Shown here piece by piece: positions 1-41,204 of a stretch of DNA of 41,204 nucleotides. The notes beneath the pieces are model-generated. The model was not told the DNA's origin. It did no database searches and saw only the letters and a program-made list of their open reading frames with translations. The position numbers and the translations under genes were made by a program. This DNA comes from Oscillospiraceae bacterium (GTDB taxonomy: Bacteria > Bacillota > Clostridia > Oscillospirales > CAG-272). The stretch is taken from NCBI GenBank assembly GCA_015064525.1, contig SVSC01000006.1, positions 1 through 41,204 on the forward strand, written 5' to 3'. Numbering within the stretch: position 1 is the stretch's first letter; every line of letters begins with the position of its first letter.

Positions 1-1
1 A

Positions 2-907
2 ACGCCAAACCGCAAAATGAGCATCTCCCGTCACCAGTACGTGCTGGACATGAGCCGTGCCGACGTTCGGGATTATCTCTTCGATTGCATCAAAAAGGTG
101 TTGGACAGCGCCAATATCGCCTACATCAAGTGGGACTTTAACCGTAGCCTCACCGAGGTTGGTAGCGCCCCTCTGGAGTCCAACCGTCAGCAGGAGGTTT
201 TCCACCGCTACGTTCTGGGACTTTACGAGCTTTTGGAGCGCCTGCTCCACGCTTACCCCAACCTGCTTCTGGAGGGATGCGCCAGCGGAGGCGGTCGCTT
301 TGATCCCGCATGGCTCTACTATGCCCCTCAATACTGGACCAGCGATGATTCCGACGCCATGGAACGCTTGGACATCCAGTACGGCACCTCCATGTGCTAT
401 CCCGTTTCCACGGTTGGCGCGCACGTTTCCGCCTGCCCCAACCATCAGGTAAAGCGCAACACGCCTTTGGAAACCCGCGGTCACGTTGCGCTGGCAGGCA
501 CCTTTGGCTATGAGCTGGATCCCACCAAGCTCACCGACACCGAAAAGGAGATCGTGAAGCGGCAATGCGCCGACTACCATAAGTACTATAACGTCATCCA
601 CAACGGCGAGCTGTATCGCTTGATCTCCCCGCAGGAAAACCGTTGTCGCTGTGCTTGGTCCTATGTGCTTCCCGATAAGAGCGAGGCGCTGGTAACCTAC
701 GTTGTGATCCGCACCGGCGTTTACGAGCGCCACTACCTTCGTCTTGCGGGTCTGGATCCCAACCGCCGCTACCGCATTGAGGGAACCGATCAGGTTCTTT
801 GCGGCAACACCCTGATGAATGCGGGATTGAACCTCATGCAAGCCTTCCGCGATCACACCTCTGCCCTGATCCATCTGATCGCGGTAGACGAAGGAGAAGC
901 GGAATGA
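2..907 (+). CDS. Alpha-galactosidase (GH36, melibiase), 5'-truncated by window edge
   Basis: Hydrolyses terminal alpha-1,6-galactose from melibiose, raffinose-type sugars or galactomannan. The frame is open to the window edge and homologous before the ATG at 17 (TPNRK then SISRHQYVLDMSR, matching the family's GRNQYVLDLSR), so the gene starts outside. YIKWDFNR carries the GH36 nucleophile Asp. CASGGGRFD and WTSDDSDA follow, the latter with the acid/base Asp. The last ~80 residues fit the beta-sheet Melibiase_C domain. There is no visible signal peptide, since the N-terminus is missing. The stop overlaps the next start (ATGA at 904-907), so the phosphoesterase is translationally coupled. The family call is very firm; substrate is unknown. 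Confidence 0.93.
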   Translation, partial: TPNRKMSISRHQYVLDMSRADVRDYLFDCIKKVLDSANIAYIKWDFNRSLTEVGSAPLESNRQQEVFHRYVLGLYELLERLLHAYPNLLLEGCASGGGRFDPAWLYYAPQYWTSDDSDAMERLDIQYGTSMCYPVSTVGAHVSACPNHQVKRNTPLETRGHVALAGTFGYELDPTKLTDTEKEIVKRQCADYHKYYNVIHNGELYRLISPQENRCRCAWSYVLPDKSEALVTYVVIRTGVYERHYLRLAGLDPNRRYRIEGTDQVLCGNTLMNAGLNLMQAFRDHTSALIHLIAVDEGEAE

Positions 908-1611
908 AGCTGGGATTGTTTTCGGATTCTCACTACTGTAAGCTCGCCACCTCCTGCGGAACGCGGCGCCCTTCCCTATCGCTGGGCAAGCTCCGCGAGG
1001 CAATGGATGCCTTCCGCGAGGAAAAGGTAGACTACGTGCTTTGCCTCGGTGATCTTACCGACAAGGGTACCACTCCCGAGGAGCCCCGAGAGTGCATGGA
1101 GGAAATTCTGCGGTTGATCGGCTCCTACGGGCTTCCCTTCCGCGCCATTGCGGGAAATCACGACTACGCCGTGTTCAGCGGTGCCGAATTTTCAGCGCTT
1201 ACGGGTAGCCCCGAGGCACCGTTTCTTCTGGAAACCGATACCCACACGCTGATCTTTTTGGACGCCAACTTCCGCTCCGACCTCCGCCGCTTCGACGTTG
1301 CGGGGGTGGAATGGAAGGACTCCAATCTGCCTCACGATCAGCTAATCTTTTTGAAAAACGCGCTTGACGCCGCAACCAAGCCCTGCGTGGTATTGCTTCA
1401 CGAAAACCTCGACCCTACCGTTCAGGTAGATCATATCGTAAAGAACGCAGCAGAAGCAAGAGCAATTCTTGAAGCGAGCGGAAAGGTGTCGCTTGTGCTG
1501 CAGGGACACTACCATTGGGGCGCCGACACCGTGATAAACGGCATTCGCTACCTCACTCTGCCTGCCATGTGCGAGGGAGAGGACAATCACTTTTTGATCC
1601 TGGAGATTTGA
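904..1611 (+). CDS. Calcineurin-like metallophosphoesterase
   Basis: A 235-residue cytoplasmic phosphoesterase of the calcineurin superfamily. All metal-binding motifs are visible in order: DSH near the N-terminus, GDLTD, GNHD, a histidine in LLHE and GHYHW near the C-terminus. The start at 904 is chosen over the track's 799 because MKLGLFSDSH is the normal N-terminus of the fold and the ATGA overlap with the alpha-galactosidase stop gives translational coupling. The substrate cannot be read from sequence. The pairing with a glycoside hydrolase suggests a phosphorylated metabolite, but this is inference. Confidence 0.88.
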   Translation: MKLGLFSDSHYCKLATSCGTRRPSLSLGKLREAMDAFREEKVDYVLCLGDLTDKGTTPEEPRECMEEILRLIGSYGLPFRAIAGNHDYAVFSGAEFSALTGSPEAPFLLETDTHTLIFLDANFRSDLRRFDVAGVEWKDSNLPHDQLIFLKNALDAATKPCVVLLHENLDPTVQVDHIVKNAAEARAILEASGKVSLVLQGHYHWGADTVINGIRYLTLPAMCEGEDNHFLILEI

Positions 1612-1624
1612 TGCAAAGATCAAA

Positions 1625-1658
1625 GAAGCCCGCGCAGGCGAATGCCTGCGCGGGCTTC
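1625..1658 (+). terminator. Strong GC hairpin after the galactosidase/phosphoesterase genes
   Basis: A perfect 15-bp stem (gaagcccgcgcaggc and its complement) with a GAAT loop lies 14 bases after the phosphoesterase stop. It lacks a good T-run on the plus side, so it may be an mRNA 3' stabiliser or a weak terminator. Confidence 0.55.
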
Positions 1659-1692
1659 AGCTTGCTGACAAAGGGGTTAGCACTATCATTTT

Positions 1693-1861
1693 GACGAAAA
1701 GTTTTCGCCAACGCGCTTGCGCGTTTCCTTTTCTCAAAAGGCGGCGCGGTGGAGGGCGCGGAGCCCTCCTCGCCCGTCGCAACGGGCGAAATTCCCCTAA
1801 TCGGCGTTTCTTTTTGATAACTTTTTCTTTGCGCCTCTTTCTGCAAAGAAAAAGTGGCGAA
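1693..1861. repeat. Hairpin-rich noncoding tract upstream of the IS
   Basis: This tract within the gene-free stretch 1612-1934 holds consecutive inverted repeats: cgaaaa/ttttcg (about 1695-1707), acgcgc/gcgcgt (1711-1724), ccttt/aaagg (1727-1741), ggagggc/gccctcc (1751-1769), cgcccgt/acgggcg (1771-1788) and a 12-bp perfect stem ctttttctttgc/gcaaagaaaaag (1821-1854). Six stems in 170 bp is far more than chance. The ORF at 1691-1963 crosses these stems and is Arg-rich with no recognisable domain, so I treat the tract as noncoding. It may be an interspersed repeat or MITE-like element; no second copy is in this window. Confidence 0.55.
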
Positions 1862-1877
1862 AGTTGTATAATAATAG

Positions 1878-1906
1878 TGGACACCTCGAAGAGAGAATGG
1901 TATAAT
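1878..1906 (+). promoter_or_regulatory. Promoter of the IS transposase
   Basis: TGGACA (1878-1883), 17-bp spacer, TATAAT (1901-1906). The -35 box lies inside the left inverted repeat, so a circle junction could change its strength. Confidence 0.6.
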
Positions 1907-1934
1907 AAAGAAAACAGACAGAGAGGAGTCCAAA

Positions 1935-2228
1935 ATGAGCAGGAAATACACAAAGGAGTTTAAGGTAAAAATATGCCAAATGGTATTAGAAGATGATGTA
2001 AAGATCTCTGAAATTGCAGAGAAGTTCTCCATCAACAATACCATGGTATATCGCTGGGTGGAGCAATATCGACGACAAGGCGACGAGGCTTTTGTCGGAA
2101 CAGGACATTTGACCCCCACAGAGGCTGCACTGAAAAAACTTCAAAAGGAAAACGAAAGACTTCGTATTGAGAATGAAATCTTAAAAAAAGCAGCAGCATA
2201 CTTTGCCAAACATCCAAAAGGAAAATAA
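1935..2228 (+). CDS. IS3-family OrfA (transposase DNA-binding subunit)
   Basis: A 97-residue protein with an N-terminal helix-turn-helix (HTH_Tnp_1 type; ISEIAEKFSINNTMVYRWVEQY, shown here as two motifs: ISEIAEKFSINN and TMVYRWVEQY) and a leucine-zipper helix LKKLQKENERLRIENEILKK. It binds the IS ends and acts as a regulator when made alone. A ribosome binding site (gaggag) precedes the ATG. Near its end, an A7 tract in TTAAAAAAAG (2181-2190) is a likely -1 slippery site that would fuse it to OrfB. Confidence 0.92.
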   Translation: MSRKYTKEFKVKICQMVLEDDVKISEIAEKFSINNTMVYRWVEQYRRQGDEAFVGTGHLTPTEAALKKLQKENERLRIENEILKKAAAYFAKHPKGK

Positions 2229-2248
2229 GCTTCGCCATTAAGGAACTT

Positions 2249-3085
2249 TTGGACTATGACACCACCAAGGTATGCAAGCTTTTAGGGGTGTCAAGAAGCA
2301 ACTACTATAAACAGAGAACGCGCAATCTCACAGAGAAAAGACAAAAAGATGAACAGTTGGTGATACAATGCTTCAAGGATCACCATGGAAGATACGGTCG
2401 CATCCGTATCAGAAAAGCACTGTTGGAGCAAGGATGCACGGTAAGCGAATACCAAATCGCACGTGTTTTGGAGGAAAACGGTCTTATTGCCAAGAGTGGA
2501 CGTAAAAGACGTCACTATGCTAATAGGGCGACCGAGCAACAATGTATTGAGGAAAACCTAATTCAAAACAAGACATCTGTTACCGAGATCAATTATCTTT
2601 GGTGTGCGGATATTACCGAATTGAAGTATGCTTCCAAAGAAAAACTGTTCTTGGCAGGAGTGATTGATGTGGCCAGCCGCAGATTGATTGGCTGGGCAAT
2701 CGGGAAAAGACAAACCAAGGAACTGGTTCAGGATGCGTTTCGCATGGCGGTAGGAAGAAACCCGATCCGGCCAAGGGATGCAGTCTTTCATAGTGACCGA
2801 GGTGTTCAATATACAGCCTTATCTACAAAGACATTGATTGAATCCTATGGTTTCCGAAAAAGCATGTCCAAACCCGGAACTCCACACGACAATCAACCCA
2901 TCGAGAGTTTCTGGCGAACCCTCGAAGTTGAGATGCCTGATATCAGGCATCTCAACTTCGAGGAGGCCTGTCGTAGTATCGTCGCCTATATTGAGTGTTA
3001 CTATAATCCCATTCGCTTGCATTCTTCACTCAATTATTTATCCCCAAATACTTTTTTCTCTCTTTCTTCTGTCCACTTATCTTGA
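2249..3085 (+). CDS. IS3-family OrfB (DDE transposase catalytic part)
   Basis: The rve-type integrase core has its catalytic triad visible: D in WCADIT, D in FHSDRGVQY and E in PIESFW, followed by the family C-terminus YYNPIRLHSSLNYLSP. The listed TTG start is probably not the real one. The -1 frame is open back through the A7 slippery tract in orfA (reading KSSSILC after the shift), so the active product is expected to be an OrfAB fusion. The stop lies within the right inverted repeat. A 44-bp perfect palindrome (2920-2963) lies in this gene just after the catalytic Glu. Confidence 0.92.
   Translation: MDYDTTKVCKLLGVSRSNYYKQRTRNLTEKRQKDEQLVIQCFKDHHGRYGRIRIRKALLEQGCTVSEYQIARVLEENGLIAKSGRKRRHYANRATEQQCIEENLIQNKTSVTEINYLWCADITELKYASKEKLFLAGVIDVASRRLIGWAIGKRQTKELVQDAFRMAVGRNPIRPRDAVFHSDRGVQYTALSTKTLIESYGFRKSMSKPGTPHDNQPIESFWRTLEVEMPDIRHLNFEEACRSIVAYIECYYNPIRLHSSLNYLSPNTFFSLSSVHLS
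2920..2963. repeat. 44-bp perfect palindrome inside orfB
   Basis: The two 22-bp arms (beginning cctcgaagttgagatgcctg) are exact reverse complements with no loop. The translation LEVEMPDIRHLNFE lies in the normal coding alignment of the family, so it does not look like an inserted sequence. The same peptide can be read on the opposite strand. Confidence 0.9.
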
Positions 3086-3156
3086 CAAGTTTCGGCTAAC
3101 ATATTTGTACTATTTAACGAACTGTCATTTTGGCAATACGGTTTGTCAGTGATCTG

Positions 3157-3187
3157 GAGCCGCCCGATCGGGCGGCTCGATTTTTGT
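3157..3187 (+). terminator. Rho-independent terminator downstream of the IS
   Basis: A gagccgccc/gggcggctc 9-bp stem with GATC loop is followed by gatttttg. It shields the next promoter from upstream and IS transcription. Confidence 0.75.
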
Positions 3188-3208
3188 GGAGAGATATATG
3201 TGGAGATA

Positions 3209-3238
3209 TTGACAAGCCCACCGCGGATATGGTATAAT
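3209..3238 (+). promoter_or_regulatory. Sigma-A promoter for the CHAP-like gene
   Basis: Perfect TTGACA (3209-3214) and TATAAT (3233-3238) with an 18-bp spacer, about 50 bp before the chosen start. Confidence 0.8.
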
Positions 3239-3288
3239 AGGGCAGATCACCCGAGACCGGCATGGACAACGAAAAAGGAGAGCGCGGT

Positions 3289-3774
3289 ATGAATTTGAAA
3301 TTGGCAAGGATTGCCGAGGCGGAAACAAAGAACAATTATCATGGCAACACCCTGGCTGCCATTGGAAATCTTCAAGTCCTGCGGGAGCATTTTCCGCCGT
3401 CGGTCACGGTGGAGGACCTGGAGGGGGATTGGAGCGGCGCTTTTGCCTACCATTGCGCCGTACTTGCAGGCTCGTCTCTGCCGCCCAAGTATCCCGATCC
3501 CAGAGTGCGCGGTTGCTTCAACCTCGTTTCCTCTTGGTGGGAGTATGCTCGCCTGCCCAAGATCCGCATTCTCCATTCCCCCGCGGAACTGCCGGAGGTG
3601 GGAGATCTTGCCGTGTTCCGCTTGTCCTCGGAAAAGCCCCCCATGATCGGTATTGTGCTTTCGGTGGGGGAGGGCTCGGTGGAATTGGCAATGGGAGATT
3701 ATCACAACCATTCCGCCATTGCGGAGCGCCCGCTGAATGAGCTGATGGAGGGATTTATCCGCTTGGAGCGGTGA
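3289..3774 (+). CDS. Degenerate CHAP-like protein of unknown function
   Basis: A 161-residue protein starting at the ATG preceded by aaaggag (the track's ATG at 3262 lacks a site). The pattern resembles CHAP amidases: DWSGAFAYHCAVLAG fits the nucleophile helix usually EWCAAFVSWC, then GDLAVF and MIGIVLSVGEGSVEL fit the core strands ahead of the final GDYHNHSAI. The nucleophile Cys appears to be Ser and the catalytic His position (before IGIV) is Met, so it is probably catalytically inactive or rewired. No signal peptide or membrane segment is seen. It is a single gene with its own promoter and terminator. The fold assignment is my reading by eye and uncertain. Confidence 0.55.
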   Translation: MNLKLARIAEAETKNNYHGNTLAAIGNLQVLREHFPPSVTVEDLEGDWSGAFAYHCAVLAGSSLPPKYPDPRVRGCFNLVSSWWEYARLPKIRILHSPAELPEVGDLAVFRLSSEKPPMIGIVLSVGEGSVELAMGDYHNHSAIAERPLNELMEGFIRLER

Positions 3775-3800
3775 AGCAGTTCCTTTGGAATACGTTGATG

Positions 3801-3842
3801 CCCGACAGTGTATCCCGAAACGGGAAAACTGTCGGGTTTTTC
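3801..3842 (+). terminator. Terminator of the CHAP-like gene
   Basis: A cccgacagt/actgtcggg stem with an inner tcccg/cggga stem is followed by TTTTT. Confidence 0.85.
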
Positions 3843-3873
3843 CATGGAATGGCGAAAAAGCGTTGGTAGGGGC

Positions 3874-3902
3874 TTGACAAAACGGCGTTTTTTGTGTATA
3901 AT
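3874..3902 (+). promoter_or_regulatory. Sigma-A promoter of rny
   Basis: TTGACA (3874-3879), 17-bp spacer, TATAAT (3897-3902): a full consensus promoter. Confidence 0.88.
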
Positions 3903-3984
3903 AAAAGAAGTATGATGCAGGCGTGTTTGCTTTTTTTCATACAAGAAACCAATTCACACACAGGGAGGTGTTCGTATCGAAATT

Positions 3985-5538
3985 TTGTATGCCGTAATCG
4001 GCGCTATCGCAGGTGCAGCCATTGGAGTGCTCGTGTTCTGGGGGATCACATCCGCCATCAAACGGGCTCGGCTGAAGAGCGGTAAGGAAAAAATCGCTTC
4101 CGCGGAAGAGGAAGCCAAGAAGCTGCTGGAGGTCGCCGCAAAGGAGGCTGAGGCAAAGAAGAAGGATATGGTCCTTGAGGCCAAGGAAGAGGTGCTTCGC
4201 TTAAGAAATGAGGCGGAGCGTGAAATCAAGGAGCGTCGCTCCGAGGTTTCCAGACAGGAGCGCAAGCTCAGCCAGAAGGAAGAAAATCTGGATAGAAAAA
4301 TCGAAATTGCAGAGCGAAAGAGCGAGCAACTCGATGAAAAAATGCGGGAAAACGATGAGGTTCGTGTGAAGATCGAGGAGGTTCTCGCCCAGCACGTAAA
4401 GCGCTTGGAGGAGATTTCCGGCTACACCACCGAGGAGGCAAAGCGTGAGCTTTTGATCCGCTTTGAGGAGGAAACCCGTCATGAAATGGCGCAAAAGCTG
4501 GATGAGCTGGAAAGCCAATTCAAGGAGGAATCCGAGGCAAAGGCAAGAAACCTTCTGAGCCTTGCCATTCAGAGATGCGCCGCAGACCACGTGGCGGAGG
4601 CAACCATTTCGGTGGTGTCGCTCCCCAGCGAGGAAATGAAGGGGCGCATCATCGGCCGCGAAGGCAGAAACATTCAGAAGCTGGAAACTCTCACGGGTGT
4701 GGAGCTGATCATCGACGACACTCCCGAGGCGATCACCGTTTCCGGATTTGATCCCGTTCGCCGCGAGATTGCGCGGCTGGCACTGGAGAAGCTGATCTCC
4801 GACGGACGTATCCACCCCGCTCGCATCGAGGAGATGGTGGAGAAATCCAAAAAAGAGGTTGAGGCTGTCATCAAGCAGGCAGGCGAGAGAGCCACCTTTG
4901 AAACCGGTGTTCACGGGGTGCATCCCGAGCTGGTTCGTATGCTTGGCAGACTTCGCTACCGCACCAGCTACGGTCAGAACGTGCTGAAGCATTCGATTGA
5001 GGTGTCCTGGCTGGCAGGCATCATGGCAGAGGAATTGGGGCTGGACGGTACCCTTGCCCGCCGCGCGGGTCTGCTCCACGACATTGGTAAGGCGTTCCCG
5101 CAGGATGCGGAGGGCTCCCACGTTGAGTTGGGTGTGAACGCCGTGAAGAAGTTCAAGGAGAACGCCGACGTGATCCACGCCATCGAGGCGCACCACAACG
5201 ACGTTGAGCCCAGAACCATCATTGCCATTCTTGTGCAGGCTGCCGATGCGGTTTCCGCCGCAAGACCCGGCGCTCGCAGAGAGGACATGGAAAACTACAT
5301 CAAGCGTTTGGAAAAGCTGGAGGAGATCGCGGTTGGCTTCAAGGGCGTGGAGAGAGCCTTTGCCATTCAGGCAGGCAGAGAGATCCGCGTGATGGTGAAG
5401 CCGGAGATGGTTTCCGACGAGGATATGAAGCTGATCGCCAGAGAAATGGCGAAGAAGATCGAGGACGAGGTCAAGTATCCCGGTCAGATCAAGCTCAATC
5501 TCATCCGCGAAACCAGAACGGTGGATTACGCCAAGTAA
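3985..5538 (+). CDS. rny: Ribonuclease Y
   Basis: A membrane-anchored endoribonuclease that initiates mRNA decay in Firmicutes. One N-terminal transmembrane helix ([19 protein letters not shown]) is followed by a long charged coiled coil (about residues 35-190), a KH domain with [12 protein letters not shown], and an HD domain with the LLHDIGKA metal motif. At 517 residues it has the usual length. The start is unusual. The conventional start here is TTG at 3985, but GGAGG (3964-3968) lies 16 nt upstream of it. An in-frame ATC at 3976 has ideal 7-nt spacing and would give MEILYAVIG. The gene has its own promoter and terminator, as for a monocistronic housekeeping gene. Confidence 0.95.
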
Positions 5539-5580
5539 TTTCACAGCGGTATCGCGATTCAAAACAGAAAAAAACAAAGC

Positions 5581-5627
5581 CGCACCCCACCCCTCTGCGA
5601 TTTGCAGAGGCGTTGGGTGCGTTTTTT
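5581..5627 (+). terminator. Terminator of rny
   Basis: A gcaccc/gggtgc outer stem with a cctctgc/gcagagg inner stem is followed by TTTTTT. Confidence 0.8.
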
Positions 5628-5653
5628 CGTGTATGCTCGGCGCGCGATATCGC

Positions 5654-5713
5654 TTGACGGTGGAGGTCTGCCGCAGATTTGACGGTGGAGGTCTGCCGCA
5701 GGCTTGACGGTGG
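5654..5713. repeat. 25-bp tandem repeat, about 2.4 copies
   Basis: Unit ttgacggtggaggtctgccg plus five bases begins at 5654, 5679 and 5704; the third copy diverges after about 10 bases. It lies between the convergent rny and udk genes. No ORF or promoter function is evident. Confidence 0.8.
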
Positions 5714-5760
5714 GAGCTGTCGGTGAATTTGTTGATGAACGGCTTCCTATCCGTTTTTGT

Positions 5761-6393
5761 TTACGTCTTTTTATTCCTGTCCTCGGCGAGCCTGCCCGCA
5801 ATGCGGGCGGCAACGATCTCCAACGCGGTCTTGTTCTGACCGCCGTTGATGATGATGTCGGCGTATTTCTTGGTGGGCTCCACATAAAGGGCGTGCATGG
5901 GCTTTACGGTGGTAATGTACTGGTGGATTACTCCGTCGATATCTCTGCCGCGCTCCCGAACGTCTCGACGGAGGCGGCGGAGAATGCGCTCGTCGGCATC
6001 GGCGTCGGTGTAGATTTTTATGTCAAACAGCTCCCGCAGGCGCTCATCGTGAAAGGTGAGAATACCGTCCACCAGCATCACGGGGGCGGGGAGGAGCCGC
6101 TGAAGCTCCTTTTTGCGGGTGTGGTTGCAGAAATCGTAGCAGGGCATATCCACCGCGTTTCCTGCCTGCAGCTCCCGCAAATGCTTCACCAAAAGATCGG
6201 TGTCCAGCGCGTCGGGGCAATCGTAGTTGGTTTTCAGGCGCTCCTCCATGGGGAGATGATCCTGAGGCTTGTAGTAGTTGTCGTAGCTGATCACGGTAAT
6301 GGAATTGGAAAAGAGCGAGAGCAGCCCCTCCGTGAAGGTGGATTTCCCCGCGCCGGTTCCCCCCGCGATACCAATAAACATGGGTGACTTCAT
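5761..6393 (-). CDS. udk: Uridine kinase
   Basis: Phosphorylates uridine and cytidine to UMP/CMP in pyrimidine salvage. The 210-residue P-loop kinase has Walker A GGTGAGKST at residues 11-19, SYDNYYK (substrate-binding Asp region), YDCPDALD, YDFCNHTR and the LVDGIL Walker B region. The track extends the frame upstream to 7104, but the ATG at 6393 follows AAGGAG at 8-nt spacing and gives the family N-terminus. It has its own promoter (6419-6447), divergent from the DUF11 gene. Confidence 0.95.
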   Translation of the reverse strand: MKSPMFIGIAGGTGAGKSTFTEGLLSLFSNSITVISYDNYYKPQDHLPMEERLKTNYDCPDALDTDLLVKHLRELQAGNAVDMPCYDFCNHTRKKELQRLLPAPVMLVDGILTFHDERLRELFDIKIYTDADADERILRRLRRDVRERGRDIDGVIHQYITTVKPMHALYVEPTKKYADIIINGGQNKTALEIVAARIAGRLAEDRNKKT

Positions 6394-6418
6394 ATGAAAG
6401 CTCCTTCCGTTTTTTTTC

Positions 6419-6447
6419 AGTATATCACAGAAAGGAAAGTTTGTCAA
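6419..6447 (-). promoter_or_regulatory. Sigma-A promoter of udk
   Basis: On the minus strand TTGACA (6447-6442), 17-bp spacer, TATACT (6424-6419). The -35 box is near-palindromic (tttgtcaa), and a plus-strand TTGTCA overlaps it, so the divergent genes could share the region. Confidence 0.8.
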
Positions 6448-6480
6448 CTCCTGTCGAAGGATTTGCATATGCTGATAGCA

Positions 6481-6497
6481 GGACGCCAAGGGCGTCC
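6481..6497 (+). other. Short hairpin just before the DUF11 ribosome binding site
   Basis: A ggacgcc/ggcgtcc 7-bp stem with AAG loop ends 10 bases before the AAAGGAG site. It may tune translation or mRNA stability. There is no T-run, so it is not a terminator. Confidence 0.45.
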
Positions 6498-6522
6498 AAA
6501 CCCGAACAAAGGAGACAACGCA

Positions 6523-7371
6523 ATGGCAACCTTTACCAATAAAGCCACCCTCAGCTACAGCGGCAGAACCACCGAATCCAATACGGTAACGGGAACCCTG
6601 CCCGAAACGCTGACGGTGACCAAGCAGCCGCTTTCCGACACCTACGCCCCCGGGGGTACCGTCACCTATGCGATTACCCTGATCAACGATGGCGCCGTGG
6701 CGCAAAGCGGCTTGACCCTCACCGATAATCTGGGCGCCTACGAGCTTACGGAGGGCGTCACCGTTTATCCGCTCACCTACGTTGGCGGCACCCTCACCTA
6801 CTACGTCAACGGTGTTTTGCAGGCAACGCCCACGATTGATGATGCCGTCCCTCTTACCGTTAGCGGTCTTTCGGTTCCCGCGGGCGGAAACGGGATCCTG
6901 CTCTATCAGGCAACCGCCAACGGCTTCGCGCCTCTTGAGGCGGGTGGCAGTATTGTGAACACCGTCACGCTGCAAAGCGTTGGCGGAGAGGTGGAAACGG
7001 CGTCGGCAACCGTTTTGGCGGAAGCCGACGCCCAATTGAGCATTGTGAAATCGCTCTCTCCCACCACCGTTCCCGAAAACGGCAGAGTCACCTATACCTT
7101 CCAAATTCTCAACACGGGAAACGAGGCAGCGGTGGCAACCGATAACGTGACCGTGACCGACCTCTTCCAGCCGATACTCAACGACATTACCGTCACCCTC
7201 AACGGTGCCGTGTTGGAGGAGGGAAGCGGCTACACCTACGATGAGGCAACGGGGCTGTTCACCACCGTTCCGAGCGTGATCACGGTTCCCGCCGCCACCT
7301 ACGTGTTGGGGGAGGACGGCTACACCGTGGTTCCCGGCTCGGCTGTGCTGACGGTTACGGGAACCATTTGA
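6523..7371 (+). CDS. DUF11 repeat protein without signal peptide
   Basis: A 282-residue protein of two DUF11-type (TIGR01451-like) beta-sandwich repeats, roughly residues 25-145 (LTVTKQPLSDTYAPGGTVTY) and 165-280 (LSIVKSLSPTTVPENGRVTY). The start ATG follows AAAGGAG; the track's longer version begins inside udk's promoter region. These domains are normally in exported surface proteins, yet here there is no signal peptide, membrane segment or sorting signal and no Cys. Function is unknown. Possible roles are a structural coat or spore-surface component, or a protein exported by another route; both are inference. Its stop codon abuts the stop of the convergent hydrolase (TGATCA). Confidence 0.8.
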   Translation: MATFTNKATLSYSGRTTESNTVTGTLPETLTVTKQPLSDTYAPGGTVTYAITLINDGAVAQSGLTLTDNLGAYELTEGVTVYPLTYVGGTLTYYVNGVLQATPTIDDAVPLTVSGLSVPAGGNGILLYQATANGFAPLEAGGSIVNTVTLQSVGGEVETASATVLAEADAQLSIVKSLSPTTVPENGRVTYTFQILNTGNEAAVATDNVTVTDLFQPILNDITVTLNGAVLEEGSGYTYDEATGLFTTVPSVITVPAATYVLGEDGYTVVPGSAVLTVTGTI

Positions 7372-8340
7372 TCAGAAACGCCGCAAAGGGAGTTCCCGAT
7401 GAATTTCAGCGTCCTCCCGTAAGGGGTGGATAATGAGATAGGCGCCGTTCAGCTCCTCCGCGAATAAGCGGACGGCGGTAATCTCCACGCTGTTGTAGGT
7501 GCGGTAATAGTAGACGCAGGATTCCAGACCGCAGCAGGAGGAGTAGAGCGTTCGGTAGAGCGGAGAGGCTCCGCAGCCCTGCACTTGGGAAACCGCTCCC
7601 AGCACGTGAAATGCCTGATGCACCGATTCCGAAACGCTTGCGGGGCGGTGGGCGCCCGCAAGCACAAGGGCGCCTCGCACAAAGCGAGCGGCAGAGGAGC
7701 AATCTCCGGGCAGAGGCGGAGCGGGCTCCGATAGATTCCGCTCCGAAAAGAGCTTTTCCTGAAGCTCCTTGGGAAACAGAGCGCTGTGGCGCGCAAGGGC
7801 TTTCCATTGCAGGGGGAAGGGAGGCTCGTTGGTGAGGACGTTTGCGGGATTGGGGTGAAGCTGAAGCCCTCTTTCCGTAATCTCGATCACCAAGGAGCCC
7901 TCCCGATCCGAAAGAAGCCAATGGAGGGGCTCGGCGGGCAACGCTTCCAAAAAACGGTGATCGGTGATGCAAATGCTTTGAAGCAATCGCTCCGCTTCCG
8001 CAATCGAGCGGCACTTTCCAAGCAGATAAGGAATCAGCTCAAAGGATGCCACGTTGTGGAGGTGATCATTGGACTTTTGGTATCGGGCGCTTTCGGCAAA
8101 CCGTAGCCCCGCCATGGCAAGCCCATGCTCGTTCACCGCGTCGAAATAGAGCGGATAATCCTCCAACACCTTTGCCATTCCGATGATGGCATAATGGTTG
8201 AGGTCGCTCTCCCCCGAGCGAAAGCGGAAGGGGTAGCGTCGCGGTGTGATCACAACGCTCTCTCCAAAGCTATGATCCCAATCTAAATTTCTGCCGAAAT
8301 AGCAGGCGTTTTCCGTGGAAAAACGTATGGCGGTACAGAT
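7372..8340 (-). CDS. Choloylglycine hydrolase family (bile-salt-hydrolase-like) Ntn hydrolase
   Basis: Predicted to cleave a linear amide bond, as in conjugated bile salts or penicillin V. The track begins at 8253, but the same frame upstream encodes the essential N-terminus CTAIRFSTENACYFGRNLDW: nucleophile Cys2, Arg17 and Asp20. Only ATC or ATT codons precede the Cys before the in-frame stop, so the start is probably ATC at 8340, 6 nt after GGGGGG. Later motifs include VNEHGLAMAGLRF and TNEPPFPLQ. At 322 residues it has normal length. There is no signal peptide, so the enzyme is cytoplasmic. An overlapping hairpin (8341-8386) could control it. Bile salt versus other acyl amide substrate is undecided. 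Confidence 0.85.
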   Translation of the reverse strand: MCTAIRFSTENACYFGRNLDWDHSFGESVVITPRRYPFRFRSGESDLNHYAIIGMAKVLEDYPLYFDAVNEHGLAMAGLRFAESARYQKSNDHLHNVASFELIPYLLGKCRSIAEAERLLQSICITDHRFLEALPAEPLHWLLSDREGSLVIEITERGLQLHPNPANVLTNEPPFPLQWKALARHSALFPKELQEKLFSERNLSEPAPPLPGDCSSAARFVRGALVLAGAHRPASVSESVHQAFHVLGAVSQVQGCGASPLYRTLYSSCCGLESCVYYYRTYNSVEITAVRLFAEELNGAYLIIHPLREDAEIHRELPLRRF

Positions 8341-8386
8341 AAAAATCCCCCCTTTTTTCGTATTATTTACGAAGGAAGGGGGGATT
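8341..8386 (-). terminator. Terminator-like hairpin overlapping the hydrolase ribosome binding site
   Basis: An 11-bp perfect stem aatcccccctt/aaggggggatt with an inner tcgta/tacga stem. On the minus transcript it lies 8 bases after the corrinoid-activator stop and is followed by ATTTTT, so it can act as a terminator. The right arm is also the GGGGGG ribosome binding site of the downstream hydrolase, so folding would also block initiation. Confidence 0.7.
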
Positions 8387-8394
8387 ATTCGGAT

Positions 8395-9894
8395 TTATTC
8401 AAAAAACATTCCCTCAACGAACCGATCCATAAAATAAGGGTCGGTGGAGAGGTCGATGGATTCCGCCTCCTTGGCAATCGCAAGAACGCGGGCTTCGGCG
8501 TCACGGTCCAGAAGCAGGGCGCAGGCGCCTGTGAGGGCGGCGTTGCCCAGCACCTGCACGCGGGAGCGGAGCGACGGGGGAAAGAGCCCGATTTCCGCGG
8601 CGGAGGAAAGATCCAGAAAGCTGCCGAAGCCGCCCGCGATCAGCAGTCGGTCGATCTGCTCCTCGCTTGCGCTTCCGCGAAGCAAAAGGGTGCGGATCCC
8701 CGCGCAAACGGCGCTTTTTGCCAGCTGAACCGCGCGGATGTCGCTTTGCGTCAGGTAAACCGTTTCCGAAAGATGATAGGGATCCTCCTCCAAAAGTCCG
8801 GTTTCGTCCAGCTCCTCCAGTCGGAGCAAACAGGCAACGGCATCAAACAAGCCGCTTCCGCAAATGCCTTGGGGGGCTTGTTCGCCAACGGTGGTGTAAT
8901 GGAGCTTGCCGTTCACGATCGACACGTGGTCGATGGCGCCGGGACGCCCCAGCATTCCGCAGGCAATGCCCGCTCCCTCAAAGGCGGGGCCTGCCGCCGT
9001 GGAGCAGCAAAGGAGACGGTCGTTGGCGCGCAGAAGGATCTCTCCGTTGGTGCCAATGTCGGCAAGCAGCGTGCCGTCCCGCGCTCCGTCTGCCTCAGCG
9101 GCAAGGAGGGCGCAGGTGCTATCGGCGCCAACGAAGGCGGAAATGCAGGGGGGGAGATAGACTGTCGCATCCTCGGAAAGGGCTTGGATGCCAAGCGCTC
9201 CCGCCTTGTGCCACTCGCCAAAGAGGCGATCGGCTTGGAAGGGGGCGTGGGAGAGGGGATGGGTTGGGTGGTTGGTGAGGAGGCATAGCATCACGGTGTT
9301 GCCCGTAATCACGGCACCGTCGATGGCGGCGGCGCTTATGCCCGCCTGCAGAGCAAGGGTCTCGGCAAGGTGGGAAATGGCATTCCGCACCAGCCGCGCC
9401 AGCTCATTGCCGTGCCCCGCCATGGACGCTTCGATGCGCGACATCACGTCGGCGCCAAAGCTGCCCTGGGGGTTGCGCTCCCCTGCAACAGCCAGTAATT
9501 CGCCGTTTTTTCCGTAAAGTCTTGCCGCCAGAGTGGTGGTGCCAATATCCACCGCCATGCCGTAGTCGGTAAAAACAGGGGAGAGGGACGAGAGACGAAG
9601 CTCGCCGTGGGTTTGCACCTGCACGTCGCCGTTCTCTCGGGTTAACACCGTGCAGCTGCCCAGCGCGCGGGCTTGGCAGGCAAGTCGCCAACCGCGGTTC
9701 AGGCGTTCTCCAAGCGCCGCCCGCTCGCTGTCGGTGGGCTCGGAAAGCGCTCCCTCGGCGCGCACCGCGCATTTGCCGCAGGAGCCCCGACCGTTGCAGG
9801 GGAGCTCTAAATGATGATCCTCCCGAAGAAGCTCGGAAAGCAGGATTCCCTCGGGAGCTTCGATGGAAGCTCCGTTTACGGTAACAAAGATCAT
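8395..9894 (-). CDS. RACo-like corrinoid activation protein (2Fe-2S plus ASKHA ATPase, DUF4445)
   Basis: COG3894-type proteins use ATP to drive low-potential reduction of inactive Co(II) corrinoid in methyltransferase systems. Residues 1-80 form a plant-type ferredoxin domain with Cys33, Cys39, Cys42 and Cys73. The ASKHA ATPase follows: DYGMAVDIGTTTLAARL, ADIGTNGEI and LIAGGFGSFLDL. At 499 residues it is shorter than typical RACo (about 600 or more), apparently lacking a linker/middle segment. The start at 9894 follows TGGAGG at 8-9 nt. No corrinoid protein or methyltransferase gene lies in this window, so its client is unknown. Confidence 0.88.
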   Translation of the reverse strand: MIFVTVNGASIEAPEGILLSELLREDHHLELPCNGRGSCGKCAVRAEGALSEPTDSERAALGERLNRGWRLACQARALGSCTVLTRENGDVQVQTHGELRLSSLSPVFTDYGMAVDIGTTTLAARLYGKNGELLAVAGERNPQGSFGADVMSRIEASMAGHGNELARLVRNAISHLAETLALQAGISAAAIDGAVITGNTVMLCLLTNHPTHPLSHAPFQADRLFGEWHKAGALGIQALSEDATVYLPPCISAFVGADSTCALLAAEADGARDGTLLADIGTNGEILLRANDRLLCCSTAAGPAFEGAGIACGMLGRPGAIDHVSIVNGKLHYTTVGEQAPQGICGSGLFDAVACLLRLEELDETGLLEEDPYHLSETVYLTQSDIRAVQLAKSAVCAGIRTLLLRGSASEEQIDRLLIAGGFGSFLDLSSAAEIGLFPPSLRSRVQVLGNAALTGACALLLDRDAEARVLAIAKEAESIDLSTDPYFMDRFVEGMFFE

Positions 9895-9932
9895 GTCGGT
9901 TGCACCTCCATACGATTGTGGTATCGTGATTT

Positions 9933-10808
9933 TCAGCCGTTTTCCTCGTCGGGGGCTTCGGATTTGTCCGCGCGCTTGCCCGAAACCAAACGGCGCACTC
10001 TTTTGAGGTTCTCCTGCAGATCGCTGAAGAAGAAGGAGAAGGCGAGTCCCGCAAGGCAGAGGATCAGGGAAACCGCGGTGGCGCCGTTGAAGCCGAAGGG
10101 CATGGGCGCCTCGGAGCGAAGCACGTTGGGAATGATGGAGATAAATAAGCCGAAAATAATCGAGAAGGTTGCGGTGTAGAACCGCTTGAGCAAGGCGGTG
10201 ATGGCAAGAGAGAAGACAAGCACGCCGATCACGCCTCCGATCCCAATGGGGATCAGCAGGGAAATATCGAAATTTCCCACGGCGGTGAGCCAAACGCTGT
10301 AAAATCCGAGCGTGGAGAGAATGACCGCGCTGTCCACGCAGGGAAGGATGTAGGAGCCCGCAACGGCAATGCCAACCAGAACGCATTGGAAAGAATTTGG
10401 CTCCTGCAGCTGGGGAAACGACTGCGTGTTCAGAGAAAAGAGCAGGAGACCGAGAACCGCGGCAACCGCCATATGAACGTAGTATTTTTTGGAGAAGCCT
10501 TCTTTTTTTACCTCCTTCAAAAGCAGGGGAAGGGTTCCCAGCACCAAGCCCAGAAAGAGAAAGCGGGTTTGCATTTCAAAGGAGGAGAGGGCAAGCTCAA
10601 TGAGCTTGGAGGAGCCCACAAGACCAATGCCCATGCCCAGCGCCAGCGGCACTAAAAACAGCAGGTTTTTTTTGAAGTTCTTGAAAATGTGACCAATGGC
10701 GTCAACGGTTTGTCTGTAAAGCCCGAACACCACCAGCAGCACGCTTCCGCTGAGACCGGGCGCCATACCGCCGATGCCAACGACGATACCCTTAAGAAAA
10801 TTTTTCAT
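9933..10808 (-). CDS. DUF368 membrane protein, predicted undecaprenyl-phosphate translocase (PopT-like)
   Basis: A polytopic protein of 291 residues with about eight hydrophobic segments. It carries the DUF368 hallmark near the N-terminus (GIVVGIGGMAPGLSGSVLL) and its internal repeat SYILPCVDSAVIL. DUF368 proteins (PopT) recycle the C55 lipid carrier across the membrane for envelope synthesis. The C-terminal tail is charged and cytoplasmic. It starts 9 bp after the TIGR02206 gene, with AAGGAG before the ATG, so the two are one operon. Confidence 0.85.
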   Translation of the reverse strand: MKNFLKGIVVGIGGMAPGLSGSVLLVVFGLYRQTVDAIGHIFKNFKKNLLFLVPLALGMGIGLVGSSKLIELALSSFEMQTRFLFLGLVLGTLPLLLKEVKKEGFSKKYYVHMAVAAVLGLLLFSLNTQSFPQLQEPNSFQCVLVGIAVAGSYILPCVDSAVILSTLGFYSVWLTAVGNFDISLLIPIGIGGVIGVLVFSLAITALLKRFYTATFSIIFGLFISIIPNVLRSEAPMPFGFNGATAVSLILCLAGLAFSFFFSDLQENLKRVRRLVSGKRADKSEAPDEENG

Positions 10809-10817
10809 ATAAGCTCC

Positions 10818-11612
10818 TTACGTTTCGGTGTTTAAGAGATCCTTACTCGGCTCTCCCTGTTGCTTCTTTGCCCGACGGTCGATCAAATACCAGGGCAGAT
10901 AGGAAAGGAAGAACATCAGCGTTACAACAGCCGTCATCACGGTGAGGCGCAGGGCAAAATTGGGGGGCAGAATGTCGAGAATGGAGGGGGTGTCCTCGGG
11001 GCGCGCCATGAACAGATAGTTGGCGCCCGGCCCGATCACCCGATTGGCGAGGTACGCCACCGCCGCCAGCACAACCAGCATTCCGTAGGATTTGAATGCC
11101 GAGCGAACGGTGGGGCGCATACGGTGAACGAAGATCATATAGAAGATGGTAACGTAGCCCAGCGTATGCTCCAGCCAGAACTGATAATAGCGGAAACGGG
11201 TGGGCCCCGTGTTGGTGATCACGGTGGGGGTGATGAGGGCGAACACGGTTCCGGAAAAGAGCCAGAAATAGGCAATGTCGAACAGCGATTGGGATTTTCC
11301 GATCAGCAGATAGCTGCAAAAGATCACAGCCCAGCCGCAAACCGTGATGGGAAGATGATCCACGGGGTTGGGATTCAATTCGGTGATGCCAACCAGACGC
11401 CAGAAATATGACATTTCCGAAACGATCAGAGCAAACGCCAACGTATATCGAATGGCGGTATCATGCTTGGAGCTTGCCAAGCGCTCCCGATAGCGGTAGA
11501 TCAGAAGAATGGCGAGAATCATCAAAAGGATGGGGAGCAGGTGGGCAAGAGAAAAGTTGTTGAATTCCACCTCGGTGCCCTTGCCGAAAAAATAATGGAA
11601 AAAATCCTTCAT
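10818..11612 (-). CDS. TIGR02206 (YwaF-like) integral membrane protein
   Basis: A 264-residue protein with about seven hydrophobic helices. It matches the TIGR02206 family: conserved early FSLAHLLPILLMILAILLIY, a DHLPITVCGWAV loop-helix and the LPWYLIDRRAKK C-terminus. Function of the family is unknown. It is the first gene of a tight pair with the DUF368 carrier, so a link to envelope lipid traffic is possible (inference). The ribosome binding site is weak (aaagagag). Confidence 0.8.
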   Translation of the reverse strand: MKDFFHYFFGKGTEVEFNNFSLAHLLPILLMILAILLIYRYRERLASSKHDTAIRYTLAFALIVSEMSYFWRLVGITELNPNPVDHLPITVCGWAVIFCSYLLIGKSQSLFDIAYFWLFSGTVFALITPTVITNTGPTRFRYYQFWLEHTLGYVTIFYMIFVHRMRPTVRSAFKSYGMLVVLAAVAYLANRVIGPGANYLFMARPEDTPSILDILPPNFALRLTVMTAVVTLMFFLSYLPWYLIDRRAKKQQGEPSKDLLNTET

Positions 11613-11711
11613 ATCGGGTCTCTCTTTCGTTGTAATTTAGTAAAAATTCGGGATGGAGTCAGAGTTGCGCATTTCGGAGAGAGCAGCGATCGTTATTTGC
11701 AACGAAAGGTT

Positions 11712-12623
11712 TCAGAGAGGATCGAGCAGCTTCCGCAGATCGTTTTCGTCGAAGGCGGGCGTGTAGTGAGAAACGGCAGAGGAGCGCGCCTGCAGATAGC
11801 CCTCAAAGCCAAGGGAGCACGCGGTGTTAAGCACGTCCTCATACTCAAAGGACGTAACCCGACGGCGGAGATTTTTGGGCGCGTCGGCGGGGGCAAACGC
11901 GGGGGTGTACTGGCTCATCAGGGAGAGTAGAAAGGCGCGATTGCCAAAGCGTTGGCAAAGGGCATTCAGGAGAGCCTTGGAGTCCTCCCTGCAGCCGGGA
12001 AGCACCAAATGCCGCAGGATCACGCCCCTTCGGAGCAGTCCGTTTTCATCAAAAACGGGAGCGCCAACCTGAGAGAGCATTTCCTCCAATGCCGCCATCG
12101 CAACGGGAAAATAATCGGGCGCGGCAGAATAGGCAAGGGACAGCTCGGATGAAAAATACTTACAGTCGGGGAGGTAGACGTCGATCAGCCCCTGCAGTCC
12201 TTTGAGCGATTCTGCCGAGTCATAGCCTCCGCAGTTGTAGACCACGGGAATGCCCAGCTTTGGTCGAGCCTTTTGCAGAATGGGGATCAATTGATCCGTG
12301 TAATGGGTGGGGGTGACCAGATTGATATTGGCGGCGCCCCGATCCCGCAGGCGAAGGAACAGGCGCTCCAGCTCCTCGGGAGAAACGGCAACGCCTGCCT
12401 GCTCGCCGTTGCTGATGCGACGATTCTGACAGTAGACGCACCGCAGGTTACAGCCGCAAAAAAAGACCGTTCCCGAACCGTTTGCTCCGCTGATCGAGGG
12501 CTCCTCCCAGGGGTGGAGGTCGGCGCGGGCGATGCGAAGCTCCGCGGGCATTCCGCAATAGCCCCGTCTGCGTTGTCGGTCAACGCCGCAGGCGCGGGGG
12601 CAGGCGTTACAGCTCGCTCTCAT
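11712..12623 (-). CDS. PflX-like radical SAM protein (COG1313)
   Basis: A 303-residue radical SAM protein. A cysteine-rich N-terminus (CNACPRACGVDR, GYCG) precedes the 4Fe-4S motif CNLRCVYC (Cys58, Cys62, Cys65). VYNCGGYDS and LPDCKY are characteristic of COG1313, related to pyruvate-formate-lyase activases; the substrate is not established. It overlaps the upstream gene by 17 bp, and its AAGGAGGG site lies inside that gene, so the two are co-translated. It is followed by a 99-bp gap before the TIGR02206 gene. Confidence 0.85.
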   Translation of the reverse strand: MRASCNACPRACGVDRQRRRGYCGMPAELRIARADLHPWEEPSISGANGSGTVFFCGCNLRCVYCQNRRISNGEQAGVAVSPEELERLFLRLRDRGAANINLVTPTHYTDQLIPILQKARPKLGIPVVYNCGGYDSAESLKGLQGLIDVYLPDCKYFSSELSLAYSAAPDYFPVAMAALEEMLSQVGAPVFDENGLLRRGVILRHLVLPGCREDSKALLNALCQRFGNRAFLLSLMSQYTPAFAPADAPKNLRRRVTSFEYEDVLNTACSLGFEGYLQARSSAVSHYTPAFDENDLRKLLDPL

Positions 12624-13197
12624 GGGGAGCGCCCTCCTTTTCGTAGCGGAACAGTTTTTTGTTGTAAACGTATCCTACCTCGGTTTGGTTGTTTACCAGC
12701 ACCAAATAGAATTCGTTTTCGGGAACAGAGGTGTTCATAAGTCCCTCGCCGGACAGATGGCAGTTCTTGCTCCATGAATAGTGCCTGTAGATGGATGGCA
12801 CTCTCCATTGCCCGGAGGGAAAATAGAAAAAGGTGACCACTTTTGAAAAGTGTGCGCTTCGTCTGCCGGCGTGCGGCTCATAGATCTGCTCCTCGCCAAT
12901 GTGGGTCAGCTTATCGGTGATCACGGTGAAGCCGCCGTTTTTGATGCTCTGCCTGCGACGCCGCTTTTCCTGCCAAATGAGGATCAGACGATAGAAATTG
13001 TAAACGGGGATCAGCATGATCACCCCGAACACGATCCAGCTGTCCAGCAGTCGCCCCAGCACAATGGCGAGCGCAGCGTAGGGAATGATAAAGGTAAAGC
13101 GATGTTCCTCGGCGTTGGAAAATTTCCGATCCTCATATTTCAGCAGGTCGGAAATGATGCCTTGATCGGTTAGCAGCTCTCGGTGGGATTCGTTCAT
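12607..13197 (-). CDS. Small two-helix membrane protein of unknown function
   Basis: A 196-residue protein not recognised. The first ~45 residues are soluble and charged. A hydrophobic hairpin follows (FTFIIPYAALAIVLGRLL and IVFGVIMLIPVYNFYRLI), then a basic stretch (KRRRRQS) and a soluble C-terminal half with beta-like pattern (YEPHAGRRSAHF, NEFYLVLVNN), probably cytoplasmic. The start at 13197 follows CGGAGG at 5 nt; the track's 13371 start is upstream of the promoter. First gene of the radical SAM transcription unit. Confidence 0.75.
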   Translation of the reverse strand: MNESHRELLTDQGIISDLLKYEDRKFSNAEEHRFTFIIPYAALAIVLGRLLDSWIVFGVIMLIPVYNFYRLILIWQEKRRRRQSIKNGGFTVITDKLTHIGEEQIYEPHAGRRSAHFSKVVTFFYFPSGQWRVPSIYRHYSWSKNCHLSGEGLMNTSVPENEFYLVLVNNQTEVGYVYNKKLFRYEKEGAPHESEL

Positions 13198-13227
13198 GGG
13201 GGCCTCCGATTGGGGGATTTTGGGTAC

Positions 13228-13256
13228 AGTATAGCATAAAATCCGCGCTGTGTCAA
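13228..13256 (-). promoter_or_regulatory. Sigma-A promoter for the minus-strand membrane/radical SAM unit
   Basis: Minus-strand TTGACA (13256-13251), 17-bp spacer, TATACT (13233-13228). Confidence 0.82.
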
Positions 13257-13296
13257 GAAAACATCCGCGGCTTTCTTGAAAAAAAGAAAAAAACGG

Positions 13297-13325
13297 GTGA
13301 CAAATTGCGGAAAATGTGGTATAAT
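13297..13325 (+). promoter_or_regulatory. Promoter of pncC
   Basis: GTGACA (13297-13302), 17-bp spacer, TATAAT (13320-13325), giving a leader of about 90 nt. Confidence 0.75.
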
Positions 13326-13418
13326 CAAGGAAAGAACCGAGAAAACGGGGGCAGGGAAGGCGCAGAAGCAAGTTCCGAGAACCGCGAAGCTCACGTTCGG
13401 AAACGGGAGGAGTATTTC

Positions 13419-13913
13419 ATGAAAAACGCCATGCGTCAGGCGCGTTGCCTGACCAAGCTGTTGCTGCAAAGAGGGGAGACGCTTGCAACGGCGGAGTCCT
13501 GCACGGGAGGGCTGATTGCCAAGCTGATCACCGATATTCCCGGAAGCTCCGCGGCTTTTCCGGGAGGATGCGTTACCTATACCAATGAGATCAAGGAGAA
13601 GCTCCTTGGAGTTCGCGCCGAAACGATCGAAAAATATACCGAGGTCAGCCTTCCGTGTGCCGAGGAAATGGCGGAGGGGGCGCGGCGAGCGCTGGGAGCC
13701 CATTGGGGTGTTTCCACAACGGGCTATGCGGGTCCCGCGGGCGGCACCGAGGCAGATCCCGTTGGAACGGTGTATATTGCCGTTGCGGGAGAGACGGGGG
13801 TCTTCAGCTTCCGTTTTTCGGCACCGTTGGGCGCCACCAGAGCGCAAGTGCGGGCTGCGGCGGCAAAAGCGGCGCTGGAAGCGGTGGAGGCGCGGATGCG
13901 CGAGGCGCGTTGA
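13419..13913 (+). CDS. pncC: CinA C-terminal domain protein, nicotinamide-nucleotide amidase
   Basis: A 164-residue stand-alone CinA-C domain, predicted to deamidate nicotinamide mononucleotide in NAD salvage. Hallmarks: TLATAESCTGGLIAKLITD at the N-terminus, FPGGCVTYTNEIKEKLLGV, and STTGYAGPAGGTEADPVGTV. The start at 13419 is set by GGGAGGAG about 7 nt upstream; the track start at 13305 overlaps the promoter. The N-terminal molybdopterin-binding-like half of full CinA is absent, as in the short PncC form. It is monocistronic between divergent and same-strand promoters. Confidence 0.9.
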   Translation: MKNAMRQARCLTKLLLQRGETLATAESCTGGLIAKLITDIPGSSAAFPGGCVTYTNEIKEKLLGVRAETIEKYTEVSLPCAEEMAEGARRALGAHWGVSTTGYAGPAGGTEADPVGTVYIAVAGETGVFSFRFSAPLGATRAQVRAAAAKAALEAVEARMREAR

Positions 13914-13976
13914 TCGGGGCGATTGGCGCCCTCGGCGCGTTGGTTGTCCTTCCGTGAGCCTTTTTTGAAAAACACC

Positions 13977-14005
13977 TTGACAAAGCAGAAAAAATATGGC
14001 ATAAT
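13977..14005 (+). promoter_or_regulatory. Promoter of the beta-galactosidase gene
   Basis: TTGACA (13977-13982), 17-bp spacer, CATAAT (14000-14005). Confidence 0.78.
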
Positions 14006-14051
14006 ACCCATAGTTTCCGCCAAGCTTGATCGAATAACATACAAACAATAG

Positions 14052-17141
<3,090 letters not shown>

Positions 17142-17154
17142 AAAGGATTCTGAA

Positions 17155-17450
17155 CCCAAACGCTCCAAGGGGTTAGTTTGGGAAGAAAAGGGTGGCTTGT
17201 GGAACCTTCTTGAAAGAAGGTTCCACACCTCCAAGAACTTTCTCGTAGGGGTTGGTTTAGAGTTTGTGATACATGGCTGGCTGGTCGGTAGTTTTATGCC
17301 GCCTATCTGCGGTACGCTGATCAAGCAATCGCTGCCGCAAGCGTTTAGGTACCACCACCCTAAACGCTCCATAAGGTTAGATTGTTTGAACTGTTTTGGA
17401 CACAGATAAAATCTCATTCTCGGGGATAGCATGACCGAATTACAATCAAA
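17155..17450 (+). repeat. Structured intergenic repeat, copy A
   Basis: This gene-free stretch (17142-17571) holds a mosaic repeat also seen at 23.7-24.4 kb and, inverted, at 39.05-39.4 kb. Elements in order: stem tgtggaaccttct/agaaggttccaca with TGAA loop (17198-17227); cctccaagaacttt; a variable middle; gccgcctatctgcggtacgct; stem agcgtttagg/cctaaacgct around loop taccaccac (17340-17368); and the tail tgaactgttttggacacagata then attctcgggg. No protein is coded. It contains a promoter-like ttgaac...taaaat facing obgE. Confidence 0.85.
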
Positions 17451-17460
17451 CAAGAGTCGA

Positions 17461-17538
17461 GTCTGGAAAGCGGGCTTGCCCGCCGAGTTTGGAAAGTGGG
17501 CTTGTCCGCCGAGTTTGGAAAGTAGGCTTGTCCGCCCG
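17461..17538 (+). repeat. Three tandem 26-bp repeats before obgE
   Basis: Units begin gtctggaaagcgggcttgcc (17461), gtttggaaagtgggcttgtc (17487) and gtttggaaagtaggcttgtc (17513). Each contains part of the gcgggc/gcccgc hairpin that ends the large intergenic repeat. They lie 34-111 bp before the obgE start, inside its leader or promoter region. Confidence 0.85.
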
Positions 17539-17571
17539 ACGATTTCGCATTCAAAGAGAGGAGTGTTCACA

Positions 17572-18852
17572 TTGTTTGTAGATCACGTAAAAATCCACAT
17601 CAAAGCAGGTGACGGAGGCAACGGCGCCGTAGCGTTTCACCGAGAAAAATATGTCTCCGCGGGCGGCCCCGACGGTGGAGACGGCGGCAGAGGCGGAAAC
17701 GTTGTCTTTCGCGTTGATCAGGGAACCAACACCCTTCTCGCCTTCCGCTATAAGCACCACTTCGCGGCAGAGCGGGGGGGTGACGGAAAGGGCTCCAAGT
17801 TTCACGGAGCCAACGGCAAGGATCTGATCATCATGGTTCCTCCGGGAACACTGATCCTCGACGTGGAAAGCGGCAAGATCATCCACGATATGTCCGAGGA
17901 TGACGGCGCCGACTATATTGCCTGCAAGGGCGGTCGGGGCGGTTGGGGCAACCGTCATTTCGCAACCCCCACCCGTCAGGTTCCCATGTTTGCCAAAAAC
18001 GGCACCCGCGGTGAGGAAAAAGAGGTGACTCTGGAGCTGAAAATGCTTGCCGACGTTGGCATCATCGGTTACCCCAGCGTTGGAAAGTCCTCGATTCTTG
18101 CCCGCATCAGCGCCGCCAAGCCCAAGATTGCCGACTATCATTTTACCACTCTTTCCCCAAACCTTGGCGTTGTTCGCACAGGGGGCGAGCAGGGCTTTGT
18201 TGCCGCCGACATTCCGGGGCTCATTGAGGGCGCCGCCGACGGCGCCGGATTGGGTCACGAATTCCTCCGCCACATCGACCGTTGCCGTCTCCTTTGGCAC
18301 GTGGTGGATATCTCCTGTTTTGAGGGCAGAGATCCCATTGACGACGTGGAGAGCATCAACGTGGAATTGGATCGCTACAGTCCCGAGCTTGCCGACCGCC
18401 CCCAGATCATTGTTTGCAACAAGACCGACGCGCTGGATCGGGAGCTGGTGGACGTGGATGCCTTTGAGCATTTTGTGGAGGTGAACGGCTGGGAGCTGTT
18501 CTACGTTTCCGCCGCCACGGGAGAGGGACTGGACGCCTTGCTCCGCCGCACCGCGGAGCGCCTGCGGGAGCTTCCCCCCATGAAGGTCTACGCCAAGGAA
18601 TACGATCCCGAGGATGCCTACGTTGGCGGTGGCAAGGAAACCGTAATCCGCCGCGAGAACGATACCTTCTTTGTGGAAGGCGAATGGCTTCTGAACCTGA
18701 TGGGGCAGATCAATTTCAGCGACTATGAGTCTCTCAATTTCTTCCAGAGAGTTCTCCAGAGAAGCGGTGTGTTTGAGGCGCTGGAGGCAAAGGGCTGTCG
18801 CGACGGTCACACGGTGTCGATCTATGACTTTGAATTTGAATACGTGAAATAA
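17572..18852 (+). CDS. obgE: GTPase Obg, ribosome assembly factor
   Basis: An essential GTPase of 50S subunit maturation and stress control. The 426 residues are standard. The glycine-rich Obg fold comes first (GDGGNGAVAFHREKY, GGDGGRGGNVVF), then the G domain with G1 GYPSVGKSS, G3 DIPGLIEGA and G4 NKTD, then the C-terminal OCT domain. The start is TTG at 17572 (MFVDHVKI), 9 nt after gagagg ag; the longer track ORF runs through the 26-bp repeats and is not coding. In many Firmicutes rpmA and obgE are adjacent, but here it sits alone behind a repeat. Confidence 0.95.
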   Translation: MFVDHVKIHIKAGDGGNGAVAFHREKYVSAGGPDGGDGGRGGNVVFRVDQGTNTLLAFRYKHHFAAERGGDGKGSKFHGANGKDLIIMVPPGTLILDVESGKIIHDMSEDDGADYIACKGGRGGWGNRHFATPTRQVPMFAKNGTRGEEKEVTLELKMLADVGIIGYPSVGKSSILARISAAKPKIADYHFTTLSPNLGVVRTGGEQGFVAADIPGLIEGAADGAGLGHEFLRHIDRCRLLWHVVDISCFEGRDPIDDVESINVELDRYSPELADRPQIIVCNKTDALDRELVDVDAFEHFVEVNGWELFYVSAATGEGLDALLRRTAERLRELPPMKVYAKEYDPEDAYVGGGKETVIRRENDTFFVEGEWLLNLMGQINFSDYESLNFFQRVLQRSGVFEALEAKGCRDGHTVSIYDFEFEYVK

Positions 18853-18874
18853 AATGCAGAAAGAGGCGAACACT

Positions 18875-20014
18875 ATGAATTTTGAAAAGCTGAACGCGCT
18901 GATGGAAGCGCAGCCCGCCCGCGGAATCCCCTTTAGTCATGTTATCGTAACCAAGGACGGTGAAACCGTTTTTGAAAAGTCGGTTGGCTTTGCCGATGCC
19001 GAGGGGAAGGTTCCCTACACCAACGACCACCTTTGCTGGATCTTCTCCTGCACCAAGGTGATCACCTGCGTTGCCGCTATGCGGCTGGTGGAGGAGGGGC
19101 GGTTGCAGCTGAGCGATCCCGTTTCCAAATATCTCCCCGCCTTTGCGGAGCTGACCGTAATGCAGAAGGATAAGACCGTTACTCCCGCGAAGAACGTGAT
19201 GACCGTTGAGCATCTTTTCACCATGACGGGCGGTCTGGACTACGATCTTCGCGCTCCGGCGATTCTGGAGGCGCTGTCGAACCCCGAAAACGGAACGGTG
19301 GAGATCGTTTCCGCCATGGCAAAGAAGCCCCTCCAGTTTGAGCCCGGCACACACTATGCCTACAGCCTTTGCCACGACGTTTTGGCGGCTGTGGTGGAGG
19401 TGGTGAGCGGGATGCGCTTCTCCGACTATCTGCAAGCCAATCTGCTGGACCCGCTGGGAATGACCGAAACGGGATTTCGCCCCACCCCCGAGCAGAAGGA
19501 GAGAATCTGCAGCTCCTTCGATTTTCATATCGCCAAGGGAGAGGCAATGCCCCGCGTTCCCGACAACGCCTACGCCCTCAGCTCCAACTATGATAGCGGC
19601 GGAGCAGGTCTGTTCAGCCGTCCTGCCGACTACATCAAGCTTCTCACAGCCCTCGCCTGCAACGGCGTTGCGCCCAACGGTTATCGGGTACTAAAGCCCG
19701 AAACCATTGCCATGATGGAGGAGAACCGCCTGTGCGATACTGCTTGGAAAGACTTTATCAACCGCAACGGCAGACACTACGGCTACGGTTGGGGACTCTG
19801 CGGACGGGTTCACGTGAATCCCGTTTACTCTCACGCCGCCACCTCCGTAGGTGAATTCGGATGGGATGGTGCCGCAGGAGCCTATGCCTTGGTGGATCGG
19901 AAAAACGGCGTTGCCATCTACTACGCCCAGCAGGTGCGTGGCTGCGGCTACGTTTACAACGTGATTCATCCGCGTATTCGCGACCTTGCCATGGAGGGCA
20001 TTTTCGGAGAATAA
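18875..20014 (+). CDS. Serine hydrolase of the beta-lactamase (class C) family
   Basis: A 379-residue member of the Beta-lactamase/esterase family (PF00144). SCTK is the SxxK nucleophile motif near residue 50, HYAYSLC occupies the YxN position (Asn replaced), and GEFGWDGAAGAY fits the C-terminal HxG-like motif. There is no signal peptide, so it probably is a cytoplasmic esterase or peptidase rather than a penicillin target. The start at 18875 follows agaggcg; the upstream ATG at 18854 has no site. It follows obgE by 22 bp and is likely co-transcribed. Confidence 0.88.
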   Translation: MNFEKLNALMEAQPARGIPFSHVIVTKDGETVFEKSVGFADAEGKVPYTNDHLCWIFSCTKVITCVAAMRLVEEGRLQLSDPVSKYLPAFAELTVMQKDKTVTPAKNVMTVEHLFTMTGGLDYDLRAPAILEALSNPENGTVEIVSAMAKKPLQFEPGTHYAYSLCHDVLAAVVEVVSGMRFSDYLQANLLDPLGMTETGFRPTPEQKERICSSFDFHIAKGEAMPRVPDNAYALSSNYDSGGAGLFSRPADYIKLLTALACNGVAPNGYRVLKPETIAMMEENRLCDTAWKDFINRNGRHYGYGWGLCGRVHVNPVYSHAATSVGEFGWDGAAGAYALVDRKNGVAIYYAQQVRGCGYVYNVIHPRIRDLAMEGIFGE

Positions 20015-20028
20015 TTTCGGTTCCGACG

Positions 20029-20060
20029 GAGGGGCTGCGCATTTGGCGCAGCCCCTCTTA
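20029..20060 (+). terminator. Terminator after the obgE-hydrolase unit
   Basis: A perfect 12-bp stem gaggggctgcgc/gcgcagcccctc with a 5-nt loop, followed by TTAAT. Confidence 0.75.
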
Positions 20061-20331
20061 ATACGCTCCCCTTGTGCAAAACATCGAAAAAATATGGCGA
20101 TCTCTTTTTTTGCTGTTTTTATGGGAATACCATTTAAAATCATGGATTTCCCGTTTCCTTTTGTGGGATTTCTCGCCTCTTTTTTGAAAATCCTCGGCTC
20201 CTCCGCCAAAGCGTCCGTTGCTTTTTTTCATTCCCCTTGTGGCTTTTTCCAACAAGCTTCGTGATAATTCCCAATTTGTGAAAAACCTGTTTTCTTTCTG
20301 TTAAAACCAAGTATCTTTTTTTCGAAAACGG

Positions 20332-20359
20332 TTGACATTCCACTCCATCGTGCTATAAT
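20332..20359 (+). promoter_or_regulatory. Sigma-A promoter of the ABC exporter operon
   Basis: TTGACA (20332-20337), 16-bp spacer, TATAAT (20354-20359). The 270 bp upstream (20061-20331) are AT-rich with several T-runs; I see no gene in them. Confidence 0.85.
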
Positions 20360-20360
20360 A

Positions 20361-20398
20361 CCGACAAGCAAAAGCCCCCTCGCTTTTCTGCTTGTCGG
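20361..20398 (+). promoter_or_regulatory. Inverted repeat at the transcription start of the ABC exporter operon
   Basis: Arms ccgacaagca and tgcttgtcgg pair perfectly, with an inner aaagc/gcttt stem. The left arm begins 2 bp after the -10 box, so part of it is upstream of the expected start of transcription. This fits an operator at least as well as an RNA attenuator. Confidence 0.55.
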
Positions 20399-20448
20399 AT
20401 CTGTTGTTTTTCACTCACCACACGTCAAGGGATATGCTCCCCCCTCGT

Positions 20449-20500
20449 CCTCCGCGATGAGCTTCACGGAGGGATCGGAACGCGTCGCCGTTGCCGATCC
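20449..20500 (+). other. Two consecutive leader hairpins before the ABC exporter
   Basis: Stems cctccg/cggagg (20449-20472) and ggatcgg/ccgatcc (20472-20500) share one base and end 5 bases before the agaaagga site. They could form a leader structure controlling initiation. Confidence 0.4.
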
Positions 20501-20523
20501 GCGAGAAAGGAATGGACAATCAA

Positions 20524-22821
20524 ATGAAGAAAAAGAACGCACGTAACACAGCCGAACCCTCCTCCCCCGAGTGGAGAATTTGCTCCAACCGCCCCCTCCC
20601 ACGGGAGCTGACCGCCATTGTATCTGAGGCGTTGGAGATTGGCGAGGAGCCCCTCTTCGCGGTTGTATGCGATCTCACCACCAACGCTCGCTATGGTGAT
20701 TCTCTGCTTCTGGCAACCAACCGCCGCATCATAGCGGTTGAGCGGGGTGAGCTTGTTTCCGCCCCTTATGCCGAGATTCAATCGGTGCGGGTGAAGCGAA
20801 TGTACGGCAATGCCAGCCTGCTGCTCACCCCAAAAAACGGCGGCGTCAAGCGGATTCTGCGCTTCTCCTACGCCGTTGGGGATCTCTGTGAAATGGCTTC
20901 TCAATTTGTCAACGCCGTAGCGTCGGGCTCCCCCCTCTCGGAGGAAATGGAGATTGTTCGCGCTACCTACGACAAGCTGAACCTGGTTTGTCCCAAGTGC
21001 GGCAGAAATCTGATCCGCGCGGGAGCGGATTGCATCCACTGTCGGGCAAAATCTCAGGTGGCGGCAAAGCTGCTTCGCTACGTGCGCCCCGAGCTGAAAA
21101 CCATTCTGATCTGCATACTCATTTCTTGCGTTACTACTGCAATCTCCCTGCTCCCTCCCTACATGACGCAAACCATTGTGGACGAGGTGCTTCCCCTGCG
21201 AGAGCTGGGGCTGGCGCCCGATGGAATCCGTCGGCTCACCTTTTTGGTGGTCTTTCTGCTCTGCGCCTACGTGGTGCAATTCTCCCTTTCGGCATTGCGA
21301 GGCTATCTTTCCCGCAGAACCAGTGATCGCATGGTGCTGAGTCTACGAAACGACGTTTACGAAAAGGCGCAGCATCTTCCCATGAAGTTCTACGACAAAA
21401 CCTCCACAGGTGCCGTGATCAACCGCATCAGCGGCGACACCAACACCATTCAAGCCTTTATCATTCGGATCACCCAGGATTGTTTGATCCAGTTCGCGCT
21501 GATGGTTGGCATCATCACCGTGATGCTCTGCATGAACTGGAGGCTCACCCTTCTTTCCCTCATTCCCGTTCCCCTGGTGGTGATCGGCTCCCGTATCTTT
21601 TCCAAGCGGATCGCACCCTACTATAAAAAGATCTGGCGCCGCTGGGCATCGGTCACCTCGATTATGACCGACACGATCCCTTGCGTTCGCGTGATCAAGG
21701 CGTTCGCGGGGGAAAAACGGGCGCGGGAGAAGTTCACTCGCTACAGCAATGAGTGGTATCGCGTGGACATGGCGTCCGCTAAGATCACCCAAACCTTCCC
21801 CTGGATCATCAGCTTTGCCGTGACCTGCGGCTCTCTCCTGATCTGGGCGGTGGGCGGAAGATGGGCGCTTTTGGGTCAGGTGACCGCGGGAACGCTGGTT
21901 TCCTTTATTTCCTACGCCTCCATGTTTTATAATCCCGTCAACTTCTTTGCCAATCTTTCCGACTCCTATCAGGCTGCGCTGGCATCGGTGGAGCGTGTGT
22001 TCGATATTTTGGACGCGGAATGTGAGCAAAGCAACGAGAACGGTCTCAAGCCTCAATACCTGAAGGGCAAGATCGAATTCCGACAGGTTAATTTCTCCTT
22101 TGATAAAACCAAAAAGACCCTTTCCGACATCAACGTAACCATCAATCCCGGGGATATCGTTGGCATTGTTGGTACCACGGGATCGGGAAAATCCACCCTC
22201 ATCAATCTGCTCATGCGCTTCTACGATCACTATGAGGGGGATATTCTGGTGGATGGTCACAACATCAAGGACATCAACCTGGAGGCGTTTCGCAGCTGCA
22301 TCGGATACGTGCAGCAGGAGCCTATGATGTTCTCGGACACCATCTTTAACAACATTGCATACGGCGCCCCCAACGCTTCCGTGGAGGAGGTGATTCACGC
22401 CGCCGAGGTTGCCAACGCCCATTCCTTTATCGTTCGCCAGCCCGACGGCTACGATTCCATGCTGGGCGAGCGCGGCGTGGGACTTTCGGGCGGCGAAAAG
22501 CAACGGCTTTCCATTGCCCGCGCGGTGCTGAAGAACCCCTCCATTTTGGTGTTCGACGAGGCAACCGCCGCCGTGGACTCTGAAACCGAAAGTCTCATTC
22601 AGGAGGCCATTGAGCGGCTGATTTCGGGCAGAACCACCCTCATGATCGCCCACCGCCTCTCCACCCTTCGAAAGGCAAATCTGATTCTTGTGATGGATAA
22701 GGGCAGGATTATTGAGGCGGGCTCTCACGAGGAGCTGATGGAGCTGGGTGGCAAATACAAAAAGCTCATCGACATTCAGTCTATGGGCAATCAACGTGGG
22801 GAACTCACGGTTCCCTCCTGA
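20524..22821 (+). CDS. ABC exporter (type IV half-transporter) with N-terminal PH-like domain and zinc ribbon
   Basis: Exports an unknown substrate. About 150 N-terminal residues look like a bacterial PH-like domain (SLLLATNRRIIAVERGEL, AEIQSVRVKRMYGNASLLL). A zinc ribbon follows, CPKC...CIHC (LVCPKCGRNLIRAGADCIHC), then a six-helix ABC transmembrane domain and an ATPase with Walker A GTTGSGKST, YVQQEPMMFSDT Q-loop, LSGGEKQR, ILVFDEAT and IAHRL. Start is uncertain: ATG at 20524 is 13 nt after agaaagga; ATG 20512 and TTG 20491 are alternatives. The DUF1854 gene follows by 14 bp. Related ABC-DUF1854 pairs are called cyanophycin-metabolism-associated in some bacteria; no cyanophycin gene is seen here. 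Confidence 0.9.
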   Translation: MKKKNARNTAEPSSPEWRICSNRPLPRELTAIVSEALEIGEEPLFAVVCDLTTNARYGDSLLLATNRRIIAVERGELVSAPYAEIQSVRVKRMYGNASLLLTPKNGGVKRILRFSYAVGDLCEMASQFVNAVASGSPLSEEMEIVRATYDKLNLVCPKCGRNLIRAGADCIHCRAKSQVAAKLLRYVRPELKTILICILISCVTTAISLLPPYMTQTIVDEVLPLRELGLAPDGIRRLTFLVVFLLCAYVVQFSLSALRGYLSRRTSDRMVLSLRNDVYEKAQHLPMKFYDKTSTGAVINRISGDTNTIQAFIIRITQDCLIQFALMVGIITVMLCMNWRLTLLSLIPVPLVVIGSRIFSKRIAPYYKKIWRRWASVTSIMTDTIPCVRVIKAFAGEKRAREKFTRYSNEWYRVDMASAKITQTFPWIISFAVTCGSLLIWAVGGRWALLGQVTAGTLVSFISYASMFYNPVNFFANLSDSYQAALASVERVFDILDAECEQSNENGLKPQYLKGKIEFRQVNFSFDKTKKTLSDINVTINPGDIVGIVGTTGSGKSTLINLLMRFYDHYEGDILVDGHNIKDINLEAFRSCIGYVQQEPMMFSDTIFNNIAYGAPNASVEEVIHAAEVANAHSFIVRQPDGYDSMLGERGVGLSGGEKQRLSIARAVLKNPSILVFDEATAAVDSETESLIQEAIERLISGRTTLMIAHRLSTLRKANLILVMDKGRIIEAGSHEELMELGGKYKKLIDIQSMGNQRGELTVPS

Positions 22822-22835
22822 AAAAAGGAGGTATT

Positions 22836-23320
22836 ATGGCTATCTACATCGACGGTCCCGAGGTGCAGATCAGGAGGATCGACCACACCCAAGTGGAGCT
22901 GCGCATCTACAACGGCGAAACCTACGCTCCCCTGGAGCCTCGCAGGCTATTCCCGCTCTCGGGTCTCACCCGCTACATTGCCCTGCTGGACGAGGAGCTG
23001 AAGGAAAAGGCGATCATTCGGGATTTGGAGCAATTGGATCCCGACTCGGCTCGGGCTGTGTCCGAGTGTCTGCAGGACTACTACATGATCCCGAAAATTA
23101 CGGCGGTCTATTCTGCCGTGGAGAAATTCGGCACCCTCACCTGGACCTGCAACACCAACCGCGGCGAACGCTCCTTCCGCATTCGAATCGACACAGCGAC
23201 ATCAAATTTCTCTACGACGGCAGAGTGCTGATCCGCGATACCAATGACAACCGCTATGAAATTGAGGACGTGAAGGCGCTGGATCGTCGCTCCCAACGAA
23301 TTCTTTCCGGCGAGCTGTAA
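22836..23320 (+). pseudogene. DUF1854 protein partner of the ABC exporter, frameshifted
   Basis: The first ~118 codons encode the DUF1854 pattern (YAPLEPRRLFPLSGLTRYIALL, here in two parts: PLEPRRLFPLSG and LTRYIALLD). At about 23186 the frame breaks: homology continues one frame over as RHSDIKFLYDGRVLIRDTND to a stop at 23320, whereas the original frame ends at 23231 in unrelated sequence. Adding one A to the AA at 23186-23187 restores a full ~161-residue protein. Strong AAGGAGG site before the ATG. It could be a true mutation, an assembly error, or strain-level variation. Confidence 0.85.
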
Positions 23321-23358
23321 TAAAAAATCCTCTAAACATAAATGGAACGGAGATTACT

Positions 23359-23685
23359 ATGAAACTGATACTTGCAATCATCAATAACGACGACACCGCA
23401 AAGGCATCCGCAGAGCTGAACCATGCAGGCTTTTTCGTAACCAAGCTCTCCACCACGGGAGGCTTTCTCATGGTGGGAAACACCACCCTGCTCATCGGCA
23501 CCGACGATAACGGTGTTGATGCTGTGAAGGAGATCCTACACGCTACCTGCGCCAGAAGAAAACACGTTTCCTCCACCGTGAACTCCCTGGGACGGGGCTT
23601 GGGCAACAACGGACTCCCCGATGAGGTGGAGGTTGGCGGCGCAACCGTCTTTGTGCTGAACGTGGAGGACATGACTAAGCTTTAA
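23359..23685 (+). CDS. darA: Cyclic-di-AMP receptor DarA (PII-like)
   Basis: A 108-residue PII-like signalling protein (DUF970) that binds c-di-AMP in Firmicutes. Family motifs: MKLILAIINNDDTAKASAEL, KLSTTGGFLMVGNTTLLIG and the C-terminal EVGGATVFVLNVEDM. It lacks enzymatic domains and acts as a trimeric sensor with unknown partners. It is preceded by ggaacggag. It is often called PstA as well. Position downstream of the ABC exporter and DUF1854 gene suggests one transcription unit, so c-di-AMP or osmotic/envelope signalling may connect to the exporter; this is inference. Confidence 0.93.
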   Translation: MKLILAIINNDDTAKASAELNHAGFFVTKLSTTGGFLMVGNTTLLIGTDDNGVDAVKEILHATCARRKHVSSTVNSLGRGLGNNGLPDEVEVGGATVFVLNVEDMTKL

Positions 23686-23699
23686 GATATGGCAGCTTC

Positions 23700-24409
23700 T
23701 TGGGGGAAGTTCGTTTCGGAAGGAAGGGGGGATTGTGGAACCTTCTTGGAAAAAGGTTCCACACCTCCAAGAACTTTCCCGTAGTTATTTTTGGGGAATG
23801 TCGCGACAAGTAGCGGCATTCCCTTTCATTTTATGTCTCCTGTCTGCAGTACGCTGATCAAGCAATAGCTCCCGCAAGCGTTTTGGTACCACCACCCAAA
23901 ACGCTCCAAAGAGTTAGTTTCGGAAGGGAAGGATGGCTTGTGGAACCTTCTTGGAAGAAGGTTCCACACCTCCAAGAACTTCCTCAGGGGTTGGTTTAAA
24001 GTTAGCGATACATGGCGGCTCGGTTTTTAGTTTGGAATTAGCGATACATAGCGGCTCTGTCTATAGTTTTATGCCGCCTATCTGCGGTACGCTCACCAAA
24101 CAATAGCTGCCGCAAGCGTTTAGGTGCCGCCACCCTAAACGCTCCATAAGGTTAGATTGTTTGAACTGTTTTGGACACAGATATAATTTCATTCTCGGGG
24201 ACGGAATAATCAAATTTTAACCGAACGAACGTCGAGCTTGGAAAGCGGGCTTGCCCGCCCGCCACCCCATCCGCTCCATGATGTTAGTGAAGTTGAACTG
24301 TTTTGGAAACAGATAAAATCTCATTCTCGGGGACGGAATAATCAAATTTTAACTGAACGAACGTCGAGCTTGGAAAGCGGGCTTGCCCACCCTTCTTTCA
24401 AGAAGGTGT
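23700..24409 (+). repeat. Structured intergenic repeat, copy B (composite, at least two units)
   Basis: The 727-bp gap between darA and the convergent der is filled by a composite of the same repeat. Unit 1: stem tgtggaacctt/aaggttccaca (23734-23763), stem gggaatgtcgc/gcggcattccc (23794-23823), stem agcgttttgg/ccaaaacgct around loop taccaccac (23877-23905). Unit 2: 13-bp stem (23939-23968) and stem agcgtttagg/cctaaacgct with loop tgccgccac (24115-24143), then two near-identical tails (tgaactgttttgg...attctcggggacggaataat) at about 24160 and 24290. It ends in ccttctttcaagaagg beside the der stop, where it may terminate transcription. Confidence 0.88.
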
Positions 24410-24412
24410 CTC

Positions 24413-25744
24413 TTAAGGCGCTTCGTCGCCTTTCATGCGGATGATCAGCTTGATGGGGGTGCCATGGAAGCCGAAGGTATCACGGAGGCAATTTTCGATG
24501 AAGCGCTGATAGGAGAAGTGGAAAAGCTCGATGTTATTACAGAAGATCACAAAGGTGGGGGGCGCCACGGAGATCTGGGTCATGTAGTAGATCTTGAGGC
24601 GCTTGCCTTTGTCGGAGGGGGGCTGAACGCGGATCATGGCGTCACCGAGGACATCGTTGAGCAGACCCGTGGAAATTCTTTGGGTTGCCTGACCGAAGAC
24701 CTCGTTGATTTTCTCATAAAGAGTCTCCACCCGCTGTCCCGTTTTGGCGGAGACGAAGAAGATGGGGGCATAGGGCATATACGCCAGCGCGAGGCGGATC
24801 TGATCGGTGAATTCCTTCACGGTGCTGTTGTCCTTTTCGATCAGATCCCACTTGTTCACCACGATCACGGTTGCCTTACCCGCCTCGTGGGCAATCCCCG
24901 CGATCTTTTCGTCCTGCTCGGTGATGCCTTGCTGGGCGTCGATCATCAAGAGACAAACGTCGGCGCGCTCCACCGCCATGTGGGCGCGGAGAACGCTGAA
25001 ATGCTCGATCTTATCGTCGATCTTGGATTGGCGGCGAATCCCCGCCGTGTCAATGAAGGTGTACTTTCCGTGGGTGTTTTCCACACGGGTGTCAACCGCG
25101 TCTCGGGTGGTTCCCGCAATGTTGGAAACGATGAGACGGTTCTCGCCAACCATGCGGTTGATGATCGAGGACTTGCCCGCGTTGGGCTTGCCGATCACGG
25201 CAACCTTAATGGTGTCATCCTCCTCGGGAATATCCTCATAGTCGCCCAGCTCCTCCAGGCAGGCGTCGAGAATATCGCCCGAACCAGAGCCATGGATTCC
25301 CGAAACCTGAATCAGCTCACGGTCAAAGCCCAGCTCGTAGAATTCATAGAACTCCATGGGGGGATTGCCGATGCTGTCGCATTTGTTGATGGCGGGAACA
25401 ATGGGCTTGCCGCTCTTTTTCAGCATCACGGCAATGTCGCGATCATTGGCGGTCACGCCGGTGCGAACGTCGCAGAGAAATACGATCACGTCGGCGGTGT
25501 CGATGGCGATCTGCGCTTGCGTTTTCATTTGGGAGAGGATCACGTCATCGCTCTTGGGCTCAATTCCGCCGGTGTCGATGAGGATCAGCTTTTTGCCGCG
25601 CCATTCGGTTTCACCGTAGATACGGTCACGGGTTACGCCGGGAGTATCCTCCACAATCGAGCGGCGCTCGCCGATCAGTTTATTGAATAAGGTGCTTTTT
25701 CCAACGTTGGGTCTGCCAACGATGGCGATGATAGGTTTGGACAT
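24413..25744 (-). CDS. der: GTPase Der (EngA), ribosome assembly factor
   Basis: Double-GTPase needed for 50S subunit assembly. Two G domains in tandem: GRPNVGKST / DTGG / NKCD in the first and GKPNAGKSS / DTAGIRR / NKWD in the second, then the C-terminal KH-like domain (QPPSDKGKRLKIYYMTQ). 443 residues is standard. AGGAAGTG precedes the ATG. Last gene of the prfB-to-der minus-strand run; DUF512 upstream of der is a recurrent Firmicutes arrangement. Confidence 0.97.
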   Translation of the reverse strand: MSKPIIAIVGRPNVGKSTLFNKLIGERRSIVEDTPGVTRDRIYGETEWRGKKLILIDTGGIEPKSDDVILSQMKTQAQIAIDTADVIVFLCDVRTGVTANDRDIAVMLKKSGKPIVPAINKCDSIGNPPMEFYEFYELGFDRELIQVSGIHGSGSGDILDACLEELGDYEDIPEEDDTIKVAVIGKPNAGKSSIINRMVGENRLIVSNIAGTTRDAVDTRVENTHGKYTFIDTAGIRRQSKIDDKIEHFSVLRAHMAVERADVCLLMIDAQQGITEQDEKIAGIAHEAGKATVIVVNKWDLIEKDNSTVKEFTDQIRLALAYMPYAPIFFVSAKTGQRVETLYEKINEVFGQATQRISTGLLNDVLGDAMIRVQPPSDKGKRLKIYYMTQISVAPPTFVIFCNNIELFHFSYQRFIENCLRDTFGFHGTPIKLIIRMKGDEAP

Positions 25745-25805
25745 CGGAACACTTCCTTTCTGTGGGACTTGCGTTGGTGAATCTATGTAAACGGCGGTGG
25801 GAGAA

Positions 25806-27116
25806 TCACACGCCGAGGAATGCGCGAATCAGTTCGGCACCGTCATTTTTGCAGGAGCGCAGGGGAACGCCGAGACGGGAGGAAAGCTCTGCGGGGGAGA
25901 GATCGTCGAGAAAGAGATCTCCGTCGGCGCGGAGCATCACGGAGGGGAAGAGCAATTCGTCGCCAAGCGGCTTGTCCTTCAGATGATCAAGAATGTCGCC
26001 TCCCGTGATCAGTCCCGCAACCGTCACGCTTTCTCCGAAAAAGCGGTTGACGATGGGATAAACGGTGATGCGAAGCCCCTCCACACGCGCCTCCAATCGG
26101 CGCGCCAAACGGGAAATGGTCTCGGCGGCGTCAACACCCGTTGCAACCGACACGGTGCGGGGGGCGCGGAAAACGGGGAGATGATCCTCCAGGCAGTCCA
26201 GCTCAAAGTCAAATTCCGATTCCAAAGAGGTGATCATGCCCACGCCGTTCTCAATCTGAGAGTAGTCCTCATAATAGTCCTCACTCGGGAGAGGAAGTCC
26301 CGCGCGAATATAAAATTCATCCGAGCAATAAAAGAGACGGGAGCCGTGCTTTTGCAGGCAGGCGTTTCCAAAGCGGTTCACCTGCTCGATCACCGCGGCG
26401 CACTCCTCGGGGGAGAAGGGCGATAGGGGATAGAGCCCCTCGCGGTGGCGGGTGAGCCCCACGGGAACAACGGCGCAGGAGCGGAGCGCGGGGAAGAGCC
26501 TTGCAAGCTCCTCCATGGAGCGATCCAGCTCGGCGCCGTCGTTGAGCCCCTTGCAAAGCACGATCTGGGTGCAGAGGGCGATCCCTGCCTCAGCCAAGCG
26601 CGGAAGATAGGAAAGCACCTCGCCCGCCCGCTTGTTTTTCATCATTTGCACCCGCAGCGCGGGATTGGTGGTGTGAACCGACACGTTTACGGGGGAGATG
26701 TGCATTTCAATGATTCGTTGAATGTCCTCCTCCCCGAGATTTGTGAGGGTGACATAGTTGCCGTGAAGAAAGGACAACCGATCGTCATCGTCCTTGAAAT
26801 AAAGGGTTTTTCGCATCCCACGGGGCAATTGGTCGATAAAGCAGAAGACGCATCGGTTGCGGCAGGTGTGCTTTTGATCCATCAGCGGAGTTTCAAATTC
26901 CAAGCCGACGTCATCGTATTCGCCCTTGTTGACCAAAACGGCATATTCCTCTCCGTTGCGGGAGAGAACCAGACGCACGCGGGTGTCGGTGAGATAAAAG
27001 CGATAGTCCAGCACGTCGCGGATGGGATGCCCGTTGGCGGAGATGAGAAGATCTCCCGCGCGAATTCCCGCCCGCGCCGCAATGCTGTTGGATAAAACCG
27101 CCTGAATATGAACCAT
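25806..27116 (-). CDS. DUF512 PDZ-radical SAM-like FeS protein
   Basis: A 436-residue protein with an N-terminal PDZ-like domain (SNSIAARAGIRAGDLLISANG), a radical SAM-like CRNRCVFC cluster motif (Cys85, Cys89, Cys92) and the C-terminal DUF512 domain (YYEDYSQIENGVGM, TGVDAAE). It is conserved across Firmicutes and Cyanobacteria (TIGR03279-like) and lies beside der. The reaction is unknown; roles in rRNA or ribosome maturation have been suggested only by neighbourhood. AAAGGAATT precedes the ATG. A 61-bp gap separates it from der. Confidence 0.9.
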   Translation of the reverse strand: MVHIQAVLSNSIAARAGIRAGDLLISANGHPIRDVLDYRFYLTDTRVRLVLSRNGEEYAVLVNKGEYDDVGLEFETPLMDQKHTCRNRCVFCFIDQLPRGMRKTLYFKDDDDRLSFLHGNYVTLTNLGEEDIQRIIEMHISPVNVSVHTTNPALRVQMMKNKRAGEVLSYLPRLAEAGIALCTQIVLCKGLNDGAELDRSMEELARLFPALRSCAVVPVGLTRHREGLYPLSPFSPEECAAVIEQVNRFGNACLQKHGSRLFYCSDEFYIRAGLPLPSEDYYEDYSQIENGVGMITSLESEFDFELDCLEDHLPVFRAPRTVSVATGVDAAETISRLARRLEARVEGLRITVYPIVNRFFGESVTVAGLITGGDILDHLKDKPLGDELLFPSVMLRADGDLFLDDLSPAELSSRLGVPLRSCKNDGAELIRAFLGV

Positions 27117-27167
27117 GGTGCCAATTCCTTTCCTTGGGATGTAGGGTGTCGCGAGGGGCTGTCACAT

Positions 27168-27203
27168 GGAAAGAACCCTTCCTTGCGGCAGGGTTCCTTT
27201 CAT
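27168..27203 (-). terminator. Hairpin between the small membrane protein and the DUF512 gene
   Basis: On the minus strand gaaaggaaccct pairs with agggttctttc (one bulge) and is followed by TTCTTTCC. It may terminate part of the transcription. Confidence 0.45.
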
Positions 27204-27215
27204 GCGCTTGCGAGA

Positions 27216-27653
27216 TCAGATAAAGTCCTCAACAGAGGTTTCGTCGTCTACCTCAACGGTTCTCTGGGGAGCCGCCACGGGCTCGCCTCTGTCGGCGCCG
27301 TTGCCGAGGGTCTCTCGGATCTGTTCGTCGGCAATGGCAATGTCCTCCTCGGTGAACATATCTTCAACGATCAGCTTTTTGCGGGTTTCCTGTCTCTTGG
27401 GCTCGGAAGCCAGCAACGCACCAATGGCAACGCCTGCCAGACCCGCAATCAGCTCACCAACGCGAGATACCTTGTCTTTTCTCTTGCGCTCGATATAGTC
27501 GGCAACGGTAATCACGGAGCCCGCAATCACAAGCGCGCCTGCCACGGTGAGAACCACCTTCTGATCAAAGGTAGGCTTTTTCACGTTCTCCAGAAATGCG
27601 GGCTTTTTGATGGTGGGCATTTTGATCTTCTCAATGAATTCGGGTTTCTTCAT
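27216..27653 (-). CDS. Small membrane protein with basic Lys-Pro N-terminus
   Basis: A 145-residue protein not recognised. The N-terminus has a repeated KKP-F pattern (KKPEFIEKIK, IKKPAFLENV, VKKPTF). Two hydrophobic stretches follow (VVLTVAGALVIAGSVITVA and VGELIAGLAGVAIGALLA) around a KRKDK loop, then an acidic C-terminal tail (FTEEDIAIADEQ). Topology looks like a hairpin with both ends inside. GGAGGAAAAAAAC precedes the ATG. It lies 36 bp after prfB and is probably co-transcribed. It superficially resembles YtxH-like proteins, but I do not assign that. Confidence 0.7.
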   Translation of the reverse strand: MKKPEFIEKIKMPTIKKPAFLENVKKPTFDQKVVLTVAGALVIAGSVITVADYIERKRKDKVSRVGELIAGLAGVAIGALLASEPKRQETRKKLIVEDMFTEEDIAIADEQIRETLGNGADRGEPVAAPQRTVEVDDETSVEDFI

Positions 27654-27689
27654 GTTTTTTTCCTCCGGAATATATTATTTGTTTTTCAA

Positions 27690-28799
27690 TCAGCTTTTGG
27701 AAGTGTGCTTCAGATAAGCGTTGATGAAGCCGTCCAGCTCTCCGTCCATCACCGCTTGAATATTTCCGGTTTCAAAGCCGGTTCTGGTGTCCTTCACCAG
27801 CGTGTAGGGCATGAACACGTAGGAACGGATCTGGGCGCCCCACTCGATGTTGGTTTTGTTGCCCTGAATGTCCTCAATGGTGTCCAGCCGCTCCTGCAGC
27901 TTGATCTCCATCAGCTTGGATTTCAGCATACGGAGCGCGGTTTCCTTGTTCTGAAGCTGAGAGCGCTCGGTCTGACAGCCCACCACGATTCCCGTGGGCT
28001 TGTGGACAATGCGGATTGCCGAGTCGGTTTTGTTGATGTGCTGACCGCCCGCGCCGCTGGAGCGGTGAGCGGTGATCTCCAGATCCTCGTCGCGGAGAAC
28101 CACGGCGTCCACGTTTTCAAATTCGGGCATGACCTCAATGGACGCGAAGGAGGTTTGACGTCTGCCGTTGGCGTCAAAGGGAGAAACGCGCACCAAGCGG
28201 TGAACGCCGTTCTCGCTTTTCAGGTAACCGTAGGCATTCATGCCGGAAATCATCACGGTAGCGCTTTTAATGCCTGCGCCGTCACCGTCCAGCCAGTCGG
28301 TGAGCTTCACCTGGAAGCCGCTCTTTTCCGCCCAGCGTGTGATCATGCGGTAGAGCATTTGCGCCCAATCCTGCGCTTCGGTTCCGCCCGCACCCGGGTG
28401 GAAAGAGACGATGGCGTTGTTTTTGTCGTATTCACCGGAAAGAAGAACCTCAATGCGGCGATGCTCTTCTTCGGCGGCGATCTCCGACAGCTCGGTTTCC
28501 ACCTCCTCCACAAAGGAGTCGTCATTTTCCTCAATTGCCATTTCCGCCAGAGCAATGGCGTCCTCCAGGCGGGCGCAAAGCCGCTCGTAGCCCGAAACCT
28601 TATCCTGCGATTGCTTGATCACCTGCAGAACCTTGGATGAATTTTCGGCGCTGTTCCAGAAATCGGGGGAGGTGGTTTGCGCCTCCAGATCCACCAGCTT
28701 TTCTTTTGTTTCCTCAATTCGCAGAGCCGAGCCCAATTCCTTCACCTGATCTCTCAGGGCAAGCAGTTCTCTCTTTGCGTTTTCCAATGCAACGATCAA
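27690..28799 (-). CDS. prfB: Peptide chain release factor 2
   Basis: Recognises UAA and UGA stop codons and triggers release of the finished chain. The GGQ loop SSGAGGQHINKTDSAIRI and the RF2-specific SPF tripeptide (RVSPFDANGRRQTSF) are both present. The start is TTG at 28799, 5-6 nt after GGAGGT. The usual +1 programmed frameshift with its early in-frame UGA is absent: the reading frame is continuous from the start, so this copy lacks the autoregulation seen in many bacteria. 369 residues is normal. Confidence 0.96.
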   Translation of the reverse strand: MIVALENAKRELLALRDQVKELGSALRIEETKEKLVDLEAQTTSPDFWNSAENSSKVLQVIKQSQDKVSGYERLCARLEDAIALAEMAIEENDDSFVEEVETELSEIAAEEEHRRIEVLLSGEYDKNNAIVSFHPGAGGTEAQDWAQMLYRMITRWAEKSGFQVKLTDWLDGDGAGIKSATVMISGMNAYGYLKSENGVHRLVRVSPFDANGRRQTSFASIEVMPEFENVDAVVLRDEDLEITAHRSSGAGGQHINKTDSAIRIVHKPTGIVVGCQTERSQLQNKETALRMLKSKLMEIKLQERLDTIEDIQGNKTNIEWGAQIRSYVFMPYTLVKDTRTGFETGNIQAVMDGELDGFINAYLKHTSKS

Positions 28800-28854
28800 A
28801 TGTTACCTCCAGCGCCCGCGGCGCATTTTCCTCAATTAGTATTTTCCCATTATT

Positions 28855-28883
28855 ATTATATCATGCAATGCTTCTTCTTTCAA
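28855..28883 (-). promoter_or_regulatory. Promoter of the prfB cluster
   Basis: Minus-strand TTGAAA (28883-28878), 17-bp spacer, TATAAT (28860-28855). Confidence 0.8.
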
Positions 28884-28901
28884 GGGCTTTTTTGATTTTT
28901 T

Positions 28902-29840
28902 TTACAAATTTTTTGGAGCGGCAAGGGAGTCCCCCTGTTGGAAGGCTTTTCTGTACTCCGAGGGAGATAGCTCCGTATGCTTTTTGAAAAAAACCGTGAA
29001 AGTAGTTTCATTTTCAAAGCCCAGCATATAGGCGATTTTTTTGATCATGAAATCGGTGGTGGTAAGAAGCTCAACGGCGCGGGAAAGCTTCAAGCCCGAA
29101 ATATATCGGCTCACGGAAATGCCCTCCTGCTCGGTGAAAATACGGTTCAATTGCTTGGCGCTGATATAAACGTGCGCGGCAACCGTGTTGGTTCGCAGGG
29201 GAGAATCCAGATTGTCCTGGATAAATTGCTTAACCCGCTCGATTCTGTGATTGATCACCGATTCGGTTGGCGTTTGCAGGGCGGCAAATCCCGGGTGAAG
29301 GCTGTTGCAGATTTCCAGCAGCAAACAGATCAGATGATCCCGAATAATATAAGGAGAAAAAAAGGTGGCGTTTTCGCAGTCTGCCAGAATGCGCGCGAGA
29401 ATCTGCCGCATTTCGTTGGTTTGCGGCTTCATGAAATATTGAGTCGCGGAAAGAATTTCCTGCATTCGAGCGGAGTATCCGTCGTTGCTGTGGTGGGTGA
29501 ATCGAATTCCAAAGCTGATTTTCAGCATGGAGGGCGGGGTGTTGATCCGATGATGCTCCACCTGGGGGGAAATGACGATATATTGGTCGTTTTCAACGGT
29601 CACGGTGTTGTAGTTGTTCTGAAAGCGGTAGTATAATTCGCTTCGCAGGGGAAAATGAATCTCAAAATACGAGTGGTGGTGGGGAATCTGAATTTTCTCC
29701 TTTGTGGGCAGCTCCTTTGCGGTTCCGTTCACGTAGATGAATTGGATCTCCACGGGGGAGGTGACGTTGGGGATAATGACCCGATTCATAATGCCAACGC
29801 ACCGTTCGAAACGATCGGTGTTGTTCAAATAATTCTCCAT
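28902..29840 (-). CDS. AraC-family transcriptional regulator
   Basis: A 312-residue regulator. The N-terminal ~110 residues form a cupin-like effector domain (HHHSYFEIHFPL). The C-terminal ~100 residues have two helix-turn-helix motifs (NTVAAHVYISAKQLNRIF and IKKIAYMLGFENETTFTVFF, then SPSEYRK). It is transcribed divergently from the surface protein/binding protein/TIM-lipoprotein genes, with 167 bp between the starts, so it probably activates them in response to a sugar. GGGGAGGA precedes the ATG. Confidence 0.9.
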   Translation of the reverse strand: MENYLNNTDRFERCVGIMNRVIIPNVTSPVEIQFIYVNGTAKELPTKEKIQIPHHHSYFEIHFPLRSELYYRFQNNYNTVTVENDQYIVISPQVEHHRINTPPSMLKISFGIRFTHHSNDGYSARMQEILSATQYFMKPQTNEMRQILARILADCENATFFSPYIIRDHLICLLLEICNSLHPGFAALQTPTESVINHRIERVKQFIQDNLDSPLRTNTVAAHVYISAKQLNRIFTEQEGISVSRYISGLKLSRAVELLTTTDFMIKKIAYMLGFENETTFTVFFKKHTELSPSEYRKAFQQGDSLAAPKNL

Positions 29841-29909
29841 ATAACGTTCCTCCCCACGGATTGTTTTACATAATGGCTAAAAAAATAAACTGAATGTCCA
29901 AAAAAATAA

Positions 29910-29938
29910 TTGACATTGCCAATTCCAAGATTTATAAT
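29910..29938 (+). promoter_or_regulatory. Promoter of the cell-surface cluster
   Basis: TTGACA (29910-29915), 17-bp spacer, TATAAT (29933-29938). Downstream an inverted repeat ttttggg/cccaaaa (about 29961-29991) sits just before the AAAGGAGG site and could be an operator or leader hairpin. Confidence 0.8.
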
Positions 29939-30007
29939 GGATATACAATACTATAACACATTTTGGGGATGCTGTCAAGTATGTCCCAAAATAAAAGGAG
30001 GAAAAAA

Positions 30008-31582
30008 ATGAAAAAAGCGTTCCTGATTCTGTTAGTTATTGCGATGATCGCAATGCCCGTTCTCTCTGTTGGAGCAGCAGAGGGAGATGCCGCTGTACCC
30101 GAAAAGTCCTATGACGTTTTCATTGACTTCAACACGATCACCGAGCTTTCCTCTACCGCCACCACGATCGGCTCAGGAAAGACTGTTTTGAAGCACAACT
30201 GCATGACCGACGCCGCCCTGGTGAAGGATGGCGACAAGCAGGTTCTTTACTTCCCCAAGACCGACACCAAAAACTACGGTGGCGTTACCGTGAATCCCCT
30301 GACCACCGCAGCAAAAAATTACATTTACATTACCACTACCTTGAAGGTTGCCAAGCTGACCGAGAAGGCGCTGATTCAGTTTGCCTACGTTGCAAAGAGC
30401 GATGCGAACAAGAACCAGTGGCTGTACGGCTGGGGTATCGCCGGCACCGCGGACGGTAGCGGTGAGCTGGTTTGCGATCAGAACGCAAACAACAACGTTG
30501 ACGCACCTGCCGCTTACGATCAGAAGACCGTTCTGGCAAAGCTGGAGAAGGATCGCTACTACACCATTACCGCAAAGTATGACCTGGTGAACCAGAAGCT
30601 GAGCCTGTATCTGGACGGCGTTGAGGTGGCTTCCGACAAGACCTTCATGAACCAGAGCAACACCGCAACCTACGAGGGCCAGAAGGTGAACGCCCCCTAC
30701 CGCTTCACTCAGTTCCATATGTATCAGGGTGAGTACGAGGTTTACTACGCGAATATGGGCGTTTACTCCTCCAACACCGTGGAGTATCCCTATGAGTATA
30801 AGATTCCCGACAGTGAGATGCAGGAATACAAGGCATCCGCAAAGACCGAGCTGGAGACAACCGTTCCGGATATGAACGTTTACCGCGACGCGCAGAAGAC
30901 CGAGGTTGAGGCAATCATCGCAGAGGGTAAGGCAGCCATCGACGCAGCCGCCGATTCCGACGCAGTGCAGGCAGCGCTTGCCGCGGCAAAGGCGAAGCTG
31001 CAGGCAGTAAAGACCAACGCTCAGCTCACTGCCGAGGAGAAGCTTGCCGCCGCAAAGACCTCCGCCAAGGAGACTCTGGCAACCTTTGTGAAGCTTGAGG
31101 ACTACTCCGCCGCAAATCAGGCAGCCATCACCGAGCTTCTCACCAAGTTCAACACCGATATCGACGCGCAGACCACCGAGGACGGTGTGAGCAAGATCGT
31201 ATCCTCCGCAAAGAATAAGCTGTTGGATTTCGCAACGCTTGCCGACGAAGCCCTTGCCGCAAAGATGGAGAGCGCCGTTGCCGAGCTGGAGGCGTTCGTT
31301 GATCTTTCCACACTGGATGCTGCCGTAAAGGCTTCCGTTGAGGATGCCATTGAGGAGGGCATTGAAGCCATTGAGACCGCGGAGGACGAAGCGGGCGTGG
31401 ATGCCGCGCTTGCTGCCGCAAAGACCGCGATCACCAACCTGCTTCCCAAGGCAACCGAGGCTCCCACCACCGAGGCTCCCACCGAAAAGAAGGGCTGCGG
31501 CGCGTCCGTTGCCGTGTCCGCGATCCTGCTGCCTCTGCTTGGTGTGGGTGTTCTGTTGAAAAAGTCCAAGAAAGAGGACTAA
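30008..31582 (+). CDS. Secreted cell-surface protein with helical repeats and C-terminal anchor
   Basis: 524 residues. The start at 30008 follows AAAGGAGG. A signal peptide (KKAFLILLVIAMIAMPVLSVGA) leads to an N-terminal ~230-residue beta-rich domain that may be concanavalin-like. Three helical repeats of ~68 residues follow, Ala/Lys/Glu-rich (AAIDAAADSDAVQAALAAAK; NTDIDAQTTEDGVSKIVSSA; EAIETAEDEAGVDAALAAAK), which resemble FIVAR three-helix domains. A TEAPTTEAPTEKK spacer, GCG, a hydrophobic helix (VAVSAILLPLLGVGVLL) and a KKSKKED tail end the protein. No LPXTG motif is present. It is the first gene of a cluster under AraC control; a role in glycan binding is inference. Confidence 0.85.
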   Translation: MKKAFLILLVIAMIAMPVLSVGAAEGDAAVPEKSYDVFIDFNTITELSSTATTIGSGKTVLKHNCMTDAALVKDGDKQVLYFPKTDTKNYGGVTVNPLTTAAKNYIYITTTLKVAKLTEKALIQFAYVAKSDANKNQWLYGWGIAGTADGSGELVCDQNANNNVDAPAAYDQKTVLAKLEKDRYYTITAKYDLVNQKLSLYLDGVEVASDKTFMNQSNTATYEGQKVNAPYRFTQFHMYQGEYEVYYANMGVYSSNTVEYPYEYKIPDSEMQEYKASAKTELETTVPDMNVYRDAQKTEVEAIIAEGKAAIDAAADSDAVQAALAAAKAKLQAVKTNAQLTAEEKLAAAKTSAKETLATFVKLEDYSAANQAAITELLTKFNTDIDAQTTEDGVSKIVSSAKNKLLDFATLADEALAAKMESAVAELEAFVDLSTLDAAVKASVEDAIEEGIEAIETAEDEAGVDAALAAAKTAITNLLPKATEAPTTEAPTEKKGCGASVAVSAILLPLLGVGVLLKKSKKED

Positions 31583-31613
31583 GCTCTTTCCTGAAAAAAG
31601 AAAGGAGAAGGCT

Positions 31614-33068
31614 GTGAAGAAATATCGCTTCTTTTGTCTGCTGCTTGTTTTGATCACGGCGTTGCTTTCGCTGAGCGCCTGCGGAACAGGCGGGAATACC
31701 GAGGTTACCACCGGTCCCAACGAAACGAAGGAGCCCTCAACGGTGATCGGAGAGGAAACCTATCGGTTCAAGTCGGCGAATTACAAGAACAAGGATCTGG
31801 GCATTCTGAATATGACCGACCTGGATGATTTTTACACCGCCAAGGACGATCATTCCGCGCCCGTGGATGACGCCGTGTTCAAGCGGAACCTCGCCGTGGA
31901 GGAAAAGTACAACGTCAATATCGTTTACTACCCCATGGAGGGAAAAAACAAGGGAAAGGCTGCCTTCAATGCCGAAATCCGCTCTAACGAGGCTTCCGGC
32001 TTGGGAACCTACGGGCTGTATATGGGGCAGACCTTCTACACCAACTCTCTGATCGTGGAGGGAATGTACTACGACATTCTGAAGGCAAAGCATCTGAATT
32101 TGGATGCTCCCTGGTGGGATGGCTCCGTGAACGACACCCTGGAAATCAACGGGAAGCTGTACTGCTCCATCGGCTCCTTCAACGCGGGTCAGCTGACCTC
32201 TATGATGGGAGTGTATTACAACAAAACGCTGTATGAAAACTACAATTTGGGCGCCTTCGTTGCGGATAAGAGCATTTACGACGTGGTGCGGGACGGAGAA
32301 TGGACCTTTGAGGTTATGTCCGCCATGACAAAGACCTTCAGCAACCACGAAACCATTATGGGCTTGGGCTACGACCTGCATGGAATTTACTGTTCCATTG
32401 CGGGCTCGGGAGTAACCATGGTTGAGGAGGATGAATCGGGTAATCTCTCTATTCTCGGGCTTTATAACGATCATTTTGTTTCGTACTACGAGGATTACTA
32501 TGAATTTTTCGTGGAGGAGCCCGCAACCCTGTACTACACGGATATTCCCGCGATGCGTCAACGGTTCAGCGAAGATAAGATGCTGTTCATGGTGGAGGTT
32601 ATCAATACCATGGGAAGCGGACATCTGCTGAATAGCGAGACGGTTTACGGAATCCTGCCGTTCCCCATGTACACCACCGATCAAGGGGAGTATCGCACCA
32701 ACGTGGAGGTTAACGAGATTATTCAGGTGTCTCCCACCTCCAACACCGAAATGGTTTGCGTGCTTCTGGAGTATTTGCATTATCAATCGCGCCACGTGCT
32801 GTTCCCCGTGTATTTCGAGGAAAAGCTGCAATATCGCCTGACCGATCATCCCGATGACGCTGAAATGCTGCAGCTGATTCGCGATTCCCTGCATTATGAT
32901 TTCGGAACCCTGTTCACCACCGAGATCAACTACGTTTGGGAGGGAATCATGAATTCGGTGCGTGATCACAATCCCAACATCGCCTCTTGGTGGGCGGGGC
33001 TGGACAACGGCAATGTTCCTCAAGGACTTTTGGATGAGCTGCTGTTCGCCTATAACTCAATGAGTTGA
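31614..33068 (+). CDS. Extracellular solute-binding lipoprotein
   Basis: 484 residues, GTG start 6 nt after AAAGGAG. The lipoprotein signal (KKYRFFCLLLVLITALLSLSAC) puts the lipid-modified Cys at residue 23. The body resembles ABC-type sugar-binding proteins of the large Firmicutes type (MMGVYYNKTLYENYNLG, DGEWTFEVMSAMTKTF). Such proteins normally feed a two-gene permease, but none is encoded nearby. It lies 31 bp after the surface protein gene. It could work with a permease elsewhere, or act only in sensing or glycan capture. Confidence 0.85.
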   Translation: MKKYRFFCLLLVLITALLSLSACGTGGNTEVTTGPNETKEPSTVIGEETYRFKSANYKNKDLGILNMTDLDDFYTAKDDHSAPVDDAVFKRNLAVEEKYNVNIVYYPMEGKNKGKAAFNAEIRSNEASGLGTYGLYMGQTFYTNSLIVEGMYYDILKAKHLNLDAPWWDGSVNDTLEINGKLYCSIGSFNAGQLTSMMGVYYNKTLYENYNLGAFVADKSIYDVVRDGEWTFEVMSAMTKTFSNHETIMGLGYDLHGIYCSIAGSGVTMVEEDESGNLSILGLYNDHFVSYYEDYYEFFVEEPATLYYTDIPAMRQRFSEDKMLFMVEVINTMGSGHLLNSETVYGILPFPMYTTDQGEYRTNVEVNEIIQVSPTSNTEMVCVLLEYLHYQSRHVLFPVYFEEKLQYRLTDHPDDAEMLQLIRDSLHYDFGTLFTTEINYVWEGIMNSVRDHNPNIASWWAGLDNGNVPQGLLDELLFAYNSMS

Positions 33069-33081
33069 TTCTTGAAAATCG

Positions 33082-33115
33082 GGGGCAGTTCAATGCCGAC
33101 GCTTTGAACTGCCCC
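33082..33115 (+). other. 12-bp hairpin just before the TIM-lipoprotein ribosome binding site
   Basis: ggggcagttcaa/ttgaactgcccc forms a perfect stem with a 10-nt loop, ending 2 bases before the GGAGG site. There is no good T-run, so it may set the ratio between the two neighbouring proteins or mark mRNA processing. Confidence 0.65.
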
Positions 33116-33131
33116 TCGGAGGTTTTTGTTG

Positions 33132-34811
33132 ATGAAAATATCACGTTTTTTTGAAAGGATAACGGCTATGGGTCTTTTACTTGCAACTATGGGAGGGCTG
33201 TTAGCCTGCGGGGAAAACCAGCCTGTCGCGGAGCCCTCTCCGAGCACTGCCGTTTCGGAGGAGTTGAATGAGCCTGCGGCGGAGCAGAATGGGAAAACGC
33301 TGTTTTACATTCACGATCCGGGTGGACTCGGCATGAAGTCTCTCTATAATTTTTCCGCGGATTCGCGGATAACCCTTCCCAGATTGAACGCCGCGGTGGA
33401 CGAGGCGGTGGATGCGGGCGCCGATGTGTTTATCAGCGAGATTTATGGCATGGTGCCTTGGTATCCCTCCGAGGTGTATTCGGTGCAGGCGCATCGGGAA
33501 TGGTTCAATTCCTATTTTCAAAAGGAGGCTGTCAGATCCTATCTTACCTATACCGAGCAGGGTGGGGATTTTATTCGGGTGCAAAGCAACAGAGCCCATG
33601 AAAAGGGCGCGGAGTATTGGCTGTCCTACCGTTTGAACGATCACCACGGTATGACAAGACCCGTTACCGCCGACACCGCGAATCCATCCTTTGTTTCCAG
33701 GTTTTATATGGAGCATCAAAGCATGATCATCGGAGAGCCGCAGAGCAATTGCGATTGGTTCCGATATATGCTCGACTTCCAATATGAGGAGGTGCGGGCG
33801 TATAAGCTCTCTCTCATTCGTGAGTTGATTGAAAATTACGAGATCGACGGACTGATGATCGACTTCATGCGAACGCCCGCGCTGTTTAAGCTCAGTGCCA
33901 CCACAGAGGAGCAGAGAAAGGAGATTATGGTGTCCTTCCTTTCCGAGATCGGCAAGGCGTTGGAGGAAAAGTCCGAGAAAACGGGAAGGGACTATTCCTT
34001 TGCCGTCAAAATTCCCATGGATCGGGATGCCTACGGAAAGCTGGGGATTGACGTGAGCGCCTTCAGCCGGGAGGCGGGGGTTGACACGTTTTTCCTATTT
34101 GACTATTTCACGGCGCGGCAGGAGTATGAAATGCTCGACGAGGTTCGGCGGCTTTGCCCCGAAAGCACGGTTGTTTTGGAAATGGGGCATGCCACCACGT
34201 GGCAAAAATTGCCCGAGATGTCCAGAGCCATGCGGCTGGTAACCAAGGAGCAGTTTTACACCACCGCGTATCTGGCGTACTGCCACGGAGCCGACGGCGT
34301 GTCGCTTTTCAATTTGCCTTGGTACCGTGCGGATGAGGAAACGGGTGCTGTGTATCAGCCGCCCTTTGAGATCTTCCGAGGGCTGAAGGATCCCGCGTTT
34401 TTGGAGAAGCAGCCGCAGCATTATTTCGAGGGAGCAACCGAGAATATGCTGATTCACGATTTTGATTTGAAATCGGCTGTCTGGGAGGCGGGAGAAACGC
34501 ACAGCTTCACCATGGAGATGCAAGCGCCCGAGGGAGGCTGGAAGCAAGATGGCGTGCTTCGTTTGGAGAGCCTGCAGAAGGTATCCGGGCTTGACATCGA
34601 GGTTCACGTAAACGGCGTGCTGGTGCAGCTCACCACCGTTTTGGAGGAGCCCTACGAGAATCCGTATCTGAATCTGTTGGGTACGCCCGAGCAATGGCGC
34701 GCCTATACGGTGCCTGCTTATCTGCTTCAGAACGGAGCCAACGAGATTACGGTTGTGAACCGATCAAGCAGCAGCATCCGACTTTATTTCGTGGATCTGG
34801 CGATTCGCTAA
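33132..34811 (+). CDS. TIM-barrel lipoprotein, putative glycoside hydrolase-like
   Basis: 559 residues with ATG at 33132, 10 nt after GGAGG. A lipoprotein signal ends MGGLLAC with Cys26, followed by a disordered Pro/Ser/Glu linker. A barrel-like domain spans about residues 55-400; ELIENYEIDGLMIDFMRTP is similar to the YDVDGIQFDYIRFP motif of family-10-like hydrolase domains. KIPMDRD and VVLEMGHATTW are other barrel-strand ends. The last ~120 residues look like a beta-sandwich, perhaps a carbohydrate-binding module. I cannot place the catalytic residues, so enzyme activity is inferred. Last gene before a strong terminator. Confidence 0.7.
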   Translation: MKISRFFERITAMGLLLATMGGLLACGENQPVAEPSPSTAVSEELNEPAAEQNGKTLFYIHDPGGLGMKSLYNFSADSRITLPRLNAAVDEAVDAGADVFISEIYGMVPWYPSEVYSVQAHREWFNSYFQKEAVRSYLTYTEQGGDFIRVQSNRAHEKGAEYWLSYRLNDHHGMTRPVTADTANPSFVSRFYMEHQSMIIGEPQSNCDWFRYMLDFQYEEVRAYKLSLIRELIENYEIDGLMIDFMRTPALFKLSATTEEQRKEIMVSFLSEIGKALEEKSEKTGRDYSFAVKIPMDRDAYGKLGIDVSAFSREAGVDTFFLFDYFTARQEYEMLDEVRRLCPESTVVLEMGHATTWQKLPEMSRAMRLVTKEQFYTTAYLAYCHGADGVSLFNLPWYRADEETGAVYQPPFEIFRGLKDPAFLEKQPQHYFEGATENMLIHDFDLKSAVWEAGETHSFTMEMQAPEGGWKQDGVLRLESLQKVSGLDIEVHVNGVLVQLTTVLEEPYENPYLNLLGTPEQWRAYTVPAYLLQNGANEITVVNRSSSSIRLYFVDLAIR

Positions 34812-34839
34812 TCGAGATTGTAAACGAAACTGAATCAGC

Positions 34840-34880
34840 AGAGAGCCGAACGCAATCCGCGTTCGGCTCTCTGTCTTTTG
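34840..34880 (+). terminator. Terminator of the surface cluster
   Basis: A 14-bp perfect stem agagagccgaacgc/gcgttcggctctct is followed by gtctttt. Confidence 0.85.
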
Positions 34881-34903
34881 AAATGATGGTTGGATTGTGA
34901 GGA

Positions 34904-35527
34904 TCACTTTTGGGGATCGAGATATTTCCAGTAGGCGAGGATATAGTTGATTCCCGACCAAAGGGTGAAGAACGCCATGACCGCGGTGGTGAGCAGAGAG
35001 AGGGGCAGATACCGACTCAACACGCTCACGAAGGAAAGCTCCAGAGGCGCCAAAAGACCGTAGAAGGCGGGCTCCACAATGCAAACGATCACGCAGGTGA
35101 TCTGGGTGCAGGTCTTGATCTTGCCCAGCATATTGGCGGCGATCACAATGCCGCTGGAGCCGGAAACCACCAAGCGCATGGAGGTGACAGCCAGCTCGCG
35201 GAAGATCACGATCAGCACAGCAAAGAAGAAGATCACCGAGAACAGCAGTCCCGTGGACTGGCGTGTGAAGGATTTGAGGAGAATCATCATCATAGCGCCC
35301 AGCACCATGAACTTGTCAGCCAGCGGGTCGAGAAATTTGCCAAAGTCGGTTACCAGCCCGTGCTTGCGGGCGATCTTGCCGTCCAGCAGGTCGGTTACCG
35401 ATGCTCCGATGAACAGAAGCAGCCCCAGAATGTCCGCCCACAGCGCGTCAAAATACATGACCACCATAAAGATCGGCACCATGATCAGGCGGAGAACGGT
35501 TAGCTTGTTGGGTAAATTCAATTTCAC
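34904..35527 (-). CDS. pgsA: CDP-diacylglycerol-glycerol-3-phosphate 3-phosphatidyltransferase
   Basis: Makes phosphatidylglycerol phosphate, the first step to phosphatidylglycerol. The CDP-alcohol phosphotransferase signature (DGxxARxxxxxxxxGxxxDxxxD) is visible as DLLDGKIARKHG then FGKFLDPLADK. About five membrane helices. GTG at 35527 is chosen because GAGGAGGG precedes it at 8 nt and it gives the family N-terminus KLNLPNKLTVLR; an ATG at 35548 overlaps the rimO stop (ATGA), but has no site. It follows rimO and forms one transcription unit with it. Confidence 0.93.
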   Translation of the reverse strand: MKLNLPNKLTVLRLIMVPIFMVVMYFDALWADILGLLLFIGASVTDLLDGKIARKHGLVTDFGKFLDPLADKFMVLGAMMMILLKSFTRQSTGLLFSVIFFFAVLIVIFRELAVTSMRLVVSGSSGIVIAANMLGKIKTCTQITCVIVCIVEPAFYGLLAPLELSFVSVLSRYLPLSLLTTAVMAFFTLWSGINYILAYWKYLDPQK

Positions 35528-35544
35528 GGTTGTACCCTCCTCTT

Positions 35545-36888
35545 TCATTTTGTCACGCGAACACCGTAAAGATCATAGTCCAGAACCTTTCGTACCTTCA
35601 CGCGCACAAAGGCTCCTTCCTTAACTCGACGGTCGCTCTTAAAATATACCTTGCCGTCGATTTCGGGGGAATCGGCGGTGCTTCTGCCGTAGTGGATCTC
35701 CGCCACGGTGTCATAGCCCTCGCAAAGCACCTCCACAACCTTTCCGATCTTCTCGCGGTTCAGGGCTTCGTTAATGTCCACCTGCTCCCGCATGAGAATG
35801 TCCAGTCTGTCCTGCTTCACCTGCTCGTCGATCTGATCGGGAAGGTCAAAGGCGGGGGTGTCCTCCTCTCGGGAATAGGTAAAGGCGCCTGCGTGGTCGA
35901 AGCGTTGCTCCTTCACAAACTCGCAAAGCTCCTCAAAGTCCTCATCGGTTTCTCCGGGGAAGCCCACAATGAAGGTTGTGCGGATCACAATGTCGGGAAT
36001 TTCGCGGCGGAGCTTTGCCAGCACTTGGCGGATCATGGCGCCGTCTCCGTGGCGGTTCATCGCCCGCAGAACGCGGTCGCTGATGTGCTGGAGGGGCATA
36101 TCAATGTATTTGAGAATCCGCGGATTGTCGCGAATTTCCGCGATCAGCTCGTCGGTCACCTTGTCGGGGTAGCAGTAGAGCAGGCGGATCCAAGGGATCT
36201 CGGTTGCCTCGGTGATGCGGCGGAGCAGCTCCGCGAGGGAATATTTGCCGTAGAGATCCAGACCGTAGCGGGTAACGTCCTGTGCCACGATGGTCAATTC
36301 CTTTACCCCAAGTGATTCCAGCTGACGCGCCTCGGCGATCAGATCCTCCATGGGGCGGGAGCGGAAATTGCCGCGGATCGAGGGGATGGCGCAGTAGGAG
36401 CAGCGGTTGTCGCAGCCCTCTGCGATTTTTAAGTAGGCGGAATATTCGGGCGTGGTCAGCACGCGATCGCCGCCCAGGCGAACGGTATTTTTGTCCTCAT
36501 GGGGATAGTATTTTGCTTTCGAGCCCTTTTTCTTTTTGACGGTGACCGCCTCAATGGCTTCCACGATGTTGTGGATGCTTCCGACGCCCAGAACGGCGTC
36601 CACCTCGGGCAGCTCCTGAAAGATTTCCTCTCCGTAGCGCTCGGCAAGACAGCCTGTCACAATGATCGCCTTGAGGTTGTGATGCTCCTTGAGCCAGGCA
36701 ACGTCCAGAATATTGTCGATCGCTTCCTGCTTGGCGCTCTCGATGAAGGCGCAGGTGTTCACAATGATCACATCCGCCTCAATGTCCTCGGGGGTAATTT
36801 CATAGCCCGCCGAAACGATCTCATGCAGCATCACCTCGGTATCCAGCTGATTTTTGGGACATCCGAGGGAAACAAATCCAATTTTCAT
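35545..36888 (-). CDS. rimO: Ribosomal protein uS12 methylthiotransferase RimO
   Basis: Adds a methylthio group to an Asp of uS12. The N-terminal UPF0004 domain carries three cluster cysteines (SLGCPKNQLDTE, VNTCAFIES, VTGCLAERYGE). The radical SAM motif CDNRCSYC follows, and a C-terminal TRAM domain ends with DYDLYGVRV. 447 residues. The track extends to 36969, but the ATG at 36888 gives MKIGFVSLGCPKNQ and follows AAAGGA. It overlaps the upstream part of pgsA and is transcribed with it. Confidence 0.95.
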   Translation of the reverse strand: MKIGFVSLGCPKNQLDTEVMLHEIVSAGYEITPEDIEADVIIVNTCAFIESAKQEAIDNILDVAWLKEHHNLKAIIVTGCLAERYGEEIFQELPEVDAVLGVGSIHNIVEAIEAVTVKKKKGSKAKYYPHEDKNTVRLGGDRVLTTPEYSAYLKIAEGCDNRCSYCAIPSIRGNFRSRPMEDLIAEARQLESLGVKELTIVAQDVTRYGLDLYGKYSLAELLRRITEATEIPWIRLLYCYPDKVTDELIAEIRDNPRILKYIDMPLQHISDRVLRAMNRHGDGAMIRQVLAKLRREIPDIVIRTTFIVGFPGETDEDFEELCEFVKEQRFDHAGAFTYSREEDTPAFDLPDQIDEQVKQDRLDILMREQVDINEALNREKIGKVVEVLCEGYDTVAEIHYGRSTADSPEIDGKVYFKSDRRVKEGAFVRVKVRKVLDYDLYGVRVTK

Positions 36889-36974
36889 AAAACAATTCCT
36901 TTGCAAACAGTGATACCGAATGGCTTCGGCAGATTTTGCGGAGATTTTGGCATGGCTCTGCCGTTCCACCCTTT

Positions 36975-37003
36975 ATTGTATCACAACAGGCAGAATTTTA
37001 CAA
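36975..37003 (-). promoter_or_regulatory. Promoter of rimO-pgsA
   Basis: Minus-strand TTGTAA (37003-36998), 17-bp spacer, TACAAT (36980-36975), divergent from the isomerase promoter. Confidence 0.65.
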
Positions 37004-37053
37004 GTGCATTACCAAAAAAAGAATAAAAAAATCTACAAATCCTTGGGAACGAC

Positions 37054-37082
37054 TTGCTTTTTTTTGAAAAAAGTGATATGAT
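37054..37082 (+). promoter_or_regulatory. Promoter of the sugar isomerase pair
   Basis: TTGCTT (37054-37059), 17-bp spacer, TATGAT (37077-37082). Confidence 0.6.
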
Positions 37083-37116
37083 ATAAGGGAATAAGGAAAG
37101 GGGGCGAGAGGCAACC

Positions 37117-37998
37117 ATGTCTTCGGAACGCTTGCTGGGGATCAATTTGCAGGGTGGAAATCGCTTTGAGCAGCATTTGGAGATGCTTTCGGAGACTGGC
37201 TGGAACGGCTTTTTCACGGGCTGGTATCCCGAAAAAACAGGCGAGATCACGCGGGCATCGGAGCGATTGGGCTTGCGATATCTTTCCATTCACGCGCCCT
37301 TTGATCGAATTGAATCCATGTGGCAGGAGGGAAGTGCGGGCAGAGACTTTGCCCAAGGGCTGATTGACTGCATTCACGATTGCGCTGACCACGGCGTTCC
37401 CGTTGCGGTGATCCATCCCTTCAAGGGATTTCTGGATCACACGCCAACCAAGGCTGGCTTGGAGAACTACGCCCTCGTTGTGAAGGTTGCGGAGGACGCA
37501 GGGGTTCGGATCGGCTTTGAAAACGTGGAGGGCGAGGAATATCTTGCGGCGCTCATGGAAACCTTTGGCGATTCTCCCGCCTGCGGCTTTTGCTTCGACA
37601 CGGGGCATGAGCTTTGCTATAACGGCGGAAAGGATCTGCTGGGGCTCTACGGCGAAAAGCTTTGCTTCACTCATTTCAACGATAATTTGGGCGTTTACGA
37701 TCCCCAAAAGACCTGGCAAAACGATTTTCACCTCACCATGGGGGATGGAATCGTGGATTGGCTTGGGGTGATGGATCGGATCGACGCGCTTGGCTACAAG
37801 GGAGCCTTAAGCTGCGAATTGTTGCGTGGCTCCGACTATGCGCCCTCGGCAAGGGAGCGCTACGGAAGCATGGAAATTAAGGAGTTCTATGCCTTTGCCC
37901 TCAACCGTATGCGGGCTGTTGTGGAGCGGCGATTGCGCTCCGAGCCCATTCGGATGGAAGCATCCCCGCGCCGAGGGCTTCACGTTGGGAATCTGTAA
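37117..37998 (+). CDS. TIM-barrel sugar phosphate isomerase/epimerase-like protein
   Basis: 293 residues of the AP_endonuc_2/xylose-isomerase-like barrel. Candidate metal ligands sit at barrel strand ends: a Glu in IGFENVEG, Asp/His in CFDTGH, His in CFTHFNDN and Glu in LSCELLRG. AAAGGGGG precedes the ATG. Cytoplasmic. It is followed after 45 bp by a second barrel protein of the same superfamily. Substrate unknown. The C-terminal ~15 residues are basic and unlike the core. Confidence 0.82.
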   Translation: MSSERLLGINLQGGNRFEQHLEMLSETGWNGFFTGWYPEKTGEITRASERLGLRYLSIHAPFDRIESMWQEGSAGRDFAQGLIDCIHDCADHGVPVAVIHPFKGFLDHTPTKAGLENYALVVKVAEDAGVRIGFENVEGEEYLAALMETFGDSPACGFCFDTGHELCYNGGKDLLGLYGEKLCFTHFNDNLGVYDPQKTWQNDFHLTMGDGIVDWLGVMDRIDALGYKGALSCELLRGSDYAPSARERYGSMEIKEFYAFALNRMRAVVERRLRSEPIRMEASPRRGLHVGNL

Positions 37999-38043
37999 AA
38001 TCATAATAAAAAATAAATACATCATGAAAAAGGAGAAATTACC

Positions 38044-39012
38044 ATGAAATTAAGCGTACTTGCAAATCTGTACGGCACCAAGTCCTTGGAGGAGACTCTG
38101 CAGATCCTCACGGGATTGGGCGTGCATACTGTTGAATTGGGCGCGGGCGGCTATCCCGGAAAGGCACATTGCAACCCTGCCGAGCTGCTTGCCGACGAAG
38201 CGAAGTATGATGCCTTTCTGGCAACCCTGAAGAAATACGACGTTTCCGTTTGCGCGCTTGCCGTTCACGGAAACGCTCTGCACCCCAACAAGGAGATCGC
38301 CAAGTCCTTCGACGCGGATTTCCGCGCCGCTGTTCTGCTGGCAGAGAAGATGGGTGTGGACACCGTGATCACCTTCTCGGGATGCCCCGGCGACCATGAG
38401 GGCGCCAAGTATCCCAACTGGGTCACCTGCCCCTGGCCCGAGGATTTCCTTGCCATTCTGGATTGGCAATGGAACGAAAAGCTCATTCCCTATTGGAAGG
38501 AGGCAGGCGCATTTGCCGAGGCGCACAAGGTTCCTCACATCGCCTTTGAAATGCACCCCGGCTTCTGCGTTTACAATCCCGAAACGCTTCTGAAGCTCCG
38601 CGCTGCCGTTGGCCCTGTGATCGGCGCGAACTTCGACCCCTCTCACTTGATCTGGCAGGGCATGGATCCCGTTGCCGCTATCCGCGAGCTGGCGGGCGCC
38701 ATCTACCACGTTCACGCCAAGGATACGAAAATCGACCACTACAACACCGCGAAAAACGGCGTTCTGGACACCAAGCACTACGGCGATGAATTGCACCGCG
38801 CTTGGGTGTTCCGCACCGTTGGCTACGGTAACGGCGAAACCTACTGGAGAGATCTGGTTTCCAACCTCCGTCTCTGCGGCTACGATCGCGTGCTGTCCAT
38901 TGAGCATGAGGATAGCCTGATGTCTATCGACGAAGGCCTCCGCAAGGCAGTTTCCTTCCTCCAAGACGTGATTATTACCGAGGAGAAGCCCACCACCATG
39001 GCTTGGGCGTAA
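38044..39012 (+). CDS. TIM-barrel sugar phosphate isomerase/epimerase
   Basis: 322 residues of the AP_endonuc_2 superfamily. Metal-ligand positions are visible: E in FEMHPGFC, D and H in NFDPSHL, H in YHVHAKD, E in SIEHED. FSGCPGD and TCPWPEDF are insertions often seen in putative inositol/keto-sugar isomerases of gut bacteria. It is the second gene of the pair and has its own AAAGGAG site. The high expression-type codon bias (few rare codons) suggests it is the more abundant one, but this is only impression. Confidence 0.87.
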   Translation: MKLSVLANLYGTKSLEETLQILTGLGVHTVELGAGGYPGKAHCNPAELLADEAKYDAFLATLKKYDVSVCALAVHGNALHPNKEIAKSFDADFRAAVLLAEKMGVDTVITFSGCPGDHEGAKYPNWVTCPWPEDFLAILDWQWNEKLIPYWKEAGAFAEAHKVPHIAFEMHPGFCVYNPETLLKLRAAVGPVIGANFDPSHLIWQGMDPVAAIRELAGAIYHVHAKDTKIDHYNTAKNGVLDTKHYGDELHRAWVFRTVGYGNGETYWRDLVSNLRLCGYDRVLSIEHEDSLMSIDEGLRKAVSFLQDVIITEEKPTTMAWA

Positions 39013-39029
39013 TTGCGTCAAACATACTA

Positions 39030-39395
39030 TTGCGGAGTTAGCTTAGGAGGACGGGATGGATTTTGGAACCTTCTTTCAAGAAGGGCGGGCAAGCCCGCTT
39101 TCAAGGATCGACATTCGTCCAGTTAAAATTTGATTATTCCGTCCCCGAGAATGAAATTTTATCTGTTTCCAAAACAGTTCGACCTCACTAATACCATGGA
39201 GCGGGCAGGGTGGTGGTACCTGACCACTTGCGGGAGCTAATGCTCGGTGAGCGTACTGCACGAACAAATTTATAAAACGAAAGGGAGTGTCGCTATCTAT
39301 CGCGACACTCCCAAAAAACATCTACAGGAAAGTTCTTGGAGGTGTGGAAACTTCTTTCAAGAAGGTTCCACAAGCCACCCTTTCCTTCCAAAACG
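39030..39395 (-). repeat. Structured intergenic repeat, copy C (inverted)
   Basis: The 391-bp gap between the convergent isomerase genes carries the same repeat, on the minus strand, and looks full-length. Elements (plus coordinates): tgtggaaacttct/agaaggttccaca (39343-39372); gggagtgtcgc/gcgacactccc (39283-39312); agcgggcagg/cctgaccact around loop gtggtggta (39200-39228, one mismatch and one G-U); the tail block with attctcggggacggaataat (complement near 39130-39160); gcgggcttgcccgc near 39087. Compared with copies A and B, stem bases change in matched pairs. Confidence 0.88.
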
Positions 39396-39403
39396 AACTT
39401 CAT

Positions 39404-40249
39404 TCAATTTTCAATTTCAGCGTAGGTAGCGAGGATAAGATCGCGGGCTTGCTTGATGTCCTTGATCTGTTGCTCACCCGTGATCTCGCGTTCAATGGTG
39501 AGGGAGCCGTTGTAGTCCAGCTCCTGCAAGCGACGGATGATGGCGGGAATATTCGCTTTGCCCTCACCTGCGGGAACCTGACGTCCCAGCTTCATGCCGT
39601 CGGTGGGGTAGAAGCCGTCCTTGATGTGGGTGTCCATCACGTAGGAGCCAAAGGTATCCAGCGCGTCCAGCGAGTTAGACTTTCCGTAGAGCATGAGGTT
39701 GGCGGTGTCGAAATTGATGCCGAGATTTGAGGTGCCAATGGCTTGAATGGTGCGGAGCATGGTAACGGGAGTTTCCTGACCGGTTTCAAAGAGGAAGAAC
39801 TGGTTTTTTGTCTTCATGTAGCTGCAAAGATGGCGAAGCGCCGCAACGGTGCCGTTAAAGTCGGGATCATCGGGACTTTCGGGCAGAAAGCCAACGTGGG
39901 TGATCACTTGGTTCACGCCGATCTTCTCGGCAAAGTCGGAGGCGTCCTTCAGCTCCTGCAGGCGCTGATAGCGATAAGCGGCGGGAACCAGACCGATGGT
40001 TGCGGGGCCCGCGGTGAAGTTCCATTCGCAGGGGCCGCTCCAGCCTGCCCAAACACCGGTAACGGGGAAGCCCGTTTTTTTCAGGACATCCTTGACGTGA
40101 GCGGCGAATTCGTCGCTCTTGAATTTGCTCACGTTCCAGATGCAAAGCTGACAGCTTTCCAGCCCCAGCTCCTGCGCCTTGCGAATTTCCTTTTCCAACT
40201 CCACGCCCTCGTCCAGGCGGATCATAATGCCAATGGGAAACCTTTTCAT
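39404..40249 (-). CDS. TIM-barrel sugar isomerase/epimerase-like protein
   Basis: 281 residues of the AP_endonuc_2 superfamily with candidate metal ligands E (FLFETGQETP), D (INFDTANLML), H (DTHIKDGFYP) and E (TIEREI). The TGFPVTGVWAGWSGPCEWNFT segment (shown as VTGVWAGWSGPCEW) is a distinctive loop. Weak ribosome binding (agaaagga, about 14 nt). It is convergent with the pair 37117-39012 across repeat copy C. Substrate unknown. Confidence 0.85.
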   Translation of the reverse strand: MKRFPIGIMIRLDEGVELEKEIRKAQELGLESCQLCIWNVSKFKSDEFAAHVKDVLKKTGFPVTGVWAGWSGPCEWNFTAGPATIGLVPAAYRYQRLQELKDASDFAEKIGVNQVITHVGFLPESPDDPDFNGTVAALRHLCSYMKTKNQFFLFETGQETPVTMLRTIQAIGTSNLGINFDTANLMLYGKSNSLDALDTFGSYVMDTHIKDGFYPTDGMKLGRQVPAGEGKANIPAIIRRLQELDYNGSLTIEREITGEQQIKDIKQARDLILATYAEIEN

Positions 40250-40311
40250 AATATTGTTTCTTTTCCTTTCTGTTTGTTGTTTCGTTTACGGCTATATTAT
40301 GGTTGCGCTGT

Positions 40312-41204
40312 TTACGGTTGCTCCGGTTGGGCGGCATCACGGAAGCTCCATTTCAGAATGGCGCGAATATTGGAGGAATCCTCCTTGTAGGTTACTGTGA
40401 GCGCATCGCCCGATTGCACAAAGATGGCGGGCTCGTTTTCTTTGTTGAACTCCATACGGTAGACGTTTCCGTCGGTATCGGTGATATAAACATAGGAAAC
40501 ACCGGACATGGTAAGGAAGCGAACGGTGTCCACCGCAACCACGCTTTCAACACCGCCTTCGGTATTGGGCGTGGCTTGGATGCCGTTTTGATTGAGGAGC
40601 TTTACATAGGTGTTGATGGTTGCCTCTTGGGTTTCGCCCGTTGCTACAAGACTGTATTGCTGTACGTTTACCAGGGCGTATAGCTTTACCAGTCCGTGAT
40701 CATCCTTCAGCACCATAATGTAGGTGGGCTCTCCCGCAATGTTCACCAGGGAGGGGAAGGAGGCAACGTAGCCCTTTTCCTGAACCTCGCCCTCAGCGGC
40801 GCCCATGGCGGAATGCTCCTCGGCGCCGATGACCGAATAAAACTTGTATTCGCCGGTTCTGGCGCAGGAGAGGATGAAGCCGATATTGGAGGCATCGGAG
40901 GTGACGGAGGTAACACCTGTGAAGTACCAAACGTCGTCATCGAGCATAATGTAGCCGAAATCGTCGGTGGTTTGCTTGCAGCCCTTGTTGCCGATGATGC
41001 TGTTGAGGAAGCCGCCCGAAAGGGTGCCCTGCCAGTTGTATTTCTCGCAGGCAAGGTATCCGTCGTAAACGATGTCCACCCAGGTGGGGGTGTCCGCAAC
41101 GGCGCAGATGGAGGAGGCGCCGTCCACGGGATTGAAGATGATCACCTCGTCAATGTCCATGGCGCCCGTGAGTCCCACGCGGGGAGAGGCGCAGGAGACG
41201 ATAT
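40312..41204 (-). CDS. Conserved protein, C-terminal part only (5' end beyond window)
   Basis: The frame is open through the window edge (IVSCASPRVGLTGAMDID precedes the track start), so at least 297 residues of a longer protein lie here. Visible pattern: VGLTGAMDIDEVIIFNP, DTPTWVDIVYDGYLACEKYNW, GFLNSIIGNKGCKQTTDDFGYIMLDDDVWY (shown as GNKGCKQTTDDFGY), TGVTSVTSDASNIGFIL, then GEPTYIMVLKDDHG and VNVQQYSLVATG. It resembles the soluble part of a large conserved Firmicutes membrane protein that I cannot name. The final 60 residues (VYRMEFNKENEPAIFVQSGD) look beta-rich. There is no transmembrane segment in this part. Confidence 0.7.
   Translation of the reverse strand, partial: IVSCASPRVGLTGAMDIDEVIIFNPVDGASSICAVADTPTWVDIVYDGYLACEKYNWQGTLSGGFLNSIIGNKGCKQTTDDFGYIMLDDDVWYFTGVTSVTSDASNIGFILSCARTGEYKFYSVIGAEEHSAMGAAEGEVQEKGYVASFPSLVNIAGEPTYIMVLKDDHGLVKLYALVNVQQYSLVATGETQEATINTYVKLLNQNGIQATPNTEGGVESVVAVDTVRFLTMSGVSYVYITDTDGNVYRMEFNKENEPAIFVQSGDALTVTYKEDSSNIRAILKWSFRDAAQPEQP

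Follow-up and report, generated by a model that had tools for sequence, protein, structure and literature searches.

Members of the CBAH/BSH/PVA family (PF02275) are united by a fold family, an N-terminal Cys nucleophile and an Arg/Asp/Asn/Arg catalytic set, and Ntn hydrolases are able to cut off pre-peptides. Regarding initiation, near-cognate AUU, AUC and AUA starts behind a strong Shine–Dalgarno (SD) sequence are described for infC-type genes and for cvfC1 and ccpN in S. aureus, and these codons are conserved among relatives. In S. aureus, AUU and AUA starts with extended SDs reach about 10% of AUG (PMC13009471), and AUC is among the seven strongest initiators in E. coli (PMC12350097). Termination and SD occlusion are combined ahead of one gene in the B. 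subtilis vmlR leader attenuator, where the hairpins are separate and a uORF and an antiterminator are also present (PMC9226507).

We compared these systems with a CBAH-family gene in the genome of an Oscillospiraceae bacterium; the window is the whole stretch of DNA that was analysed (41,204 nucleotides), and the features of the locus are collected in the table. The gene product shares the fold family, nucleophile and catalytic set of its family, but differs in missing the BSH cut-off, in an Arg at residue 80, in a shortened substrate loop and in its ATC start. As in infC, cvfC1 and ccpN, a near-cognate AUH codon stands behind a strong SD; however, the ATC is private to one genome. As in vmlR, termination and SD occlusion would precede one gene, but a single hairpin with no alternative fold would serve for both. 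Judged from its sequence, the locus resembles a normal compact junction between genes, to which a private start-codon substitution, or an error in its place, has been added.

Table. Features of the RACo–CBAH junction, in window coordinates
Feature	Position	Strand	Remarks
CBAH-family (bile-salt/penicillin-V hydrolase-like) coding frame	7372..8340	(-)	322 codons from ATC, plus TGA; PF02275 match
GTG that a gene caller would choose as start	8251..8253	(-)	costs the catalytic Cys and 29 residues
ATC codon at the start-codon position	8338..8340	(-)	212 relatives with ATG/GTG/TTG there
T-tract, terminator tail and SD–start spacer at once	8341..8345	(-)	sequence
Terminator-like hairpin	8344..8386	(-)	11+6 bp, -25.0 kcal/mol, SD in 3′ arm
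SD, AAGGGGGG	8347..8354	(-)	anti-SD duplex -14.1 kcal/mol; weaker in about 91% of relatives
RACo-type corrinoid activator, co-directional upstream gene	8395..9894	(-)	RACo_C_ter 1.8e-65, Raco_middle 9.2e-35 (Pfam); start set by SD and homology

The CBAH frame matches the PF02275 profile with an E value of 9.6e-70 and 236 bits, compared with a curated cut-off of 20.4, and solved BSH structures are matched across nearly the whole length of the protein. The catalytic residues C2, R17, D20, N171 and R219 are kept, and they are invariant in all 65 aligned proteins. Family membership of the frame is supported by the profile and these residues. The score against the NCBIfam BSH equivalog (NF038245) is 323 bits, under the 350-bit cut-off; therefore, the substrate assignment is left at the family level. 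The protein departs from near-invariant sites at the first codon and at residues 167, 209, 218 and 275, the last being Cys here and Gly in all 64 others aligned. The conserved GxGxxG substrate-side loop is shortened or missing in the window protein alone (region 7460-7770, minus strand), and the two sister proteins (L159 and L163, 47% identical) retain the loop as well as residues 167, 218 and 275. Residue 80 is Arg instead of the commonest Asn, an exchange also found in both sisters.

The start position was derived from the reading frame on the minus strand. The frame runs through GAA and the RACo stop TAA (8397-8395), then 18 codons (ATC CGA ATA ATC CCC CCT TCC TTC GTA AAT AAT ACG AAA AAA GGG GGG ATT TTT), the ATC at 8340-8338 and the TGT for the Cys of ICTAIRFSTENACYFGRNLDW. 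The sequence-only reading had proposed that no ATG, GTG or TTG lies between the upstream stop and the nucleophile, which we confirmed from the RACo stop onwards for the frame itself and for the frames able to shift into it. It had also placed the ATC 6 nt after GGGGGG, and this spacing is correct (G6 at 8352-8347). Since the ATC fills the start-codon position by homology and by its spacing from the SD, the proposed AUC start agrees with our analysis, and the assignment to 8340 is probably right. Exposure of the Cys at the N-terminus via Met removal is predicted to require initiation at this codon. The statement that the Cys must be residue 2 is too strong for the family, as four distant relatives (L131–L134) belong to a Gly-Cys type whose pre-peptide is longer. 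In these proteins the Gly before the Cys implies a removed pre-peptide, and the Cys is not residue 2. Frameshifting or slippage from an upstream ATG was rejected, because no frame contains ATG, GTG or TTG between the hairpin and the Cys and all frames are stopped upstream. The open-reading-frame listing starts the CBAH frame only at GTG 8253, which drops the nucleophile; gene callers thus lose the catalytic N-terminus of CBAH proteins when the start is not ATG, GTG or TTG.

To place the ATC among its counterparts, we examined the codon preceding the Cys in 212 relatives drawn from the genus, the family and the order of the window genome, including seven loci (L035, L057, L083, L099, L160, L172 and L180) that were missed or misplaced by the pattern and added by eye; the four Gly-Cys members stand apart from this tally. 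The codon is ATG in 197, GTG in 12 and TTG in three relatives, and no other codon occurs. The 5′-end comparison suggested together with the AUC proposal thus finds AUC conserved in 0 of 212 genes, and the ATC is therefore private to the window genome. It is separated from ATG by one substitution. The sisters have near-identical GGAGG..TTTT(T)-ATG leaders, TTTTGGAGGTTTTT-ATG and AAAGGAGGAATTTT-ATG, close to AAAGGGGGGATTTTT-ATC of the window. The nearest homologues are only 46–48% identical to the window protein, and what the ancestral codon and hairpin looked like is therefore deduced from distant genes. A search of the genus, family and order and one scan of genome contigs gave no closer relative, and viral contigs gave no strain-level evidence.

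The SD is strong and properly spaced, and infC of the same genome offers a direct comparison, with an anti-SD duplex of -13.2 kcal/mol and a start of GGAGGTGTTGAACT-ATT-AGC. In the same order, infC starts with ATC in G037, G039 and G042 and with ATA in G041, and the start is near-cognate in every genome read. Since relatives of the ATT-starting infC use ATC, the lineage does employ near-cognate starts, and AUH initiation in the window organism is possible in principle. Across the infC loci the near-cognate character is kept and the third base drifts: ATT in the window genome (L153) and its genus, ATC at L140, L142 and L144, and ATA at L143.

The CBAH gene lies 54 nt behind RACo, and the hairpin begins 8 nt from the RACo stop. 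The 11-bp stem containing GGGGGG described by the sequence-only reading is present, with 8386-8376 pairing to 8354-8344, and it is extended by an upper stem of 6 bp (8373-8368 with 8362-8357) closed by an AAUAA loop. Folded by itself, the hairpin has -25.0 kcal/mol; in this calculation the rows of L016 and L017, for which wrong frames had been picked, were disregarded. A 91-nt stretch with the hairpin has a z score of -3.9, which none of 200 shuffles matched, and the pairing probability of the stem is about 1.0 in contexts from 91 to 401 nt. The location of the SD inside the 3′ arm was likewise confirmed. The ATTTTT reported to follow the stem does exist; however, 3 nt of it lie within the stem, and only TTT separates the stem from the ATC. 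The hairpin combines the GC-rich stem and the U-tract of an intrinsic terminator, with the tail UUUUUAUC. The RACo relatives L022, L024 and L026 carry strong, sequence-unrelated terminators straight after RACo, with genes other than CBAH behind them; thus, the window hairpin is best read as the terminator of RACo, most likely as had been proposed. No second occurrence of CCCCCCTT-N-AAGGGGGG was found in the 2.18-Mb genome bin.

We then asked how common it is for an SD to be enclosed in a hairpin. SD-pairing hairpins of -15 kcal/mol or lower occur in 12 of 193 CBAH leaders (6.2%), compared with 2.3 expected from SD-keeping shuffles. Although this excess could indicate a regulatory hairpin specific to CBAH genes, unrelated neighbour genes with mechanically picked starts gave an equal rate (6 of 93, 6.5%), and this candidate was rejected. 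Compact junctions thus produce the overlap in general, and it does not mark control of this enzyme. A TTTTT immediately precedes the start codon in 16 of the 193 CBAH relatives, and wherever the upstream region of a hairpin relative was read (five of five), a co-directional gene ends 16–65 nt ahead of the CBAH gene. Most similar to the window are L216, with a 16-bp stem followed by TT-ATG, L229, with 17 bp followed by ATTTTT-ATG, and L110, with 10 bp followed by TTTT-ATG. At L216, L229, L117, L124 and an unrelated gene in L015, as in the window, a stop, a hairpin, an SD in the 3′ arm and a start follow each other within about 50–65 nt; all of these genes keep ATG, whereas the window gene has ATC. 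Terminators over the ribosome site of the next gene thus recur at compact junctions in the order, and the overlap by itself gives no reason to assume regulation.

Several of these junctions were inspected individually. The SD of the CBAH gene lies in an often perfect hairpin immediately behind a co-directional gene in L216/L243, L229/L244, L110/L245, L117/L246 and L124/L247; the T-tail runs into the ATG in three of them, and the sequences are mutually unrelated. An unrelated gene near position 2003 of L015 (minus strand) reads AAACTCCCTTTTGCA...TGCAAAGGGAGTTTTTTAT-ATG; its SD occupies the 3′ arm of a terminator-like hairpin that stands directly before the ATG. The window itself contains a second hairpin at 33080-33131 on the plus strand, where GGGGCAGTTCAA/TTGAACTGCCCC is followed by TCGGAGGTTTTTGTTG-ATG in a gap of about 60 nt between co-directional ORFs, with the SD just outside the stem.

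Attenuators and riboregulators depend on a mutually exclusive antiterminator or a ligand domain, and neither was found at the locus. The best upstream partner of the C-arm reaches -10.3 kcal/mol compared with -18.8 kcal/mol for the hairpin, so no competing antiterminator fold was recognized, and an Rfam search for a riboswitch or known RNA gave no family above its gathering score. On the minus strand no sigma-70 match was found; a relaxed promoter scan gave one 8/12 match at 8456-8429 and otherwise AATAAT hexamers without a -35. A -10-like AATAAT in the loop (8367-8362) would yield an RNA without the 5′ arm and is unsupported. The tight control proposed by the sequence-only reading is thus not borne out, given the unconserved ATC, the equal frequency of the overlap in neighbour genes and the lack of an antiterminator.

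The explanation we favour, at about an even chance, is that ATG was replaced by ATC in a gene that is mostly silent and in which AUC supports weak translation at best. The RACo–CBAH gap would hold only the intrinsic terminator of RACo, with its 3′ arm and U-tract doubling as the SD and spacer of the CBAH gene, presumably as a result of gene compaction like that at other junctions of these genomes, and a single substitution in the window genome would have changed the start codon. RNA polymerase leaving RACo would mostly halt at the hairpin, and readthrough RNAs would carry a stem-locked SD and an AUC start. Any translation would begin at 8340, led by the strong SD, on a minority of RNA reading through or starting inside the hairpin; CBAH output is expected to be very low, and no switch is indicated. 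Counting against a private substitution, the known deliberate cases likewise pair a strong SD with a near-cognate start. The genome is a draft bin of 149 contigs with 81.6% completeness, so an assembly error at the ATC base is a candidate: the true genome would have ATG at 8340-8338 and an ordinary CBAH gene behind a terminator. The absence of ATC from every relative fits such an error, as does the position after G6 and T5 runs beside an inverted repeat, a hard sequencing context; we nevertheless consider it unlikely, since single-base consensus errors are rare, an exchange of G for C leaves homopolymer lengths unaltered and the remaining CBAH frame is clean. Early decay after loss of the start, leaving a gene that is no longer translated, is also improbable, although the missing GxGxxG loop, the changes at three other near-invariant sites including C275, the terminal branch (second longest of 65), the locked SD and the lack of a promoter all point in this direction. 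The 322 codons are free of stops and the catalytic residues are all intact, and of five outgroups used in a relative-rate test against L159, three gave no significant difference and two a borderline one (chi2 0.7–4.3); clear decay is therefore not shown.

A deliberate combination of AUC start, SD occlusion and termination, acting as a switch or dosage limiter, appears very unlikely. It would draw on the pairing of a strong SD with a near-cognate codon known from infC and cvfC1, and on the 8-nt distance between the RACo stop and the stem, at which a terminating E. coli ribosome represses terminators (PMC4824070), so that translating RACo could prevent termination and free the SD at once. However, the ATC is not conserved, the overlap is general, no antiterminator was found and the terminating ribosome would cover only the foot of the stem. 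Bacillota, the phylum to which the genome most likely belongs, are moreover classed as uncoupled, with runaway transcription (PMC13323073), which makes coupling to RACo translation only a minor possibility. Slimmer still is the chance that AUC is truly settled in the lineage and that the RACo terminator forms a one-hairpin lock on transcription and translation, opened by RACo translation. Production of the CBAH domain through same-frame readthrough of the RACo TAA, followed by self-cleavage before the Cys, is extremely unlikely. A single in-frame stop separates RACo and CBAH, and pre-peptide removal is within the reach of Ntn hydrolases; yet UAA is the least leaky stop, all seven further RACo relatives that were read lack a CBAH frame directly behind the gene, and the strong SD would serve no purpose.

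If the AUC is real and translated, this would be an ordinary enzyme gene with a near-cognate start private to its genome, comparable with infC of the same lineage. At its other end, the CBAH gene meets a convergent plus-strand gene (6394..7371) tail to tail, with no gap (7371/7372).
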